This document shows, in pieces, positions 1 through 64,000 of a DNA stretch of 64,000 bases (the stretch's first letter is position 1; every line of letters starts with the position of its first letter). The DNA is from Oscillospiraceae bacterium (GTDB lineage: Bacteria; Bacillota; Clostridia; UMGS1810). The stretch covers positions 1-64,000 of the forward strand of contig SVJZ01000005.1 of NCBI GenBank assembly GCA_015068705.1. The letters are read 5' to 3'. A program made the position numbers and the translations under genes. Below the pieces are notes generated by a model. The model saw only the letters and a list, made by a program, of their open reading frames with translations. It was not told the origin of the DNA and did not search any database.

Positions 1-201
1 TTTCTCTCCTATTTCAACAACGCCGTTGCCGCTGCCGCCCTCTACTGCAATTACAGAAGGAGCGTTTCCGTATGTAGGTGAGGCGTTAAAGCCTTCGCTA
101 AACAGTACGGTGCTCTCTGCTGCAAAACCCGTAACGGGTGCGATGCATGTGATGAGCATCAGCGCTGCAACCAGTATGCTTGTCAGTTTCTTCATTACCA
201 T
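1..201 (-). CDS. LamG-type secreted protein, N-terminal fragment cut by window edge
   Basis: Only the first 67 codons are present; the gene runs off the left edge. It opens with a signal peptide (lysines, a hydrophobic stretch, an alanine-rich cleavage region near residue 24). The next residues (TVLFSEGFNA, then a glycine/valine-rich stretch) closely match the start of the protein at 30228-31787, so it is a paralogue expected to carry LamG/concanavalin-like sandwiches. The start at 201 is set by GGAGG nine bases upstream; a second in-frame ATG lies at 195. It follows the SLH gene at 315-2042 with the same spacing and a conserved intergenic stretch seen in the second cassette. The exact role is unknown; binding of glycans or of surface partners is inferred from the fold. 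Confidence 0.7.
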   Translation of the reverse strand, partial: MVMKKLTSILVAALMLITCIAPVTGFAAESTVLFSEGFNASPTYGNAPSVIAVEGGSGNGVVEIGEK

Positions 202-314
202 ACTTTATTACCTCCGTTTGCTAAAATGTGTTAAAAAATCGAGTTTCTTCCTTTATATACTGTATATGCAAAACCATACGAATTGTCGGGGACGCCAGGT
301 CCTACAATCAATGA

Positions 315-2042
315 TTACTTATTCAAGCAGTTTAAGATAAGCACTGCACAGCTCGCACGGTTGATGCTTGCCTTGCCGTCAAAGCGGTTGTTCCCCACTC
401 CGTTTACAATGCCGTTTCCTGCCAAAGTTGCGATGGCGTCTGCCGCGTAGGAAGCAAATTCTCCCTCGTCGGCAAAGCTTGCCTTGGTTGCATCCAGTAC
501 ACCGATACCGGACAAATACCGGTATACGATCACGCACGCATCCTCACGGGTGATTTCGCCGTTGGGATTAAACGTGCCATCGGTACCGCCACTGATGATA
601 CCGCTTGCATATGCCGTGCGGATGTAATTGTAATACCAATCAGAAGTGGTTACATCGGCAAAGGGAATTTCTGCCGCGGTTGCAAGCCCGAATGCTGTGG
701 TAAGCATTTTTACAAACTCGGCACGGGTTACATTACCCTCGGGACGGAAGGTGCCGTCCGGATAGCCCGAGATGACATTTTTTGCAGCCAGTTGGCTGAT
801 GGCATCCTTGCCCCAGAAATCAGCCGGCACATCCGTAAAGGTTTTGGTATCAACCGCTTCTTCTCGTTGCTCGGGACGGGACGGTGCAATCTCAAATGAG
901 CCGATTCCGCCTCCGCCGCCTCCGCCGCCATTACCCGAAGGACGTGCGGTAGACTGGGTTTTCTTGCCGTTTACTTCTCCATCCGCCTTATCAAAATTAC
1001 TTTCAATATCTGCAAATGTATTGTAATCGTAATGCATCATCTGTTTGAATACCTTGGTGCGGTTGTCCACATCGAAATCAATCTCAAGCACATCTGCATA
1101 GGTATCGGTTACCACCGTTTCGATGGTCTGCCATCTGTCTGCCGCCTGCACTACTGCCAGTGCAGAAAGCTCGGGTAACTCGTCCGACAAACTTCTGCCG
1201 TCTGCATTGAAATTTTTGAGCAAAGTATTGAGTTTTGCAGAGGATGCACTGTCCAATGCGGTTACAAAGCGCTCCACGTCTGCATCATATACTGCAGCAT
1301 TTGCACTGACTATTGCCGATGGGTCGGTAGAATTGATTGCCTCATAGAGCACGCGGTATTCATTCACCAGCGAAACTACCTCACCGGTGCTCACAAAATC
1401 CACACCATCCTTGGTGCCCACCAGCTGCTCGGCAACATATTCGCCATATTGTGCAAATTCATCGGGGTCAACACCGAGTAACTCGGTATACGGAACTCTG
1501 TTTTCCGCAGGAGTGCTCTCATTACCCGTCTTGCCGGTTTCAATCATATCATAGAGTGCATCTGCATCTGTTTTTACTGTGTTAAGGTCGGCGACCAACT
1601 GAAAGCCGTCATCAATATTGATGTGGTAAATCTCTGTGGTTATCTCCTTTACATCATCATGCAACGTACCGTAAAGACGAACAGGGACTTCCTCTTTATT
1701 TACCACTGTCATTTCTGTGCCTGACACGATATACTGCTCATTGCTACTCACCAACACATCATACATACCGCTGGGGAGATTTTTATCCATCGGGATACTT
1801 TCGTCGAATTTAGTTACATTGTGCCAATCATACTGCGCGGTTGCCACTGCGTTTCCGGCTGCAATTCCGGCAGAACCTGCACCATCGGGAACAACCGTTA
1901 CCAGAACAGGTGCTTTGGCAGTTCCTTTCAGTGCAATTTTATTTGTTGCTGTGTCATAATCAATGGTGCAATCAAGTGCAAACGCTTGTGTCACCAGCGA
2001 CAATGCAAATAATCCCGCAACCAAACCTACGCGTTTTTTCAT
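315..2042 (-). CDS. Secreted protein with three C-terminal SLH domains
   Basis: A 575-residue surface protein. A signal peptide (residues 1-21, MKKRVGL start) is followed by a beta-type segment, a mainly helical middle (about 100-360), a run of eight glycines near residue 370 and three SLH domains (about 395-575) with FTDV, SGYPDGTFRPE and TRAEFVKML type motifs. SLH domains usually bind pyruvylated secondary cell-wall polymer, so the protein should sit on the outer face of the wall. The ORF could open 13 codons earlier, but GGGAGG seven bases before the ATG at 2042 decides the start. It is a close paralogue of 31902-33674, in the same order (AraC, this gene, LamG protein). The middle region matches no family I recognise. 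Confidence 0.85.
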   Translation of the reverse strand: MKKRVGLVAGLFALSLVTQAFALDCTIDYDTATNKIALKGTAKAPVLVTVVPDGAGSAGIAAGNAVATAQYDWHNVTKFDESIPMDKNLPSGMYDVLVSSNEQYIVSGTEMTVVNKEEVPVRLYGTLHDDVKEITTEIYHINIDDGFQLVADLNTVKTDADALYDMIETGKTGNESTPAENRVPYTELLGVDPDEFAQYGEYVAEQLVGTKDGVDFVSTGEVVSLVNEYRVLYEAINSTDPSAIVSANAAVYDADVERFVTALDSASSAKLNTLLKNFNADGRSLSDELPELSALAVVQAADRWQTIETVVTDTYADVLEIDFDVDNRTKVFKQMMHYDYNTFADIESNFDKADGEVNGKKTQSTARPSGNGGGGGGGGIGSFEIAPSRPEQREEAVDTKTFTDVPADFWGKDAISQLAAKNVISGYPDGTFRPEGNVTRAEFVKMLTTAFGLATAAEIPFADVTTSDWYYNYIRTAYASGIISGGTDGTFNPNGEITREDACVIVYRYLSGIGVLDATKASFADEGEFASYAADAIATLAGNGIVNGVGNNRFDGKASINRASCAVLILNCLNK

Positions 2043-2138
2043 TGTGTTTACCTCCCAAATCATATTGACATGATGACGCACATTACATGGACCTTCACCA
2101 CTGCATTCTCAAAGAAAAGTCCATCTATCATTATGGAT

Positions 2139-2167
2139 ATTGTACAACATTACCAACACCTTTTCAA
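2139..2167 (-). promoter_or_regulatory. Sigma-A promoter of the SLH gene
   Basis: TTGAAA (2162-2167) and TACAAT (2139-2144) are separated by 17 bases, about 100 bases upstream of the start at 2042. The paralogous SLH gene at 31902 has the same two hexamers with the same spacing. Confidence 0.7.
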
Positions 2168-2231
2168 TGTCTGCGCGCAATCATACTAAAAAATGCATAG
2201 TTTATCTTAAAAAAGATTAAATTTTGATAAC

Positions 2232-2266
2232 AAAAAAACGCAAACATCGTGATGTCTGCGTTTTTT
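2232..2266 (-). terminator. Rho-independent terminator after AraC gene
   Basis: An 11-base stem (2238-2248 with 2251-2261) is flanked by T runs on both strands. On the minus strand it closes the AraC gene that ends at 2279, separating it from the SLH promoter. Confidence 0.85.
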
Positions 2267-2278
2267 CGTCATGCTGCT

Positions 2279-3145
2279 TTATTCGCTTTTGGATCTCATT
2301 TTCTTTTGCTTGCTTCGGTACTCGGAGGGGGTATAAGAATAGAACTTTTTAAATTCCTTATTGAAATTCTGTACAGTGCCAAATCCCGCCTCATGGGAAA
2401 TATCAGCAATACTCATATCGGTATTTACAATCAGATTTGCCGCAAAATTCATCCGCAAGTTTGTGATATAGCCTTTAAAGGTTACTCCCATTGCCTGATG
2501 AAAGGTTTTGCTCAGGTGTTGTGGTGAATAATGCACATATTCTGCCACCGTTTTTAAATCCAATGTTTTTTTGAAATTCTGATGCAGATATACCAATACA
2601 CGTTGAATGTTTTCACTTCCCTTTTCATCCAGCTTGCCCAGCTCGCTGGTTCGCTTGAGATGATCGATCATATTGATGAGGATGCATTCGAGCAGTTTTT
2701 GAGTAGAGGGCACATAATATGTAGTACCATGGTGAAACTCCGCCTGGCGGGCAATGAGCGAAAATGCCGCATCCATCAGTTCTTTTTCCACACCGTCAAA
2801 ATACAGGGGGGTGTTGTTGGAAACACCGATGAGGGTGTTTAGAATAAAGGGGTCAACATCAGTCTCTTGATAATTGATCTTGATAAAACGGATGGGCTCC
2901 TCGGTGATAAGCTCATGAAAATCGCTGGGCATAAGTGAATGCAATGCGCCGGGATAAATGGGATATTCCACACCGTTGAAAATCTGCTTTCCCTTTCCTG
3001 ATACAACATATTCAATCTCATAGTGGTCGTGCCAGTGCAACATAACCCCGTCATCCACCGGCTCTTTGCACACATAAATTCCGGTTTGCCACTGCTTATA
3101 CTCTGCCATGGTAAAGCGGTATATTTTGGACAAATCACTGCTCAT
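2279..3145 (-). CDS. AraC-family transcriptional regulator (cupin + HTH)
   Basis: A 288-residue cytoplasmic regulator. The N-terminal half is a cupin sensor (HWHDHYEIEYV near residues 40-50, typical of sugar-sensing AraC proteins). The last 100 residues are two helix-turn-helix motifs (YSPQHLSKTFHQAMG, then a second ending in FKKFYSYTPSEYR). Three in-frame ATGs compete; GGAGG seven bases upstream favours 3145. It lies directly upstream of the SLH/LamG cassette but has its own promoter and terminator, so it probably controls that cassette from its own transcript. The close relative at 33967-34872 sits in the same position in the second cassette. The effector is unknown. Confidence 0.88.
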   Translation of the reverse strand: MSSDLSKIYRFTMAEYKQWQTGIYVCKEPVDDGVMLHWHDHYEIEYVVSGKGKQIFNGVEYPIYPGALHSLMPSDFHELITEEPIRFIKINYQETDVDPFILNTLIGVSNNTPLYFDGVEKELMDAAFSLIARQAEFHHGTTYYVPSTQKLLECILINMIDHLKRTSELGKLDEKGSENIQRVLVYLHQNFKKTLDLKTVAEYVHYSPQHLSKTFHQAMGVTFKGYITNLRMNFAANLIVNTDMSIADISHEAGFGTVQNFNKEFKKFYSYTPSEYRSKQKKMRSKSE

Positions 3146-3186
3146 TGCCATACCTCCTTTTCTAACCAAGTGCATTTTTCACCTTC

Positions 3187-3215
3187 AGTATAACACGCTT
3201 TTTCTGTTTGTGCAA
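3187..3215 (-). promoter_or_regulatory. Sigma-A promoter of AraC gene
   Basis: TTGCAC (3210-3215), a 17-base spacer and TATACT (3187-3192), about 42 bases before the start at 3145. Confidence 0.7.
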
Positions 3216-3263
3216 GCCCAAACAAATTCCTTTTTTCGACCCCATCATCTTTGACTGTCAAAA

Positions 3264-3293
3264 AAGAGGTGTGTCTTTTAGTCACACCTCTTT
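3264..3293 (-). terminator. Terminator of the acyl-CoA ligase fusion gene
   Basis: A stem AAGAGGTGTG/CACACCTCTT is followed on the minus strand by a T run, immediately past the stop codon at 3297-3299. Confidence 0.9.
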
Positions 3294-3296
3294 TTA

Positions 3297-5603
3297 TCAT
3301 TCATTTTTGGCTTTTTCCAAATCTTTATTTCGGATTTCCACACGTCTTACCTTACCACTGATGGTCTTGGGAAGTTCATCCACAAATTCTACAATTCTGG
3401 GGTACTTATAAGGTGCCGTATGGGTTTTTACATATTCCTGAATCTCTTTTTTGCGTTCATCGGTTCCATCGGTTCCCTTGGTGAGTACGATGGTCGCCTT
3501 TACAATCTGCCCTCTTACCTCATCGGGAACGGCGGTGATTGCACACTCCAAAACATACGGCAACTCCATGATAACACTCTCGATCTCAAAAGGCCCGATG
3601 CGATAGCCGGACGATTTGATTACATCGTCGATACGCCCCACATACCATAGGTAACCATCCTCGTCCATGGTTGCCTGATCACCGGTGTGATAGAATCCAT
3701 CATACCACACATCCTTAGTTTTTTCTTCGTCCAGATAATAACCAATAAACAATCCGCAAGGCGCGCCATCCTTGGTACGGATGCAGATTTCACCCGTATC
3801 GCCGGTTTTGCACTCGTTGCCGTCCGGGTCTAGGATAACCACATCATAGAGCGGACTGGGTCTTCCCATGGATCCGATTTTTGGTGTGGAGCCAACAAAG
3901 TTAGCGATGGAAAGCGTGGTTTCGGTCTGACCGAAGCCTTCCATGATTTTTAAGCCCGTCGCCTTGAGGAACTGATTGTAAACCTCGGGGTTGAGTGCCT
4001 CGCCGGCAGTGGTTGCATATTCAATGGAGGAAAGGTCATACTTGGACAAATCCTCTTTGATGAAGAAGCGATACATGGTGGGTGGTGCACAGAAGGTGGT
4101 AATATTGTACTTTTTGAAAAGCGGCAGAATATCGTCGGGATGGAACCGATCAAAGTCGTAGGTAAATACTCCTGCCTCACATAGCCACTGACCGTAAAGT
4201 TTACCCCAGAGCGCCTTACCCCAACCAGTATCCGAAATGGTGAAGTGCAATCCATCGGGGTTTACATTATGCCAATGTTTTGCCGTGGGATAATGGCCCA
4301 ACGCATATTTGTAGGAATGGGTGGCAATACGGGGATAGCCGGTAGTGCCCGAGGTAAATAGCATAAGCATGGGGTCATCGCCGCAGGGAGAATCCTCGGT
4401 GCGGTTAAAATGAGTGCTGAATCGCTCCATCTCCACATTAAAATCGTGCCAACCGTCCTTGTTTCCTCCAACCATAATTTTGAGCATTTCTGGAAATTCT
4501 TGTGCCGCTTTTTCCGCCTCTGTTGAAACCTCGCCGTCGGCGGTACAAACGATTGCCTTTACACCTGCAGCTTTATATCTGTATGTAAAGTCATGCTCTA
4601 CCAACTGATTGGTTGCAGGAATAGCAACTGCGCCAATTTTATGTAGTGCCAACATGCAGAACCAGAATTGGTAGTGGCGTTTGAGCACCAGCATAACCGT
4701 GTCACCACGCTTAATTCCAAGCGATTCAAAATAGTTTGCAGTTTTTGCCGAATATTTTTTCATATCGCTGAACGTAAACTTTTTCTCAGATTTATCGTTG
4801 CTCACCCACATCATGGCAAGCTTATCCGGGTTCTTTTGGGCAATGGCATCCACACAGTCGAATGCAAAATTGAATTTGTCTTCATTTTTAAATGTGATGC
4901 CATTGAATACGCCATTTTCATCATAAGAGGATTCGACGAATTTATCGGCAACGGTTTTTACTGCGTTCTTCTTTGCAGCAGCAGCTTTTGCAGCGATAAA
5001 CGGAGCTTCTGGATACTCCTCACTGAAGTGACCATCCTGGGGATTCAATACAACCGCATGAAACTCGCAACCACCCTCGCTGACTGCAATCATACCATGT
5101 GGAATGATGCTGTTATAGAAAATGGAGTCGCCTTCATTTAAGATATCAACATGGTTTCCCACCTGCACCTTGAGAGAACCTTTTACGATCACGTCAAACT
5201 CCTGTCCGTTATGGGAGTTGAGCTTAATGGGAGCGTTCTGTTCCTCTGCAAGATAAGGAAATTTTACCAAAAATGGCTCAGCGAGTTTTTCTTTGAATTT
5301 GGGTGCAAGATTGTTGTAAACCACGCCCTGCTTCTTGATAATTTTAAGTCCCTCACCCTTCCTGGTGATGGCAAATGAGGTAAGAGTACTGCTGGTGCCC
5401 TCCAGGATGTCAACCACCTCAACATTACATGCCTTTGCACACTTGTAGATAAATGTGAAACTAAAATCCGTTTCTCCCTCTTCAAGTAGCTTGTAATCCT
5501 CTACCGTTACACCGGTGAGTTTCGCAAGCTCTTCGGGGGAATATCCTTTTGCCTCGCGCAGGTCTTTGATTCTGCCTGCGACCTCCTTAAGATTGTAATC
5601 CAT
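3297..5603 (-). CDS. XRE-cupin-acyl-CoA synthetase (AMP-forming) fusion
   Basis: A 768-residue three-part protein. Residues 1-65 form an XRE-type helix-turn-helix (VAGRIKDLREAKGYSPEELA). Residues about 75-200 form a cupin of the kind usually fused to XRE repressors. An alanine/lysine-rich linker follows, then a full adenylate-forming ligase (about 225-768) with SGTTG near 416-420, GFGQTET, YHTGDQ, the hinge GRIDDVIKSSGYRIGP and the C-terminal lysine in TISGKVRR near 749. All ATP-binding and catalytic signatures are present, so ligase activity is expected: acid + ATP + CoA to acyl-CoA. The ligase resembles the medium-chain/acetyl-CoA synthetase group; the substrate cannot be read. It is alone on its transcript behind a T-box leader, with a terminator directly after it. 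The HTH/cupin part may sense ligand or pathway intermediates, or act only structurally. Confidence 0.9.
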   Translation of the reverse strand: MDYNLKEVAGRIKDLREAKGYSPEELAKLTGVTVEDYKLLEEGETDFSFTFIYKCAKACNVEVVDILEGTSSTLTSFAITRKGEGLKIIKKQGVVYNNLAPKFKEKLAEPFLVKFPYLAEEQNAPIKLNSHNGQEFDVIVKGSLKVQVGNHVDILNEGDSIFYNSIIPHGMIAVSEGGCEFHAVVLNPQDGHFSEEYPEAPFIAAKAAAAKKNAVKTVADKFVESSYDENGVFNGITFKNEDKFNFAFDCVDAIAQKNPDKLAMMWVSNDKSEKKFTFSDMKKYSAKTANYFESLGIKRGDTVMLVLKRHYQFWFCMLALHKIGAVAIPATNQLVEHDFTYRYKAAGVKAIVCTADGEVSTEAEKAAQEFPEMLKIMVGGNKDGWHDFNVEMERFSTHFNRTEDSPCGDDPMLMLFTSGTTGYPRIATHSYKYALGHYPTAKHWHNVNPDGLHFTISDTGWGKALWGKLYGQWLCEAGVFTYDFDRFHPDDILPLFKKYNITTFCAPPTMYRFFIKEDLSKYDLSSIEYATTAGEALNPEVYNQFLKATGLKIMEGFGQTETTLSIANFVGSTPKIGSMGRPSPLYDVVILDPDGNECKTGDTGEICIRTKDGAPCGLFIGYYLDEEKTKDVWYDGFYHTGDQATMDEDGYLWYVGRIDDVIKSSGYRIGPFEIESVIMELPYVLECAITAVPDEVRGQIVKATIVLTKGTDGTDERKKEIQEYVKTHTAPYKYPRIVEFVDELPKTISGKVRRVEIRNKDLEKAKNE

Positions 5604-5663
5604 TTTTTCTGCTCCTTTCTCTCTTCGTCTTTTTTGAAGCTAATTCGATGGATTTGAATAAAA

Positions 5664-5942
5664 CAAAAAACCCGTCTCAAAATACACTTTTGAGACGAGT
5701 TATTCAACCCGCGGTACCACTCAAATTGCGAAATTTCTTTCGCCACTTACCGGGCTCCAACAAGCCCTTTGCTTTCACGCAGCATTACGGAAGGAGTCTA
5801 CTTGCACATAGCTTTCGGTCCTCCAACTCGGAAGTGATGGGTCATTGGAAGGCTTTACCATTGGCTCGCAGCAACCGCCAACTCTCTCCAGGCTCTACCC
5901 CCCGACCGTCTTCGTCATAGTCGTTTGTTATATTCAAATTTG
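5664..5942 (-). promoter_or_regulatory. T-box leader riboswitch with terminator (candidate Ile specifier)
   Basis: Read on the minus strand, the leader has the T-box core AGTGGTACCGCGG (5709-5721), an upstream stem I with a distal GGTTGCTGCGAGCC loop, and a strong terminator (stem 5671-5700, T run 5665-5670). This is the standard architecture for tRNA-sensing transcription antitermination. Aligned by the ACTTCCGAG segment that usually follows the specifier, the specifier triplet would be AUC (5836-5838), meaning isoleucine; this assignment is tentative. The next gene is not a tRNA synthetase but the acyl-CoA ligase fusion, which starts 61 bases beyond the terminator T run. Confidence 0.9.
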
Positions 5943-5948
5943 ATTTGT

Positions 5949-5977
5949 ATTATACTCCTATCTAATTCATTTGTCAA
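5949..5977 (-). promoter_or_regulatory. Consensus sigma-A promoter of the T-box transcript
   Basis: Perfect TTGACA (5972-5977), 17-base spacer, perfect TATAAT (5949-5954). The transcript should start near 5942, giving a leader of about 340 bases. Confidence 0.9.
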
Positions 5978-6075
5978 TAGTTTTTTTCATTTTTCTTTTT
6001 ATAACCAAAAAAGCAGGATGCCCCCACGATGCAAACCGCCGCAAAGAGCAGGTTAAAATCCGGCTCCAATCCGGT
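5974..6075 (-). pseudogene. Remnant of a cell-wall-anchored protein tail
   Basis: The 180 bases between xylB and the T-box promoter look empty except for a 33-codon open tail. It starts just after an in-frame stop with T-G, continues through a hydrophobic stretch (LLFAAVCIVGASCFFG) and ends YKKKNEKNY. This has the shape of an LPXTG-type sorting signal: threonine-glycine, membrane segment, positive tail. No start codon, ribosome site or upstream coding sequence is left. Its stop codon lies inside the -35 box of the T-box promoter. Chance cannot be excluded. Confidence 0.3.
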
Positions 6076-6154
6076 TCAACCATTCTCGCAAATGTGCAAA
6101 GAATATCAGCCTCATCGGTAATTTGGGAGGTATAAAAAGCTTGATTTGTTTTTC

Positions 6155-7633
6155 CTATATCAGTTCTTTGTACAACTGCTTTATCGCAGGATATATTTTT
6201 CTGTATTTCTGATAGCTTTCCTCATATCTTGCTACCGTTTCAGCGTGAGGTCGAATGGTTTCCTTCTTTAGAACCAGCGTTTTAGCGCACGTCAAAACCG
6301 AATCATATTCTCCACAGGCAACCATTGCAAGCATCGCTGCACCAAGACCGGGCCCTTCTTCCACTGCAGGAATTTCAAGCTCGATATTTAAAATATTTGC
6401 TATTATCTTTTGCCACAATTTTGATTTTGCACCGCCACCGCAAATTGTACTGACCTTTACATCAACGCCAAGGCTCTTTGCAATTTCAAGGTTATCGCGG
6501 AAAGCAAATGCCACCCCTTCCAGAACTGCCAGAATCATATCCTGGCGGGTTGTATCAGGGCGCATCCCGACAAACAACCCTCTTGCATCCGTATCGTTGA
6601 TGGGGCTTCTTTCGCCCATCAAATACGGTAAAAAGTATACATGGTTTTTTCCAAGGTTTTGCTCTCTGATGCCCGCCTGTTCCCCACTATAATCATCCGT
6701 CTTAAGAATTTCTTCATAAAACCACTTATTGCAAGATGCAGCAGAAAGAATGCACCCCATCAGATGATATCCACCATCCGAATGGCAGAAGGAATGCAGT
6801 GCATTAAATTTATCTACCCCGAACTTTTCTGATGAAATAAAAATGGTGCCCGATGTACCAAGGGATATGTTACATTTCCCCTCGCCAACTGTTGCAGTAC
6901 CAATTGCCGCACCTGCGTTATCACCTGCGCCGGCTGCAACCCTGACACCATCTGCAAAACCAAGAAGTTTTGCGTTTTCGGGTAACACCTCGCCCGTATA
7001 ATCAAAACTTTCATATAGCTTGGGAAGTTGTTCTTCCCTTACATCACAAATCTTAAGCATTTCTTTTGACCAGCATTTATTCTTTACATCAAGTAAAAGT
7101 GTGCCCGATGCATCGGAATAGTCTATGGAGTGCACACCGGTAAGGCGGTATGCAATATAGTCTTTGGGAAGCATAATTTTTGAAATTTTATTAAAGTTTT
7201 CTTTCTCATTATTTTTAAGCCATAGAATTTTAGGAGCAGTAAAGCCCGCGAAAGCAATATTTGCCGTATAATCAGACAATTTTTGTTTTCCCACTATGGT
7301 ATTCAAATATTCTGTTTCTCTATCGGTTCTGCCATCGTTCCAAAGTATTGCCGGGCGGATAACCTCGTCATTTTGGTCAAGAATAACCAGAGCATGCATT
7401 TGTCCCGCCACCGACAGACCCTTAACGGATTTCGCGTCAAATCCTGAAAGCAATTCTCCCACACCGCTGACAAACGCGTTCCACCAATCCTCAGGATTCT
7501 GTTCACTCCAACCAGGGTTTGGATAATATACTTGGTAATTTTTTGTAACTGAATTTAAAATTTTGCCTTTGGCATCAACGAGTAGCAGCTTTAAACCTGA
7601 CGTTCCAAGGTCAGCACCTATGTAATAGTTCAT
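6155..7633 (-). CDS. xylB: Xylulokinase (FGGY family)
   Basis: A 492-residue cytoplasmic kinase that phosphorylates D-xylulose to xylulose 5-phosphate with ATP. It has the FGGY two-domain form: an N-terminal phosphate-binding motif (GADLGTSGLKLLLVD), the sugar-binding GQMHALV region, the ATP-binding GAGDNAGAAIG and LGTSGTI segments, and a C-terminal CGGGAKSKLWQ motif. Length fits the family. The start at 7633 has GAGGA eight bases upstream. It is monocistronic here; no xylose isomerase or xylose transporter is next to it. Xylulokinase is the best fit among FGGY kinases because of the GADLGTSG and MHAL signatures, but a related ketose kinase cannot be excluded. Confidence 0.88.
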   Translation of the reverse strand: MNYYIGADLGTSGLKLLLVDAKGKILNSVTKNYQVYYPNPGWSEQNPEDWWNAFVSGVGELLSGFDAKSVKGLSVAGQMHALVILDQNDEVIRPAILWNDGRTDRETEYLNTIVGKQKLSDYTANIAFAGFTAPKILWLKNNEKENFNKISKIMLPKDYIAYRLTGVHSIDYSDASGTLLLDVKNKCWSKEMLKICDVREEQLPKLYESFDYTGEVLPENAKLLGFADGVRVAAGAGDNAGAAIGTATVGEGKCNISLGTSGTIFISSEKFGVDKFNALHSFCHSDGGYHLMGCILSAASCNKWFYEEILKTDDYSGEQAGIREQNLGKNHVYFLPYLMGERSPINDTDARGLFVGMRPDTTRQDMILAVLEGVAFAFRDNLEIAKSLGVDVKVSTICGGGAKSKLWQKIIANILNIELEIPAVEEGPGLGAAMLAMVACGEYDSVLTCAKTLVLKKETIRPHAETVARYEESYQKYRKIYPAIKQLYKELI

Positions 7634-7677
7634 CCGTTTTCCTCCTCTTAAGCAGACATATTAATTATATTTTAATT

Positions 7678-7683
7678 ATTATA
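7678..7683 (-). promoter_or_regulatory. Extended -10 promoter of xylB
   Basis: TATAAT preceded by TGG gives an extended -10. A TTGACA lies only 12 bases upstream, too close to act as its -35, so recognition is probably through the extended -10. Confidence 0.5.
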
Positions 7684-7763
7684 CCACACTTTTTCTGTCA
7701 ATTCCAGTAAAAACACATAATAATCAAAAAATAGTCTTTTAGGTGGATTACGAAGATTCTTTG

Positions 7764-7789
7764 TGCGAAGGCAGGATTTGAACCTTACG
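7764..7789 (-). repeat. Copy of the tRNA-fMet 3' end (tRNA fragment)
   Basis: The minus strand reads CGTAAGGTTCAAATCCTGCC then TTCGCA. This matches the T-arm and acceptor end of the tRNA-fMet (7987-8011) except for one inserted A and one C/T change. No matching 5' half exists, so it is a fragment. It bounds a GC-rich stretch. Confidence 0.7.
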
Positions 7790-7925
7790 CCCTTTTGCGG
7801 TTCCCGGCTCTGCCTACGGCGTTTATACGCCTTGCCCTCGCCGACCGCGGCAACTCGCTCGCCTCTCTCCCTCTGCCACCGGCAGCGTTCGGCTCACTCC
7901 CCTTCGGGAACCCTCGGTCGTATCT
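7790..7925. other. GC-rich non-coding island between tRNA 3'-end copies
   Basis: About 135 bases of clearly higher GC than the surroundings, with short inverted pieces (for example GGCGT..ACGCC, and GGGTTCCC near GGGAACC). No gene, tRNA cloverleaf or transposase is visible. It lies downstream of the tRNA terminator, between the tRNA-fMet and the tRNA fragment at 7764-7789. It may be a small non-autonomous repeat or the relic of a tRNA-targeting element. Confidence 0.4.
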
Positions 7926-7944
7926 TCAATTTTTCCATACAACG

Positions 7945-7978
7945 AAAAATCTCCGTCCACCATCAGGTGAACGGAGAT
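7945..7978 (-). terminator. Terminator of the tRNA operon
   Basis: Stem TCTCCGT..CACC/GGTG..ACGGAGA (7950-7978) followed by ATTTTT on the minus strand, just past the CCA end of tRNA-fMet. Confidence 0.85.
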
Positions 7979-7982
7979 CCTT

Positions 7983-8059
<77 letters not shown>

Positions 8060-8098
8060 ATACAGATATTTACTTTTGCCGGTCGGCAACCAAACAAA

Positions 8099-8187
8099 TG
8101 GTGCCGGAGACCGGGATCGAACCGGTACGAAGGGTTAGCTTCGCAGGATTTTAAGTCCTGTGCGTCTGCCAGTTCCGCCACTCCGGC
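8099..8187 (-). tRNA. tRNA-Leu (TAA)
   Basis: An 89-base class II tRNA with anticodon TAA, a long variable arm and encoded CCA. The acceptor GCCGGAG pairs fully with CTCCGGC. First gene of the two-tRNA operon. Confidence 0.95.
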
Positions 8188-8206
8188 CCGCTTGCTTTAC
8201 CTATAC

Positions 8207-8235
8207 ATTATAGCACCGATTTTTTCCTTTGTCAA
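8207..8235 (-). promoter_or_regulatory. Consensus promoter of the tRNA operon
   Basis: Perfect TTGACA (8230-8235), 17-base spacer, perfect TATAAT (8207-8212), 20 bases before the tRNA-Leu 5' end. Consensus strength is expected for a stable-RNA promoter. Confidence 0.9.
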
Positions 8236-8279
8236 GAGAAATTCGGTAATAGATTGTGCTTTTTTTAAAATATTATACC

Positions 8280-8304
8280 AAAAGGGGCAAAAATTGTATG
8301 CCCC
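8280..8304 (-). terminator. Terminator of the yab/divIC operon
   Basis: Stem AGGGGCA/TGCCCCT overlapping the yabR stop codon and followed by TTTT on the minus strand. Confidence 0.7.
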
Positions 8305-8793
8305 TTAATATCCGCCACCCGAACGCCGACTACTGCCGCGCTTGGATTCCACATTCTTTTTGAGTGCATGCATCTTTTCATCGCTTGCCTGCTTAAACTT
8401 ATTGAGTTTATCCTCAAAAGACAAAGCCGAATCATCTTCCTGAAACCAATCGATATCCACCGGATTGGAACGATTATCATACGGCTCGGAAACGGGTTTC
8501 TTGCGGAAACCACCCTGCCGCCCGCCAGGACGGCCCTGTCCACGTTGCTGCGGATTTTCCTCGCGCATTGCCTGTTTGATGGAAAGACCGATTTTACCCT
8601 TATCTGTGGACAAAATCTTTACTTTCACCACATCTCCAACCTTTAAATGCTCATGAATATCTTTTACATACTCAAGCGCCACCTCGGAAATATGTACCAG
8701 ACCGGTAACGCCCTCCTCCAGGTCAATGAAGGCACCGAAATTTGTGATACCGGCGACCTTTCCTTCCAGTATCTTGCCTACTTCCAACTGCAT
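8305..8793 (-). CDS. yabR: S1-domain RNA-binding protein YabR
   Basis: A 162-residue protein with one S1 RNA-binding domain at residues 1-72 (GKILEGKVAGITNFGAFIDL, then VKILSTDKGKIGLSIK) and a low-complexity tail rich in glycine, arginine and glutamine that probably also touches RNA. Gene order with divIC, yabQ, yabP and yabO matches the Bacillus subtilis yab region, where yabR is the last gene and tRNA genes follow, as here. The molecular target is not known. GGAGGA twelve bases before the ATG sets the start at 8793. Confidence 0.85.
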   Translation of the reverse strand: MQLEVGKILEGKVAGITNFGAFIDLEEGVTGLVHISEVALEYVKDIHEHLKVGDVVKVKILSTDKGKIGLSIKQAMREENPQQRGQGRPGGRQGGFRKKPVSEPYDNRSNPVDIDWFQEDDSALSFEDKLNKFKQASDEKMHALKKNVESKRGSSRRSGGGY

Positions 8794-8832
8794 GAACCAA
8801 AAATCCTCCTTCGATCTTGTGCAAACGCGGGT

Positions 8833-9123
8833 TTAGTTGCTGCCAGCATCGATGAACACTTTTTCGTCCGCTTTTACAAAGCCCAATGTTTCGCGTGCGA
8901 TTTTTTCATAAAATTCAGGAGAAGCGCTATATGCCTCCTGATCCTCAAGCTCTTTTTTCAATTCCTGCTGCTCGTTGATCTTTTCCTGAATTTCCGCAAT
9001 CTGTCCATTATAATGATTGATGGTGCGTTGCTGATTGAAAAATACGCACGCCACCGCACACACTGCACCAATTAAAACCAGCCGTTTGATGCGGAACCGT
9101 CTTTTTTTTCTTCGCGCTTGCAT
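8833..9123 (-). CDS. divIC: Septum formation initiator DivIC/FtsB family
   Basis: A 96-residue bitopic membrane protein of the divisome. A short basic cytoplasmic tail (QARRKKRRFRIKR) is followed by one membrane segment (about 16-31), then an extracytoplasmic coiled coil (HYNGQIAEIQEKINEQQELK) and a conserved end (EFYEKIARETLGFVKADE) typical of DivIC. It partners with FtsL and DivIB in division and sporulation septation. An in-frame TTG lies two codons upstream, but the GGTGG site fits ATG at 9123 better. Gene order supports the name. Confidence 0.88.
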   Translation of the reverse strand: MQARRKKRRFRIKRLVLIGAVCAVACVFFNQQRTINHYNGQIAEIQEKINEQQELKKELEDQEAYSASPEFYEKIARETLGFVKADEKVFIDAGSN

Positions 9124-9187
9124 GATCAACCCACCTTATATTTACAGATATACCACTATTATAGCGCATCTTTTAGCAATTGTAAAG

Positions 9188-9697
9188 TCAAACTTTTCGA
9201 AAAACACGCTTAATTTGCAAAATTTTTTTGCCGGTACGTCTGCCGATACGTTTTCCAATCCGGAAAATACGTTTTTTGCTGTTGTTTATCTTTGCATAAA
9301 TGAACCGTACCGGTCGTCTGGTAATCCGATAAACGAGGGCAACCGGGAACAGAATTATCTTGATCAGAAACGTAACTATCCGCCTTAACATCTGCAAGAT
9401 AAAATCACATGCCGTCATCACCGGTCTGCTGAGCAAAAGCAGATATAACGTCAATCCCAACCCCAACCCGACAAATTCATACCATCGAAGCTCTGCGCTA
9501 TTGGTCAAAAACACGGTGGTATACACAATTGCTGTCAGGAGTAACCAAAAGAGAATATCCTGCACCCACAAACCGATTCGTCCGGGGTGTACATTCCGGC
9601 GCAACAAACGAAACATATCCAGTAGCAACCCAACCGTCAGCCCACCTGCCACCGTGCCGAAAAACACAAACAGTTCATGCCGGTTTGAAACCTCCAA
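9188..9697 (-). CDS. yabQ: Sporulation protein YabQ
   Basis: A 169-residue membrane protein with four predicted hydrophobic segments in its first 125 residues and a very basic C-terminal tail (many lysines and arginines). YabQ is needed for spore cortex formation and sits in the outer forespore membrane in Bacillus subtilis. Here it follows yabP by 12 bases. The start is a TTG at 9697 with AGGGGTGG five bases upstream; the only nearby ATG is out of frame. Conserved position between yabP and divIC makes the call safe although YabQ sequences diverge. Confidence 0.88.
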   Translation of the reverse strand: MEVSNRHELFVFFGTVAGGLTVGLLLDMFRLLRRNVHPGRIGLWVQDILFWLLLTAIVYTTVFLTNSAELRWYEFVGLGLGLTLYLLLLSRPVMTACDFILQMLRRIVTFLIKIILFPVALVYRITRRPVRFIYAKINNSKKRIFRIGKRIGRRTGKKILQIKRVFRKV

Positions 9698-9709
9698 ACC
9701 AAACCACCC

Positions 9710-10003
9710 CTATCGAAACATCCGCGCCAGGAAACTACCGCCTTTTTGCCGTGCTTCGGTGTATTCCATTGCGCAGATTTCTCCTTCCACAATCACCTCT
9801 CCTACCTCAACACTCAACTTGTTGATGTGCATTCCTCTTCCGCGCAAAATCAATACACCCATGGTAGTGTGAAGTACAATTTCCTCCTCGTGAAAGCTCT
9901 CTACGTCCTCCACGCCGGAAACGCTCAATTTTCCCCGGTTTTCCATAATCAGATTGTGAATGGTATCGGTTTTAACAGTACGAACCGTTCTCTTTTCTTC
10001 CAT
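9710..10003 (-). CDS. yabP: Sporulation protein YabP
   Basis: A 97-residue protein of the YabP/YqfC family: a short N-terminal stretch, a LSVSGVEDVESFHEEEIVL strand region, LRGRGMHINKLSVEVGEVIVEG and a C-terminal EYTE/GGSFLARMFR end. In Bacillus subtilis it is made in the mother cell under sigma-E, as is YabQ. Its presence shows that the organism descends from, and probably is, a spore former. It lies 87 bases after rqcP and 12 before yabQ. Confidence 0.9.
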   Translation of the reverse strand: MEEKRTVRTVKTDTIHNLIMENRGKLSVSGVEDVESFHEEEIVLHTTMGVLILRGRGMHINKLSVEVGEVIVEGEICAMEYTEARQKGGSFLARMFR

Positions 10004-10090
10004 AAAAGAAACCCTCCTGTGTCATACAGATGTGCAGGCAAATCACCTGTTCCTTTCATCCATATGCACAAAAGGGTTGTTTTATGTCTG

Positions 10091-10330
10091 TTATAAAACC
10101 CGGTATAAATCCGCCGCATCCTCTTTTAAAGTATGCTCGGCAATCTTCATTACCTCAACCCGGATTACCCGTTCTCCCAATGTCAGTTCCAAAATGTCCC
10201 CCACTTTTACATCCGCGGCAGGCTTGGCAACCTTATCGTTTACCTTGATTTTTCCCTGTTCACACGCCTCATTTGCCACCGTGCGGCGTTTAATCAGGCG
10301 AGAAACCTTTAAAAATTTATCCAATCTCAT
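10091..10330 (-). CDS. rqcP: RqcP, S4-domain ribosome-associated quality-control protein
   Basis: A 79-residue protein made almost wholly of one S4 RNA-binding domain (MRLDKFLKVSRLIKRRTVANE at the start, GKIKVNDKVAKPAADVKVGD in the middle). RqcP (YabO) binds stalled 50S subunits with RqcH and drives C-terminal alanine tailing of unfinished chains. The position twelve bases after the SpoVB-like gene and before yabP matches the yab order, except that mazG (yabN), normally between them, is missing. Length and domain fit the family exactly. Confidence 0.9.
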   Translation of the reverse strand: MRLDKFLKVSRLIKRRTVANEACEQGKIKVNDKVAKPAADVKVGDILELTLGERVIRVEVMKIAEHTLKEDAADLYRVL

Positions 10331-10342
10331 TGGCTTTCCTCC

Positions 10343-11935
10343 TTATTTTCGAATCAATCGCAGTTTTTTCATGATGGGTAACAATTTCTCCGCTTTGGGA
10401 ATCATTTCCACATCCTGCTCACGAATGCAACCAATCACAAAGAGCATCGCCGCATACACCACTGCACCTGCACCAATTGCAACAAGGGTGGACAGGCGGG
10501 ATTCGGGAAGTGCACCATATACCGCCAGCACTGCCGCTGCCATCACGGCGACACTCAATACCGGCTTTACGATAAAGTCCACCACCGAAAGCTTTGTTCC
10601 GATGATACGGCGAATGGATGCAAGGTTTAAAATCAGAATGGTGACATAGCACAAAATGGTGCCGACCGGTGCACCATGAATATTAAATGCCGGCATACCC
10701 ACCAAGGTATAGTTGACCGCGATTTTTATGGCACCGCCAATGAGCATATTACGAACCGGAATCCAGATGTGTCCGGTCGCCTGCAAAATGGCATTGGCAA
10801 CCGACACCATGGACACAAGTGCCACTGCATACCCAAGAATGGAAAGCATGGGAGCAGCGTTGGAATTACTGTACACCAGATAGAGCACCGGTGCCGCCAT
10901 AATCGCCAATCCCACTGCGCAAGGCAACGAAAACAACCATGCGAGCCGCAAAGAAAGCTCGGTGGTACGTTGTGCCGTTTTCTGCTTTCCGATTGCCAAC
11001 GCGCCCGAAATGGCAGGCACAAGGCTGACACTGATGCTGGTAACCATGGTTGCAGGCAGGTTAAACATGGGCTGCGCGTAGCCCGAATATGCACCCCACA
11101 GAAATTTTGCGTGCTCATGGTCAAACCCTGCGTCCTTCAAGCGGCGCATGACCATTGCCGCATCAATCACACTAGTGAGCGAAAATACCGACGCACCGAT
11201 GGTGATGGGAATTGCAATCCTGAGCAGGGATTTGATAATTGCACCAACACTGCGAGACTGACCGGGTGCGGATAATTCATCTGCCCGATAAAGATTGCGT
11301 CTGCGGAACAAATAAATGACATAGATGATGGAAAATCCCAAAAACGCGCCTGCCGAAACGCCAAATACCGCACCGGCAGAAGCATATTCCAATCCTGTGT
11401 CAAGCAGGGCTGCCGCAAGCGAATAGCCGATAATCAGCTTGCCCAGTGCCTCAACCACCTCACTGAGTGCGGTGGGCATCATATCCTGATGCCCCTGAAA
11501 AAATCCGCGATAAATGGACATCAGGGTAACAAAGAGCAATGCAGGCGCAATGGCGCGAATGCCCATTTCCGCCTCGGGAAGTTCCATGATAAATGCCAGT
11601 GGGCGTGCACCAAAAAACAAAATGGCAGTGCCGATCAGGCCGATGGTGCCCATGATAATCACGCTTGCCAGATGAATGCGTTTTACCTCTTTCACCTTGC
11701 CCAGTGCGCGGCTTTCTGCAATCATCTTGGAGATGGCAACCGGGAATCCTGCCGTGGCAATGACAAACAACCACCCATAAATCTGATACGACTGGGCAAA
11801 CATTGCCATGCCTTCCTCATCCAGAATATAGGTCAGTGGAATTTTAAACACCGCCCCAATCACCTTGACCACAATATTTGCAATCAGGAGAATGAGCGCC
11901 CCCTTCATAAACATCTGATTTTGCTTCCCTGCCAA
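10343..11935 (-). CDS. SpoVB/YabM-type lipid flippase (MOP superfamily)
   Basis: A 530-residue polytopic membrane protein with about 14 hydrophobic segments, of the MATE/MurJ-like polysaccharide-transporter family that flips lipid-linked cell-wall precursors. Signatures include the first helix region with KVIGAVFKIPLTYILDEEG, the YQIYGWLFVIATAGFPVAISKMIAE stretch (split here over two helices), and later RGFFQGHQDMMPTA. Heading the yab operon argues for the YabM/SpoVB branch. The start is uncertain: TTG at 11935 or ATG at 11914, each with a weak ribosome site. It probably serves spore cortex or cell-wall synthesis. Confidence 0.85.
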   Translation of the reverse strand: MAGKQNQMFMKGALILLIANIVVKVIGAVFKIPLTYILDEEGMAMFAQSYQIYGWLFVIATAGFPVAISKMIAESRALGKVKEVKRIHLASVIIMGTIGLIGTAILFFGARPLAFIMELPEAEMGIRAIAPALLFVTLMSIYRGFFQGHQDMMPTALSEVVEALGKLIIGYSLAAALLDTGLEYASAGAVFGVSAGAFLGFSIIYVIYLFRRRNLYRADELSAPGQSRSVGAIIKSLLRIAIPITIGASVFSLTSVIDAAMVMRRLKDAGFDHEHAKFLWGAYSGYAQPMFNLPATMVTSISVSLVPAISGALAIGKQKTAQRTTELSLRLAWLFSLPCAVGLAIMAAPVLYLVYSNSNAAPMLSILGYAVALVSMVSVANAILQATGHIWIPVRNMLIGGAIKIAVNYTLVGMPAFNIHGAPVGTILCYVTILILNLASIRRIIGTKLSVVDFIVKPVLSVAVMAAAVLAVYGALPESRLSTLVAIGAGAVVYAAMLFVIGCIREQDVEMIPKAEKLLPIMKKLRLIRK

Positions 11936-12016
11936 GTCAACCCACTTCCTTTCGGGTAAAGTTCTGTCCTTCTATCCTATCGTCTATCCCTTTACAATAT
12001 GTCGTTTTTCCAAAAA

Positions 12017-12565
12017 TCATTCTGCCTTTTCCACGCCCGCCGGCATTGCAGGGCGTTTTCTGTCGTAAATGATCATGCCTACAACCGTAAATATCACCTG
12101 AATAGCGTGAGTAGGCAATACACTGAACGAACGGGAAAGCACATCATACAAGCACCAGAGCAACAAGTTTGCAAGAGTCCAGAACCGGTACTTTGCACCA
12201 TTGGGCTGAGCAATCCCCATCACAAAGGTCATACCTGCAATAATGACCAGAATACTGAGCATGTGGAATCCGCCAACTGCCAGATTCAACACAATCAACG
12301 CCACCGCATAAACGCCAAGTAACCACATGGGAATGGGCTTTTTGCGGGATTCAAACCCATAATTACAAATGGACATAATACCGCCGGCATAACACGCAGC
12401 CGCACCGTTGATACCACTGCCCCCGATATGATAACTTGCACCCACCAAAAGGTTTCCGCAGCACACAAGGAAAAGAATCAATTTCATATTTTTTCCCTTT
12501 ACCATGGACGCGGTAACCATTGCCGCCAAACCCAACATACTCAATACAAATGACAAAACCTGCAT
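12017..12565 (-). CDS. YgjV-family inner-membrane protein
   Basis: A 182-residue membrane protein with six predicted hydrophobic segments and the YgjV-family pattern (early LSFVLSMLGLAAMVTAS, then CCGNLLVGASYHIGG, later NLLLWCLYDV). The family has no established function. It is transcribed alone from a near-consensus promoter and sits next to, but apart from, the yab operon (81-base gap, no shared promoter seen). The ATG at 12565 has GGAGGAG seven bases upstream. Confidence 0.75.
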   Translation of the reverse strand: MQVLSFVLSMLGLAAMVTASMVKGKNMKLILFLVCCGNLLVGASYHIGGSGINGAAACYAGGIMSICNYGFESRKKPIPMWLLGVYAVALIVLNLAVGGFHMLSILVIIAGMTFVMGIAQPNGAKYRFWTLANLLLWCLYDVLSRSFSVLPTHAIQVIFTVVGMIIYDRKRPAMPAGVEKAE

Positions 12566-12624
12566 CGTGCTCCTCCTATACTGTCCTGACTGATTTGATT
12601 ATGTAATAAAACTCATACCTTGCC

Positions 12625-12653
12625 AGTATAACACATTTTTCCCCGAACTTCAA
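12625..12653 (-). promoter_or_regulatory. Sigma-A promoter of the YgjV-family gene
   Basis: TTGAAG (12648-12653), 17-base spacer, TATACT (12625-12630), about 60 bases before the start at 12565. Confidence 0.65.
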
Positions 12654-12683
12654 TATCTTTTCCCCATTATTTTTTAAAAGAAA

Positions 12684-12708
12684 GAGCGCACCAGTACCCG
12701 GCACGCCC
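12684..12708 (-). terminator. Terminator of the cobalamin-regulated operon
   Basis: A nine-pair stem with some G-U pairs (GGGCGTGCC/GGTGCGCTC) followed by CTTTCTTTT on the minus strand, just past the DUF4430 gene. Confidence 0.75.
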
Positions 12709-12715
12709 TTTTGGT

Positions 12716-13417
12716 TTATACGCCTTCCTGCATCCAATTACAACTGTAATAAAACTCCACCTTATCGTCCTCTTTGAGTATATAGCGGGAACTTCCATAG
12801 GTCTGTTTTTCGCCATTTACCCTATAGAGCCATCCTGAATACTCTCCGCAATCAAATTCATACAGATTACCAATGCCCTCGATATATGACGATTCAAACA
12901 TGGGGGTATTTACAAATTCCATATGGATATTGTTTCTCCGCATTTCTTTCAGTAGCACATCAAATGCGCTCTCTCCATGTTCAAACACAACCTCCTGTGC
13001 CCGGTAGATAATCCCGTCGGGTGGAATTATCTTCTCCTTGCCTTTTGGAAGCAACGCCATGTTTCTTAGCACATCATCACATCTCACAGAGAGGATACAT
13101 TTTTTTCGGTTGTCTGTCGGTTCCTGCAAATATTCTGTCTGTCCGGATATGGAAGTCGTATCCGGCGCAATCGCATCTTCTTCGGGAGCATCCGTCTTTT
13201 CTTCTTGCACAACGGAAACGGGTGTTTGGGTTTCTGGCATAGGACCATCCGGAGCAACAGGCATTTTTTCAGGTTGCTGCATGGTTTCTTCCTGATTCAC
13301 GTCCAGCGTTTCCGGCGAAGAAATATCCGGGGAATCCCCCACTCCAAATAGCGCAAACGAACCGACAAACAGCGCCAGAATGATGGCGCCAATCCACAAT
13401 ATATGTTTTTTCTTCAT
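12716..13417 (-). CDS. Membrane-anchored DUF4430 (transcobalamin C-terminal-like) protein
   Basis: A 233-residue protein with an N-terminal membrane anchor or uncleaved signal (residues 6-25), an acidic, proline-rich spacer (about 26-110) and a C-terminal DUF4430 domain (about 145-233) with GESAFDVLLKEMRRNN, CGEYSGWLYRVNGEKQTYG and LKEDDKVEFYYSCN. DUF4430 corresponds to the small beta-domain of intrinsic factor/transcobalamin, which closes over bound cobalamin in animals. It starts four bases after the surface protein at 13422-15968, so both are made from the B12-riboswitch transcript. Inference: it is the membrane-side partner that receives or holds the corrinoid. No lipobox cysteine is present. 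Confidence 0.8.
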   Translation of the reverse strand: MKKKHILWIGAIILALFVGSFALFGVGDSPDISSPETLDVNQEETMQQPEKMPVAPDGPMPETQTPVSVVQEEKTDAPEEDAIAPDTTSISGQTEYLQEPTDNRKKCILSVRCDDVLRNMALLPKGKEKIIPPDGIIYRAQEVVFEHGESAFDVLLKEMRRNNIHMEFVNTPMFESSYIEGIGNLYEFDCGEYSGWLYRVNGEKQTYGSSRYILKEDDKVEFYYSCNWMQEGV

Positions 13418-13421
13418 TTTA

Positions 13422-15968
13422 TTATCCCCTCAAAAACCGCATGAGCATGGTTGCTACCTCTGCACGGGTGGCTCTCTCCTGCGGTGCAAGAATATTTTCT
13501 CCTTTTCCGCTGATAATCCCTGCCCAAACGGCGTATTCCATAGCATCTTTCGCATAATCCGAAATCTCATCTGCATCACCATATGGCAAAAGCTCTGCCT
13601 GTCCGCTTACGTCATATCCGGCACCTTCCGCATACCGATAAAGAATCAGGGCAAGTTGCTCACGGGTGATATCGGTATCGGGCGCAAATTGGGTGTCTGA
13701 CACACCAGATACCACTCCCTTTTCTGCCGCCCATTTTACGGCATCGGCATACCAATCATCCTCATGCACATCTTCAAACGGATTTTCACCGGGCACCTTA
13801 TCGGGTGCCGCAAGACGATACAGCACTGTAACCAGCATCCCTCTCGTCATACACACATCCGGTTCAAAACCTTTGTCGGTTCCGCTAAACAGTTTGTTTT
13901 CATACACAAACTGTACCGCCGGATGGAACCAATCTTCACTCGTCACGTCTGAAAAAACCGTTTCCACGGCAACCGAAGCTTCTTCATCCGACAGTTGCTC
14001 TTTTTGTCCCTCTTGTTTGGACACCTCTTCATCTACCAATGCGGATGATGCGCCGCCCATACTTCCACCGCCGCTGTTTGAATTGCCGGCAGGTATTCTG
14101 TCAAGGTCAATAGCAATCCGCTTTACACGTTTTTCCAAAACATCTCCGGCACTCACAACCACTTCGCCGCTTTGCTTTTTATAGCCGGATGCCTTTGCCT
14201 CGTAGGTATATGTTCCCTCTTGTAAATCAAAGCAATTTTCCTTAACCGCCGTTTGACCCTCTATGGTAACAACAGTCTTTTGGGGGCTTACCTCAAACAC
14301 CACAGGGCAATAAGAAACGCCCGATACATCCACTGCTCTCATAGGGGCGTCGGCGAAATCATACACATCGCCCAACCCCTCCGAAAGCATATACCATGCC
14401 AAAAGTCCCCGAAAGCCCTGTTCTGTTGCAAAGGCATTGGAAAATCCGTTCATTTGCTCATTTGCGGTGGACATAATGCCGTCAATCAGGCTTTTTTCGC
14501 CATTTAATATTTGAGCAGCATCCACTCCCATCGCAGAAAAGGCGCAAATTGCAAGTCCGGTAGAGGCACCCTCATATCCTAAAAATCCGTCAATCAACCC
14601 GTCTTCGCGTTGTTCGGCTTGTAAAATTACCATCGCCTCATCCACACATGCCTTTACTGCGTCATTGGTGCTATAATGTGGCGCAAGCGCGACAATCATA
14701 GGTGTCATGGCATCGGTGCCATTCGCCGTATCCAGCCATACCGATGCACGCTCCACCGCCGCATTCACCAACCATGCTGTCTGCTCTGCAGTGGCATAGC
14801 CCTCACCCTGCGCCAGGGCAATCATCACATACGGCAAGGTATACACATTGGTTACGGAAGCATCTTGGCTATCAATGAGTGCGGTCAGTTTTTCCGGCAC
14901 ATTGATCTTATCAAATGTCTGGGTATACACATCTGCCGCATCATACCCCAACGCACGAATTGCCAGAATTGCTTTTGCCAGGTCACCCGGTTTGGTTGAC
15001 TCGTTTGCCAGAGATACCACCGTCTCTAATGCCGCCTGTTTTTTCTCCTCGCTCATTACGATTTCGCTTTCGGGAAATGCCGTTTGATAGGCAACCATGT
15101 CCGCAACAATCCAGGGCAAATTACCATCTGCCTCCGCCACATCAAGATCAGCATACTGTTCGGCAATGTTGTGCATAATTTGAATTTCCGGTCTGTTTAT
15201 TATCTCAACCACACAAACGGGTGCGGTAATAGCAGGCACCGGAACGGCAGCAGCCAGCATCATTTCCTCGTTTTCTTGGTTTTCTTCATCTAATATCTTG
15301 CTCTTTTTTGCGCTGATGATATACTTACCCACCTCATCGAGGGTGATGATCGCCTTACCCTCTGCATCGGTAATCACATCTGTCTCTTCACCATTTACAG
15401 TAATGGTTGCCCCCTCGCAGGGCAAATATATCGTATTCCAATCATCGTCATATCCGCTCGCATAGGTCAGGGTAAGAGTAATCTCTTCTGCGGGATATGC
15501 CTGTGTCCGGTACACATCAAAAAACGAATACGCCTCACTGTTGGGATATTCATTCTGATAAATACACGCGTCTATGTAGTCACCATCTTCTACCACATGA
15601 CCGGGTCCCATCACACTCTCCCGACCGCCATTTACCTGATAGCCAAAATTGTAGCTGGTATCCCCCCACAATTGATCAACAGAAAGTCCCCATTGTTCAC
15701 TCACAGAGGATGCGTATCCTTCCTCACCATCGGGGCAATATTTCTCGTGTGCCGCCATAAATGCATCATCGAGGGTGTAGCTTTCCTTGCCCTGTAATTT
15801 CACCTCGGCACACGCTACATCCGCGCCATTCTTTCCCTTTACCAGTTCGCCATATTTGCTCATGGAAAAATACACCGTAATGGCATTTTCCGTCCCTAGT
15901 GCAAATGCAGGGATGACACCAATCACCATGATAAGTGCCAGCACCGCTGCTACTACTCTTCTTTTCAT
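13422..15968 (-). CDS. SLH-anchored transcobalamin/intrinsic-factor-like surface protein
   Basis: An 848-residue secreted protein. In order: signal peptide (1-23); a DUF4430-like beta domain (about 28-125); an Ig/carboxypeptidase-regulatory-like strand domain with an ITVNGEETDVITDAEGKA pattern (about 155-220); an all-helical region (about 260-590) with alpha/alpha-toroid repeats (GASTGLAICAFSAMGVDA, TEQGFRGLLAWYML) like the large domain of intrinsic factor; a PEGA-like strand domain ending in YEAKASGYKK; a Gly/Ser linker; three SLH domains (about 670-848). The two cobalamin-binding halves of transcobalamin thus occur in one wall-anchored chain. Control by a cobalamin riboswitch supports a corrinoid role. 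The start at 15968 has GGAG ten bases upstream; 31 extra upstream codons lie in the terminator leader and are rejected. Confidence 0.85.
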   Translation of the reverse strand: MKRRVVAAVLALIMVIGVIPAFALGTENAITVYFSMSKYGELVKGKNGADVACAEVKLQGKESYTLDDAFMAAHEKYCPDGEEGYASSVSEQWGLSVDQLWGDTSYNFGYQVNGGRESVMGPGHVVEDGDYIDACIYQNEYPNSEAYSFFDVYRTQAYPAEEITLTLTYASGYDDDWNTIYLPCEGATITVNGEETDVITDAEGKAIITLDEVGKYIISAKKSKILDEENQENEEMMLAAAVPVPAITAPVCVVEIINRPEIQIMHNIAEQYADLDVAEADGNLPWIVADMVAYQTAFPESEIVMSEEKKQAALETVVSLANESTKPGDLAKAILAIRALGYDAADVYTQTFDKINVPEKLTALIDSQDASVTNVYTLPYVMIALAQGEGYATAEQTAWLVNAAVERASVWLDTANGTDAMTPMIVALAPHYSTNDAVKACVDEAMVILQAEQREDGLIDGFLGYEGASTGLAICAFSAMGVDAAQILNGEKSLIDGIMSTANEQMNGFSNAFATEQGFRGLLAWYMLSEGLGDVYDFADAPMRAVDVSGVSYCPVVFEVSPQKTVVTIEGQTAVKENCFDLQEGTYTYEAKASGYKKQSGEVVVSAGDVLEKRVKRIAIDLDRIPAGNSNSGGGSMGGASSALVDEEVSKQEGQKEQLSDEEASVAVETVFSDVTSEDWFHPAVQFVYENKLFSGTDKGFEPDVCMTRGMLVTVLYRLAAPDKVPGENPFEDVHEDDWYADAVKWAAEKGVVSGVSDTQFAPDTDITREQLALILYRYAEGAGYDVSGQAELLPYGDADEISDYAKDAMEYAVWAGIISGKGENILAPQERATRAEVATMLMRFLRG

Positions 15969-16000
15969 TTTCTTCGTCTCCTTTGTTATTGTATTGATAT

Positions 16001-16041
16001 AAAAAAACTGCGGTAATTTTCGTAACCGAAAATTACCGCAG
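16001..16041 (-). terminator. Riboswitch-controlled transcription attenuator
   Basis: A perfect 15-pair stem (CTGCGGTAATTTTCG with its complement, 16008-16041) followed by seven Ts on the minus strand, placed between the cobalamin aptamer and the start at 15968. It implies control by early termination when cobalamin is bound. Confidence 0.9.
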
Positions 16042-16099
16042 CTGAGTTTTCCTGCGACCAATCACAATTTGCGCGCACGCAAAAAAATCATTCCCATAC

Positions 16100-16330
16100 G
16101 GAATAATATCAAAGCAGGTCTTCCGACTCACATCATATAAGGTTTTCCCTCGCATTTTTATGCCCTGCCTTCTCAGTTTCCCAATGACCGGCTTTCACCG
16201 ACGAGCATAAAAACATTTGATGTATACGGCGACAGGTATCGTCACGGATTCGCACCGTGTTCCCTTTTCACCAACGGCACCCTATGCAGTACCGCCGACA
16301 CTCTGTGTGATACTATATAATTGTAAGTTA
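16100..16330 (-). promoter_or_regulatory. Cobalamin (B12) riboswitch
   Basis: On the minus strand the order is AAAAGGGAACACGGTGCGAA, ATCCGTGACGATACCTGTCGCC, GTGAAAGCCGGTC, TGGGAAACTGAGAAGGC, then AGTCGGAAGACCTGC (B12 box, about 16110-16130). These are the conserved blocks of the cobalamin aptamer in correct order. It controls the SLH/transcobalamin-like gene and the DUF4430 gene. Confidence 0.92.
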
Positions 16331-16336
16331 TACTGT

Positions 16337-16366
16337 AATATAACACGCCAGTTGCTCTTGTGTCAA
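16337..16366 (-). promoter_or_regulatory. Promoter of the cobalamin riboswitch operon
   Basis: TTGACA (16361-16366), 18-base spacer, TATATT (16337-16342). Confidence 0.75.
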
Positions 16367-16456
16367 GGGCTTTTTCTCAAATTTTCTTATGATTCTTCCC
16401 TCTTTCATCAATGCAACAATTTCCATCCCAGCCCTCTCTTTTCTGTGCTTTATTCG

Positions 16457-16783
16457 TCAGCTAAAATCAATTATTTTCGTTCCCCGATACTTCAACATTC
16501 CCTTTTCCCCAATTTGATACCCATGTTGAAAAGAAAATTCCGACACAGAAAACGAAAGCTTTTTCTCCCCTGCCGAAAACACAACCATATAGCATTGCGG
16601 TTTTAACGCGCCGGAAAATCTGGAAACAGACTGTGCCTTATACTTGTCAATCACCGTTGCAGACACAGATTTTACCGGCGAAAGCCGTCCCTTTACCATC
16701 CGTATCATCAGCACAATCCACAATCCCACAACCAGTGTAATTAAGAAATAATTGAGGATATTGCTCACCAGGCTTGCGTTCAT
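16457..16783 (-). CDS. Small membrane protein, DUF2500/DUF7489-like
   Basis: A 108-residue protein with one N-terminal membrane helix (about 8-28) and a beta-rich soluble part (VSATVIDKYKAQSV, CYMVVFSAGEKKLSFSVSE, GMLKYRGTKIIDF). The pattern of a variant-tolerant YxVxF strand with a terminal KYRG..I fits the DUF2500/DUF7489 group of small envelope proteins with no known function. It has its own near-consensus promoter and a ribosome site GGAG before ATG 16783. The family assignment is by pattern only. Confidence 0.6.
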   Translation of the reverse strand: MNASLVSNILNYFLITLVVGLWIVLMIRMVKGRLSPVKSVSATVIDKYKAQSVSRFSGALKPQCYMVVFSAGEKKLSFSVSEFSFQHGYQIGEKGMLKYRGTKIIDFS

Positions 16784-16823
16784 CGTCTGCGCTCCTTCTT
16801 TGGAAATTTATATTACTCCATTC

Positions 16824-16852
16824 ATTATACCACCTCACTCCCGACATTTCAA
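16824..16852 (-). promoter_or_regulatory. Sigma-A promoter of the small membrane protein gene
   Basis: TTGAAA (16847-16852), 17-base spacer, perfect TATAAT (16824-16829), preceded by TGG. Confidence 0.75.
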
Positions 16853-16867
16853 TCACTTTACGCAAAA

Positions 16868-16901
16868 ACACCGCCCGGAACAAGATTGTTCCAAGCGGTG
16901 T
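16868..16901 (-). terminator. Terminator of the DUF6512 gene
   Basis: Stem ACACCGC/GCGGTGT with an inner GGAACA/TGTTCC pair, followed by TTTTT on the minus strand, eight bases past the stop. Confidence 0.85.
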
Positions 16902-16908
16902 TTCCGAT

Positions 16909-17457
16909 TCATTTTTCATATACCGTGTATTTCACATACCCGTAGGTGCCGGAACCCGGGTCTTCAAAGAGCGGAATGTGCGGCGGTGCAAATGTCATAA
17001 TCACAAAAACAAATGCAATCAATAGCAAGGTCAACTGTGCCACGCCCGGGGCTTTGCAGGTAACAAGGTTTTTGGAAAAAATCCATGTTTCCACCCAATA
17101 GGCAATCGCCACCGCTACAAAAAATATAATAATATTTACCCAATCGGGCGATACGCCGGATATTCCCCTTATGGTATAATACAGCACCGGTATGAGCAAT
17201 GTACCCAGCAAAATCCCGATCAACTTGATGCACCAAAAGCTCTTGTTGTCCCGCATCACTCTGCGTTGTGCCAACGCAAAAACCAACATGGGGAAAAACA
17301 GCAGTTTCATGTGCTCCCAGATGGATTCATTGACTGCTGCAAATGGTGCAACCGCCAAATTTTGCCCACTCCAATCAAACAAAAAGTGCAGTAATACTCC
17401 CAGCACGCCGGTAAACACAAACCCTGCCAACTGCCATGCACGCAACCTTTTTTTCAT
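16909..17457 (-). CDS. DUF6512-family membrane protein
   Basis: A 182-residue membrane protein with five or six hydrophobic segments. It begins with a basic patch (MKKRLRAWQ), then GFVFTGVLGVLLHFLFDWSG, a conserved NESIWEHMKLLFFPML motif and later YWVETWIFSKN. NESIWEH is characteristic of the DUF6512 family, common in Clostridia and of unknown function. GGAGGGT precedes the ATG at 17457. It lies alone between a terminator and the cation pump gene. Confidence 0.75.
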   Translation of the reverse strand: MKKRLRAWQLAGFVFTGVLGVLLHFLFDWSGQNLAVAPFAAVNESIWEHMKLLFFPMLVFALAQRRVMRDNKSFWCIKLIGILLGTLLIPVLYYTIRGISGVSPDWVNIIIFFVAVAIAYWVETWIFSKNLVTCKAPGVAQLTLLLIAFVFVIMTFAPPHIPLFEDPGSGTYGYVKYTVYEK

Positions 17458-17552
17458 AAATACCCTCCGTAACGTAAACTTATCATAAGTATATTCCCGT
17501 TACGGACAGATATATGCCTTTTTCTTACAATTTCCTATATCTTTTCTATCCA

Positions 17553-18443
17553 TCAATGATGGTGATGATGGTGCGCACCGGCAGGGGTTGCCTCGATGTG
17601 GCATTGCGATCCATGACAATGCTCTCCCTCGGTTTCCAGTTCAAGTGTAGCATGGTCTATCCCGAGCTTTTCTAGTTCTGCTCGCACGGCATGTTTCATC
17701 TGATGTGCATCTTCATTTGTTACAATGTGCATGGTTGCACAGTTTCGTTGTCCGTCCAGACTGCGGATGTGGATGTGGTGTACATCCAATACACCATCAA
17801 CCGCACAGATGTGTTCCTTGATTTCCTGCACATCCACCCCGTTTGGCGTTTTTTCCAGAAAAAGATTCATTACTTCCTTGAGATTTTTCAAAGTATGGAT
17901 CAAAATGAAAGCTGCCACACCGATGGACATCAGCGGATCAAGCAGGGCAAAATCGGTAAAACGCATCACCACTGCACCTATCAATACCACAACCCATCCA
18001 AGTACATCTTCAAGCATGTGCAACCTAACCGCCTTCTGATTCAGGGATTTTCCTTCGCCAAACAAGAGAGCGGCACTCGAATTTACAATTACCCCCACCA
18101 CACCAAACACAATCATGCCATCATAGTGAATGGGCATGGGAGCAAACAACCTTACCACTGCATTGCCGATTACAACTACAGAGCTAACCAACAAAATCAC
18201 GGTGGTAATCATACCGCCAAGAACCGAGTAGCGCACATACCCATATGTGTATGCATCATCCGGCTGTCTGGTGCTCTTTTTTTCCAGCAAATACGATATG
18301 CCGATACTTGCCGCATCCCCCATATCGTGAATGGCATCCGAAACAATGGCAACACTTCCTGTTATCATACCCCCGGCAAGTTCAAATATTGAAAATGCCA
18401 TATTTAATAGAAATGCAATCAAAATATTCTTTTCTGTTTTCAT
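17553..18443 (-). CDS. Cation diffusion facilitator (CzcD/ZitB-type metal efflux)
   Basis: A 296-residue inner-membrane metal/proton antiporter that exports Zn(II) or a similar divalent cation. It has six membrane helices, the metal-site motifs SDAIHDMGDAASIG (helix II) and HMLEDVLGWV (helix V), and a cytoplasmic C-terminal domain (HHIHIRSLDGQRNCATMHIV). The tail is rich in histidine (EHCHGSQCHIE, then six terminal histidines), consistent with metal buffering. The start at 18443 is fixed by GGAGGGG; nine upstream in-frame codons are rejected. It is divergent from the FTR-like/thioredoxin genes and shares their 130-base promoter region. Confidence 0.9.
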   Translation of the reverse strand: MKTEKNILIAFLLNMAFSIFELAGGMITGSVAIVSDAIHDMGDAASIGISYLLEKKSTRQPDDAYTYGYVRYSVLGGMITTVILLVSSVVVIGNAVVRLFAPMPIHYDGMIVFGVVGVIVNSSAALLFGEGKSLNQKAVRLHMLEDVLGWVVVLIGAVVMRFTDFALLDPLMSIGVAAFILIHTLKNLKEVMNLFLEKTPNGVDVQEIKEHICAVDGVLDVHHIHIRSLDGQRNCATMHIVTNEDAHQMKHAVRAELEKLGIDHATLELETEGEHCHGSQCHIEATPAGAHHHHHH

Positions 18444-18577
18444 AACCCCTCCATATTGACTTTTAGCCAAATTACCACTATAATGTGTTTAACACTCGAC
18501 ATTTTGCTTAATATTATTATATGTTGTCAACCCCAAAAAAGCAACACCATTTTAACGAATTATATGGAGGAATGAAT

Positions 18578-18778
18578 ATGGCGGTTCGTTTGAATGAAGA
18601 CAAAGAAATGGTAGCCCGAATCAAAAAAGGCTTGGAAGAGAAGGATGGATATTGCCCTTGCCGTCTGCCGAAATTACCTGAATTTAAATGCATCTGCGAA
18701 GAATTCCGCAACCAGATTGCAGACCCCGATTTTGAAGGATACTGTCATTGTATGTTGTATTATAAATCCAAAGATTAA
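18578..18778 (+). CDS. Ferredoxin-thioredoxin reductase catalytic-chain-like protein
   Basis: A 66-residue protein with six cysteines in three pairs: C26-P-C28, C38-I-C40 and C56-H-C58. These resemble the CPC, CPC and CHC motifs of the ferredoxin:thioredoxin reductase catalytic chain, which carries a 4Fe-4S cluster and a redox disulphide. Spacing differs from the classical form (nine and fifteen residues between pairs here) and the chain is short. It is followed 13 bases later by thioredoxin, which supports electron transfer from ferredoxin to thioredoxin. The start at 18578 has GGAGG seven bases upstream; 19 upstream in-frame codons have no ribosome site. Confidence 0.75.
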   Translation: MAVRLNEDKEMVARIKKGLEEKDGYCPCRLPKLPEFKCICEEFRNQIADPDFEGYCHCMLYYKSKD

Positions 18779-18791
18779 GGGAGGAAATAAA

Positions 18792-19100
18792 ATGAGTATC
18801 AAAATGTTAAACAGTGCAAATTTTGAACAAGAAATTTTGAATACCCCCGGAACTGCCCTGGTGGATTTTTACGCCGATTGGTGCGGACCATGCAAGATGG
18901 TAGCCCCCATTGTGGACGAAATCAGCCAGGAGCTTACCGGCATCACGGTTGGAAAAATCAATGTTGACCAAAGCCCCGAACTTGCTATTGGCTACAATGT
19001 AATGAGCATCCCCACCCTTATTATTTTCAAAAACGGCGAGGAAGTCGACCGCATCGTAGGATTCCGCCCAAAAGATGCCATTGTGGAAGCACTGGCATAA
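18792..19100 (+). CDS. trxA: Thioredoxin
   Basis: A 102-residue cytoplasmic thiol-disulphide oxidoreductase with the thioredoxin fold, active site W30-C31-G32-P33-C34-K, the buried D25 and the cis-proline region SIPTLIIFKNGEEV. Length and motifs are standard. It is co-transcribed with the FTR-like protein, its likely reductase in a ferredoxin-driven system; no NADPH thioredoxin reductase gene is nearby. GGGAGG seven bases upstream fixes the ATG at 18792. Confidence 0.95.
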   Translation: MSIKMLNSANFEQEILNTPGTALVDFYADWCGPCKMVAPIVDEISQELTGITVGKINVDQSPELAIGYNVMSIPTLIIFKNGEEVDRIVGFRPKDAIVEALA

Positions 19101-19115
19101 TTTCCAAAACGAAAT

Positions 19116-19157
19116 AAAAAACTGCAGAAAAGCCTCATGCTTTGTTCTGCAGTTTTT
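19116..19157 (+). terminator. Bidirectional terminator between trxA and tautomerase gene
   Basis: An 11-pair stem AAACTGCAGAA/TTCTGCAGTTT (19119-19155) with T runs on both strands. It serves the plus-strand trxA and the converging minus-strand tautomerase. Confidence 0.9.
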
Positions 19158-19172
19158 TCCTTTTTTGAAAAA

Positions 19173-19400
19173 TCAATACTTTTTCTCGCCGGAAAGTATC
19201 ATCATTTTATCCGTATTCGGTTCAATTTCCGGTTTTACCACCTGCTCTTTCCAGACCTCGGGTGCAAATTCCTCCACGGAAATGGAAATCGCCTCTTTGG
19301 GACAACCCCAGTATTTGATGAAGATTTCGTTGATTTCATCCACCACTTTTTTCTTAATTTCCTCATCCTTCGGATACGCTTTGATTGCAATGTATGGCAT
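19173..19400 (-). CDS. 4-oxalocrotonate tautomerase-family protein
   Basis: A 75-residue enzyme of the tautomerase superfamily. After methionine removal the chain begins with proline (MPYIAIKAYP), the catalytic base of these enzymes. The helix (DEEIKKKVVDEINEIFIKYW) and following strand (ISISVEEF) fit the 4-OT fold. It lacks the arginine at position 11 typical of true 4-oxalocrotonate tautomerase, so the substrate is unknown. AGGA precedes the ATG at 19400. It converges on trxA and is probably not functionally linked. Confidence 0.8.
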   Translation of the reverse strand: MPYIAIKAYPKDEEIKKKVVDEINEIFIKYWGCPKEAISISVEEFAPEVWKEQVVKPEIEPNTDKMMILSGEKKY

Positions 19401-19569
19401 ATAACTTCCTCCTTTTTTATAGCCGTTCGCAAAGCCTTGATGCTTTTATGCTGATTTTTCCTTACCATTCATCAATCATAACACAAATATTATTCTAATT
19501 CAACTGATAAAAGAAAGAATTTCCGGCATTGAAACATGTTCGAAAAGTGCAAAATGCGCGTTTTATTCA

Positions 19570-19598
19570 TTTACAATTCTTTGCATACAAAGTATACT
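19570..19598 (+). promoter_or_regulatory. Promoter of the lone plus-strand gene
   Basis: TTTACA (19570-19575), 17-base spacer, TATACT (19593-19598). It leaves an untranslated leader of about 125 bases before 19731 in which no known riboswitch is recognised. The rest of the 330-base gap between 19400 and 19731 shows nothing else. Confidence 0.65.
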
Positions 19599-19730
19599 GT
19601 AGCCAAGGTAAAATAACGATGTCCACTGCACCGGACAAAAGAAATAAGCGTACTGCCACCCTGGAAAACAGAAACGTATTTTTTGGTCAAACAAGATAAC
19701 AAAAATCAAATAGGAAAAGAGGTTGTAAAC

Positions 19731-20882
19731 ATGTTTCAAATTTATTGTGCGGCATTTGACTCACCGGAAGAATTAAAAAGAAAAGCGGACTTTATCTGCG
19801 ATGAAAAGGACGCAAGACCCACCCTTCAAGAGGCAATCGACAAAGCGGACGAATTGAACGTAAGCTGCGTACTTGCCAAGGGCACCTACATCATCAATTC
19901 AAGAGGCGAAAGAAGCCCCAGAGGCGCCATCTGCTTTTACAATCCGGAACCTGCAAAAAGATTTTACGCGCAAAACTGCGCAAGATATCACACCCTCGAA
20001 GGCACAAAAGCACCGATTGGTTATCTCGATGGTGCCGTCATCACCATGGGCAGGGAATTTTATGATTCTCTTTCAGACACGGAAGAATTTTCTCTTTTCT
20101 ACAATGATGGTGGTGATAGCATGGGCAGAGGAATGTTTATCCGCAACCTGACGGTAAAACTTCCTGATTGTAGCAAACCCGTTATTGTTTTTGATGGCAG
20201 ATTCGCCGGTGCTGTCCGTTATGAGGATACATGGGTTTCTTCGTTCGATCCGGAAGGAAAGAATTATGCAACTGCAGAAGGAATCCCCGTTCCGCACATA
20301 AAATCTGTTGCATTCCGTGGCTGCCATGGCTCAAACTTTTACTCAACCGAAATGAAAAACTGCGCTGCTGCAGGCTTTGGTACCGGTTTTGACATCGGTG
20401 GCGAGCATGTTTATTGCGAAAGTCTTTCTGCACTTTACAACCACTACGGCTTTGCCTTCAACAATTACCGGGGCAAACGCAGTATCGACGATAATGACAG
20501 TTTACCGGCACTGGGTGTTGGTGTGTACCCGATTTACTGTGTCAATCTTCTGGATGAGCACAATATCAACATGCCCATTTTCGGCAATGTAGCATATGAC
20601 GATGGAACACCCGACTTTATGGTGCAGTCCATCACCATCCGCGGCATGAATCTCCAGTGGCCCAACTCCTGCCCCGGGCACACCGACAGAGCGCGTCCCG
20701 GATTTGGAGAGGACCGTATGCGTGCAACCGAAACACAACCGGGTGCATGGCGCGGCTCGATTGAATTTGCCCTTGACCACACAGGACCAAACAGCGAGGT
20801 AAACCTGGTTGACGAGCCATTCTTTGAAAAAGGACATGGTACAAACATCAAGCTTACCAATTTGCTTTTAAAACAGGAGTAA
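19731..20882 (+). CDS. Unrecognised 383-residue protein, possible beta-helix fold
   Basis: No signal peptide and no family I can name. The chain starts with a region rich in charged residues (DARPTLQEAIDKADELNVSC), then a series of short strands with repeated glycine and asparagine (RGMFIRNLTVKLP, HIKSVAFRGCHGSNFYSTEM, VQSITIRGMNLQWP). This looks like a right-handed beta-helix of the pectate-lyase/phage-tailspike kind, and the TLQEAIDKA opening resembles the start of such proteins. A cytoplasmic carbohydrate-acting enzyme would fit the neighbourhood but is inference. It is the only plus-strand gene between 19.2 and 60.9 kb. GAGGT precedes ATG 19731; 16 upstream codons lack a ribosome site. 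Confidence 0.7.
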   Translation: MFQIYCAAFDSPEELKRKADFICDEKDARPTLQEAIDKADELNVSCVLAKGTYIINSRGERSPRGAICFYNPEPAKRFYAQNCARYHTLEGTKAPIGYLDGAVITMGREFYDSLSDTEEFSLFYNDGGDSMGRGMFIRNLTVKLPDCSKPVIVFDGRFAGAVRYEDTWVSSFDPEGKNYATAEGIPVPHIKSVAFRGCHGSNFYSTEMKNCAAAGFGTGFDIGGEHVYCESLSALYNHYGFAFNNYRGKRSIDDNDSLPALGVGVYPIYCVNLLDEHNINMPIFGNVAYDDGTPDFMVQSITIRGMNLQWPNSCPGHTDRARPGFGEDRMRATETQPGAWRGSIEFALDHTGPNSEVNLVDEPFFEKGHGTNIKLTNLLLKQE

Positions 20883-20895
20883 ACAAACTACATCA

Positions 20896-20925
20896 AAAAA
20901 GACCGTATGAATACGGTCTTTTTTG
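20896..20925 (+). terminator. Bidirectional terminator
   Basis: Stem AGACCGTAT/ATACGGTCT (20901-20920) with T runs on both sides, ending both the plus-strand gene and the minus-strand operon that stops at 20926. Confidence 0.9.
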
Positions 20926-22569
20926 TTATTTATATTCCAGGTCTGTGTGCCATTTGGAACGATGCCAATGCACTCCTTCGAAAAATCTCCGCAAGCCCAG
21001 CGCAAACTGCACATGGTCGGTACGCCGCAAAAGCTTGATTACAACTTCGTTCTCTCCCGCCTCAAACTCGGGCAGACAAAAATTGTTATATGGCGTGTAG
21101 GTACGGATTTCATCCTTTGCCAGTACTTCTTTTTTATTAACCCAAACCTTAAATCCATCTGTATTGCCAATCAGCATCCACATTTTTTGCTTTTTAGGCG
21201 ATACCACCGTGGTTTTCAGGTATACGCACATCTGTCCCTCCATACCGGCGATTTGCTCAATGGGGATCAAATCCTCATATGCCCTTGCCAGCCCCATGTA
21301 ATCAGCTTCCGGCATAGCAAGGGTGCCTTCATCTATATACGCCTTATCCAGAAACACCTGATTATTTACCATGCACACCACATCCGGCAAACTGCACCCC
21401 TCAGAGTGCGGGCTGGGATAATGTGGGTCTATGGGCTGTTCCATCTGTTCAAAATATGGTCCATACATTTGCCAGCAAACCGGTTGCAACTTTGCAAGTG
21501 CCTCGTTGTATCCCTCTTGCGTCGGATATATGTTGACAATTTGCGGTCTTACCCTCCTGATCCACGCAAGTTCTTCCGGTACATCGGTAACCGAAATACA
21601 ATCATTTTCTACCGACAACGCGATCGCGGCAGTATCAAGTGCAAGTCCATAGACGCTGTCAGAAGGGCGTTTGACATCAATACCACAGACAAAATAGTCC
21701 TGAATCAATCCGCCTATCTCATCCCCAAGCGCCTTATAGCCCGTCATAATGCCAAGTAAAGCGGCGGCACTCGCACAGGTACAATCGGTATCATATCCGC
21801 ACTTCAAGGCGATGTTGATGGTTGCGCGCATATCACCCTCTCCATATAGCAGGGCAATCAACACAAAACCCATATTCTGGATGATATTGGTAAAATCGGG
21901 ATGCGAATACCTGTCCAGCACCTTCTTGCGCGCCAAACTCCAATCTGTTCCCGCACGATAGCAGTTCATCACCTCCGCAAAGCATTTTGCCAGTTTACAA
22001 TCAGCAGGGATATACGTTAGGGCCCCGCTAAGCAGAGTACACATATCAGTTTCAAAAAACGCCATACTTTCAGCCGCCGCAAGAAACTGCTCGGCGTATA
22101 TAGCATTATCTGCATGATCCAGGCAAGCATCGTTATAGGCATAGGTGACCGCAAGTTCCGGATTTCCGGCACTGATCAGTCCCCATATCTCCGAGCGGAT
22201 GGCGCATCCCATCCCCTCCTTGAAAAAGGAATTGTTGATGATACCACTATACGGTGGTTTTACCCCTCGTTCGTAATTTTTCAGAAAATATCCATATTCA
22301 CTAAAGGGATACCAACACTTTGCCAACCATGCATCTGCCAGATCTTCGGAAGTAATGCTCAAGCCCTTTTGTTCCAGCACCTCCAGCCATAAAAGCTGAA
22401 TATCCAGATCATCGTTGGGCAAATCCGGATTGAAAATTTCGGTAAAATCTTCCGTTTCAACTAGTTTTTTCAGTCCCTCTGCCGGCGCACCTGCCGCACC
22501 ACCGAGGCACTTACCATACCAGCAACCGTGGATTTTATCCAAAAAATCATTATATGTGATGTGATTCAT
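20926..22569 (-). CDS. ADP-ribosylglycohydrolase-family protein with extra C-terminal domain
   Basis: A 547-residue protein without a signal peptide. Residues 1-330 form the all-helical, di-metal ADP-ribosylglycohydrolase domain: an early GCWYGKCLGGAAGAP motif, acidic metal ligands in LPNDDLDIQLLW (D53, D54, D56) and CGYDTDCTCASAAALLG near 257. A linker and a beta-sandwich-like C-terminal part (about 430-547, KMWMLIGNTDGFKVWVNKKE) follow. Members in carbohydrate loci are thought to act as glycoside-type hydrolases rather than on ADP-ribosylated proteins; which applies here is unknown. It is the last gene of the surface-protein operon, 82 bases after the SLH gene. AAAGGAG sets the start at 22569; 44 upstream codons are rejected. 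Confidence 0.8.
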   Translation of the reverse strand: MNHITYNDFLDKIHGCWYGKCLGGAAGAPAEGLKKLVETEDFTEIFNPDLPNDDLDIQLLWLEVLEQKGLSITSEDLADAWLAKCWYPFSEYGYFLKNYERGVKPPYSGIINNSFFKEGMGCAIRSEIWGLISAGNPELAVTYAYNDACLDHADNAIYAEQFLAAAESMAFFETDMCTLLSGALTYIPADCKLAKCFAEVMNCYRAGTDWSLARKKVLDRYSHPDFTNIIQNMGFVLIALLYGEGDMRATINIALKCGYDTDCTCASAAALLGIMTGYKALGDEIGGLIQDYFVCGIDVKRPSDSVYGLALDTAAIALSVENDCISVTDVPEELAWIRRVRPQIVNIYPTQEGYNEALAKLQPVCWQMYGPYFEQMEQPIDPHYPSPHSEGCSLPDVVCMVNNQVFLDKAYIDEGTLAMPEADYMGLARAYEDLIPIEQIAGMEGQMCVYLKTTVVSPKKQKMWMLIGNTDGFKVWVNKKEVLAKDEIRTYTPYNNFCLPEFEAGENEVVIKLLRRTDHVQFALGLRRFFEGVHWHRSKWHTDLEYK

Positions 22570-22596
22570 ATCATTACTCCTTTGCTTTGTGCTATC

Positions 22597-22641
22597 ATAC
22601 AAAATATGACCACCGATTTTACAGGCGGTCATATTTTGTAT
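22597..22641. other. 15-pair intercistronic hairpin
   Basis: ATACAAAATATGACC (22597-22611) pairs perfectly with 22627-22641. On the minus (coding) strand no T run follows, so it is not a normal terminator for the operon; it may tune mRNA stability between the SLH and ADP-ribosylglycohydrolase genes. Confidence 0.6.
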
Positions 22642-22651
22642 CTTTTTCTTG

Positions 22652-25216
22652 TTACCGAATGATAATGATATCCTTTGGTGCAGAATAGTACAATCGAACA
22701 ATCACGGTAGAACCAGGCAGGAAATCTGCCATGGTTGCCGGATAGCATTTTTTCTGTGCACGATCATACACTGTCATGTAATACTTTACGTCAGTACGGC
22801 ACATATTTACCAATTCGCTGCCCGACATTGCGATGCGGAAGTAAGTACCATCGGTATTCACCGCTTTAGCCACGATAAAGGTTTCGCCGTCCTGTCTGCC
22901 TTCCGGTGCCGATACAACCGCCAAATCATCCTCCACATTTTTGACGTATCGGTTTACAAATGCGTTCCCTTCATTGTTTACGCCGAGCAATATCACATCG
23001 CCCTTTTTCAACTTCCTGGAAACACCATTTACCGTACATCTTGTCGCATCATCCGATGCAACCTTCACCTTGGCATATTTCCCTTGGGTAAAGCCGTTTA
23101 TGGTTTCATAGCTATATCCATCGGCATCCAGCACACTTCCAAAGCCGTCTACCACCATCAGATGCGAAGCAGTTAACGCGGATGCCGGATTAATGTCAGC
23201 ATGAACCAGCACGATTTCCGGTACATTAAAGTCATTGAAATTATATGCACTGACCATATAGCTGCCGTTATCTGACAGTTCCTTCTTGTCTATCGCCTTA
23301 TAGTTGCTCTCATCTGCAAATGTGGCATCATCTGCTCCGGGCGCCGGTATCTGCAAAAATTTATTGATGGTATTGACATAGAACTCGGGATAAAAAGCCT
23401 CACTGGCACCTGCCAGGAAGTGTCTCCAGTTTTTGTTCTTACGGGAAGCAACCGGTGCATCCAACTGCACCTTGTCGCTGCCTGTCAGATGAATCTGATG
23501 AATCTTGTTTTCCTCATTCACCTTTGCAAAAACAAGACCGCGATTGATGGTACCACCTGGTTTGAGGAGACCATAAAGTTCTTCATCCGTCATGGTTTCA
23601 CTATCGTTAACTGTAAGTTTATCTGCCAGATCATACTCCACAAAGGAAGCGTTGAGCCGTACTGCACGGATGCGATAGGTGGGATTCATTCCACCAAAAT
23701 CCGTCGCATCAATCAGGTACATATACTCGCCGTTTCGGATGATATTATCCTCATTAAAATCCACAATCTGTCCGTAGGAATTGAAATAGAAGGTGGTTTT
23801 CATGCCGATAAACACGCTTTTACTCTGCAGAACAACAGATTTAAAGTGATTGGAAAGTTCATATGTTGCACCGTCAATGGTAATGGATAAACCATGGGCA
23901 TATTCCTCTACTGTTCCAGAAAGAGAATAATCCATCACGGCAATCTCATATGCCTCGCCGTCGGTTTGCAAAACCTGCACGATGTTGCCCTTTTTGATGT
24001 CTGCCAAAGAGATTGGCACGCCGTTTTTGTAAATTCCTTTGCAACCATTTTCACTTTCGGTATCAACCGAAATAATCTCGCCGCTATCACCATAAATAGC
24101 TCCGGGGTCGGCGGTAACCGCTTCCACCATTACAACCGTGTACGCTTTTACGCTGACAAAACAGGTACCTTTCGTTTCAACAACGCGGATTTCACCATCA
24201 TAGGTATCCAGCAAATCCTGTACCAGTGCCAGCTGAAAATCGGTTGTTTTGCCGTTGTAAACAAAATCACAGGTAATCGGGAAAGAAATGTCCCTGTTGC
24301 GCCCGTTTGCATCATCATATTGGAGCACAATCTCGCTGCCTTCTCTCTTTACCGAGGTAAGATTCCGGGAGGTAATAACAGTAACTTCATTGCCGGGAAC
24401 CGGTGTCATGTAAACCACCTGATATCCCGTTTCATCCTCCTGAAGATAGTACCACACCTCATATCCAAGGCATTCCTGCGCCCGTGCATATCCGTTGTTG
24501 TATTCCATGTTGTCGATGATAATTTTACTTTTGTAGGGCGAAACACCCGGTGCACCGAGAATGGCATACGGTGTTCCGGTTACGGTTCCTTTGTGCTTGG
24601 AAATGTTATGCTTGTATTCCAAAAAGGTCTTATCGTTTGCCATAGCATACGAGTTTTCACCCTGTCCAATTGCCTCAATCTGGAGATATTGTGAATCAAA
24701 CATATTTTCAATGAGTGTCATGGCCTGTGCGATGGTAATAGCATCTACTGTACCAATTCCCTTGAGAAGATCATTGTAAATATCCGAGAAATGATACAGG
24801 TAATTGGCATCTACATTTTTAAAGCCCAACACACCCATGGCAATATCTGCTGCTGTTGCAGAAGATACGGTATCATCCGGACCAAAAGTGCCATCGCCGT
24901 GACCGAGAATCCACCCCATTGCGCGAGCAGATACAATGGCATCGTGCGCCCAAAAATCCAGTTTTACATCACTGAACACCAAGGTATCACCGCCGGATGC
25001 CGTAAGTGCATCTGCGGCATGAGCCAGCAGATAAACAAACTCACTTTTGGTTGCAATACGGTCTGCCTCGTACTCATAGGGCAAGTCAATTCCGAGTGCC
25101 GACAAAAGGGTGTCTGACGTTGCATCAAAAGCTTTTGTTTCCTGCGCGCTGACCATTGTAACGCCCGAAAACAACATGGTGAAAATGAAAAGACAAATTA
25201 ATACCCGTTTCATCAT
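22652..25216 (-). CDS. Secreted protein with N-terminal SLH domains, large unknown body
   Basis: An 854-residue surface protein. Signal peptide (1-24), then SLH-type repeats at about 45-170 (VFSDVKLDFWAHDAIVSARA, GWILGHGDGTFGPDDTV) and about 680 residues of strand-rich sequence with repeats of the kind GTVEEYAHGLSITIDGATYEL and short KKGDVI/IKKGNIV turns. It is paralogous in layout to 41029-43680. Its start overlaps the stop of the C-terminal-SLH gene 25213-27981 in an ATGA, so the two are translationally coupled. SLH domains at the N-terminus here and the C-terminus of the partner suggest that both are wall-bound and may work together. The function of the body is unknown. Confidence 0.85.
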   Translation of the reverse strand: MMKRVLICLFIFTMLFSGVTMVSAQETKAFDATSDTLLSALGIDLPYEYEADRIATKSEFVYLLAHAADALTASGGDTLVFSDVKLDFWAHDAIVSARAMGWILGHGDGTFGPDDTVSSATAADIAMGVLGFKNVDANYLYHFSDIYNDLLKGIGTVDAITIAQAMTLIENMFDSQYLQIEAIGQGENSYAMANDKTFLEYKHNISKHKGTVTGTPYAILGAPGVSPYKSKIIIDNMEYNNGYARAQECLGYEVWYYLQEDETGYQVVYMTPVPGNEVTVITSRNLTSVKREGSEIVLQYDDANGRNRDISFPITCDFVYNGKTTDFQLALVQDLLDTYDGEIRVVETKGTCFVSVKAYTVVMVEAVTADPGAIYGDSGEIISVDTESENGCKGIYKNGVPISLADIKKGNIVQVLQTDGEAYEIAVMDYSLSGTVEEYAHGLSITIDGATYELSNHFKSVVLQSKSVFIGMKTTFYFNSYGQIVDFNEDNIIRNGEYMYLIDATDFGGMNPTYRIRAVRLNASFVEYDLADKLTVNDSETMTDEELYGLLKPGGTINRGLVFAKVNEENKIHQIHLTGSDKVQLDAPVASRKNKNWRHFLAGASEAFYPEFYVNTINKFLQIPAPGADDATFADESNYKAIDKKELSDNGSYMVSAYNFNDFNVPEIVLVHADINPASALTASHLMVVDGFGSVLDADGYSYETINGFTQGKYAKVKVASDDATRCTVNGVSRKLKKGDVILLGVNNEGNAFVNRYVKNVEDDLAVVSAPEGRQDGETFIVAKAVNTDGTYFRIAMSGSELVNMCRTDVKYYMTVYDRAQKKCYPATMADFLPGSTVIVRLYYSAPKDIIIIR

Positions 25217-27981
25217 TTCTCGCCTCCCATCGCACGATAAATCAGCACTGCCGCCTCACGTCTGGTAACATTCATCGCAGGTCTGAAGGTGCCATCCTCA
25301 TAGCCGTTGATGATGCCCATAGCACACAATGTATTCACCGCATCTGCTGCATAATTGCTAATTTGCTCTAAATCGGAAATTTCCGCCGTTGTTTGTGATG
25401 CGACCAACCCCATCACACGATATAGCATCACTGCCAAATCTTCACGGGTCAGGTTTTGTCCCACACCAAAGGTGCTCTCCCCTACGCCGTTGATGATACC
25501 TGCACCTGCGAGTACAGATACATATTCGTAATACCAGTCATCGGCGGAAACGTCATCAAATGTTACCTCATTATCGGATATTACACCAAATGCTACTGCG
25601 AAGATTTTTGCCATCTCTTCTCTGGTAATAAAATCATCCGGACGGAACATTGCGTTCTGGTCGCCCGACACAATCTTCATCTCATACAGTGCCTCAACTG
25701 CTTCTTTGCCCCATGTAAGGTCTGCAATATCCGAAAGCCCTGAAACCGGTTGTACAGGAACAGTTTCACTTACCGGAGGAACAACAACTACGGGCTGTGT
25801 GGGAACGGTGCTTACAATAGATACCGAGCCACCGCCACCTCCGCCGCCCGATGAGGACGGTTTCTTTTTCTTTACGATTTTTGCCTTGTCATATGCAATA
25901 TCAAACGCATCTGCCAGTGCGGTAACATCCTCGAATGCAACACCAAGCAGTTCATCATAAAGTGTTTTGTATTGGCTTGCACTCAGGTTTGCATAGCCGG
26001 ACGCAAAGTCAATACCGATATTTTCTGCCTCTGCCTCAATCACTGTGCGTACCTCGGTGGAATTTTCAGCCACACGAACAGTGGCAAGCACAATATTTTT
26101 GCTTAGCATTTCGTCAATATTTGCAGATGTTATATCTGCAAATGCCGCAGAATCCTTGAGTTGAGAGAGCTTTTTATAATAATCTGTGGATACCAGCTCG
26201 GTTGTGCCCAGATATGCAGCATAACGCTCATTTTCGCATGCAGCATATTTGCCGGCAGTATCAGCGGCATCAAAATATGCGAAAGAGACATACCGGTTAA
26301 ATTCATCCACAATATTTTCTGTCGTCCAGCCGCCATCCGGCTTGTTTTCTGCCATCATTGCAAGTGCATTGGTGAGCACCTGCTCATTGTCAGCATATTC
26401 CTGTTCATAAAATCCCTTGCCCGAAACTGCACTGTATTCGAGCATATAAGCCTCATCCTTGGTAAATACATCAGTAACCTTTGTCCACTCGCCACCATTA
26501 AACATGGCGATAACGGTATCATACAAGCCATCTCCGGCAATACCGGCATCTGCACTGTCGCTGCCGCCTTTGGCAATCAGTTCCACTGTGTACCAGCCAT
26601 CTGCAGATGCTACACCGCCAAACAGATTTTCTACATTCACCGCCAGGTCAAAGCTGCGTGATGCAGGCACGGCAACCTGATTGCTGTAAGCAATCACCGA
26701 TGCATTGTCTCTTTTGGCAATGCGCACGGTAACCATATCGCCACTTTCTGCAGGAACATCACCCTTCACCGTAATGGTATGATCCGCTACCTGTGCAGCT
26801 ACATCAAGTGCGGTTACAGTACGGGTTGCAGCAGTTACCGCAGGAGCTGCCCCCACCACATGTGCTTTTGCCACGGGTGTACCCGAAGCATCACACGCAG
26901 ACAGGGAAATATAACAATCTGCCCCACTGCTCTGAAGGGATAAATTAATGGTATTATCGCCAAGTGTCAAGACCTGTTCGGCATAGTCCACCATGGTTTC
27001 CTTGCCGTCTGCCACTTTAATAGCCGACGCCTTTAAGGTATAGGTCCCCGATTCCAGACCCAACCATACCGAACCGCCGATTGCGGTTGTACCCTGCGCG
27101 AGGGTGTCACCAACCGGAGTGCCCCCCTGCTTTACTGTGTAGGCAGGGTCAAATCCGGTGGAAATCCGATAAGGGTCCGACTTGGTACCTGCCCCCCTCA
27201 CATCAAAAGAGGGTTCAAGATAAAACGCCGGACGTACCCAAAGATTGGCATAAGTGGGTGCAGGAATGGTTTTCACCTTGCCGTCACTCACGTCAAAGCG
27301 CCACATATTGCTTGCCGCCTGAGTGTCACGGAACCAATAGTAGTATGCACTGCTGGTTGGGGTTGCAGTGCCTGCCACAGCCGCATTGACACCCGAATAT
27401 ACACCGGGTATGATGCCATAATCATACGCATCCTTGAGGGACGGGATAAATACGGTATCGGTGGACATGGTATAATATGCATTGTCATACTTATAATCGG
27501 TTGCCTCTGCAGTTGCCCATGCGGCGTTGAATGCAGTGGCATTACCCACACACCAGTTGGAAATAGAAGAATTTGTATTCAGGAAGAAGCAGTTTCCACC
27601 GGCAGCACCGCCCGCTTGTCCAAGCAGGGTTTTTTGGGTGACGGGTGCTATGAGCGCACGCTCTGCCGCAGAAAATCCTGCAAGAAATCCACTTTGGGTG
27701 TCATTTAAATAGGTGCGCAGACTACTTGCCGCCCAGTTTCCGCTACTGGTAGTATTGTATGCTTTTTGGAACAGCAACTCTTCGGACGCCAAAAACAGTT
27801 CTGCCGTACCGTCGCTATCTACATCCCGGGTGCCCCAGATACGATAGGTAACCGGAACGCCGTTGCAGGTGCCGATGGTGAGATATTTTCCCACCAGATC
27901 AGCAGGTGTTACTGCTGACACTCCCATTGCAGGGAGGAACGCAACAAGAAGTGCCAGCAGGATTGACATCATACGTTTCAT
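25213..27981 (-). CDS. Secreted DUF6273 protein with C-terminal SLH domains
   Basis: A 922-residue protein: signal peptide (1-23), a DUF6273 domain (about 28-275, with ITYRIWG-like VTYRIWGTRDVDSDG, WAASSLRTYLND, SAYYYWFRD and LWVRPAFYL), Ig-like strand regions (about 280-480), a helical part (about 500-700), a run of seven glycines near 710 and three SLH domains (about 745-922: SDIADLTWGKEAVEALYEM, FRPDDFITREEMAKIF, FRPAMNVTRREAAVLIYRAM). DUF6273 is related to formylglycine-generating/lectin-like folds; its role is unknown. The DUF6273 DNA is nearly identical over long stretches to the fragment at 28030-29286. The start at 27981 has GCGAGGA upstream. Confidence 0.85.
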   Translation of the reverse strand: MKRMMSILLALLVAFLPAMGVSAVTPADLVGKYLTIGTCNGVPVTYRIWGTRDVDSDGTAELFLASEELLFQKAYNTTSSGNWAASSLRTYLNDTQSGFLAGFSAAERALIAPVTQKTLLGQAGGAAGGNCFFLNTNSSISNWCVGNATAFNAAWATAEATDYKYDNAYYTMSTDTVFIPSLKDAYDYGIIPGVYSGVNAAVAGTATPTSSAYYYWFRDTQAASNMWRFDVSDGKVKTIPAPTYANLWVRPAFYLEPSFDVRGAGTKSDPYRISTGFDPAYTVKQGGTPVGDTLAQGTTAIGGSVWLGLESGTYTLKASAIKVADGKETMVDYAEQVLTLGDNTINLSLQSSGADCYISLSACDASGTPVAKAHVVGAAPAVTAATRTVTALDVAAQVADHTITVKGDVPAESGDMVTVRIAKRDNASVIAYSNQVAVPASRSFDLAVNVENLFGGVASADGWYTVELIAKGGSDSADAGIAGDGLYDTVIAMFNGGEWTKVTDVFTKDEAYMLEYSAVSGKGFYEQEYADNEQVLTNALAMMAENKPDGGWTTENIVDEFNRYVSFAYFDAADTAGKYAACENERYAAYLGTTELVSTDYYKKLSQLKDSAAFADITSANIDEMLSKNIVLATVRVAENSTEVRTVIEAEAENIGIDFASGYANLSASQYKTLYDELLGVAFEDVTALADAFDIAYDKAKIVKKKKPSSSGGGGGGGSVSIVSTVPTQPVVVVPPVSETVPVQPVSGLSDIADLTWGKEAVEALYEMKIVSGDQNAMFRPDDFITREEMAKIFAVAFGVISDNEVTFDDVSADDWYYEYVSVLAGAGIINGVGESTFGVGQNLTREDLAVMLYRVMGLVASQTTAEISDLEQISNYAADAVNTLCAMGIINGYEDGTFRPAMNVTRREAAVLIYRAMGGEK
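27469..27524. repeat. 56-base exact repeat, copy 1
   Basis: Identical to 28648-28703 and in the same orientation, within a longer block of roughly 90 per cent identity (27463-27625 versus 28638-28800). It lies inside the two DUF6273 coding regions. Confidence 0.9.
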
Positions 27982-28029
27982 ATCAAAATCCTCGCTTTCA
28001 TTGTTGATTCAAGTTGTTTGCATTTAATT

Positions 28030-29286
28030 TTAATCAAGGAGTAAAGGGTCTACCGTGGTAGGTGACAGATTCGGGTTCCACAAAAACACCTTATAGCTCT
28101 TTCCGGATGCCGAAAGGTCGATTGCCTCGGCGGGGAATGCTTTTCCTGTCTCCTGTGCACCGATGACACAGGGATAAACATCCACATCCGTCAGCTGCTT
28201 GGTAGTTCTGTCGTACTGCGCAACCATCAAGGTATAGGTCTGTTCTGCGCCGGTGGTATTGTAGATAACTGCAGTAACCACGCCTGCGCTGTCAATGGTA
28301 AGCTCACCCAGACCACTTACCTGCTCGGTAACCAAACGATAGGGCGATGCTGCAGTACCTGCGCCGGTTGCAAGGTAGCCGCCAAAATCTGCCTCAATGT
28401 AGAATGCAGGGCGTACCCAGAGAGAATCATAGGTGGTGTTCGGGATGGTTTTCATCTTGCCGTCACTCATATCATAGCGCCACATATTCACGCCTGCCTG
28501 ATTGTCACGGAACCAATAGTAGTACGCACTGTTTGATGGGGTTGCAGACCCTGCCACAGCTGCATTTACAGTTGCGTTAGTACCGGGAATAATCTGATAA
28601 TCTGCCGCATCCTTGATGGACGGAATAAATATGGTGTCGGTGGAAACGGTATAATATGCATTGTCATACTTATAATCGGTTGCCTCTGCAGTTGCCCATG
28701 CGGTGTTAAATGCAGTAGCATTACCCACACACCAGTTGGAAACAGACGAATTGGTATTCAGGAAGAAACAGTTGCCGCCGGCAGCACCGCTTGCCTGACC
28801 ATACAGCGTTTTCTGGGTGACCTGTGCCATGATACTACGCTCAGCAGCGGAAAAACCTGCCAGGAAACCATTGGTGCCATCATTGAGATAGCTACGCAGG
28901 CTGCTTGCTGCCCAGTTACCGACACTGGCGGTATTGTATGCACTCTGGAAGAGCAGCTGCTCGGGTGCTACAAAGAGCTCATTTTTGCCATCGTTGTCCA
29001 CATCTCTGGTACCCCAGATTTTGTAGGTAATATCTACATTATTGTATTTGCCGAGGTTAATATATTTGCCAACCTTTGCTGCCGCAGCAGCATTTGCCTC
29101 TTCATCCGGCACAACGGCTGCAGCAAGACGCCAGGGAGCATCTGCGCTACCGGTACCGGTGGTGTTTTTACCGCCGAAATCTGCCTCGATATAGAATGCA
29201 GGGCGAACATAGAGCGAATCATAAGTGGTGTTCGGAACGGTTTTTGTTTTATTACCATCGCCGGCATCATGGCGCCACATATTCAC
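28030..29286 (-). pseudogene. DUF6273 protein, 5'-truncated
   Basis: A 418-codon open frame with no signal peptide. It begins in the last 40 residues of one DUF6273 repeat (VNMWRHDAGDG.., YDSLYVRPAFYIEADFGG), then has a full second DUF6273 repeat (about 70-315) and a C-terminal strand domain (about 325-418) ending LLLD. Intact relatives, including the next gene, have a signal peptide and a whole first repeat, so the front half is missing. The join is at about 29287, immediately after a glycyl-radical-enzyme fragment. An AGAGG seven bases before the ATG could still allow translation, but the product would stay in the cytoplasm. Confidence 0.7.
28648..28703. repeat. 56-base exact repeat, copy 2
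   Basis: Identical to 27469-27524. Direct orientation makes this pair a substrate for deletion, gene conversion or assembly collapse. Confidence 0.9.
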
Positions 29287-29292
29287 GCCTCT

Positions 29293-30231
29293 TTACTGTC
29301 CTGCAGACATTGCTTCCTCTTCGCAAAGAGAAATAATGCGTTTGGCAAGGGATGCTGCAAGTGCATCCACCTCTTGGTTGTCATTGCCGTAATGAGGTAT
29401 TTTGCAAATGATATATTGCCGCAGTTGTTCCTGCCCCTCAAAATTATCCCTGACAATCCGGTCAAATTCCGAAATGGTAAGACGTTTTTGCTCAAACACG
29501 CCAAAGCCGCCTGCGATTGCATTGGTGGCAACCATGCCTTTACCGAGCAGAACTTCCAGAGGAATTTTTACGCCCAGGTCTTTGAAAGCATAGAGTACTT
29601 TGTCCATCTCCTCAACCGTTTCGGGTACTGCCATACCTACTTTGTCCAACAGGTCTTTACGAATCATGGGACCATAGTAAACGGTCTGGCTCTTTGCACC
29701 AACAGCCGGGAAACCGGGGAGCCATCCCTCGTCGGTGTAGACATTGTCTTTCCACACAGGATCGCTATCCAGCAGTGCTTTGAGTCCGGGAGCGCCACCC
29801 TTTTCCAGGATGGTGTTGATGGGGATAATCAGGTTATCCCGTACAGCGCCTGCTGTGCCACCATTTGCATAGGTTGCCCAGTTGTAGCTCATGATGTCGG
29901 GCATCTGACCCGAGGAAACTACGATGTTGAACTGGGAGGATTCCTGTCCCTGCGGGGGATGAATGAAATTGATGTTTACACCGGTGTTTTCCTTGAGCAT
30001 CTGCGCAAAGGGGGTTTCGGACAGGTTGCCGTACTTGCTGGTAACATCCTTGTTAACAGGAATCCACCATTCCAGTACGTCTGCGCTGTCTACCGGGTAG
30101 CCGGGTGCCAGAGTTACTTCAAAGTCATACTCGGTACCGCCGACCGTTGCCTTGTTGCCGCCACATCCGCACAGCAGAATCATCATACCTGCCAGTGCGA
30201 TTGCAACGCCTTGCTTGAACTTCTTGCTCAT
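29293..30231 (-). pseudogene. Truncated solute-binding lipoprotein joined to a glycyl-radical-enzyme fragment
   Basis: A 312-codon frame. Residues 1-245 match the front half of a LplA/YtcQ-type sugar-binding lipoprotein (lipobox with C23; MPDIMSYNWATYANGG, GPMIRKDLLDKVGM), as in the intact 533-residue protein at 56584-58185. From about residue 246 (29496) the sequence changes to a stretch with DNFEGQEQLRQ and HYGNDNQEVDALAA, the signature of pyruvate formate-lyase-type glycyl radical enzymes. It ends at an in-frame stop that lies at a third join. Neither parent protein is complete. The start overlaps the previous stop (ATGA at 30228-30231) and has its own GGAGAG site. Confidence 0.75.
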
Positions 30232-31787
30232 GTTACATCTCTCCTTTCCTCGTTAAAGTTTACGGTGATATCATATGCGCCTGCCATCGCCTCAACAATG
30301 CCCATGGGCGTTCCGTCTACCGTTACATAGCCCTGACCCTCGTACTTTTTCTTTTCGCCCTCGTGGTAGAAAGAGGAATTGGTGTTGCAGTAAATTGCCT
30401 TGTTGCCAATCCACGCCTGGACTTCCGGGTCATCGGCATTGTAGGCATTTACAATGTCATCGACATAATATTTTTCTTCCAGACCGGGTTTGAGCTCGGT
30501 GCCTGCGTATACCGCAACGGCATCAATACCCACTTTGCCGGCGCCATTGCCGATGTGGTAGAAGTTGAAGGTCAGGCGGTCGATATCCTTCGGATTTCCG
30601 TCGATACCGCAGTCTTCACGCACCAGCACGCCATCGATATACACATCATAGGTGGAGGTATTTGCATCCATTGCAAAGGAAAGACGGTTCCAGCGGTTGT
30701 AGGACAGTTCGTTGAATATCTTGCCATCCAATCGCATTACACCATTACTCTCAGAAAACATAATCTGCTTGAAGTTGGAATCATAGCCTTTTTCCAGACC
30801 GAAAAGGAATCCACGGCCATTCAATTCAAAGATGTTGATTACCATATCAATGATATACTGGTCGGCGTCAAAATCGGTCATAACAATGTCGATTTTGGGA
30901 GGCTGACCACCGTCTTTGGCTTCCATGTGCAGATAGCTCAGGTCACCATCCAAGTAATAGCCTTGATCAGGGGCAGTCATGTTTCGGACTTCAATGATAC
31001 CGTCAAAGGGAACTCTATTCTGATAGGTGGCATCCTCGCCCGAGTAGTGGTTGAAATCCTCGTGCACAAACAGACGGCGTACTTTTTTATCACCTTCCTC
31101 GATGATTTCTGCCACTTCGGAGTTGTATTCCTGTTTGGGATATTTTTTCATCACACTATCGCCACGATAAACAACCAGATGGTCAAATTCTACCGAGCCG
31201 ATGCTTTCAGTGTTGACAAATTCAAAGCCCACACGCGCAGTTGCGGGGATGGCGGTGGTAATCTTCCAGTCACTCTGCACGCACTCGCCGTTTACATACA
31301 CTGAATAGCGCTTATTGGTGTAATCCATCCGGACGTGCATATCTGTCCACACATTTTTACGCAATTTGGAAAAATACTGTCCATTATAAAGGGAAGCACC
31401 GTCAGAAAGGACATTGATTAAATTCATTTTTGTGCCTGCGCTGTCAATCAACTGGAAGAATGCGCCGCCTTCCAAGGTGCCGACCACTTTATACCGCAAG
31501 CCGTACCAAATCACGCCCGAAGAGCCGGGTGCCTCAAAGCTTATTGCACCGCCGGTGTGATCCAGCCCCAGAGAAAGTGCCTTATTTTCCTCGCCAAGCT
31601 CCACAACACCTGAACTGCTGCCTCCCTCTACTGCAACAACCGAGGGGGATGCACCATAGGTGGCGGTTGCATTAAAGCCCTCGCTGAACAGTACGCTGGT
31701 ATCTGCCGCAAAACCCACGGTGGGTGCCATACACGCGGCAAGCATGGTTGCCACAAGGAGTATGCTTGTCAGTTTCTTTCTTATCAT
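30228..31787 (-). CDS. Secreted two-LamG protein, C-terminally truncated
   Basis: A 519-residue secreted protein: signal peptide (1-28), two LamG/concanavalin-like sandwiches (about 30-210 and 235-455, each with a conserved WTDMHVRMDYTNKRYSVYVNG or WNRLSFAMDANTSTYDVYIDG strand pattern) and the first 50 residues of a copper-amine-oxidase-N-type domain (AIYCNTNSSFYHEGEKKKYE onward). That last domain stops after about 50 residues at an ATGA overlapping the next gene, whereas the like domain at 50787-54590 goes on for another 70 residues. The gene therefore seems cut at its 3' end. It is a paralogue of the left-edge gene 1-201 and follows the SLH gene at 31902 at a matching distance. Confidence 0.8.
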   Translation of the reverse strand: MIRKKLTSILLVATMLAACMAPTVGFAADTSVLFSEGFNATATYGASPSVVAVEGGSSSGVVELGEENKALSLGLDHTGGAISFEAPGSSGVIWYGLRYKVVGTLEGGAFFQLIDSAGTKMNLINVLSDGASLYNGQYFSKLRKNVWTDMHVRMDYTNKRYSVYVNGECVQSDWKITTAIPATARVGFEFVNTESIGSVEFDHLVVYRGDSVMKKYPKQEYNSEVAEIIEEGDKKVRRLFVHEDFNHYSGEDATYQNRVPFDGIIEVRNMTAPDQGYYLDGDLSYLHMEAKDGGQPPKIDIVMTDFDADQYIIDMVINIFELNGRGFLFGLEKGYDSNFKQIMFSESNGVMRLDGKIFNELSYNRWNRLSFAMDANTSTYDVYIDGVLVREDCGIDGNPKDIDRLTFNFYHIGNGAGKVGIDAVAVYAGTELKPGLEEKYYVDDIVNAYNADDPEVQAWIGNKAIYCNTNSSFYHEGEKKKYEGQGYVTVDGTPMGIVEAMAGAYDITVNFNEERRDVT

Positions 31788-31901
31788 ACTTCATTACCTC
31801 CATTTGCTAAAATGTGTGAAAAATCCGAGTTTCTACCTTTATATATGTATATGTGTAAAATCCTACGGGCTGAAGAGGACGCAAGCCCCTACAATCAATG
31901 A

Positions 31902-33674
31902 TTACCTATTCAAACAATTCAGGATGAGCACCGCGCAGCTTGCACGGTTGATGCTTGCCTTGCCGTCAAAACGATTGTCCCCTACTCCATTTACAATGCC
32001 GTTTCCTGCCAGGGTTGCGATGGCATCTGACGCATAGGAAGCAAATTCACCCTCATCGGCAAAGCTTTCCTTGGTGTCATTCAACACACCCAAGCCTGAC
32101 AGATAGCGGTATACAATCACACACGCATCCTCACGGGTGATTTCGCCGTTGGGATTGAAGGCGCCGTCGGTACCGCCGCTGATGATGCCATTTGCATATG
32201 CTGCGCGGATATAATTATAATACCAATCGCCTTCATTGACATCGGCAAAGGGAATCTGCGCATCGCCGTTCATGGTAAATGCACTTCCCAGCATTTTTAC
32301 AAACTCGGCGCGGGTTACATTATTCTCAGGGCGGAAGGAACCGTCCGGATAACCCGAAACAATTCCCTTTTGTGTCAGCATACCAATGGCGTTGTAGCCC
32401 CAGAAATCCATGGATACATCAGAAAATGCGGGGAGAAATTCCGGTTCGTTGCGCTGTTCATTACGGGAGGGGGCGATTTCAAATGCGCCAACCCCTCCAC
32501 CGCCACCGCCACCATTTCCTCCACCGGAGGACGCAGGTTTACGAGTGGGGGTGCCGTTCACTTTGGAATCTGCCTTTTCAAAATTATCTTTGATGTCTGA
32601 AAAACTGTTGTATTCGTAATACATCATTTCTCCAAATACTTTGTCGCGATTTTTGACATCATAATCGATGTTTAAGATATCGTCATATGTATCGGTTACT
32701 ACTTTTTCAATGTCCTGCCAACGATCCGCCGCCTGTACCGATGCCAGTGCGGAAAGCCGGGGCAGTTCTTGTGAAAGTGATTTCCCGTTTGCTTTGAAAT
32801 TTTTCAGCAAGGTGTTGAATGCGGCGGTTTCATCTTCGCCCAATTCACTTACAAACCGCGTTACGTCAGCATCATACACTGCGGCATTTTGCTCAATCAC
32901 TGCAGCAGGGTCGGAAGTTTGGAGCGCTTCATAGAGCACACGGTATTCGCCCAGCAGGTCCAGCGCCTCACTTGTGCCGGTAAAATCTGCACCGCCCTTG
33001 GTGCCTGCTATCTGCTCTGTGGCAAATTGTCCGTAAACGGCAAATGCAGCCGGGTCAATCGAAAGCAATTCGGTGTAGGGTACTCTCTCCTCTTCGGGGT
33101 CGCCCTCCTCACCGGTCTTTCCGGCGCCAATCAACGCATAGAGTGCCTCTGCATCACCCGAAGCCGCATTGAGTTCGGTAATCATCTGTACCGCATCATC
33201 TGCATTGATATGATAAATTTCTTTGGATATGATTTTGGGATTATTCACCGCTGTACCATGAAGACGAACAGGAACAACCACATCTTTCCCATTAACCTTC
33301 TCTGTGACCGTCTCTATGGCGGTATTCATATATTGTTCATTACTTTTCACAAACACATCATACAGACCACTGGGCAAATTCTTGTCCAACGTAATGGACT
33401 CATCAAATGATGTGAGCTTGTGCCAGGAGTATTGCACTGCGGCCGCAGCATCGCCGTCGGAAATTGCAGTGCCATCAAAAATTGCAGAGCCGTCAGAGAT
33501 TACTGTATCTTCCTCTCTCGGAAGCACCGTAACAAACACGGGCGCTTTTGCTGTACCTTTCAGGGTAATTTCATTTGACACGGTATCATAATTGATTTCA
33601 CATTCCAGCGCAGATGCTTGGGATGCCAGAGCCAATGTGAGCAACCCCGCAATCAGACCCACTCTTTTTTTCAT
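31902..33674 (-). CDS. Secreted protein with three C-terminal SLH domains (second cassette)
   Basis: A 590-residue paralogue of 315-2042 with the same plan: signal peptide (1-21), a strand-rich N-terminal part with an inserted run of Ser/Asp/Gly repeats (DGSAIFDGTAISDGDAA), a helical middle, a glycine run near 385-395 and three SLH domains (about 410-590) almost identical to those of the first cassette. Only the repeat insert and the middle differ much. AGGAGGG seven bases upstream fixes ATG 33674; nine upstream codons are rejected. It starts the transcript of the surface operon from a promoter with the same hexamers as the first copy. Confidence 0.87.
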   Translation of the reverse strand: MKKRVGLIAGLLTLALASQASALECEINYDTVSNEITLKGTAKAPVFVTVLPREEDTVISDGSAIFDGTAISDGDAAAAVQYSWHKLTSFDESITLDKNLPSGLYDVFVKSNEQYMNTAIETVTEKVNGKDVVVPVRLHGTAVNNPKIISKEIYHINADDAVQMITELNAASGDAEALYALIGAGKTGEEGDPEEERVPYTELLSIDPAAFAVYGQFATEQIAGTKGGADFTGTSEALDLLGEYRVLYEALQTSDPAAVIEQNAAVYDADVTRFVSELGEDETAAFNTLLKNFKANGKSLSQELPRLSALASVQAADRWQDIEKVVTDTYDDILNIDYDVKNRDKVFGEMMYYEYNSFSDIKDNFEKADSKVNGTPTRKPASSGGGNGGGGGGGVGAFEIAPSRNEQRNEPEFLPAFSDVSMDFWGYNAIGMLTQKGIVSGYPDGSFRPENNVTRAEFVKMLGSAFTMNGDAQIPFADVNEGDWYYNYIRAAYANGIISGGTDGAFNPNGEITREDACVIVYRYLSGLGVLNDTKESFADEGEFASYASDAIATLAGNGIVNGVGDNRFDGKASINRASCAVLILNCLNR

Positions 33675-33765
33675 TGTGTTTCCCTCCTGAAATATTAACA
33701 TTATTGTGCACAGTACGATTCGTTTTGCTCATTTTTTGATACAAAATACACAACTTTACATTGTC

Positions 33766-33794
33766 ATTGTATAATTTTCAACTGTTTTTTTCAA
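33766..33794 (-). promoter_or_regulatory. Promoter of the second SLH cassette
   Basis: TTGAAA (33789-33794), 17-base spacer, TACAAT (33766-33771), identical in both hexamers and spacing to 2139-2167. Confidence 0.75.
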
Positions 33795-33905
33795 TAGACT
33801 TCCCCATGCCTGTCAAAAAATGCACCCATTAGATTAAAAAAAGCACCCTTCAACCTGTTTGGTTGGTTTATTTTTCTTTTAACAAAGATAATTTTTCCAA
33901 AAAAT

Positions 33906-33942
33906 AAAACTCCGGCAATTGAAAAGCAAGTGCAGGAGTTTT
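33906..33942 (-). terminator. Terminator of the second AraC gene
   Basis: Stem AAAACTCC/GGAGTTTT followed by ATTTTTT on the minus strand, 25 bases past the AraC stop. Confidence 0.75.
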
Positions 33943-33966
33943 CGCGGTTTTTACTGTGATAAAGTG

Positions 33967-34872
33967 TCATTTGACTACTTGTTTTTTGGGGGGGTTGTCA
34001 TATGGATTATTATTTCTGTTTAGCTTTTGATTTTTTTGTCGATATTCAGTGGGAGAATAAAAATAAATCCTTTTAAACTCTTTTGTGAAATTTCTGCGTG
34101 TGCCAAAACCCGCCTCGGTACAAATGTCTGAAATGCTCATATCGGTATTGATAATCAGTGCCGAGGCATAGTTCATGCGCAGGTTGGTGATATAATCCTT
34201 AAAGGTAACACCCATGACCTGATGGAAAATCTTACTTAGATACTGAGGCGAATAGTGCACAAATTCCGCAACACTTTTAAGCTCAAGAGGTTCCTTGAAG
34301 TGCTGATGGATATACATGGTTACCCGCCGGATATTATCGGTGGTTTTTTCAAAAGAAATTTCCCTGGAAAACATCGAGTTTTTCAGGTGCTCGATAATAT
34401 TGAGAATAATACATTCGAGTAAGCGTTTGAACATCATATTGCCATAGTCGGTGTCTTTAAATAGTGCCGTCTGTTGCATACTGACCTCAAACAACCGGTC
34501 AAAAATTTCTTTCTGCTTACCCTGAAATGACAAGGCGGTATTGCCACAAAGACCAATTAAGGTGTTTAAGATAAAGGGATCAACATCCTCCTCTCGGAAG
34601 TTGATTTTCGCCACTTCCACATCCCCGTCCACAATCCATTCGTGGAAATCGGTAGGCGCAAGCAAATGGAGCATACCCGGCTTGATTTCATACTCGACAC
34701 CATTAAAAATCTGCCTGCCGTGCCCTGACAAAATATATTCCACCTCAAAATGGTCATGCCAGTGCAACGGGCAATCATCCGGCACAAGTTTGGTATGAAA
34801 AAACACACCACTGCCCCAGTTTATGTAGTCCTCCATCTTATAACGGTATATGGAAGATACCCCCGTTTCCAT
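33967..34872 (-). CDS. AraC-family transcriptional regulator (second cassette)
   Basis: A 301-residue cupin-AraC regulator, clearly homologous to 2279-3145: sensor motif HWHDHFEVEYILSGHG (about 40-55) and a C-terminal pair of HTH motifs (VHYSPQYLSKIFHQVMG, DICTEAGFGTRRNFTKEFK). GGAGG seven bases before the ATG fixes the start at 34872, discarding 52 upstream codons that overlap a promoter. It is upstream of the SLH/LamG cassette in the same relation as the first copy, with its own promoter and terminator. The target is most likely the cassette promoter at 33766. Confidence 0.88.
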   Translation of the reverse strand: METGVSSIYRYKMEDYINWGSGVFFHTKLVPDDCPLHWHDHFEVEYILSGHGRQIFNGVEYEIKPGMLHLLAPTDFHEWIVDGDVEVAKINFREEDVDPFILNTLIGLCGNTALSFQGKQKEIFDRLFEVSMQQTALFKDTDYGNMMFKRLLECIILNIIEHLKNSMFSREISFEKTTDNIRRVTMYIHQHFKEPLELKSVAEFVHYSPQYLSKIFHQVMGVTFKDYITNLRMNYASALIINTDMSISDICTEAGFGTRRNFTKEFKRIYFYSPTEYRQKNQKLNRNNNPYDNPPKKQVVK

Positions 34873-34943
34873 ATGCTCACCTCCGATTCGATGGTGTATC
34901 CCCTCCCCTTTTCGGGAAAAACGGGAACGCCTTGTCCACCACC

Positions 34944-34972
34944 ATTGTACCACCGGAATTTCTTTTTGGCAA
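34944..34972 (-). promoter_or_regulatory. Promoter of the second AraC gene
   Basis: TTGCCA (34967-34972), 17-base spacer, TACAAT (34944-34949). Confidence 0.65.
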
Positions 34973-34990
34973 GTCCCAAGATTTTTCCGT

Positions 34991-35018
34991 AAAAAAAGAA
35001 AGCCGTGTAAGCGGCTTC
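34991..35018 (-). terminator. Terminator of the sugar-enzyme operon
   Basis: Stem GAAGCCG/CGGCTTTC followed by a run of seven Ts on the minus strand; closes the operon 40942-35080. Confidence 0.8.
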
Positions 35019-35079
35019 TTTTCTGCATTTAATCCAGATGAAATCCATTTTTAAATCGGTGCTTTGCGGTAATTATTTA

Positions 35080-36087
35080 TCAAAAATGCACTCGTTCGCC
35101 CGTCTTTGCAGACTCCAACTCTTTGAGCACTAAATCGATGGTTTGTGCTACCGACTCGATGGTGATGCATTCGCAGGGAACATCATCAATCACCCAATGC
35201 AAAAATGCACGCATCTCGTCCATAAAATAATCTGTGCCAGAAAGTTTCGGCGAAAAACTGCGATCATCCTGATAAACGGTGAGCGTACCGCCCTGCAACA
35301 CCACCGTTGCCTCGGCAAAATTAATAAGAAACCGCGACTCGAACGGGAAGGTTTGTGGCATGGACCAATCGGCATTGGCAATAATGAGCAAATCATCATA
35401 AAAATATTGGGTAAATATGGATTCCAGATCTTCCTTCTGCCGGGTAACTACCGAGCGAAGGGATGAGGGTTTTCCAAAAAACCAGTTGATTAAATCCACA
35501 TCATGCACATGCATATCCATTACGCAACCACCGCCCATATCGGGCTTTAAAAGCCAATTGTTCCAAGACCAGATGGGAAGCTGGGAGTATCTTGAAAACT
35601 CTGCACGATATGCCTTGCCGAAGGTCTGCTTTTCAATGTACTCCTTTACTTTAGCGCAGGCAGGATCAAAACGAAGGCACTGACCGATCATCAGTTTTTT
35701 GCCGTTTACCTCCGCCGCCTTTGCCATATTTTTGCACTGTTCCTGGGTTCTTGCCATGGGCTTTTCGGAAAACACATGCGCGCCGTGATTAAGACAATAT
35801 ACTGCCACTTCCTCATGCAGGAAGGTGGGCAAGGTGGAAAGGACAAAGTCCGGTTTTTCCTTTTCCATCAGCTCTTTGTAATCGGTATAAAAATTACAAC
35901 CCGAAAAATCAAACGAGGACATATCCACATCCCCCAGATTAAGGCTTACATTCTTCTGAAAGCTCTCGGGGTCGGTGCCGCAAATGGCGCAAAGGATAAA
36001 ATCGCCCCGCTCTTTTTCCAACTTCATCAGATTGGAAAAATGTATTTTTGCCAATCCGCCAAATCCAATAATGGCATAACGATACAT
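35080..36087 (-). CDS. Gfo/Idh/MocA-family oxidoreductase
   Basis: A 335-residue cytoplasmic NAD(P)-dependent sugar dehydrogenase. The Rossmann half begins YAIIGFGGLAKIH, has the EKP motif (HVFSEKPMARTQEQC, the lysine being catalytic) and GQCLRFDPA. The second half has GGGCVMDMHVHDVDLINW with the paired catalytic Asp/His. The substrate is unknown; by context it acts on a sugar released by the GH2 or GH32-like enzymes. It is last in the isomerase/GH32-like/GH2/Gfo operon, 17 bases after GH2. The ATG at 36087 has GGGAG upstream; five upstream codons are rejected. Confidence 0.88.
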   Translation of the reverse strand: MYRYAIIGFGGLAKIHFSNLMKLEKERGDFILCAICGTDPESFQKNVSLNLGDVDMSSFDFSGCNFYTDYKELMEKEKPDFVLSTLPTFLHEEVAVYCLNHGAHVFSEKPMARTQEQCKNMAKAAEVNGKKLMIGQCLRFDPACAKVKEYIEKQTFGKAYRAEFSRYSQLPIWSWNNWLLKPDMGGGCVMDMHVHDVDLINWFFGKPSSLRSVVTRQKEDLESIFTQYFYDDLLIIANADWSMPQTFPFESRFLINFAEATVVLQGGTLTVYQDDRSFSPKLSGTDYFMDEMRAFLHWVIDDVPCECITIESVAQTIDLVLKELESAKTGERVHF

Positions 36088-36104
36088 TACATCCACTCCC
36101 AAAC

Positions 36105-38534
36105 TTATTTTTTAATCAAGCAATACGCACAAACGTCTATTTGCGGTGCAGTTTTTCCCTCAAAAGTAATGGAACGTACTTCACCCGGTTTCATGATGAA
36201 GAAATTGTCCGAAAAACGCGCCGCGCCCGAAAGCCTTACTGCATGGATATAGCCGTCGGCAACCAGGGTCATGCTGTCCTCTCCCATTTCTGTTACACGA
36301 GGAGGCGCACAAGGGGTGATCAGGCATCTGCCTGACTGATAAGAGGCCCTGCTCTTGCCAAAATCTGCAACAAGGACGCTGTGTTCGCATTTCTTCCCCA
36401 AACGATAGCATGCACTCTTTTCGGCATCGGCACTGACAAAAAGAGTTTGTGTGTCCAGTATTTCTCCTGTTGCAGGGTCAATCTCATCTACCACTGCTCT
36501 GCCATCAATGACACCATCACTATCGTTGCACAAATACAACAAATACTCACCATTTTTGCAGTCCAGGCTTACTATCCCATCTGCCGCATACTTTTCAAAT
36601 GCATAATAGCCCGATTTTACGGTAAGGTAATAATCGATCAATGCCCATCCTGCCGCCGCAGGCCAGCAATCATTGAGCATCCAGTATATCTCGCCGCCGC
36701 AATAGCCCTTGTTTCTGCGTGCATTTTCCATGGTGATGCGTATCAATTCATATTGGAGATACTGCATTTTAAAGAGTCTGTCTGCACCATCGGTAAATTT
36801 GCCAAACAATTTTTGGGCAAACCGTCCGTAATAATTCATGGTTTCGTCCGGCAGTGCAGGGTTTCCCTTGGAATGATAAATCCAGATATTCTCTCCCTCA
36901 AATATATCCTCGTCTGTCATAAACCGGCGCAGGCTATCATACATCGCTGCACCAAAGCATGGTTCCTCCGAAATAAAACGCGCGGTATAGTCTTTCATAT
37001 ATTCCAGATAATCACTTCCATCGCTTTCACCATCTACATATTGGAAAAAGCTACCCAAAAACTGGGTATTGTGGGTGGTTCCCACCGTTTTGGATGCGTT
37101 TGTTCTGCCACCCCACGGACTGGAAATGAGAAATGGACGGGTAAAATCGTTTTTCAGGATAAAGGGCATAATCCCCTTAAATGCTGCATCTCTTCCCATA
37201 TAGTCGCAATCGGCGTCACAACCGTTTACCGCGTTTTCATTATCGCCATGCCACCACATGAGCGACGGATGATTACGCAGGCGCTTTGTAATGTATTCTG
37301 CTTCGCTATTGAGGCTTTGGATAAACCACTCTTCCTTTTCCGGATAGTGTCCGCAAGCCATCATATAATCCTGCACCACCATAATACCCAGGCGGTCACA
37401 TTCATTATAAAAATGCTCCTGTTCAAACACACCACCGCCCCATACGCGAATCATGTTCAAATTGGCTCGTTTTGCAAGTTCCAGAATACGGGTGATTTTT
37501 TCCTTGCTTTCATCCGACGGGAACGGCTCGCAGGGAACCCAGTTTGCCCCCTTACACATTACCTTTCTGCCATTTAAGATTACCTCAAAGGAGGAGGATT
37601 CGGTGTTTTGGTCATATTCCAAGCCACTATCGGTCTGACGAAGGGAATGACTTAACATCTCCTCCGGGCTACCGGGTGCATCCGGACATTGCAAAATACG
37701 CATGGTACGAATGCCAAACGGCGTTTCATACACTTCATCGCCCGCCAAAATACGCAAGCGGTAAGGACGATTATTTTCTTCCCGGATATCCCACAAAACG
37801 GGGTTGGAAATCTGAAACTCGGTCTGAAACCGGGGAGTGTCGATATATACCCTTCTCTTTGTTAGCACACTGTCATCGGCGTCCAGAACCGCAAATAGAA
37901 CTTCCTCTCCCTTGCCGATATTGCAAAACTCTGCCTGTACACAAACCTGTGCACCATAGGAATCGACATGCGTGGTATATACATAAGCATCACTGCACCG
38001 GAAATGCCGGTCATAGACAATGGATACCGAACGATAAATGCCGCAACCGACAAACCGTTCCACCCAATCCCATCCATAGGTACATTGCATTCTGCGTGAA
38101 TGCAACCGTTCGGTGGTAAATGCGCCCTCGCGTTTTTCCTTACCCTCCACCATACGAATGGGAGAGTAAAACAATACACGAATGTTGTTTTTCCCGGGGT
38201 GCAATACATGAGAAATCGTAAGGCGATGCTGAATGAACATATCCTCACAATGGCCTACGCAAACACCATTTATCTCGATATCGCAATAGGTGTCCAGCCC
38301 ATCAAATACAAGAACTGCTCCCTCGGTTTCGCTCACTTCAAAATCACGCTCGTAAATCCAATCCTTTTCTTCTATCCAACGGATTTTATCTGCATTTTTC
38401 CGATAAAAAACATCTGAAATTCTTCCGTTTTGCATCAAATCGGTATGTACACAACCCGGCACAGTCGCAGGCATATATTCAATCGAGGAAGATTCCCTCA
38501 TCCGCCATTCGCCATCAAGAATTATTTTTTTCAT
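36105..38534 (-). CDS. Glycoside hydrolase family 2, beta-mannosidase-like
   Basis: An 809-residue intracellular exo-glycosidase with no signal peptide. N-terminal sugar-binding domain (DGEWRMRES.., VPGCVHTDLMQ.., WIYERDFEV..), Ig-like domain, then the TIM barrel (KGANWVPCEPFP, MIRVWGGGVFE, QDYMMACGHYP). The acid/base glutamate is E433 in WWHGDNENA and the nucleophile is E523 in ISEEPCFGA. The VPGCVHTDL and MIRVWGGG patterns are those of the beta-mannosidase branch; most members have NGNNE where this one has HGDNE. Two starts are possible (38546, 38534); the second has better spacing from GGATGG. It presumably removes terminal beta-mannose or a related sugar from imported oligosaccharides. 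Confidence 0.85.
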   Translation of the reverse strand: MKKIILDGEWRMRESSSIEYMPATVPGCVHTDLMQNGRISDVFYRKNADKIRWIEEKDWIYERDFEVSETEGAVLVFDGLDTYCDIEINGVCVGHCEDMFIQHRLTISHVLHPGKNNIRVLFYSPIRMVEGKEKREGAFTTERLHSRRMQCTYGWDWVERFVGCGIYRSVSIVYDRHFRCSDAYVYTTHVDSYGAQVCVQAEFCNIGKGEEVLFAVLDADDSVLTKRRVYIDTPRFQTEFQISNPVLWDIREENNRPYRLRILAGDEVYETPFGIRTMRILQCPDAPGSPEEMLSHSLRQTDSGLEYDQNTESSSFEVILNGRKVMCKGANWVPCEPFPSDESKEKITRILELAKRANLNMIRVWGGGVFEQEHFYNECDRLGIMVVQDYMMACGHYPEKEEWFIQSLNSEAEYITKRLRNHPSLMWWHGDNENAVNGCDADCDYMGRDAAFKGIMPFILKNDFTRPFLISSPWGGRTNASKTVGTTHNTQFLGSFFQYVDGESDGSDYLEYMKDYTARFISEEPCFGAAMYDSLRRFMTDEDIFEGENIWIYHSKGNPALPDETMNYYGRFAQKLFGKFTDGADRLFKMQYLQYELIRITMENARRNKGYCGGEIYWMLNDCWPAAAGWALIDYYLTVKSGYYAFEKYAADGIVSLDCKNGEYLLYLCNDSDGVIDGRAVVDEIDPATGEILDTQTLFVSADAEKSACYRLGKKCEHSVLVADFGKSRASYQSGRCLITPCAPPRVTEMGEDSMTLVADGYIHAVRLSGAARFSDNFFIMKPGEVRSITFEGKTAPQIDVCAYCLIKK

Positions 38535-38549
38535 TTCTGATACCATCCT

Positions 38550-40049
38550 CTATCGTTCCAGTTCATAAACCACCGGATTTATTACCTTCAAATCACCGCA
38601 ACCGCACACAACTCCTGCAGTCATGCCCTGCCCGGTCTGCATATTCCCCTGCAACACCAGTATATCATCAATATATATTTCAAACTGCCCCTCCATTGCA
38701 ATCACGCGGAAGGCATATTCTTTCCCTTTTTCAAACGGATATTTCCGCTTGGCGTGGGGGATAAACTGTTTACACATGAGAAGTTCTGTTTTGGATATAC
38801 AAAGGCATTGTTCCTGTGTATCTGCTGTAATGAAATAGGCAAGTGCCTCGTCTGTTTCATCCTTTACCTTGAGCATGATACCGCCCTCACGGCAGTCGCA
38901 CACCAGACCAAATTCCACCTCAACAGAACCATAAGTTGCCTCATCTATCATGTAGTGGCTATAATCATATGCGCCGCCACGAATAATCAATGCGCCATCC
39001 TTACATTCGATATTTTCTTTTCGCTTGGTATCCCAACCAAACGAACTTTTACAGGGAATGAGCATATCGGAGGTGATATGCCCGGTAAGATTGCCGGTTC
39101 GGATTTTCTCAAGCAACGGCGTATAGCACAGACGCAATACACCATCAATCACCCGCACTTCTTTGGGAAGAGAAATCGCAGCGCCATAACAGCTACGTTC
39201 AATATACATCACATACCGCTTACCATTGTAAAGAAATGTGCGGCAGGTATAGCCGCTTTCATACGGGCCGCCGATGAAGATATTATCACTCTGCATCTCA
39301 AATGGTCCTTGCGGACAATCGGATACCGCATAGAGGGTATAATTGGCAAGGTTTCCATCGGTAATTGCACCCTTTGCGCCATAGCCGTTTCCCGTTAAAA
39401 ATGTCATATACCATTTTCCATCCATACAATATACATCCGGAACCTCAACCACACCACAAAACGGGGGCATATAGGCAATTTTCTGGTTGTTCCAGCAGAG
39501 CAAATCTTCACTTTCCGCCACACCGATAACTCCCACCGGTACACCGTCGGAGTTGTTTGCCATTGTTGCAAAATAGCCGTAATAACGATCTGTCTTCGAA
39601 TCGTGTACCACCAGCATATCCCTGCAATCGGTTTTCCGGTCTGCAGGCGGTACGCAAAAAACATCCGGATCAGGCGTAAGCACAGGATTTTGGTGGTAAA
39701 CCTTGAAATTTTCCATGTCTTGTGTAACGGCAAGTCCTATTTTTTCCGACTCAATTTTATTTCGCATGGTATAATAAATGTAGTGCTCGCCACTCTCCTG
39801 CTCGGTGATGGCACAACCGGTGAATTTCCCCTGACAATCCTCAGGAAAACGAGTTTCATCCAACGGGGGCAGTACATCCTCACACCGCTGAAAATGCAGC
39901 AAATCATCTGTATACACATGCCCCAAGCTCCACTTTGTGCCTATTTTTGTCAGATCCTCATTTCCCTTGAGGTGGAGAGCATGCACCCTGCCATCCACAT
40001 TCAGGAACCAGGCATCCCACATATTAAAATCCTTACCCTTATATTTCAT
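38550..40049 (-). CDS. GH32/GH43-clan beta-propeller glycosidase-like protein
   Basis: A 499-residue protein with no signal peptide. Residues 1-310 look like a five-bladed beta-propeller of the furanosidase clan (NMWDAWFLNVDGRVHALHL near the start, WSLGHVYTDDLLHFQ, FTGCAITEQ, VPDVYCMDGKWYMTFL, GGPYESGYTCR). Residues about 330-499 look like the GH32-type C-terminal sandwich (VEVEFGLVCDCREGGIMLKV, FEIYIDDILVLQG). The aspartate in MWDAW and the glutamate in PYESG are candidate catalytic residues. The exact family (GH32, GH43-like or an uncharacterised relative) cannot be decided. Second gene of the sugar operon, with a hairpin between it and the first. Confidence 0.75.
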   Translation of the reverse strand: MKYKGKDFNMWDAWFLNVDGRVHALHLKGNEDLTKIGTKWSLGHVYTDDLLHFQRCEDVLPPLDETRFPEDCQGKFTGCAITEQESGEHYIYYTMRNKIESEKIGLAVTQDMENFKVYHQNPVLTPDPDVFCVPPADRKTDCRDMLVVHDSKTDRYYGYFATMANNSDGVPVGVIGVAESEDLLCWNNQKIAYMPPFCGVVEVPDVYCMDGKWYMTFLTGNGYGAKGAITDGNLANYTLYAVSDCPQGPFEMQSDNIFIGGPYESGYTCRTFLYNGKRYVMYIERSCYGAAISLPKEVRVIDGVLRLCYTPLLEKIRTGNLTGHITSDMLIPCKSSFGWDTKRKENIECKDGALIIRGGAYDYSHYMIDEATYGSVEVEFGLVCDCREGGIMLKVKDETDEALAYFITADTQEQCLCISKTELLMCKQFIPHAKRKYPFEKGKEYAFRVIAMEGQFEIYIDDILVLQGNMQTGQGMTAGVVCGCGDLKVINPVVYELER

Positions 40050-40068
40050 GCCTTTCCTCCGTTATGCC

Positions 40069-40101
40069 AATAAAGTCCACGAAAAAGCCGTGGACTTTAT
40101 T
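40069..40101. other. Intercistronic hairpin without T run
   Basis: AATAAAGTCCACG pairs with CGTGGACTTTATT between the isomerase-like and GH32-like genes. On the coding strand it is followed by GGCATAACGGAGG, so read-through is expected and it probably acts on mRNA stability or relative expression. Confidence 0.6.
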
Positions 40102-40111
40102 TGTTTTTATA

Positions 40112-40942
40112 CTATTTTAGCCAACCATCAATCAGTTTTAGCATCCGGTCGACTTCAGGAGAATTTTTCTCATAACCGCCATTTTCAATGCCGTAATACC
40201 CCTGATAGCCCGCCTGCTTGAGCAGATTGATTGCACCAGGAATATCCACCTCTCCCATGCCGATGGGAGTTTCGTTGAAATAACGGTCGCTGAGCGTTTT
40301 CAAACCATATGGCCCCTGTTCGACAGTTAATGCTACATCCTTGATATGTGCATGCACTACTCTATCTGCAAATGCGCGGATAAAGTCCTCGATGGTATCA
40401 TGCGACTGATATATATTCCCAAAATCAGCAACTACGCCCACGTCACGATTTACCTCATCCAAAAATCTGCCAAAGCCCTTTACGCCATTGAAAATATAGC
40501 CCTGATCCTCATAGATGGTTTTCACGCCCAGTGTTTTTGCATAATCGTATACCTCGCGCACACATTCCACACCACGGGCATAAAGCTCCTCTTTATAGGG
40601 CAATACCTCTGCCGGCTCACTACAATTTGCAGCAATGGTATGGTGCAAATAGGGCGAGCCCAGTGCTGCCGCAACCTCAGCATAGCCTTTGATACGCGCC
40701 AGCATCTGCTCAAAATCCTCTCCTACCAGATTGATATAAACAGAAAAGCAGGGAAACTTGATGTGCTTTTCATCAGCATATTTTTTTACCTTCATTGCCG
40801 CTTTAACATCTGGAACGGAAAACTCAAACTGCGAAAATCCTTCCACCCCTGCAAGCTGATACTGCACGGCAGCATCCACCATATCACAGTAAGATGAAAT
40901 GCCATGAAAGGGTTGCGCATAAAAACAAATTCTGTCATTCAT
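40112..40942 (-). CDS. Sugar phosphate isomerase/epimerase-like TIM-barrel protein
   Basis: A 276-residue cytoplasmic protein of the xylose-isomerase-like AP endonuclease-2 superfamily. It has the barrel pattern GVEGFSQFEFS, CFSVYINLVGED, YLHHTIAANC, KTIYEDQGYIFNG, VGVVADFGNIYQSHD, VVHAHIKDVAL, GMGEVDIPGAINLLKQAGYQGYYGIENGG. Candidate metal ligands are the E in YEDQG, D and N in DFGN, H in HAHIKD and E in IENGG, as in the family. The substrate is not known. It heads the sugar operon; AAGGAGGGG sets the ATG at 40942. Confidence 0.85.
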   Translation of the reverse strand: MNDRICFYAQPFHGISSYCDMVDAAVQYQLAGVEGFSQFEFSVPDVKAAMKVKKYADEKHIKFPCFSVYINLVGEDFEQMLARIKGYAEVAAALGSPYLHHTIAANCSEPAEVLPYKEELYARGVECVREVYDYAKTLGVKTIYEDQGYIFNGVKGFGRFLDEVNRDVGVVADFGNIYQSHDTIEDFIRAFADRVVHAHIKDVALTVEQGPYGLKTLSDRYFNETPIGMGEVDIPGAINLLKQAGYQGYYGIENGGYEKNSPEVDRMLKLIDGWLK

Positions 40943-40966
40943 CTTGTTTCCCCTCCTTTTTTCATT

Positions 40967-40995
40967 ATTATATATGGTTTTTTAGCGACCGTCAA
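40967..40995 (-). promoter_or_regulatory. Promoter of the sugar-enzyme operon
   Basis: TTGACG (40990-40995), 17-base spacer, perfect TATAAT (40967-40972), 24 bases before the first gene. No obvious operator overlaps it. Confidence 0.85.
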
Positions 40996-41028
40996 GATAC
41001 ACGTTCTGCTTTGTGCGCGGCTCTTTTA

Positions 41029-43680
41029 TTATTTGTAGACCACCATAATTCTGGCATCGCCCCTGCGGTCATAAACAAATACCTTTGAGCACTCCACACC
41101 GCCGGTATTCATATACCCGAGCACCGCCTCGGCAGTGCCTACGGAAAGTTGTTTGCGCTCCGAATCAAACACCAAAATCTGCCAGTAGCTACTGAATGCT
41201 CTGGTTTCCACATTTGCAAGCGTGCTCATCTCGTAGCTTGTTCCCGGCACAAGCGGGGTTGTGGTGGTGATGAAATTGTTTTTGTATTTTTGATATACAA
41301 ATGCCTTCATCGCACGGAATGTCGCCCACTGTCCACTGGAATTGGGGTTGTTGCCGTTCATTGAATCCTTATCTTGGGAATATACCAGCTCGCACGCTGT
41401 AATTTTCCCGTTTACGTCCACCGACAATCTGACCACATCACCTGCGGTAACCTTATATGGCTTGCTATCAAAGGTAACGCCGGTATATACCGAATCATCT
41501 TTGGTATAGTACTCATATCGTGCCGCGTTGGAATATACTGCAAATTTGTAGGTTGGATTGCCATCTGCATCCAACATTCTGGTTACCTTCTCCACTACAG
41601 AAACGGGGGTATCGTCTTTTATAGAGGTGCTTAGTACATCATTGCGATAAATCAGTGCCTCTGCATGCAATGCATTGGGATCGCTACGATATCCCTGCAC
41701 CGTGTAAGGAATATCATTTTCAAAATACCCCACCGGTGAAAATACATGATAGTCATCATCGTCGCCCGGCGTTGACGGAACAACAAACACCTTGGTATCT
41801 GCCGCAACTGCAAGCTTATAGCCAAATACGCGCGTGGCGGTTTTGTATGTTAATGATTCCAAACGGCCCAAGCCATCCGAATTATGCCCATCGTAAAACT
41901 TGCACAGGCTTTTCTGGATGCTCTCGTATGCGCCTAAATCGGTAATGGTGCCATTTCGTTCGGTGTAGGGCATGTCAATGTAATCAAGCTGCCCATTTGC
42001 ATTCACCCTACAAATCATCAGCGTTTCGCTCAGTGCCTTGAGTGTGTCAATATGCTCTTCTGTTTTCATGGACTGCCCGTTGAATATCAAGACTTTTGCC
42101 ATATCTGCAATTCTAATCTTTCCTTCTCCATCCATGTATTTTACTTTTATGCCCGGATTCAAACTACCTGTCGGTTCTGTTTTGATCAGATATGCATATT
42201 CCTTTTCGTCCACAATATTAAAGTTTGCAGCTGCCACCTTTCCGTCGGCATCAAGCAAAACCATCGCATTTACTCCCAGCTTGAGTTCTGCGCCCTGATG
42301 GGTGATAAAGAAAGCCGAAAGTGCATATGTTTTTCCATCCACAGTAATCGAAGCATTATCACCCTCGCTATATGCGGTAATTTCACCCTCAGCCCAGTCG
42401 GTGGCATAGATTACGGTTACCACCTCGCCGTCCCGGCTTTTTGAAACGGACAGCACATCCCATTCCGCCAGTTCGGTCACATGCATTCTGTCGCCATCCT
42501 GTGAGGTGAAGCTAAACTTTCTTGGTGCGAGAAAATCCAGCATACCGCCGCCCCATTTACCAAATACTTTCTGGGCGTTTTTGTCCACCGAATCAATTAC
42601 AAAGGTCTGGTAGCACAAAATTTTTACCACATCATACTCGCCGTCGCGGTCATTGTCTATCAGGGTAATGGTGCCGTTATCCATCTCAAAATCTTCTTTT
42701 TTGGGCAAAGTGAGAAGTTTATTGTTGTAAATTACATCCACAACAGAAAGGGCAAGATACTCGTCCTTTACATTTTCCTTTTCATCAAAATATTTGATTC
42801 TTCCGTTGGCGTAATCTACATAGTCTTCCGCCTTGATGGTAAGTACTTCGTTTCCCTTTTCATATACATGGAGCAGAGTTTTGGTGTTGGATGCCTCATC
42901 GCACTTGTAATAGGCCGTTACCTGATAACCCAGAAACGTTTCTGCGCAGGTTTCTCCCAGATAAAGCAACTCGTCTCCGATTTTTACCATGCCCTCGCCC
43001 AGTGACTTTTCCATATTCAGATAGGTGAATTCATTGGCCTCCACGACGCCCTTCACACGATAAATGCCACGGCATTTTTCCAAAACAGTGGATGCGCCAA
43101 AATAATAGTCCAGATTATCTCCTACCGCATTGATTTGCACCACATAGGCATTTCCGGCATCCAGCAGCATCTGTGCCGCACCGAGCACCGAAAGAGTGGA
43201 TTCATCCCGCGCCACACTGTGCGAGCAAATCTCTGACTGTACGGCAGCTGCAGCATAATCCAATCCGGCATCCAAAAGTTCCTTATAGCCCACCGCATAG
43301 GTCAGCAGGCGTGCTGCAGTGCTCTTTGCCACAGGGTCTGCCTCGCGGAAGGTACCATCAGCATGTCCATTGATATAGCCAAGTGCATACGCGCTACATA
43401 TGCCGTTATAATAGGTACTGCTTGCCGTCAGGTCGGAAAAAGGAGAGCTCTCTACCGCAATTTCCATCCCACAAAGTCGCATCAGCGCATCCACAAACTC
43501 ACCGCGGCTAATCTCCTCCTGCGCGCGGGTCAATGCCGATTGATCAAACAATCCCAATGCAATTGCCGCTTCGAGGTCAGTTACATCCTCCGTAGGATTT
43601 TCCTGTGCCGCAAAGGAAGGCACCGCAATCACAGAGAGGCTGAGCAACAAACACAATAGAATGCAACATATTTTTTTCAT
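41029..43680 (-). CDS. Secreted protein with N-terminal SLH domains, large unknown body (second pair)
   Basis: An 883-residue surface protein. Signal peptide (1-25), SLH repeats in about 35-195 (SRGEFVDALMRLC, FSDLTASSTYYNGICSAYA, GYINGHADGTFREADPVAKS), then a long strand-rich body with repeating pieces such as GEITAYSEGDNASITVDGKTYAL, comparable to GTVEEYAHGLSITIDGATYEL in 22652-25216. Both proteins are thus the same type though only moderately alike. It starts two bases after the C-terminal-SLH gene 43683-45398. ATG 43680 fits AGGAGG better than the first ATG at 43686. It is the last gene of the heparinase operon; the body function is unknown. Confidence 0.85.
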   Translation of the reverse strand: MKKICCILLCLLLSLSVIAVPSFAAQENPTEDVTDLEAAIALGLFDQSALTRAQEEISRGEFVDALMRLCGMEIAVESSPFSDLTASSTYYNGICSAYALGYINGHADGTFREADPVAKSTAARLLTYAVGYKELLDAGLDYAAAAVQSEICSHSVARDESTLSVLGAAQMLLDAGNAYVVQINAVGDNLDYYFGASTVLEKCRGIYRVKGVVEANEFTYLNMEKSLGEGMVKIGDELLYLGETCAETFLGYQVTAYYKCDEASNTKTLLHVYEKGNEVLTIKAEDYVDYANGRIKYFDEKENVKDEYLALSVVDVIYNNKLLTLPKKEDFEMDNGTITLIDNDRDGEYDVVKILCYQTFVIDSVDKNAQKVFGKWGGGMLDFLAPRKFSFTSQDGDRMHVTELAEWDVLSVSKSRDGEVVTVIYATDWAEGEITAYSEGDNASITVDGKTYALSAFFITHQGAELKLGVNAMVLLDADGKVAAANFNIVDEKEYAYLIKTEPTGSLNPGIKVKYMDGEGKIRIADMAKVLIFNGQSMKTEEHIDTLKALSETLMICRVNANGQLDYIDMPYTERNGTITDLGAYESIQKSLCKFYDGHNSDGLGRLESLTYKTATRVFGYKLAVAADTKVFVVPSTPGDDDDYHVFSPVGYFENDIPYTVQGYRSDPNALHAEALIYRNDVLSTSIKDDTPVSVVEKVTRMLDADGNPTYKFAVYSNAARYEYYTKDDSVYTGVTFDSKPYKVTAGDVVRLSVDVNGKITACELVYSQDKDSMNGNNPNSSGQWATFRAMKAFVYQKYKNNFITTTTPLVPGTSYEMSTLANVETRAFSSYWQILVFDSERKQLSVGTAEAVLGYMNTGGVECSKVFVYDRRGDARIMVVYK

Positions 43681-43682
43681 AC

Positions 43683-45398
43683 TCATCCCCTCCTCATCAA
43701 TTCATAAATCGCCTTTGCCGCCTGCGCGCGGGTTACAACCTCTTTCGGGGCAAACATACCATCTCCCACGCCGTTCATGATGCCATTTTCCCGCACATAG
43801 CAAACAGCGCCTTTTGCGTATCCGCTCATCTGTTCATCATCAGCAAAACCACTCTCTATTACCTCGGCAACTTTGCCGCCGGCAGCTCGTGTCAGCAAAA
43901 CCGCCATATCCTCGCGAGTAATTGCCATACCTGTTCCAAATTGTGTTTCGCTGATGCCTTTAATCAGCCCTGCCTTTTGCGCACTTGCCACATACGGGCA
44001 ATACCATGCAGAGGCGTCTACATCATCAAAAACCTCTGTGGCGGTACTATCGTAGCAGCCAACTGCCAGAACCAGCATTTTTGCAAATTCCTCTCTCGAA
44101 ACCTGTGCCATGGGATCAAAGAGATGTTCTCCCCTGCCCGACACAATATTTTTACTCCGGAGATAATCAATTGCCTCCTGCGCCCATGCCACCTCACCCA
44201 GATCGGTAAAGCCTTCGGCATCTGTCGTCGGAGCATGCTCGCCCTGTATATCCGTAGGTAATCCCACCGAACCGGCAAAACCGCCTGACGCGCCGCCGCC
44301 GCTATTACTTCCTCCGCCCGAGCCGGTATTCTTGCTACCGCCACCCGCAGCAGATGAAACCGCCCGTTCCAACGCGTCAATGCTTGCATATGGTTGCTGG
44401 GCATTAATGGTATTACACACCTTGAGTTTTTCAGTATTGCTGAGCTTTGAAAATTTGCCCATGTTGTCCTGATTCAATCTGTCTGCATTTTGCAAAATTG
44501 CATTCACATAATATTTACTCTCATTACCACTGCAGGCATAGAGCACGGTCTGGTCCAGAAAATCATCCACAAATCCGGAAATGGTTTTGTAGCCATCTTT
44601 CTTTTCAAGAATTGAGGCAAGCATATTCGCCTTCTGGACTTCGCCCATCTCGCTATTGTCAAAATCGCCCTCGCCCAGATACAAATCATACGAATTGCTC
44701 TGAGAAATGCCATACTCCTCACACAGGGTAATGACCGCCTTCAGGTCATCCACATCCTGCGCAAATTTGAGTCTGGTAATCCGCGCATATTCTCCTGCTT
44801 TTGAGGTGATATCGCCAAATGTAGTAAATTTGTTGCCCTCCAGCGAATTCCGGTGCGCAAAAAGCAGTTCCCAGAAGGTATCGGTCTGAGTTTCCTCGAG
44901 CAGGGCGTACTCCGGCTGGATTTGTGCGTTTAGGTATGAGTTGCCCATCACTGCACTTTCCAGCGCTGATGCCGTTGTAACTGCATTGATATCGGAAAGC
45001 ACCTTAGGGCTGAAATAGTAAAACGAATCCTCACCCAAACGCAGCCGCATCTCGGGCATTTCGCTACGCATATAGTTCTTTAACGTGATGGTATAGGCGC
45101 GTTGTGACTGCACATCAATCTGCCCGAAATACTCCAGATAGTTCAGAATGCTGTCACTACCGTCGTAATCCTCCAGGCTCTGTTGACCAGGTGCAGCCTC
45201 TTCGCGTGTCCAGACCACATTTTCTTTGAGTATCTCCATAGTAACCCATTTATCAGCATCTTCGGGAATTGTCCCCTGAATTGTAAGTATGTGCTTTGTG
45301 CTATCTACGGTCACCGAATCCACAGGCGCTGCCGCACAAGCATAAATGGGCATCAATATGCAGATAAAAAGCAGGAACAATCTTCCCATTCTTTTCAT
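43683..45398 (-). CDS. Secreted protein with three C-terminal SLH domains (second pair)
   Basis: A 571-residue protein: signal peptide (1-22), a strand domain like that of the other SLH proteins (VDSVTVDSTKHILTIQGTIP), a helical middle (about 125-345) with weakly repeating LLEETQTDTFWELLFAHR-like units, a Gly/Ser linker (about 352-378) and three SLH domains (about 395-571: FTDLGEVAWAQEAIDYLRSK, AQVSREEFAKMLVLAV, AITREDMAVLLTRAAGG). It resembles the upstream member of the pair at 25213-27981 in the order and in the tight coupling to an N-terminal-SLH partner, though it lacks DUF6273. GGAG nine bases upstream sets the start at 45398; eleven upstream codons are rejected. Confidence 0.86.
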   Translation of the reverse strand: MKRMGRLFLLFICILMPIYACAAAPVDSVTVDSTKHILTIQGTIPEDADKWVTMEILKENVVWTREEAAPGQQSLEDYDGSDSILNYLEYFGQIDVQSQRAYTITLKNYMRSEMPEMRLRLGEDSFYYFSPKVLSDINAVTTASALESAVMGNSYLNAQIQPEYALLEETQTDTFWELLFAHRNSLEGNKFTTFGDITSKAGEYARITRLKFAQDVDDLKAVITLCEEYGISQSNSYDLYLGEGDFDNSEMGEVQKANMLASILEKKDGYKTISGFVDDFLDQTVLYACSGNESKYYVNAILQNADRLNQDNMGKFSKLSNTEKLKVCNTINAQQPYASIDALERAVSSAAGGGSKNTGSGGGSNSGGGASGGFAGSVGLPTDIQGEHAPTTDAEGFTDLGEVAWAQEAIDYLRSKNIVSGRGEHLFDPMAQVSREEFAKMLVLAVGCYDSTATEVFDDVDASAWYCPYVASAQKAGLIKGISETQFGTGMAITREDMAVLLTRAAGGKVAEVIESGFADDEQMSGYAKGAVCYVRENGIMNGVGDGMFAPKEVVTRAQAAKAIYELMRRG

Positions 45399-45468
45399 GG
45401 TATCAATCTCCATTCTTAAAGAGTTCATCATGTATGTGTAATCTATTACACCGATTGATGCCTTTGGC

Positions 45469-45493
45469 GCGGTGCGGAGTTTCTCCGCACCGC
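45469..45493. other. GC-rich intercistronic hairpin
   Basis: GCGGTGCGGAG (45469-45479) pairs with CTCCGCACCGC (45483-45493) between the multi-LamG gene and the SLH pair. There is no T run on the coding strand, so it is more likely an mRNA stabiliser or partial attenuator than a full terminator. Confidence 0.6.
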
Positions 45494-45508
45494 CGCCGGT
45501 AAAATCAA

Positions 45509-48307
45509 TTAGTACGCAGCACTCTCCGAATGGGGAATCATGCTTGCAAAATCACTCCACACATAGGTGCGGATTGTTTCATAGTCCTCACCCGTCAGGT
45601 CAATGGATACGCTCTCACCGGTTCTGGAATCGGCATTGAGCGGCGAAATCTTTACATTGACAAGTACGCCGTCCTGATAAAGTGCCGCAATCAAGTTTAC
45701 GGTGCGTCCATGTGCATAGCAGCTGGTAACGGTAGAGGAAATGGTATTACCGCTCATAGCAGGCTTGGTTGCAGAAATTGCTTTCTCTGCAGTCAGCGTG
45801 GTAAAGGTAATATCTTCTTCCCCAACAGTTGTTACCGAAGAGAGCATGGGTACGTCGCTCACGGTTACTACATATTCCTTGGTCATATCCAGATCGGAGA
45901 ATTTCACAATCAGGGTTTCACCCTCTGCATCCAGAGTGTAGGGGGTTTCTACCGGCTCACCGCCGCTGGTTACAGTAACAGTGGGCGCAGTTTCTTCCTT
46001 GTCCAGTGCAGCATCATTTACTGTTTCATTATATGTAATGTATACCCATTCGTCAAGGCTTGCATCTTCGACATTGCCATCAATGCTTGCGGTGCCGGTT
46101 GCGTTGCCACTTAAGATATCCCACTGGAAATCATCCAGATACAGGTTGGTGGCGGTTGCTGCCGAAGAGGGGTTATCCGACTTCACGCCCGAAATACGGA
46201 AGGTAATCTTGCTAAGTGCGCCAATGGTGGCCGACTTCTGTCCCACAAACTGTTTTCCGGTAGGAGAAGTTACACAGTAATCCATCACGCCTGCTGCTCC
46301 ATTGTAAATTACCTCATAATCATACAGATCGGTTTCATTTTCTACCGTAAATGCCGGCGCCATGGAGCCTGCGCGATAACTTACAGTTCCGTTGTATACA
46401 TTAAAGGGGGTAATTCCGCCGTTGTCATTGAAGAAAATTTGCAGTCCTGCAAAGCCGCCGCCACCCATCTTGAAACGGAAACGGTGAATGGCATTGGCAT
46501 CGGTATTTGCACTGTAATTGGTTTTGGTAATTCCGTACTGTGCCACGGTGGAAGCATCGGTTTTGGTCAACTTCAGCACCTGATTGCCATCCAACGTTTC
46601 CATGGCAACGGCAGTATTTGTATCGCTTTCCGAAATGATCCAGCCATTGTTAGATGCCACATAATTATCAGCTGCAGTGGTCAGCCCAGAAATGGTGGTG
46701 CCATTTGCTGCAAACACAGTATCTGCAAGTGCGCCACTGAAATCGTCATTCTGAGAATTCATGGTGGGCGCGAAACCGGTTGCAGAGGTGTTTTGCATAT
46801 AATTGGTGATATAGGTGTGGTATTCCTCGGTAGGCGTTCCCTCGGTGCAGAAGGTCATAAACTGCAGCCATCCCACGCTCGGAATAGCGGTGGTTCCGGT
46901 AGTACCTGCCAAAGTGGGAATCACACTGTAGGTCATATCATAGTAGGTGTAATCCGAAGCGGTTGCTTCTTTCAGACCCAGTTGTGCATATTTTGCAGTA
47001 TAATCCACCTTGAGTGTTACATCATACCATTTGCCTGCCTCATACTTTGCCACCTTGTTTCCCATCAGATACACATAACCATCCTTACCAAAGAACATGG
47101 GGGTTCTGCGGGTTTCATCCACACCACGAGCTTCAACCAGAAAATCGCTCCATTGGATGGCAGTTCTCTTGATACGGAATGCCATATCCAGATTGGTAAG
47201 GGGGTGCAGTTTGTCAAAGTAAGTGGGAGCAGCTATGTTTTTGTCATTTACGGGTGCAGCCTCGGTTGCGCCCTTGGCATAATGGAAATCCAGCGCCTTT
47301 ACGCCGCTTTCCGGCTCGGTGATGCTGATGGTGTTTGTGGCATCAGTGCCATTGGATGCTCTCTGATACATATAACGTCCAAGTACCCACTGATTGTAAT
47401 CTGCAGTACCTACTGCAGGCATATTAGGATATGCCAGGTCAAATTTATGTACGGTATCGGAAAGACGATTGAACATACCGTTTTTGTCGGTGCCGGTTGC
47501 TGCACCGATGTCTGCGCGAGTTACTCTTTCCAGTGCAGTCTGTCTGTAGTTGTCGATCATGATGGTAGCATCTGTTCCTGTAGGAATAAAAATCAGACCC
47601 CATCTGTCAATTGGTCCGCTCGTATACCATTGCAGGAATTTGAGCACATCACTTGAGGTAGAATAAGTTTCTTCAAATGTCTGGGATGCACCACTGGTTT
47701 TGTTGGTCAGTTGCAAAGCCATGTACGGGATGTTTTCCACGCCGGTTTTGGCAACTTTTGTACCGTAGTCGATGCTGATTTTTGCATGATACCAATCGGT
47801 TGCGTTATATGCCATATTGGCACCGGTTACATCTTTCAAGGGAGTCATTTCGGAGGCCTCGGTAGCTCCTGAATTGAATTTATTCACTGTTCCGCCCCAG
47901 AATTCAAATGCATGAGTAGCGGATTCCGCACCAAAGCGGATACGGAATCTTGCCGCAGCATCTGCCTTGAAATCAAACTCAAACACAAACGGGCCATACA
48001 GATAGGTAGCCTGATTCCAGTACGGATAAAAATTAGGGCCTGTTCCGCTTGTTGGAACGGTTATTTTATACACCATATTACCGGATGCCGCACCGGGCAT
48101 ACTGGTATCTTCCACACGGGAAATGGTACCATTTCCAACTGTGGGAGACCACGGCGGATTTGAGGAAAAATCCGTATCTATTTCGGTGAATGTGTCTGCC
48201 GCCGAAACGGTCACATTCCACACCGGCAATGCCATGAACATTACCGCCAACGATAAAACCATTGAGATCAGCCTTGTTGTTTTGTTTGTCTTGCTTTTCT
48301 TCAACAT
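45509..48307 (-). CDS. Large secreted multi-LamG/Ig-like protein
   Basis: A 932-residue secreted protein: signal peptide (1-36), three concanavalin-like sandwiches (about 38-265, 290-505 and 520-720; recurring FVFEFDFKADAAARFRIRFG, WYDVTLKVDYTAKYAQLGLK, IHRFRFKMGGGGFAGLQIFF), an SbsA-type Ig-like domain (about 730-840, ASLDEWVYITYNE..VTVSDVPML) and a final strand domain (about 845-932) with NLIAALYQDGVLVNVKIS. That C-terminal motif is found in many Clostridia secreted carbohydrate proteins. It has no SLH or LPXTG anchor. The role is probably polysaccharide binding; no catalytic motif is visible. It lies between the heparinase genes and the SLH pair in one operon. Confidence 0.8.
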   Translation of the reverse strand: MLKKSKTNKTTRLISMVLSLAVMFMALPVWNVTVSAADTFTEIDTDFSSNPPWSPTVGNGTISRVEDTSMPGAASGNMVYKITVPTSGTGPNFYPYWNQATYLYGPFVFEFDFKADAAARFRIRFGAESATHAFEFWGGTVNKFNSGATEASEMTPLKDVTGANMAYNATDWYHAKISIDYGTKVAKTGVENIPYMALQLTNKTSGASQTFEETYSTSSDVLKFLQWYTSGPIDRWGLIFIPTGTDATIMIDNYRQTALERVTRADIGAATGTDKNGMFNRLSDTVHKFDLAYPNMPAVGTADYNQWVLGRYMYQRASNGTDATNTISITEPESGVKALDFHYAKGATEAAPVNDKNIAAPTYFDKLHPLTNLDMAFRIKRTAIQWSDFLVEARGVDETRRTPMFFGKDGYVYLMGNKVAKYEAGKWYDVTLKVDYTAKYAQLGLKEATASDYTYYDMTYSVIPTLAGTTGTTAIPSVGWLQFMTFCTEGTPTEEYHTYITNYMQNTSATGFAPTMNSQNDDFSGALADTVFAANGTTISGLTTAADNYVASNNGWIISESDTNTAVAMETLDGNQVLKLTKTDASTVAQYGITKTNYSANTDANAIHRFRFKMGGGGFAGLQIFFNDNGGITPFNVYNGTVSYRAGSMAPAFTVENETDLYDYEVIYNGAAGVMDYCVTSPTGKQFVGQKSATIGALSKITFRISGVKSDNPSSAATATNLYLDDFQWDILSGNATGTASIDGNVEDASLDEWVYITYNETVNDAALDKEETAPTVTVTSGGEPVETPYTLDAEGETLIVKFSDLDMTKEYVVTVSDVPMLSSVTTVGEEDITFTTLTAEKAISATKPAMSGNTISSTVTSCYAHGRTVNLIAALYQDGVLVNVKISPLNADSRTGESVSIDLTGEDYETIRTYVWSDFASMIPHSESAAY

Positions 48308-48429
48308 ATTTACTTCCTCCTCTTTGTTTTTCGGCAGTGTTTGATCAACACGCCGTTATTTACTTTTATCTGATTCCTGCGTTGTGCCTGTGCACCGCAC
48401 AGGATAAGATACAACCAATGCCTTTCTAC

Positions 48430-50760
48430 TTAATCTTCTATATTCCACTCCGTAAGCGGAACCCATGCGGTATTCCCCTTATCCTGCCCGTCGGGGTAAA
48501 ATACCACCGACAAATTCAGGTTTTCGCATCCGGAAATGTGGATGACAAGTTTCCTCACGCCCTTGTTGGGATTTTGCCCCGGCACATCGGGCGTTGTGGG
48601 AAGCGGTTTTGCATCCATCACCGAAAATACCGCTCGTTCTCCGCTTGTAATTTCGGCGCATAACACATCTTCCTCTATGGTAAGGAATGCCTTTTTGCCA
48701 TCCTCGCTGATGGTAACATCTGCCGCGGTATGAGCGAACCAATAAAAATCCGAAGGCGCTTTCATGGTGATTTCGTCCTGCAAAACCACCCTGGTGCGAT
48801 TGTTGTCCAATTTGATACCGCGCCAAGCGGATACTACATTATCCGAATAGATGTCGGTCAGGTTGGTCTGTGCAAATGCGCCCTGCGGCTTGGATACCCA
48901 CTTATCTATCTTTGCCTTACCGCCAAACTTCTGGTCATAACCATCGGTCGGGTTGATTACCAGTGTATTGTGCCCCTCGGCACGGAAACGGTAGGCGTGA
49001 ATATAGTAAGGTGCGCCCAGCCCGTAGCTGTCCTGACCGAAATCGAGGAAATACTGGCGCCCTATGGCATCCATTACAAAGCTGCCAACATCCATATGTG
49101 CATGTCCGGGACCACCATAGGCATTATCCGCATGAAATCCTACCCAAATATCTTTTTTGCCCCAACCGCTCCGCATGCTGGCGACTCCCACCGTGGGGTA
49201 TATATAATCCAGTGCGAGATTATCTGCTTTCACCTTTCTGAATTCAGGCTTGTAGAAATACAAGTCTTCCAGCTTACCCTTGCCTTCCATGATGTGTTCT
49301 ATGCGAGGAAGTGCATTTTTGGGGTTGCCCAATACATCTGCCCAGAACATGGTTTGAGGCGGAAAATCCGCTACCGTAGTTGTGGTATCGTGATAACTGA
49401 ATGTGCTCACCGGTCCATTGGCACTGATGAGAAAATCCACCATGGAACGTGTGCCCGGTGCATCCAGATAGCCGTAATCCTTTCCGCCAGTAATATTGAG
49501 CAGCGTACCCAGATGGTAGGTGGTAAACTCCTGGCAAAATTCCCAATATCCCATACTCTCCTCATACCCACCGTCAGGGGCAAACAGGCTCAACCCACAA
49601 CGCAGATCAAGCAAACTTTGTGAAAATGTGCGTTCTGCCATTTTCAGTTCATCGCCCTCCAACTCGTCGGCAATTGCAGCGGCAGCGGAAAACATGGCTC
49701 CGTTGATAACCATAATCTGATTATTGGTAGGCTTGCCGCACCGCCAGTTCCAACCTCGATGAATGGGATTGAGTGAAGGTTTTTCGCTAAATTCCGTAAC
49801 ATTATCGTAGTCATACTGCACCATGGAAATGGCATAATCGACCAGTGCTTTTCTGAGCAGGGATTTATCACTCTCGTCCAACCAATCATATAGCCAGTCG
49901 TAGCCGAATGCCACACCCACCGTCATTTCAGAACAGGCAAGCATGAAAGTCTGATCCCAGTTTGGAAAGGCAGCCGCCGCAAGCATTTCCTCGCGTGCAC
50001 GAGCGGCATATCGTTCGTCCAACGTGATATTGTACATCATGGCAAGCCCCATAATGCGATCATTCATGGCGCGTCCTACATCAATCAAATAGTAAGGCGG
50101 ATCCACATTATAGGTCATGGGAGCAGCAGTTAAATAGCCATCACACATCCCCTTCAGCTTTGCAATCAGTTTTTGGTATATGGGATCGCAGTCCTCCCCT
50201 TTCAGGTATTCCGCCCGTATCCGTTCAAATTTTTCTTTGGTCATCACCAATCGGGGATGTGTACAATCGGGGAAATTCTGTTTGAGCAGTGCCGTAATTT
50301 CACTACCCTCCACATCGTCATACACATACGTTTCGCATATCTTACGAAGCTCTTCTTTGTGGGTTGTCCAGTTCAAATTCAAATCCCTCTTGCCGTAAAT
50401 CATCACACCCGATTGATCTTTGAACAGATACAATCCAAACGCCTCGCAAAGCTCGGTTACAGGGGCATACAACGTGCCGCTTATCAAGTGGGCATTCTCG
50501 CTCGCTTTCAGGGCGATCGCCGTTTCGCCACGGGTAAGGGTGATGCTGCCGTCCGCCCCGCTCTGCACCGCCGCCCCGATGCTGTTTGCAAAAAACAGCA
50601 CCGGGATTACAGTATGTCCGTTTTGGTTTATGGGCGTTACATCCCGTTCGGGAGTGATATAAGTTTTTAGATTATTTACCAGTGCATTTGGTTTATTCAC
50701 ATAAAGCGCAGTAGCACTCTCCATCAAAGAAGTGATGTCCACTTTATTATGCATATCCAT
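48430..50760 (-). CDS. Heparinase II/III-family protein lacking a signal peptide
   Basis: A 776-residue tandem paralogue of the next gene upstream, missing its signal peptide, LamG domain, cadherin-like and discoidin domains. It keeps the copper-amine-oxidase-N-like domain (from about residue 10, ALYVNKPNALVNNLKTYI), the alpha/alpha toroid (ESMGYWEFCQEFTTYHL) and the lyase sandwich with GPGHAHMDVGSFVMDAIG near 553. The start is ATG 50760 with AAGGTGAG upstream, 24 bases after the previous stop; an earlier in-frame start would overlap the upstream gene. Without an export signal it should act inside the cell on imported oligosaccharides, or it is an N-terminally truncated copy. Confidence 0.82.
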   Translation of the reverse strand: MDMHNKVDITSLMESATALYVNKPNALVNNLKTYITPERDVTPINQNGHTVIPVLFFANSIGAAVQSGADGSITLTRGETAIALKASENAHLISGTLYAPVTELCEAFGLYLFKDQSGVMIYGKRDLNLNWTTHKEELRKICETYVYDDVEGSEITALLKQNFPDCTHPRLVMTKEKFERIRAEYLKGEDCDPIYQKLIAKLKGMCDGYLTAAPMTYNVDPPYYLIDVGRAMNDRIMGLAMMYNITLDERYAARAREEMLAAAAFPNWDQTFMLACSEMTVGVAFGYDWLYDWLDESDKSLLRKALVDYAISMVQYDYDNVTEFSEKPSLNPIHRGWNWRCGKPTNNQIMVINGAMFSAAAAIADELEGDELKMAERTFSQSLLDLRCGLSLFAPDGGYEESMGYWEFCQEFTTYHLGTLLNITGGKDYGYLDAPGTRSMVDFLISANGPVSTFSYHDTTTTVADFPPQTMFWADVLGNPKNALPRIEHIMEGKGKLEDLYFYKPEFRKVKADNLALDYIYPTVGVASMRSGWGKKDIWVGFHADNAYGGPGHAHMDVGSFVMDAIGRQYFLDFGQDSYGLGAPYYIHAYRFRAEGHNTLVINPTDGYDQKFGGKAKIDKWVSKPQGAFAQTNLTDIYSDNVVSAWRGIKLDNNRTRVVLQDEITMKAPSDFYWFAHTAADVTISEDGKKAFLTIEEDVLCAEITSGERAVFSVMDAKPLPTTPDVPGQNPNKGVRKLVIHISGCENLNLSVVFYPDGQDKGNTAWVPLTEWNIED

Positions 50761-50786
50761 CCTACTCACCTTCTTTTGTATCAGGA

Positions 50787-53700
50787 TTATTTTGTGAAAA
50801 TCTTTACTTCCAGCACACTGTTCCATGCACCTTCGTTGCCGTCAAATCCACGGCAATTGAATCGTACATACTGTGCTTTCTGATTGGTGATGTAGTGGGT
50901 GTTGTAGCCCTGTTTTACCTGCGCATCTCCTTTGAAGAAGTTGGTCCATTTTTCTCCGTCTTCACTCACTTCCACCTCATACTGCGCCACACGTTCACTT
51001 GCTTTCCAGAATGCAATTGCAACACCTTCCAGTTCCTGCACCGAGCCAAGGTCATATTGAATCCAGGAAACTCCTGCGCTTGACCACCTGGTTTCCATAT
51101 CATCATCTATGGTGTTTTCGGGGATGTTTCCGTCATGGTCATTAGCAGTTACCGAAACGGGCTTGCACTCATTCTGCCACAAAATGTCACCTTCGGCAGC
51201 AACAAAAGTTACCGAATAATGCTTTGCAATTTTATCATCATGCGCACAAGCCTTGATAAGTGTGGGTGAGCCGATTCCGGTGGACGGAGTGATTTGCACC
51301 TCGCCATCTGCTGTTGCGCCAATTTGTGCCGCAAGTTCTTCTATGGAAGAAACAGTAACAGTGTAGTGATAGCGGTCGGGGTCAAAGTTTTCCAATTCCT
51401 TACCGTCGATGGTAATGGAATTTAATTTTGCATAGTTAGGAGTTCCTTCCCCATCGGGGATTTCCCATTTTTCCAAGGGAACAAATTCCTTGCTATAAAT
51501 TAATTCTTCATAATCTGCATCGTACTGGTTGAAGATGACCTGCAGATTGACCTCCTTGACATTTTCCATATGAATGGTCAGTTTTTTCACACCCTTATTG
51601 GGATTTTGACCCGGAATGTCAAGTGTAGTGGGCAACGGCTTTGCATCCATCACCGAGAAGGTAGCGTTCTCTCCCGTTGCAATCTCTGCCAAAAGGGTAT
51701 CACCGCCCGAAGACAAATATGCTTTCTTGCCATCCTCACTGATGGAAATACTTGCGGTAGTATGCGCAAACCAATATAGCTCGGAGGGCTCCTTCATCAC
51801 AATTTCATCCTGCACCGTCACTGTTCTGCGGTAATTATCCAGCTTGATACCACGCCAAGCGGATACCACATCATCCGAATAGATGTCGGTCAAGTTTGTT
51901 TGGGCAAATACGCCCTGAGGTTTGGACACCCACTTATCTATTTTTGCCTTGCCGCCATATTTCTGGTCATAATCGCCGTCAGGATTAATGACAATGGTGT
52001 TGTGTCCCTCGGCGCGGAAACGATAGGCGTGTTTATAATATCCGCCCAATCCGTAATTGTCCTGCCCCAAATCAAGGAAGAACTGGTGCCCCATGGCGTC
52101 CATTACAAAACTGCCGACATCCATATGCGCATGCCCAGGTCCGCCATAGGCGTTATCTGCATGGAATCCTAACCAGAGGTCATTTTTGCCCCAACCATTT
52201 CTCATACTCGCAATGCCGGTGGTGGGATAAATGTAATCCAGTGCCAGATTTTGCGCTTTTATCTGCCGGAATTCCGGCTTGTAGAAATACAAATCCTCCA
52301 GCTTTCCTTTGCCTGCCATGATGTGTTCAATTCTCGGGAGTGCATCCTCATAATCGCCCAACACATCTGCCCAGAACATACTCTGCGGCGGGATATCCGC
52401 CACGGTCGTGGTGGTGTCGTGATAGCTGAATGCACTCACGGGGCCGTTTGCACAAATGAGAAAGTCCACCATAGAGCGTGTACCCGGTGCATCCAGATAG
52501 CCATAATCCTTGCCACCGGTAATATTGAGCAGGGTACCCAGATGATAGCTGCAGAATTCCTGACAAAATTCCCAGTATCCCATACTCTCTTCATAACCAC
52601 CATCGGGAGCAAACAGGCTCAATCCACGACGCAGGTCAATCAGGCTCTGCTTGAAGATGCGTTCTGCCATTTCCAGTTCGCTGCCTGAAAGTTCATCGGC
52701 AATTGCCGCGGCTGCAGAAAACATGGCACCGTTGATGACGATAATCTGATTGTTGGTGGGATTTCCGCCACGCCAGAGAAATGCTCGGTGAAGCGGATTG
52801 TCAGAGTAATATGCAAGATCTACAGCCTTCGTTTCATTCAAATAGTCATGTTGCACCAAAGAAAGTGCGTGGCTGATCAATGCTTTACGAAGCAGTGTTC
52901 TATCGCTTTCATCCAGCCAATCATAGAGCCAGTCATATCCAAACGCCACACCCATAGCCATCTCAGCACAGGCGAGCATGAAGGTATTATTCCAGTTTGG
53001 AAAGGTTGCCGCCGCAATCAATTCCTGCCGCGCGCGGACGGCATACTGCTCATCAAGAGTGATATGATACATCATGGCAAGCCCCATAATGCGGTCATTC
53101 ATAGCACGTGCTATATCAATCAAATAATAAGGTGCTGCCACATAGTAGGTCATGGGCGTAGTTTTTAAGTAACCATCGCATTTTATTTTCAGCGACTCAA
53201 TGAGTTTTTTGTAAACCGGATCGCAATCCTCGCCCTTGAGATACTCGGCACGGATTGCAACGAATTTATCCTCTGTCATCAACAGACGGGGATGCTTTTG
53301 GTTGGGGAAATTCTGTTTGAGCAGTGCCGTGATTTCACTACCCTCCACATCGTCATATACATAGCTTTCCGAGATGGTACGCAATGCCATCAAATGGGTC
53401 TGCCAACTCAGGTTGAGCATTTTGTCACTGTAAATCAACATGCCCGACTGATCCAGGAATAAATACAATCCAAACGCATCACACAATTCTGCCACCGAGG
53501 CATAGGTTGTACCGCCAATCTGGCAAACGGGAACGGGTAATTCCATGGGTTGTCCGTTTACCGAAATGCTACTTTCGCCCACTCTGAGTGACACAGTGGT
53601 CTCCCCTTTGGTCAGGGTAACGGTGCTATCTGCCTCGTTCCAACCGGTTTTTCCGCCAATGCTGGTGGAGAAAAACCGAAGCGGCACCAGTGCATGTCCG

Positions 53701-54590
53701 TTTTGATAAAACGGTTTCACATCCCGTTCGGGGGTGATGTAGGTTTTTACGTTGTCCACCAGTGCATTGGGCTTATTGACATAAAGTGCCGTTGCCCCTG
53801 CCATGATCGCTCTTGCGTCATTCGACGCCGCCTGAAGCGGATCGGCTATGTCTTCTGCCTGTTCCTGCGAGCTTAGCGCAAAAGCAAGTTCCTCGTCGTT
53901 GAGCGGTTTATCCGAAGTGTACAAACGAAGGTCATCCAGTAACATGGTAGAATGTCCCTGCGGATAGCGCATATGGAAACGCAGGTTTTTTATCCCGCCA
54001 AAGGTATCCGCTTTTTGTATCGGATGATTTGTCAATCTCTTTTTTCCATTAAAATATGCATCGAAGGTCTTCTCGTTCGTGTCAACAACAAGCGAAACCT
54101 TATACCACTTGCCCGTAATATAGCCCGAAATCACCGTTCCGTCATACGTAGCAAATGAGCCGTTTGGCTGAAAAATTGCCAAGATGGACTCCACGCCGTT
54201 GGAATCGGTAATCATAATCTGCTTTTGCACATTGCCGTTATCCTCCAGGTAAATGCGAAAATCAATCGCAATTTTTCCGCTTGCCTCACTGGACAAATCT
54301 CGTGCAATCAGCAGATGACTGCTTGAAATAACAGACAACATCACATACTTATTTGCCGCATCGTCCTCACACACAAGTATTTTATTGCCTGTATTGCCGT
54401 TTGTATAGCCGGACAATCCTGTTGCGCCGGTACGAAAACCGCTAAAATTGTCCTCAAACAGCACTTCTACCTTAGATGTTTCCTCTGTTGTCTGCGGTTC
54501 CGGAGTATCTGCTGCCCACACATTTGCAGAGGGAAATACCATCGCTATGGCAAGCAAAGCACTGATCATCCTGTTCTTCCATCGCACCAT
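50787..54590 (-). CDS. Secreted multidomain heparinase II/III-family polysaccharide lyase
   Basis: A 1267-residue secreted protein. In order: signal peptide (1-27), LamG-like sandwich (about 40-235), copper-amine-oxidase-N-like domain (about 265-385), alpha/alpha toroid (about 395-760, with CAEMAMGVAFGYDWLYDWLD and ESMGYWEFCQEFCSYHL), heparinase II/III sandwich (about 780-1040, with GHAHMDVGSF near 820 and YRFRAEGHNTIVIN), a cadherin-like strand domain (about 1053-1135, YAKLNSITIDGKELENFDPD) and a C-terminal F5/8 discoidin domain (about 1137-1267, ETRWSSAGVSWIQYDLGSV). The family cleaves uronate-containing polysaccharides by beta-elimination. The discoidin and LamG parts suggest tight glycan binding. 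The actual substrate is unknown. It follows the ABC permeases, so import and cleavage are co-expressed. Confidence 0.87.
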   Translation of the reverse strand: MVRWKNRMISALLAIAMVFPSANVWAADTPEPQTTEETSKVEVLFEDNFSGFRTGATGLSGYTNGNTGNKILVCEDDAANKYVMLSVISSSHLLIARDLSSEASGKIAIDFRIYLEDNGNVQKQIMITDSNGVESILAIFQPNGSFATYDGTVISGYITGKWYKVSLVVDTNEKTFDAYFNGKKRLTNHPIQKADTFGGIKNLRFHMRYPQGHSTMLLDDLRLYTSDKPLNDEELAFALSSQEQAEDIADPLQAASNDARAIMAGATALYVNKPNALVDNVKTYITPERDVKPFYQNGHALVPLRFFSTSIGGKTGWNEADSTVTLTKGETTVSLRVGESSISVNGQPMELPVPVCQIGGTTYASVAELCDAFGLYLFLDQSGMLIYSDKMLNLSWQTHLMALRTISESYVYDDVEGSEITALLKQNFPNQKHPRLLMTEDKFVAIRAEYLKGEDCDPVYKKLIESLKIKCDGYLKTTPMTYYVAAPYYLIDIARAMNDRIMGLAMMYHITLDEQYAVRARQELIAAATFPNWNNTFMLACAEMAMGVAFGYDWLYDWLDESDRTLLRKALISHALSLVQHDYLNETKAVDLAYYSDNPLHRAFLWRGGNPTNNQIIVINGAMFSAAAAIADELSGSELEMAERIFKQSLIDLRRGLSLFAPDGGYEESMGYWEFCQEFCSYHLGTLLNITGGKDYGYLDAPGTRSMVDFLICANGPVSAFSYHDTTTTVADIPPQSMFWADVLGDYEDALPRIEHIMAGKGKLEDLYFYKPEFRQIKAQNLALDYIYPTTGIASMRNGWGKNDLWLGFHADNAYGGPGHAHMDVGSFVMDAMGHQFFLDLGQDNYGLGGYYKHAYRFRAEGHNTIVINPDGDYDQKYGGKAKIDKWVSKPQGVFAQTNLTDIYSDDVVSAWRGIKLDNYRRTVTVQDEIVMKEPSELYWFAHTTASISISEDGKKAYLSSGGDTLLAEIATGENATFSVMDAKPLPTTLDIPGQNPNKGVKKLTIHMENVKEVNLQVIFNQYDADYEELIYSKEFVPLEKWEIPDGEGTPNYAKLNSITIDGKELENFDPDRYHYTVTVSSIEELAAQIGATADGEVQITPSTGIGSPTLIKACAHDDKIAKHYSVTFVAAEGDILWQNECKPVSVTANDHDGNIPENTIDDDMETRWSSAGVSWIQYDLGSVQELEGVAIAFWKASERVAQYEVEVSEDGEKWTNFFKGDAQVKQGYNTHYITNQKAQYVRFNCRGFDGNEGAWNSVLEVKIFTK

Positions 54591-54687
54591 TCATCACTCC
54601 TTTTACATAATATATCCTGCGCGTTCTGAGTCGTTGCTGACTGCCGCAGATATTACTATCAACATTGCGAACAAAACGCAGACAAAT

Positions 54688-55569
54688 TTATCCCTTAATC
54701 GCGCCAATCATTACCCCTTTAACAAAATATTTCTGTAAGAACGGGTAAACCATAAGAATAGGGGCGGTACTCACTACAATAATTGCATATTTTATGGTTT
54801 CGGCGATCGAGCCTTGCTCGAGGTTGGACAAATTTTCCATCATGGTGCTGGTGTCATTTTGAATCAAAATTTCACGCAATACCAACTGCAACGGGAATTT
54901 GGTTCTGTCGCGCAGATAAATCATCGCATTGAACCAGGAATTCCAGTGACTTACCGCATAATACAAAATCATAACCGCCACCACCGAGCCGGAAAGAGGC
55001 AAGACAATACGGAGCAATATCACCAAATGGTTAGCGCCGTCCAACGTCGCCGATTCCTCAAGACTATCCGGAATTCCTGCAAAGAAGGTGCGCATCATAA
55101 TCATGTTGTATGCACTCATGGCTCCCGGAATAATCAATGCCCATAATGTATTGTCCAGACCCATCCCCTTTACATTGAGGTAATTGGGAATCAATCCGGA
55201 TGAAAAATACATGGTGATAACGATAAATGCTGTCATTGCCATCGAACCGGGCAGATTTTTTCTGGAAAGCACATACGCCGCAATCGTTGTCATTACCATA
55301 TTCAGGCTCACGCCAACAATCAGTATAAATAAGGTGTTTCGATAGCCACTCCATACCATGGGATTGTTAAACACTTTCATGTATGCCTCGGTATTTGCAC
55401 CAACCGGCCAATACAAAAGTCCGTCATGCATCAGCAGGGCGTTGGATTCGCTAAACGATGCAAACAATACATATAGCATGGGATAAAGCATGGTGAACGA
55501 AACGAGCAACAGAAATAATGTGTTTGCCACTGTAAAACAGCGATAGCTCATACTTTTTTTGATTTTCAT
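54688..55569 (-). CDS. Carbohydrate ABC transporter permease, LplC/YtcP type
   Basis: A 293-residue inner-membrane permease with six predicted helices and the EAA loop (ESATLDGANHLVILLRIVLP) that contacts the ATPase. The N-terminal FTMLYPMLYVLFASFSES and the C-terminal PFLQKYFVKGVMIGAIKG end are typical of the LplC/YtcP branch, which imports oligosaccharides of uronate-type polymers in other Firmicutes. It pairs with the permease at 55591-56547 and the lipoprotein at 56584-58185. As is usual for this group, no ATPase gene is present here; a shared ATPase elsewhere is expected. Confidence 0.9.
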   Translation of the reverse strand: MKIKKSMSYRCFTVANTLFLLLVSFTMLYPMLYVLFASFSESNALLMHDGLLYWPVGANTEAYMKVFNNPMVWSGYRNTLFILIVGVSLNMVMTTIAAYVLSRKNLPGSMAMTAFIVITMYFSSGLIPNYLNVKGMGLDNTLWALIIPGAMSAYNMIMMRTFFAGIPDSLEESATLDGANHLVILLRIVLPLSGSVVAVMILYYAVSHWNSWFNAMIYLRDRTKFPLQLVLREILIQNDTSTMMENLSNLEQGSIAETIKYAIIVVSTAPILMVYPFLQKYFVKGVMIGAIKG

Positions 55570-55590
55570 TTTTTGTCTCCTTTCGCCGTT

Positions 55591-56547
55591 TTACCACAAA
55601 GAGGTTTCGCTTACTCTGCGCGAAATAGAATTGGTAATCATCAAGAATACGAAGTTTACTACAGAATTGAACAAGCCAACTGCAGTACTATAACTCCAGT
55701 TCATCTCCTGCAAGCCTTTGCGATACACAAAGCTGGAGATGACATCTCCCGTTTCGTAGGTAAGCGGATTATAAAGCAGAATAATTTTTTCGTATCCTAC
55801 ACTAAGAATACTACCCAGACGCAGGATAAGCATAATGATGATAGTGGGAGCAATCCCAGGGATGGTGACATGAAGGGTCTGCTTCCATCTATTCGCGCCA
55901 TCAATCACCGCTGCCTCATAAAGAGTTTGATCAATACCAGTCAGTGCAGCAAGGTATATGATGGAACCCCAACCCATGCCCTGCCAGATTTCCGAAATAA
56001 CCAAAATGGGTACAAATGCATCCGGATTGCTCAAAAGTGGCTGACGTTCCATTCCGAAAAGCACCAAAAGATCAGTGATGATACCGTTATCTGCAACGAA
56101 TACCCGGATCATACCGCAAATTACCACCATAGAAATAAAATGCGGCATATACGAAATGGTCTGCACGCTTCTTTTGAATTTGGTGCTTCCCACCTCATTG
56201 AGCAATAACGCCAATATGATGGGCGCCGGGAACCCGAAAATGATGGATGCTCCGCTGATAATCACTGTATTTTTTACAATTCGCCAAAAATAATAGTTTT
56301 GAAAAAAATCTTTAAAATGCATAAAGCCGACCCAGTCACTTCCGAGCATTCCCTTCATGGGCTGATAATCCTGAAATGCCATCAATATACCATACATGGG
56401 CTTGTAGTAAAAAAGCAGATAGTATACGGCAACGGGGATAAACATCATATACAAAATCCAATGCTTTTTCCAAGCTTTAGCAAACGCGACACATCTTCTG
56501 CCCTTTTGTACCGGAGATGTTACCTGCGAAATTTCTTTTTTTGCCAT
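55591..56547 (-). CDS. Carbohydrate ABC transporter permease, LplB/YteP type
   Basis: A 318-residue inner-membrane permease with six helices. The front HWILYMMFIPVAVYYLLFYYKPMYG and IAFQDY-like MAFQDYQPMKG are typical of the LplB/YteP branch; the EAA loop is YEAAVIDGANRWKQTLHVTIP. It forms the channel with the downstream permease, 21 bases away. The start at 56547 has GGAAAG-type spacing. Confidence 0.9.
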   Translation of the reverse strand: MAKKEISQVTSPVQKGRRCVAFAKAWKKHWILYMMFIPVAVYYLLFYYKPMYGILMAFQDYQPMKGMLGSDWVGFMHFKDFFQNYYFWRIVKNTVIISGASIIFGFPAPIILALLLNEVGSTKFKRSVQTISYMPHFISMVVICGMIRVFVADNGIITDLLVLFGMERQPLLSNPDAFVPILVISEIWQGMGWGSIIYLAALTGIDQTLYEAAVIDGANRWKQTLHVTIPGIAPTIIIMLILRLGSILSVGYEKIILLYNPLTYETGDVISSFVYRKGLQEMNWSYSTAVGLFNSVVNFVFLMITNSISRRVSETSLW

Positions 56548-56583
56548 TTTCTTTCCTCAACTCCATCTTAAAACATTTGGTGT

Positions 56584-58185
56584 TTAACGTTCGGTGTAAC
56601 GGGAAAGCGCCTGATCATAAATCTCCAACGCACGAGCAATGTTGAATTTCTCCATCTGCGCCAAATATTCATCATATTTTTCCAACGGTTCAATGCCCAC
56701 AATAAATTTTAGTATCATCTCTGCACTATAGGTGCCAAACTCCGAAGTCAGCTTTGCCAATTCCTTCTGTTCTTCCTCGGTAAACGAAATGGGTGGAAGT
56801 GAATGAGTGACTACATCCACATTGTTATTCCATGTCTGAATTGCCTCAAATGCCTGAACCGGTTTGGACTGCATCTGCATTGTCAGACGGCTGTCTCCGA
56901 CAAACGGTCCGGAATAAGAACCGCGGCAGTAGTGCGTCAACGCCTGGGATATGCCCTTCTCGGAATTGATAATCATATCGGTCAGCATGGGCTCGCCGTC
57001 TACCATGTTATAGCTGACACCCTCGGTGCCGAACACATAAAACATTCTTCCTTCCTCGCCATAGCCGTAATCAAGGAATCTTGTTGCCAGTTCGAGGTTT
57101 TTGCAGGTTGCACTGATTGCGGTGGAAACAGAGGGGATATACTCCCATTCTCTGTTAAAACGCACCTGAACTTCTCCCTTATTCATGGTGGGAACAGGAG
57201 TTCCTACCAGTTCGAAAGTGGGATCCTTGGTTGCTTTTGCGTTCATCCATTTGCCGATACCTGCACCTGCATTAAACAAGGTTGCACCCACACGGTCATT
57301 GAGCAGATTGGTTTCTACAGTTTTTAAGTCGGTATTTGCAACATTGTTGTCCAGCAAGCCCTCTTTATACCAGCTGTTCATCTTGGTTAGATATTCTTTA
57401 TATCCGGGCGAAACAGGACCAAAGTGCACCTTGCCGTCATTACCTACAAACCAGCCATGTCCCGCACCATATGCCGGAGCAAAGGTCTGTGCTAACATTC
57501 CGTAGACTGTTGACAGAGGGAAGTCTACGCCCAACTCATTTTTGAAACGTCTGAGCATGGTTTCAAACTCATCAATGGTGGTGGGCACTTCCATACCCAA
57601 CTTATCCAGCCAGTCTTTTCTCACGATGGGACCGGAATAGATGCTGGCAGCGCCACCATCCGTCAGGGTGGGGAACACATAATAAGTGCCCTCGTCGGTT
57701 TTTACCATTTTGTCATAATGTGCATTTTCTGAAAGCACTTTGCTCAGGTTGGGCGCCCACTTTTGTATAGGCTCATTCAAATTGGTGATATATCCACTGT
57801 CTACTGCCATCTGCGCGCCAAATCCCTGCCAGTTATAACTAATCAGGTCAGGAAGGTCATTGGAAGCAATCAACAGATTAAATTGCTCTGCCTGCTGCCC
57901 CTGTGCCGGATGAAGATATTCCACCTTCACACCTGTTCTTTTTTCTAGCTCCTTTGCCATGTTTGTTTCACCAAGATTGCTCACCTCGGTGGAAAGGTTA
58001 AGGTTGAGTTCTCCCCACCAGGTCAGGGTATCTTCACACTCAATGGGGTATACACCACCTGCGGCAAGTTTCACCTCATTGCCGGTCTCCGTAGAACCCT
58101 CTTTTTTGTTACATGCCGCCATAGAGAACGCCATCGTGCCTATCAGCAATCCTGCCAGATACCTTCTTGCTTTTTCGTTTAACAT
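56584..58185 (-). CDS. Extracellular sugar-binding lipoprotein, LplA/YtcQ type
   Basis: A 533-residue lipoprotein that delivers oligosaccharide to the two permeases. The lipobox SMAAC places the lipid on C25. The mature chain has family motifs: NLGETNMAKELEKRTGVKVEYLHP, DLISYNWQGFGAQMAVDSG, GPIVRKDWLDKLGMEVP, and a C-terminal PPISFTEEEQKELAKLTSEF segment. Large size (over 500 residues) is typical of LplA/YtcQ proteins. ATG 58185 is nine bases after AAGGAG; two codons earlier another ATG is too near the site. First gene of the transport operon. Confidence 0.9.
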   Translation of the reverse strand: MLNEKARRYLAGLLIGTMAFSMAACNKKEGSTETGNEVKLAAGGVYPIECEDTLTWWGELNLNLSTEVSNLGETNMAKELEKRTGVKVEYLHPAQGQQAEQFNLLIASNDLPDLISYNWQGFGAQMAVDSGYITNLNEPIQKWAPNLSKVLSENAHYDKMVKTDEGTYYVFPTLTDGGAASIYSGPIVRKDWLDKLGMEVPTTIDEFETMLRRFKNELGVDFPLSTVYGMLAQTFAPAYGAGHGWFVGNDGKVHFGPVSPGYKEYLTKMNSWYKEGLLDNNVANTDLKTVETNLLNDRVGATLFNAGAGIGKWMNAKATKDPTFELVGTPVPTMNKGEVQVRFNREWEYIPSVSTAISATCKNLELATRFLDYGYGEEGRMFYVFGTEGVSYNMVDGEPMLTDMIINSEKGISQALTHYCRGSYSGPFVGDSRLTMQMQSKPVQAFEAIQTWNNNVDVVTHSLPPISFTEEEQKELAKLTSEFGTYSAEMILKFIVGIEPLEKYDEYLAQMEKFNIARALEIYDQALSRYTER

Positions 58186-58230
58186 ATGCATTTTCTCCTT
58201 TTCAAAAAATTCGTATTTTACTATATTATG

Positions 58231-58260
58231 ATTATAAAGGATTTTCCTATCTCCCCTCAA
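58231..58260 (-). promoter_or_regulatory. Promoter of the transport/lyase operon
   Basis: TTGAGG (58255-58260), 18-base spacer, TATAAT (58231-58236), about 45 bases before the lipoprotein start. The weak -35 and long spacer suit activation by the neighbouring regulator. Confidence 0.6.
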
Positions 58261-58274
58261 CTCCCAAAACATGA

Positions 58275-58309
58275 AAAGGACACTCTATATCTCAACAAGA
58301 GTGTCCTTT
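58275..58309 (-). terminator. Terminator of the membrane regulator gene
   Basis: An 11-pair stem AAAGGACACTC/GAGTGTCCTTT ending in TTTT on the minus strand, past the regulator stop at 58336 and upstream of the operon promoter. Confidence 0.75.
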
Positions 58310-58335
58310 CTGTTCCGTCATAGGAATATTTTGTT

Positions 58336-60627
58336 TTATTGGTCCTTCTCCTTCTTAACCATCTCTCTGTATTGGCTTGGCAAAATACCCTCCACCTTTT
58401 TAAACGCACGGGAAAATATCTTGGAATTAAGATATCCCACCCTGCCACTGATTACCTCAATGGTATCATTGCGCTGCTTCATCAACAATTTTGCCTGGTT
58501 AATTCTTTGACGTGTAATGTAATCAGCCAACAGCTCTTTTGTTTCGTTTTTGAATATCCTGGATACATAAGATGGTGTCAAACCAAAATGCTCACCAATT
58601 TCCATCACACCAAAACTATGATGACAATATTTCTCTTCCACCAGTTGTTTGACTTGCTCAACAATGTTGCTATTTTTACTCCCCTCGGTATCGGCAAAAT
58701 CGCAAATCCGTTCACACACCTCATACATCAGGTTTCTCATGGGTTCAACATCATTACATCGCAGCAAGCGTTCTTGATACTCTTCTTTGGAAAAATCCGT
58801 TCTCTCGTCGAGACAGTCTTCTGCCGCCTTATACATGACATTAAGCAGATTAAACATATTGCACCGCAGCAATTCAGTTCCAAATTTACTGTCTGTTGTG
58901 AGCTTATCAAAACATTGCGCAAGAACTTCTCTTGCTTTTTCCTTCTCGCCTGCTCGGATAAAATTGCTCAAATAGATTTCCTGCTCGGTTTGAACATGCA
59001 AATCCGATTGTCTGTGCCGCATCATGTCGGCATATTTCATGACGCCAAATTGTTTGGTTGTCTGCATACTGCGTATTCCGTCATACGCCTCATAATAACA
59101 CTCACCAATGCTTTGGAAAGACTTATGCATATTACTCACTGCCGCACCAACCAAAATGCCGAAATGTTTTTCAATCATTCCAACACCCTGGCCAAGAATG
59201 TTGCACACATCGTCCGGTGCATTTTGGCATATGCTATCCGGAATTCCTACCAGAGCCGCCATCAGCCCTTCCACCTCAAAGACATGGCACTCGTATACTT
59301 CACCCAAAAGCTCTTCCATGATATTTACAATGATAAGCTGATAGTACCCGCGCCTTTGTTCTGTGCTCAGATGGTCTTCATCCACAAACAGAGTTTCATA
59401 ATCCTCAATATCCAAAAGCGCCACAATAAAATGCCCTGTCGAAAAATGAATGCCAAATTCTTCTCCCAGTTCGTTTGCTTCGTTGCAATCTTTTATCTGT
59501 CCGGTTAGCAATCCGGATAAATAATTTTGGCGAAGGAGTTTCTTTACATCTTTTAATTCATGGCTCATATTTTCCCGATCATCAAGAATTTTTGAAACCT
59601 CATTAAAAATAATTTCGAACTCGTCATATTCGTCCTTGGAGGTTCGTTTTGCTTTTAGTGTATTCATCAGATGCGCAACCGGTTCATAATTTTGCCTGAT
59701 GAACCTTTTGCTTAAAAACCACCCCACCAAAAGGGTAAATATTACATAAAGCAAAATCAAAACTCTGCCGAATATAATTTGCCCGTGGTAACCAGTATGA
59801 CTTGCTGAAACAAAATACCTCCACCCCTTGATACCCGACTCAACAAACAATCGATCATTCCCTCGTTGCTGGGCAAGATGCATCTTTTCTGCGGCTTGTT
59901 CCGAACTTTTAAAAAACACACGCCCTTCCTTATCCACAATCACAAGTTCGCTGTCATTTGTGTTTTTTAATGTATCAGCAATTCGATTTACTTTTTCCGG
60001 ATTGAATATGGTACCCACCATTGCCCTGGGTACTTCGCCCCACATAGAGGAAATGGGTATGCTTTTGGAAAAGACAATCGCATCATCCAAAGAGAAATTG
60101 CCTTTGGACTCATATACTGCATATTGGTCTCCCGTATTTTCCCGAAATAGATTGCTCCACTCCTCATAGCTTTGATATGTATCGGTGTAATACGAATAAT
60201 AAAAAGTCTTTCCGTCAAAAACAGCATTTGAAGTTATCACCGTATCCAGATCATAGAAATAAACAAACAAGTCGTCAATTTTGTGTTCATTGGAAAGTCG
60301 TAGCGTGCGCAGTTTATTGCAAATCCTCTGCTTTAGCTCTGCTTGTGCAATATCGTTCTTTTCGTTGATTAACTCATCAACATCCTCATCAAATGCCAGT
60401 TCAATGCACAATCGTGTCTGTACATCAAATACATTATCCAATTCCTTTTGTACCTGCAACAAAAGAAGACTATTTGACCGCTCGATTTCCTGTTCCATGG
60501 TTGTTTCTATCTTCAAATACACGCTCAAACTTACCACAAGCGGAATCAGTAAAAGGAGAAAATATGATGCAAACCATCTTTGGGTTACGCTTTTGTTTTT
60601 TATGTGTTTTACTCTGTTATTAGACAC
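58336..60627 (-). CDS. Membrane-bound AraC-family sensor-regulator
   Basis: A 763-residue one-component regulator: cytoplasmic tail, TM1 (about 19-38), an extracellular Cache-like sensor (about 40-285), TM2 (about 288-310), a cytoplasmic linker with coiled coil and a GGDEF-like-fold region (about 345-600), and a C-terminal AraC HTH pair (about 665-763; GEHFGLTPSYVSRIFKNETKELLADYI, VGYLNSKIFSRAFKKVEGILPSQY). This is the YtdP/YesS-like type that usually sits beside LplABC-type transport operons and senses extracellular oligosaccharide. GTG at 60627, seven bases after GGAGG, is the likely start; eleven upstream codons are rejected. It has its own promoter and terminator and probably activates 58185-41029. 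Confidence 0.88.
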   Translation of the reverse strand: MSNNRVKHIKNKSVTQRWFASYFLLLLIPLVVSLSVYLKIETTMEQEIERSNSLLLLQVQKELDNVFDVQTRLCIELAFDEDVDELINEKNDIAQAELKQRICNKLRTLRLSNEHKIDDLFVYFYDLDTVITSNAVFDGKTFYYSYYTDTYQSYEEWSNLFRENTGDQYAVYESKGNFSLDDAIVFSKSIPISSMWGEVPRAMVGTIFNPEKVNRIADTLKNTNDSELVIVDKEGRVFFKSSEQAAEKMHLAQQRGNDRLFVESGIKGWRYFVSASHTGYHGQIIFGRVLILLYVIFTLLVGWFLSKRFIRQNYEPVAHLMNTLKAKRTSKDEYDEFEIIFNEVSKILDDRENMSHELKDVKKLLRQNYLSGLLTGQIKDCNEANELGEEFGIHFSTGHFIVALLDIEDYETLFVDEDHLSTEQRRGYYQLIIVNIMEELLGEVYECHVFEVEGLMAALVGIPDSICQNAPDDVCNILGQGVGMIEKHFGILVGAAVSNMHKSFQSIGECYYEAYDGIRSMQTTKQFGVMKYADMMRHRQSDLHVQTEQEIYLSNFIRAGEKEKAREVLAQCFDKLTTDSKFGTELLRCNMFNLLNVMYKAAEDCLDERTDFSKEEYQERLLRCNDVEPMRNLMYEVCERICDFADTEGSKNSNIVEQVKQLVEEKYCHHSFGVMEIGEHFGLTPSYVSRIFKNETKELLADYITRQRINQAKLLMKQRNDTIEVISGRVGYLNSKIFSRAFKKVEGILPSQYREMVKKEKDQ

Positions 60628-60673
60628 CCATATACCTCCAGAAATGTTCTTTTGTTTCAAAATAGACTGTTTA

Positions 60674-60702
60674 CATTTTAATATACATTGAATAAAATTT
60701 CA
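60674..60702 (-). promoter_or_regulatory. Promoter of the membrane regulator gene
   Basis: TTGAAA (60697-60702), 17-base spacer, TAAAAT (60674-60679). Confidence 0.65.
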
Positions 60703-60847
60703 AGCTTTTCTCTATGGCAGAAATTGCCCTGCATTTATTATATCTGTTTTTCGTTCTCTACTCAACCCTCAAATTATAGAAACCACTCTCTATATCTGCA
60801 CCATGATTTTTTTGGTGCAACTACTTTTCTTTTGCCAGATGTTGTGT

Positions 60848-60853
60848 TACAAT
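60848..60853 (+). promoter_or_regulatory. Extended -10 promoter of the glycosyltransferase gene
   Basis: TACAAT preceded by TGT (extended -10), about 44 bases before the start at 60897; no good -35 is seen. Confidence 0.45.
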
Positions 60854-60896
60854 AAAGCCAACCGGATTATGACATTGAACAAGGGTAGGTGAAACA

Positions 60897-61580
60897 ATGA
60901 ATCATCCCGAATTTACCATTCTGATGCCATGTCTGAACGAGGAAGCCTCTATTGAGTTTTGCATGGATGAAGCAGCGCAATACATACGACAAAGCGGCAT
61001 TTGCGCTGAAATTCTCATTGCAGACAACGGAAGTGTGGATACCTCCAAACAGATTGCACTGCAAAAAGGCGCACGAGTGATTGATGTGGCACAAAAAGGA
61101 TATGGCAATGCATTACGGGCAGGAATTGCCGCAGCAAAAGGGAAATATATCATCATGGGTGACTGTGACGGCAGCTATGATTTTTCCAACCTGCACCCAT
61201 TTGTAAAGCATCTTCGTGACGGCTATGCATTGGTCATGGGAAACCGGTTCAAAGGTGGTATAGAACGTGGCGCAATGCCCTTTACCCACAAATACATCGG
61301 CGTGCCCCTTCTCTCCCTATTGGGGCGGTTGAAATACCGGGTTTCTATCGGTGATTTTCACTCAGGTTTGCGCGGATTTGACAGAGAAAAAGCCCTCGCC
61401 CTTTTCCTGAATGCGGAGGGGATGGAATTTGCCACCGAGATGGTAGGGGCTTTCGCAAGAGCAAAAGAGAAAATCTGCGAGGTTCCCATTGTGTTACGAT
61501 GTGACAAGCGCTCGGGAAAATCGCACCTTCGCACCATACCGGATGGATTACGTCATCTCCGGCTGATAATAAGGCACTAA
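60897..61580 (+). CDS. Glycosyltransferase family 2 (polyprenol-phosphate glycosyltransferase-like)
   Basis: A 227-residue cytoplasmic GT-A enzyme. Nucleotide-sugar motifs: ILMPCLNEEASIEFCMDEA at the start, ADNGSVDTSKQIA, and the metal-binding D-C-D in MGDCDGSYDF. Later RFKGGIERGAMP and FHSGLRGFDREKA are like those of dolichyl-phosphate mannose/glucose synthases. No C-terminal membrane helix is present and the chain is slightly short for that group (it ends soon after DGLRHLRLIIRH), so the usual membrane tail is missing or has been lost. It stands alone on the plus strand, facing the AraC gene. Confidence 0.85.
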   Translation: MNHPEFTILMPCLNEEASIEFCMDEAAQYIRQSGICAEILIADNGSVDTSKQIALQKGARVIDVAQKGYGNALRAGIAAAKGKYIIMGDCDGSYDFSNLHPFVKHLRDGYALVMGNRFKGGIERGAMPFTHKYIGVPLLSLLGRLKYRVSIGDFHSGLRGFDREKALALFLNAEGMEFATEMVGAFARAKEKICEVPIVLRCDKRSGKSHLRTIPDGLRHLRLIIRH

Positions 61581-61612
61581 TTGATATGAAAAAAGCACCC
61601 TGATGGGTGCTC

Positions 61613-62428
61613 TTATTCTTTCTGGCGACCTGCCATATATTTTTTCGGTGATATACCAATCATTTTTTTGAATACCTTGGAAAAATACAGTGCATCCGAA
61701 AAACCGCAGGAGAGCGCCACCTCGGTTACATTGTTGTGCCCCTCCTCGATGAGTCTGGCAGCATGGTTTGTGCGCACGGTGTGGATATATTCCACCACTC
61801 CGATTTTAAACTGTCGTTTAAACAGGGACGAAATATATTTTTTGTGATAGGAAAAATGTTGCCCGATTTGTTCCAGTGATAACCCGGGGTCAGAAAAATT
61901 GTTGTCAATATAGTTTTTTACCAGTGTGGCATTTTGCACCGATGCAGAAACTGCTTCCTCCTTTTCCATCACCCGATGCCAGGTTGCGATTTTAGAAAGG
62001 GTATAAAGGAGTACACTCTCGCTGATTAAGTCGGTAACTTCTCCCCCCACCCCGATACACTCGGACCAAAAAGGATAAATATCCAAAAATCCGCGAAAAA
62101 CAAAGTTTTGCGTGCCAATACCCAGGCGCTCCAACTCCGCATTGGCACGGATGCCGATGAAACTGATATACATATATCGAAAATCCTCTCCGCCCGAAAC
62201 CGAATAGTTTACTGCCGGGAAGGCAAAAAAGATATCCCCTTTCTCCACCTGCTCGTGTTTTCCATTACACGAAACCACACCACTCCCCTCGGTAACATAA
62301 TGAATCCGATAAACGGTACTCATGCCCGATTTGGCGCCTGCAGCAGCATCGGCTTCATATACAAAATTAATGGTATTGATGGTTGCCTCGGCACGGGCCG
62401 GTGGAATAAATCTGCAAATGGAATTCAA
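61613..62428 (-). CDS. AraC-family transcriptional regulator
   Basis: A regulator of about 271 residues with an N-terminal cupin (VYRIHYVTEGSGVVSCNGKHEQVEKGDIFFAFP, read in pieces) and C-terminal HTH pair (GQHFSYHKKYISSLFKRQFK, VALSCGFSDALYFSKVFKKMIGISPKKYM). It belongs to the XylS/AraC branch with a FWSE-type middle region, different from the two cassette regulators. The start is uncertain: TTG 62428, GTG 62440 or further up; no ATG with a good ribosome site exists. It follows the Gfo/Idh/MocA gene after a terminator and probably controls that enzyme or the unseen genes to the right. Confidence 0.8.
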   Translation of the reverse strand: MNSICRFIPPARAEATINTINFVYEADAAAGAKSGMSTVYRIHYVTEGSGVVSCNGKHEQVEKGDIFFAFPAVNYSVSGGEDFRYMYISFIGIRANAELERLGIGTQNFVFRGFLDIYPFWSECIGVGGEVTDLISESVLLYTLSKIATWHRVMEKEEAVSASVQNATLVKNYIDNNFSDPGLSLEQIGQHFSYHKKYISSLFKRQFKIGVVEYIHTVRTNHAARLIEEGHNNVTEVALSCGFSDALYFSKVFKKMIGISPKKYMAGRQKE

Positions 62429-62452
62429 CTCCTGCTTCACCTCGCTTGTGAT

Positions 62453-62497
62453 AAAAAACCACCAAAATGATACGTTTATTATATACCATTTTGGTGG
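62453..62497 (-). terminator. Terminator of the Gfo/Idh/MocA gene
   Basis: An 11-pair perfect stem CCACCAAAATG/CATTTTGGTGG (62459-62497) followed by six Ts on the minus strand. The loop contains TATATAATAA, so a promoter for the AraC gene may lie within it. Confidence 0.85.
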
Positions 62498-62518
62498 CGC
62501 GTTCAAGTTAATCAGAAA

Positions 62519-63835
62519 TTATTTCTGCTCATTTATTTTTTCAGGGCTATTTTGCAAAAATTGTGCCGCCACATGCCCGGTATTCTGTTCCAGTGCTTCC
62601 TGATAGAGCGCTTTCATTCGGTCATACACCTCATCGGGAATATCGGGATTACCCAAAGAAAAGGATGGAATGAGCATATCCCCTGCCACCTTAGGATCGG
62701 TACACATGGTGTCGTTTCTCCATTTGTCGCGTTCGGCTTTATCGCGAAGATTTGGCATATCCACCGGAACACCGCCCTGCAATACCGAACGATATGCAAA
62801 CATACCTGCAAGCCCCATGTCCAGCGCTTCATATACATCAATAATATCTGCATCATCATCTCCCAAAATCTTCTCTGCAAAATAGTGCATGGCGTAAAAA
62901 TCGCCACCGCCATGGCCAAATGCTTTGGACTTTTCATCCAAAGGCAGTACCGGCTCATATGCCTTCCATGATTCTTTTTCCTTGCGATACTGACCCGAAT
63001 ACTCATCGTTATTGACATATAGCATATTCACACTTCCCGCATGCGCATCCTCGCGTGCCGATTCCATACGTCCTTTGGAACCATACACCGTATACCACGT
63101 GGAGTGATTATAGAGATATCCATGCAAGCTCTTAATCAGTGCCCCATTTTCCAGCTCCACCATCTCAATGCCAAACTGTCCCGCCTTTGCACCGACACGC
63201 AGGTTCCTCTCAATTTTCTTACCCTCAAAACCGGTAACCCGCACCGGACGAAGGCCCGTCATATGGATGATGGGACCCAGGGAATGGGTACAGTAGAAAT
63301 TGGCATGGGTATTGTTTCTCCAATGATCTTTATTTCCATAGGTAAGACAAGGCCATTCCGGCTCAATGCTACCTCCATATTCACACTCGGCATATTCCAG
63401 TTCACCGATGGCGCCTTCGCGGTACAGACGGCTCATCTCAAAAGGTGCAGGCATATAGCAGAAGTTTTCGCCATAGGCATACACCAATCCCGTTTCTTCC
63501 ACCGCCTCAACCAGTTCCACTGCCTCCTTCATGGTCTGACAGGGAAGCACCTCGCTGTAAACGTGTTTTCCGGCTCTTAAACATTTGATTGCAAAAGGAG
63601 CGTGCTCGGTGGCATAGTTTGCCAGCACCACCGCATCCATATCGTGTGTGAGAAATTGGTCAAATTCGGTATAGTATGTAATCTTATCCCCACCCATCAT
63701 GGCTTTGTGCCGAGCAATGGTTGCTTCATTTTTTTCACAGATTGCTACAACCTCTGCATTCTCTGCAATCTTACAGTAATTAATGAGTGATGTGCCACGG
63801 TATGCACCCAGTACACCAATTTTTACCCGTTTCAT
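62519..63835 (-). CDS. Gfo/Idh/MocA-family enzyme, GH109-like
   Basis: A 438-residue cytoplasmic protein. Rossmann NAD-binding start (VKIGVLGAYRGTSLINYC), VYSEVLPCQT in the place of the usual EKP motif (EVLPC here) and a second half with NNTHANFYCTHSLGPIIHMTGLRP, resembling the H-x-LGP signature of GH109 NAD-dependent alpha-N-acetylgalactosaminidases, plus GHGGGDFYAMHYF. The lysine of EKP is absent, which points to a hydrolase-type (GH109-like) rather than a simple dehydrogenase role; this is inference. GGAGG eight bases before ATG 63835 sets the start. Confidence 0.78.
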   Translation of the reverse strand: MKRVKIGVLGAYRGTSLINYCKIAENAEVVAICEKNEATIARHKAMMGGDKITYYTEFDQFLTHDMDAVVLANYATEHAPFAIKCLRAGKHVYSEVLPCQTMKEAVELVEAVEETGLVYAYGENFCYMPAPFEMSRLYREGAIGELEYAECEYGGSIEPEWPCLTYGNKDHWRNNTHANFYCTHSLGPIIHMTGLRPVRVTGFEGKKIERNLRVGAKAGQFGIEMVELENGALIKSLHGYLYNHSTWYTVYGSKGRMESAREDAHAGSVNMLYVNNDEYSGQYRKEKESWKAYEPVLPLDEKSKAFGHGGGDFYAMHYFAEKILGDDDADIIDVYEALDMGLAGMFAYRSVLQGGVPVDMPNLRDKAERDKWRNDTMCTDPKVAGDMLIPSFSLGNPDIPDEVYDRMKALYQEALEQNTGHVAAQFLQNSPEKINEQK

Positions 63836-63870
63836 ATCGACTCCTCCATTCGGTTGGATTTGATGGTTTC

Positions 63871-63876
63871 ATTGTA
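63871..63876 (-). promoter_or_regulatory. Extended -10 promoter of the GH109-like gene
   Basis: TACAAT preceded by TGT, 36 bases before the start at 63835; same extended -10 form as the glycosyltransferase promoter at 60848. Confidence 0.45.
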
Positions 63877-63937
63877 ACACAATCCATATCAAAATAAATG
63901 GAAAAAATGTATCGAAATATGGAATTTATCCACACCT

Positions 63938-63971
63938 AAAAAAACAGCAAGGCAGGAAATCCCTGCCTTGC
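63938..63971 (-). terminator. Terminator of a gene beyond the right edge
   Basis: Stem GCAAGGCAGG/CCTGCCTTGC (63947-63971) followed by a long T run on the minus strand. It must close a minus-strand transcript that enters from outside the window. Confidence 0.8.
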
Positions 63972-64000
63972 CGTTTGGTTTTGTCGATTATAATGCGAAT

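Follow-up and report, generated by a model that had tools for sequence, protein, structure and literature searches.

Two adjacent genes, encoding a wall-anchored SLH protein and a membrane-anchored DUF4430 protein, very probably (roughly 85%) constitute the corrinoid-scavenging unit of a B12 auxotroph, an uncultured bacterium of gut type, in which riboswitch-controlled capture at the wall would be followed by a membrane partner and a CbrT-type ECF importer. The genes lie in a window of 64,000 nucleotides, the whole stretch of DNA analysed. The features on which this reading is based are listed in Table 1.

Table 1. Positions of the riboswitch, attenuator, genes and domains in the window.
Feature	Position	Strand	Basis
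Cobalamin riboswitch aptamer RF00174	16096..16319	(-)	cmscan, full model 1-189
Intrinsic terminator/attenuator, hairpin + U-run	~16001..16044	(-)	RNA fold
SLH-anchored wall protein, 848 aa	13422..15968	(-)	ORF + RBS, SLH PF00395, AlphaFold model
N-terminal DUF4430-like (transcobalamin beta-domain-like) unit of wall protein	15513..15887	(-)	hhalign
Alpha/alpha toroid (transcobalamin alpha-domain-like) unit	14352..15206	(-)	model helices; PF01122 in relatives
Membrane-anchored DUF4430 partner, 233 aa	12716..13417	(-)	PF14478, model

A full-length cobalamin riboswitch aptamer was detected ahead of the wall gene with cmscan (62.5 bits against a gathering threshold of 31.5, E 4.6e-13), and this is the only copy of RF00174 in the 1.77 Mb genome. 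Between the aptamer and the start codon of the wall gene lies the attenuator hairpin, with a stem of ~17 bp, a GUUA loop and 7 U, and a z-score of -5.23 in RNA folding against shuffled sequences. The riboswitch with attenuator proposed in the preliminary description is thus confirmed. The wall protein most likely starts with the ATG at position 15968, downstream of AAAGGAG. An alternative ORF starting with TTG would be 879 aa long, and its start would lie 5' of the terminator hairpin.

The wall protein is composed of a Sec-type signal peptide (read from the sequence), an N-terminal DUF4430-like beta-grasp, an Ig-like linker, the alpha/alpha toroid, a PEGA-like domain and three SLH repeats, which were called in three stretches by Pfam (PF00395, 4.9e-30). 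The anchoring of this protein to the wall was therefore correctly described before. Pfam and NCBIfam searches with the window copy alone called neither the toroid nor DUF4430; in particular, the window copy gave no match to PF01122 (Cobalamin_bind), the Pfam family of eukaryotic cobalamin-binding proteins. The toroid is evident in its structure model (pLDDT 91; 91.3 for the AlphaFold model of the wall protein). Among 33 relatives of the wall protein, 24 matched PF01122 at E<=0.1 (best 3.6e-13), compared with 3 of 33 for Prenyltrans, the runner-up among the Pfam toroid families. The DUF4430-like unit is supported by hhalign, in which the wall N-terminal family profile matched the DUF4430 profile with a probability of 94.9 and an E value of 4.6e-8, the two sets having zero sequences in common. 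A control comparison of DUF4430 with the PEGA-like domain was left out, as its iterated set overlapped DUF4430. Of the two domains attributed earlier to the wall protein, the toroid stands on the model and on the relatives, and the DUF4430 unit would be a divergent, N-terminal one that Pfam does not call.

As the DUF4430-like unit of the wall protein is divergent and N-terminal, the domain order is beta then alpha, opposite to that of intrinsic factor. The intrinsic-factor-like build suggested previously is supported as to the presence of both domain types and fails for their arrangement, since the window copy does not have the alpha toroid followed by the beta domain in one secreted chain. 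Alpha then beta is the order in some relatives (L016, L058, L059, L061, L066), and a bona fide DUF4430 domain is repeatedly paired with a toroid within the wall proteins of relatives.

The gene for the membrane partner begins 4 nt downstream of the wall gene. Its product has a single N-terminal TM helix, a disordered linker and a DUF4430 domain, the last matched by PF14478 at 1.5e-14 (54.6 bits against the Pfam cut-off of 23.8), in agreement with the membrane-anchored DUF4430 protein described initially. Predicted structures of both proteins were compared with those of the B12 carriers. For the DUF4430 domain of the partner, the top 17 PDB fold matches were intrinsic factor, transcobalamin and haptocorrin, with a TM score of 0.75 against the isolated transcobalamin beta domain (5no0). 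The wall protein matched transcobalamin 2v3n in Foldseek (E 6.4e-6), but in the fold search with its ectodomain the thioester domains of complement C5 and alpha-2-macroglobulin ranked above transcobalamin, which counts against the corrinoid-capture reading. Sequence-profile searches of the PDB gave no significant match to the human B12 carriers, with intrinsic factor at E ~0.27.

The linkage to B12 control is conserved. Of 36 loci that could be assessed, 30 have a cobalamin riboswitch 5' of the homologous gene, at a distance of 64-288 nt from the ORF; these comprise 25 of the 31 named loci for which upstream DNA was available and all five duplicates from the order genomes. Six relatives (L063, L067-L070, L075) had no riboswitch above threshold, and a search for the aptamer-box pattern at these loci returned weak matches at chance level. 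In the reverse test across the order, 15 riboswitches were detected in 14 of 16 genomes. Among the 14 whose downstream gene could be read, 13 precede either a DUF4430/toroid wall protein or a T + AA'S importer, and the remaining one precedes a fragment resembling such a wall protein. The sister genome (G001) has exactly two riboswitches, of which one belongs to the wall/membrane pair and the other to the importer, which is not linked to the pair. In a number of relatives (L017-L020, L047, L050, L053, L054, L058, L061, L063, L067, L069, L074, L095) the operon of the pair runs on into CbiQ and AA'S. No relatives were found in viral contigs.

The importer that was expected elsewhere is encoded in the same genome, unlinked to the pair, by genes for a CbiQ-like T protein and a fused ATPase-ATPase-S protein (G000:C16:29995-33467). 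The S domain has its best PDB match in 6fnp_A (E 6.6e-7), the structure of ECF-CbrT, the B12 importer of Lactobacillus delbrueckii with a proven B12 S-component (PMC5997447). The ECF ATPase model TIGR04520 scored 332.6 bits (cut-off 315), and the T protein is 47% identical to the CbiQ-like T of a relative. Together, a CbrT-type S, a T and two ATPases make up the composition of an ECF-CbrT importer, as judged by sequence. Upstream of this importer there is no room for a riboswitch, which, like the six loci lacking one and the missing Pfam calls in the window copy, weighs against the proposed unit. The window holds no BtuFCD-like or B12 synthesis genes, as noted at the outset, and genome-wide searches returned no homologues of FecCD/BtuC, CbiC or CobS; at a completeness of 93.4%, these absences are not absolute. 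BtuR was likewise not found in the genome; a PduO-type adenosyltransferase and a B12-dependent MetH are present. With BtuC, CbiC and CobS lacking detectable homologues and MetH and an adenosyltransferase encoded, the organism appears to be a B12 auxotroph.

These results suggest the following scheme. At low levels of cobalamin in the cell, the riboswitch would let transcription pass the terminator, as in the standard mechanism of its class. The SLH protein would be displayed on the wall and may hold a corrinoid between its toroid and the DUF4430-type beta-grasp, as intrinsic factor and transcobalamin do. The membrane-tethered DUF4430 partner would then carry the ligand to the CbrT-type ECF importer or present it there. 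A relay of this kind, from wall to membrane to an importer elsewhere, had been put forward in the preliminary description; genomics largely supports it through the importer in the same genome and its place in one operon with the pair in many relatives. Corrinoid binding, the sandwich geometry, the order of hand-over and the kind of corrinoid taken up are inferred. A more specific version, in which the toroid on the wall and the membrane protein's beta domain close in turn over one corrinoid as it passes from wall to membrane to the CbrT-type importer, is possible but doubtful. If true, it would be a Gram-positive counterpart of BtuG-BtuB, using both domains of the soluble carriers of animals.

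Cobalamin riboswitches often control cobalt uptake, and the T protein matches CbiQ, so that the operon could be read as a cobalt importer feeding B12 synthesis, with surface proteins binding cobalt or a cobalt chelate. This reading is very improbable, since CbiC and CobS homologues were not found in the genome, the S domain, whose best match is CbrT (6fnp), is of the CbrT/FolT kind and not CbiM, the T protein reaches only 26.6 bits on the cobalt CbiQ model against its cut-off of 111.8, and the surface domains look like those of B12 carriers. It is nearly as improbable that the wall protein, though under B12 control, serves as an adhesin or structural surface protein with a generic, non-corrinoid toroid like the complement thioester domain, leaving uptake to the membrane partner alone. 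Adhesins are frequent among SLH surface proteins, toroids are a widespread fold, and complement and macroglobulin come first in the fold search. Against this, no Pfam toroid family other than PF01122 is matched by most relatives, toroid and bona fide DUF4430 recur together in their wall proteins, and the wall gene comes first behind the riboswitch.

The identity of the ligand leaves somewhat more latitude. Gut corrinoids are diverse, and both CbrT and the human carriers accept cobinamide or analogues (PMC5997447), so that in place of cobalamin the proteins might bind a different corrinoid or part of one (cobinamide, pseudocobalamin or a lower-ligand base). MetH, however, requires a complete cobamide, and as CobS, for nucleotide-loop assembly, was not found, the known route for completing cobinamide would be closed. 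A ligand other than cobalamin is considered unlikely.

The general idea of such systems is already in the literature. Burroughs et al. 2007 (PMC1796856) predicted surface proteins with a toroid and a transcobalamin-like domain, in operons with CbiO/CbiQ, to be Gram-positive B12 scavengers. Those proteins are secreted or wall-anchored and combine a beta-grasp of the transcobalamin C-terminal type (DUF4430) with an alpha/alpha toroid in either order; their systems (transcobalamin-like SLBB, low-GC Gram-positives) also share neighbouring CbiO/CbiQ genes, a further paralogue within the operon and hosts usually without B12 synthesis. SLH anchoring, riboswitch control and the fusion of a CbrT-type S to both ATPases are added here, as is the unlinked arrangement of pair and importer; the words SLH and riboswitch have zero occurrences in that paper. 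The evidence from gene control linking such proteins to B12 is much stronger here than in the 2007 prediction. Human intrinsic factor, transcobalamin and haptocorrin (PF01122 + DUF4430) likewise join a toroid to a beta-grasp, and the partner shares their beta-domain fold as the toroid relatives share PF01122. In contrast to them, the beta domain here precedes the toroid, an extra DUF4430 is carried by a second, membrane protein, and the protein is wall-bound, not secreted. ECF-CbrT of L. delbrueckii (PMC5997447, 6FNP) has the nearest S domain by sequence and a T with two ATPases, but its S component is separate and shares a common module, whereas here ATPase-ATPase-S is one fused chain of ~880 aa and extracellular accessory proteins are present.

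Surface-exposed corrinoid capture beside transporters is also known from BtuG and BtuH of Bacteroides (PMC6143338, PMC8941943). These differ in being Gram-negative surface lipoproteins, with BtuG working together with BtuB, and no sequence or fold match to the present proteins was seen. A beta-propeller protein of one relative, compared with solved structures for likeness to BtuG, matched only those of BamB/PQQ type and SLH. A plasmid cassette of Latilactobacillus curvatus (CP117684.1) holds a wall toroid protein (toroid assigned by eye, not from a Pfam match), a DUF4430 membrane protein and ECF T, ATPase and S in one operon, and its S component is closest to CbrT (E 3.3e-14). It differs in an LPXTG anchor in place of SLH and in S being a separate gene; no cobalamin riboswitch was found at this locus.

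Corrinoid capture in Firmicutes has been described as poorly known (PMC8941943), and the task of recognizing B12 transport systems in gut genomes as unsolved (PMC6593275). Through the riboswitch, a family predicted earlier from domain content and cobalt-transport neighbours alone gains a handle specific to B12, and a complete candidate pathway can now be named, from the wall to the cytoplasm. L. curvatus, as a cultured relative with the cassette, offers a testing ground. The finding also bears on the proposal that the B12 carriers of animals derive from Gram-positive surface proteins (PMC1796856).

The preliminary description had placed a riboswitch with attenuator ahead of an SLH wall gene and a membrane-protein gene of the DUF4430 family, and all of these were found where it had put them, with a wall ORF shorter than the longest possible. 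The aptamer is the sole cobalamin riboswitch of its genome (1.77 Mb, 93% complete), and the terminator hairpin has a z of -5.2 against shuffles. Behind its Sec-type signal peptide the wall protein has an N-terminal domain joined through an Ig-like linker to an alpha/alpha toroid; a PEGA-like domain and three SLH repeats (PF00395, 4.9e-30) follow. Outside the B12 finding, the window also encodes an ADP-ribosylglycohydrolase family protein and an adjoining protein without Pfam matches at E<=1e-5.

Coordinates of features in the window, its genome (contig C16) and loci of relatives (L numbers)
Feature	Location	Strand	Remarks
Cobalamin riboswitch aptamer	16319-16096	-	RF00174, 62.5 bits (gathering score 31.5)
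Strong intrinsic terminator	~16044-16001	-	~17 paired bases, then seven U; between aptamer and start codon
Wall gene	start ATG 15968 (most likely)	-	behind AAAGGAG; 848 aa
Membrane partner	4 nt past wall-gene stop	-	233 aa; one N-terminal TM helix and DUF4430 (PF14478, 1.5e-14)
ADP-ribosylglycohydrolase family protein	20926-22701	-	591 aa; PF03747
Protein adjoining PF03747 gene	19683-20882	+	399 aa
T and ATPase-protein homologues	C16:29995-33467		47% and 54% identity
Smaller SLH-toroid protein	L018 5970-7679
Smaller SLH-toroid protein	L047 12999-14627
Smaller SLH-toroid protein	L050 5035-6645
Smaller SLH-toroid protein	L063 11465-13249
Smaller SLH-toroid protein	L067 10665-12326
Smaller SLH-toroid protein	L069 5353-7041
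Beta-propeller SLH wall protein	L095 2861-5089		weak propeller match
Beta-propeller SLH wall protein	L020 9898-15588		weak propeller match
Latilactobacillus curvatus cassette (L078)	CP117684.1, 2853-8495		plasmid
Collinsella aerofaciens locus (L079)	NZ_OY725717.1, 260-5234

The DUF4430 part of the partner was modelled with pLDDT >90 across most of its length. Its first 17 PDB matches were intrinsic factor, transcobalamin and haptocorrin (human, rat, bovine), followed by the Ruminococcus gnavus structure RUMGNA_00854; against the isolated transcobalamin beta domain (5no0) the TM score was 0.75. The wall ectodomain model (mean pLDDT 91.3, from a 22-sequence alignment) matched complement C5 and macroglobulins best; transcobalamin 2v3n came seventh (E 6.4e-6). 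Because the former outrank the latter, the toroid is not specific by fold alone. Sequence evidence is more telling for its probable identity: PF01122, the eukaryotic cobalamin-binding family, is matched by 24 of 33 toroid relatives (best 3.6e-13; runner-up family 3/33). The window copy gives no PF01122 match. The DUF4430 unit claimed earlier for the wall protein receives no Pfam call in the window copy, and none is listed among the 22 aligned members. The N-terminal family profile aligned with that of DUF4430 over 99 columns (E 4.6e-8, probability 95%) with zero sequences common to both sets, and the domain is treated here as a putative divergent DUF4430-like one. Beta precedes alpha in the window protein, the opposite of intrinsic factor; alpha then beta is found in relatives such as L016, L058, L059 and L061, and beta, alpha, beta in several others.

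Linkage of the pair to cobalamin riboswitches in related genomes had been put forward as a check, and was borne out. The order holds only 16 genomes, with wall-protein relatives in 9 (the window's own counted). Among the GTDB species genomes scanned, 39 loci turned up, every one in a MAG that bears a label such as uncultured Clostridia, Oscillospiraceae or Ruminococcus; most of these come from ruminant guts. RF00174 was above threshold at 30 of the 36 loci with upstream DNA (five contigs duplicating order genomes included), its 3' end lying 64-288 nt ahead of the ORF (24 loci measured). The reverse test is stronger evidence. Fifteen cobalamin riboswitches occur across the order's 16 genomes; of the 14 whose downstream gene is readable, 12 stand before wall proteins in which a DUF4430-type domain or a toroid was recognised, one directly ahead of an importer operon and one ahead of a fragment resembling the wall protein of genome G003, and no other gene type was seen under this control. 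No cobalamin riboswitch above threshold was found upstream of the wall ORF at L063, L067, L068, L069, L070 and L075, where either other regulation or divergent aptamers would apply. At L063, L067 and L069 the operon nonetheless contains the full importer.

At many loci (L017, L018, L019, L020, L095; also, for example, L047, L050, L053, L054, L058, L061) the operon goes on with genes for a CbiQ-like T protein and for a protein of 810-900 aa, in which two ABC ATPase domains are joined, wherever checked, by an ECF S domain. An importer elsewhere had been predicted for the window's genome, and homologues of both proteins were located on contig C16. The S domain matches 6fnp chain A best (E 6.6e-7; another S component, 4hzu, 0.011), and 6FNP is ECF-CbrT, an importer of cobalamin and cobinamide by experiment (PMC5997447). 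Between the preceding gene's terminator and this importer lies a short leader that could not accommodate an aptamer. In G001, of the same order, pair and importer are likewise unlinked, each with its own cobalamin riboswitch, and there are no further ones. At L015/L052 (genome G013) the operon reaches as far as the T component, behind the wall and membrane proteins, and then gives way to unrelated genes; either this small genome has lost the ATPase-S fusion or it encodes it elsewhere. FecCD/BtuC, CbiC, CobS and BtuR were not found in the window's genome (93% complete), which has MetH, a B12-binding radical SAM-like protein and a PduO-type adenosyltransferase, the pattern given for B12 auxotrophs (PMC6593275).

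Several related cassettes were observed. The same cassette occurs in a cultured lactic acid bacterium, Latilactobacillus curvatus, with an LPXTG wall protein carrying a toroid-like region, a DUF4430 membrane protein, ECF T, ATPase and an S component closest to CbrT (E 3.3e-14); no cobalamin riboswitch was found at this locus. In Collinsella aerofaciens, a surface protein of 1264 aa combines four DUF4430 domains with a beta-propeller and is followed by a second DUF4430 protein, with a sub-threshold AdoCbl-II riboswitch match just upstream (32.9 bits, cut-off 36.5). Two SLH wall proteins under cobalamin riboswitches (L095, L020) match PQQ/BamB-type beta-propellers weakly, and this region may be a further surface module that binds corrinoid; no sequence match was seen between the L095 protein and Bacteroides BtuG. 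At six loci a further SLH-toroid protein separates the large wall protein from the membrane DUF4430 protein; it is smaller (480-594 aa), and its toroid is closer to those of prenyltransferases and hopene cyclases.

The regulatory element, the domains present, the linkage and the type of importer, all established here, support the corrinoid-capture reading of the preliminary description, with the wall/membrane pair as a B12-controlled unit for which binding is predicted. From established biology, low cobalamin would relieve termination, the wall protein would bind corrinoid between its toroid and a beta-grasp domain, and the partner would take it over and feed the ECF S component. The candidate sandwich may form inside the wall protein or between it and the partner. 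The additional DUF4430 that the partner brings points to hand-over, with parallel capture by the two proteins as a possible alternative.

Transcobalamin C-terminal-like domains were described in surface proteins of low-GC Gram-positive bacteria by Burroughs, Balaji, Iyer and Aravind in 2007 (PMC1796856), with toroids fused on either side and with another paralogue and CbiO/CbiQ genes alongside; their hosts usually lack B12 synthesis. The authors suggested that these proteins scavenge B12 and that the animal carriers arose from this class; riboswitches and SLH anchors are not mentioned there. The window unit is a variant of the kind predicted then. An accessory lipoprotein for importers of this type also seems to have been noted before: a Lacticaseibacillus entry bears the annotation of an additional lipoprotein component in a putative cobalamin ECF transporter (PMC9963975). 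The open-access journal literature searched yielded no experimental work on any bacterial member. Regulation, importer and auxotrophy together make the 2007 prediction directly testable.
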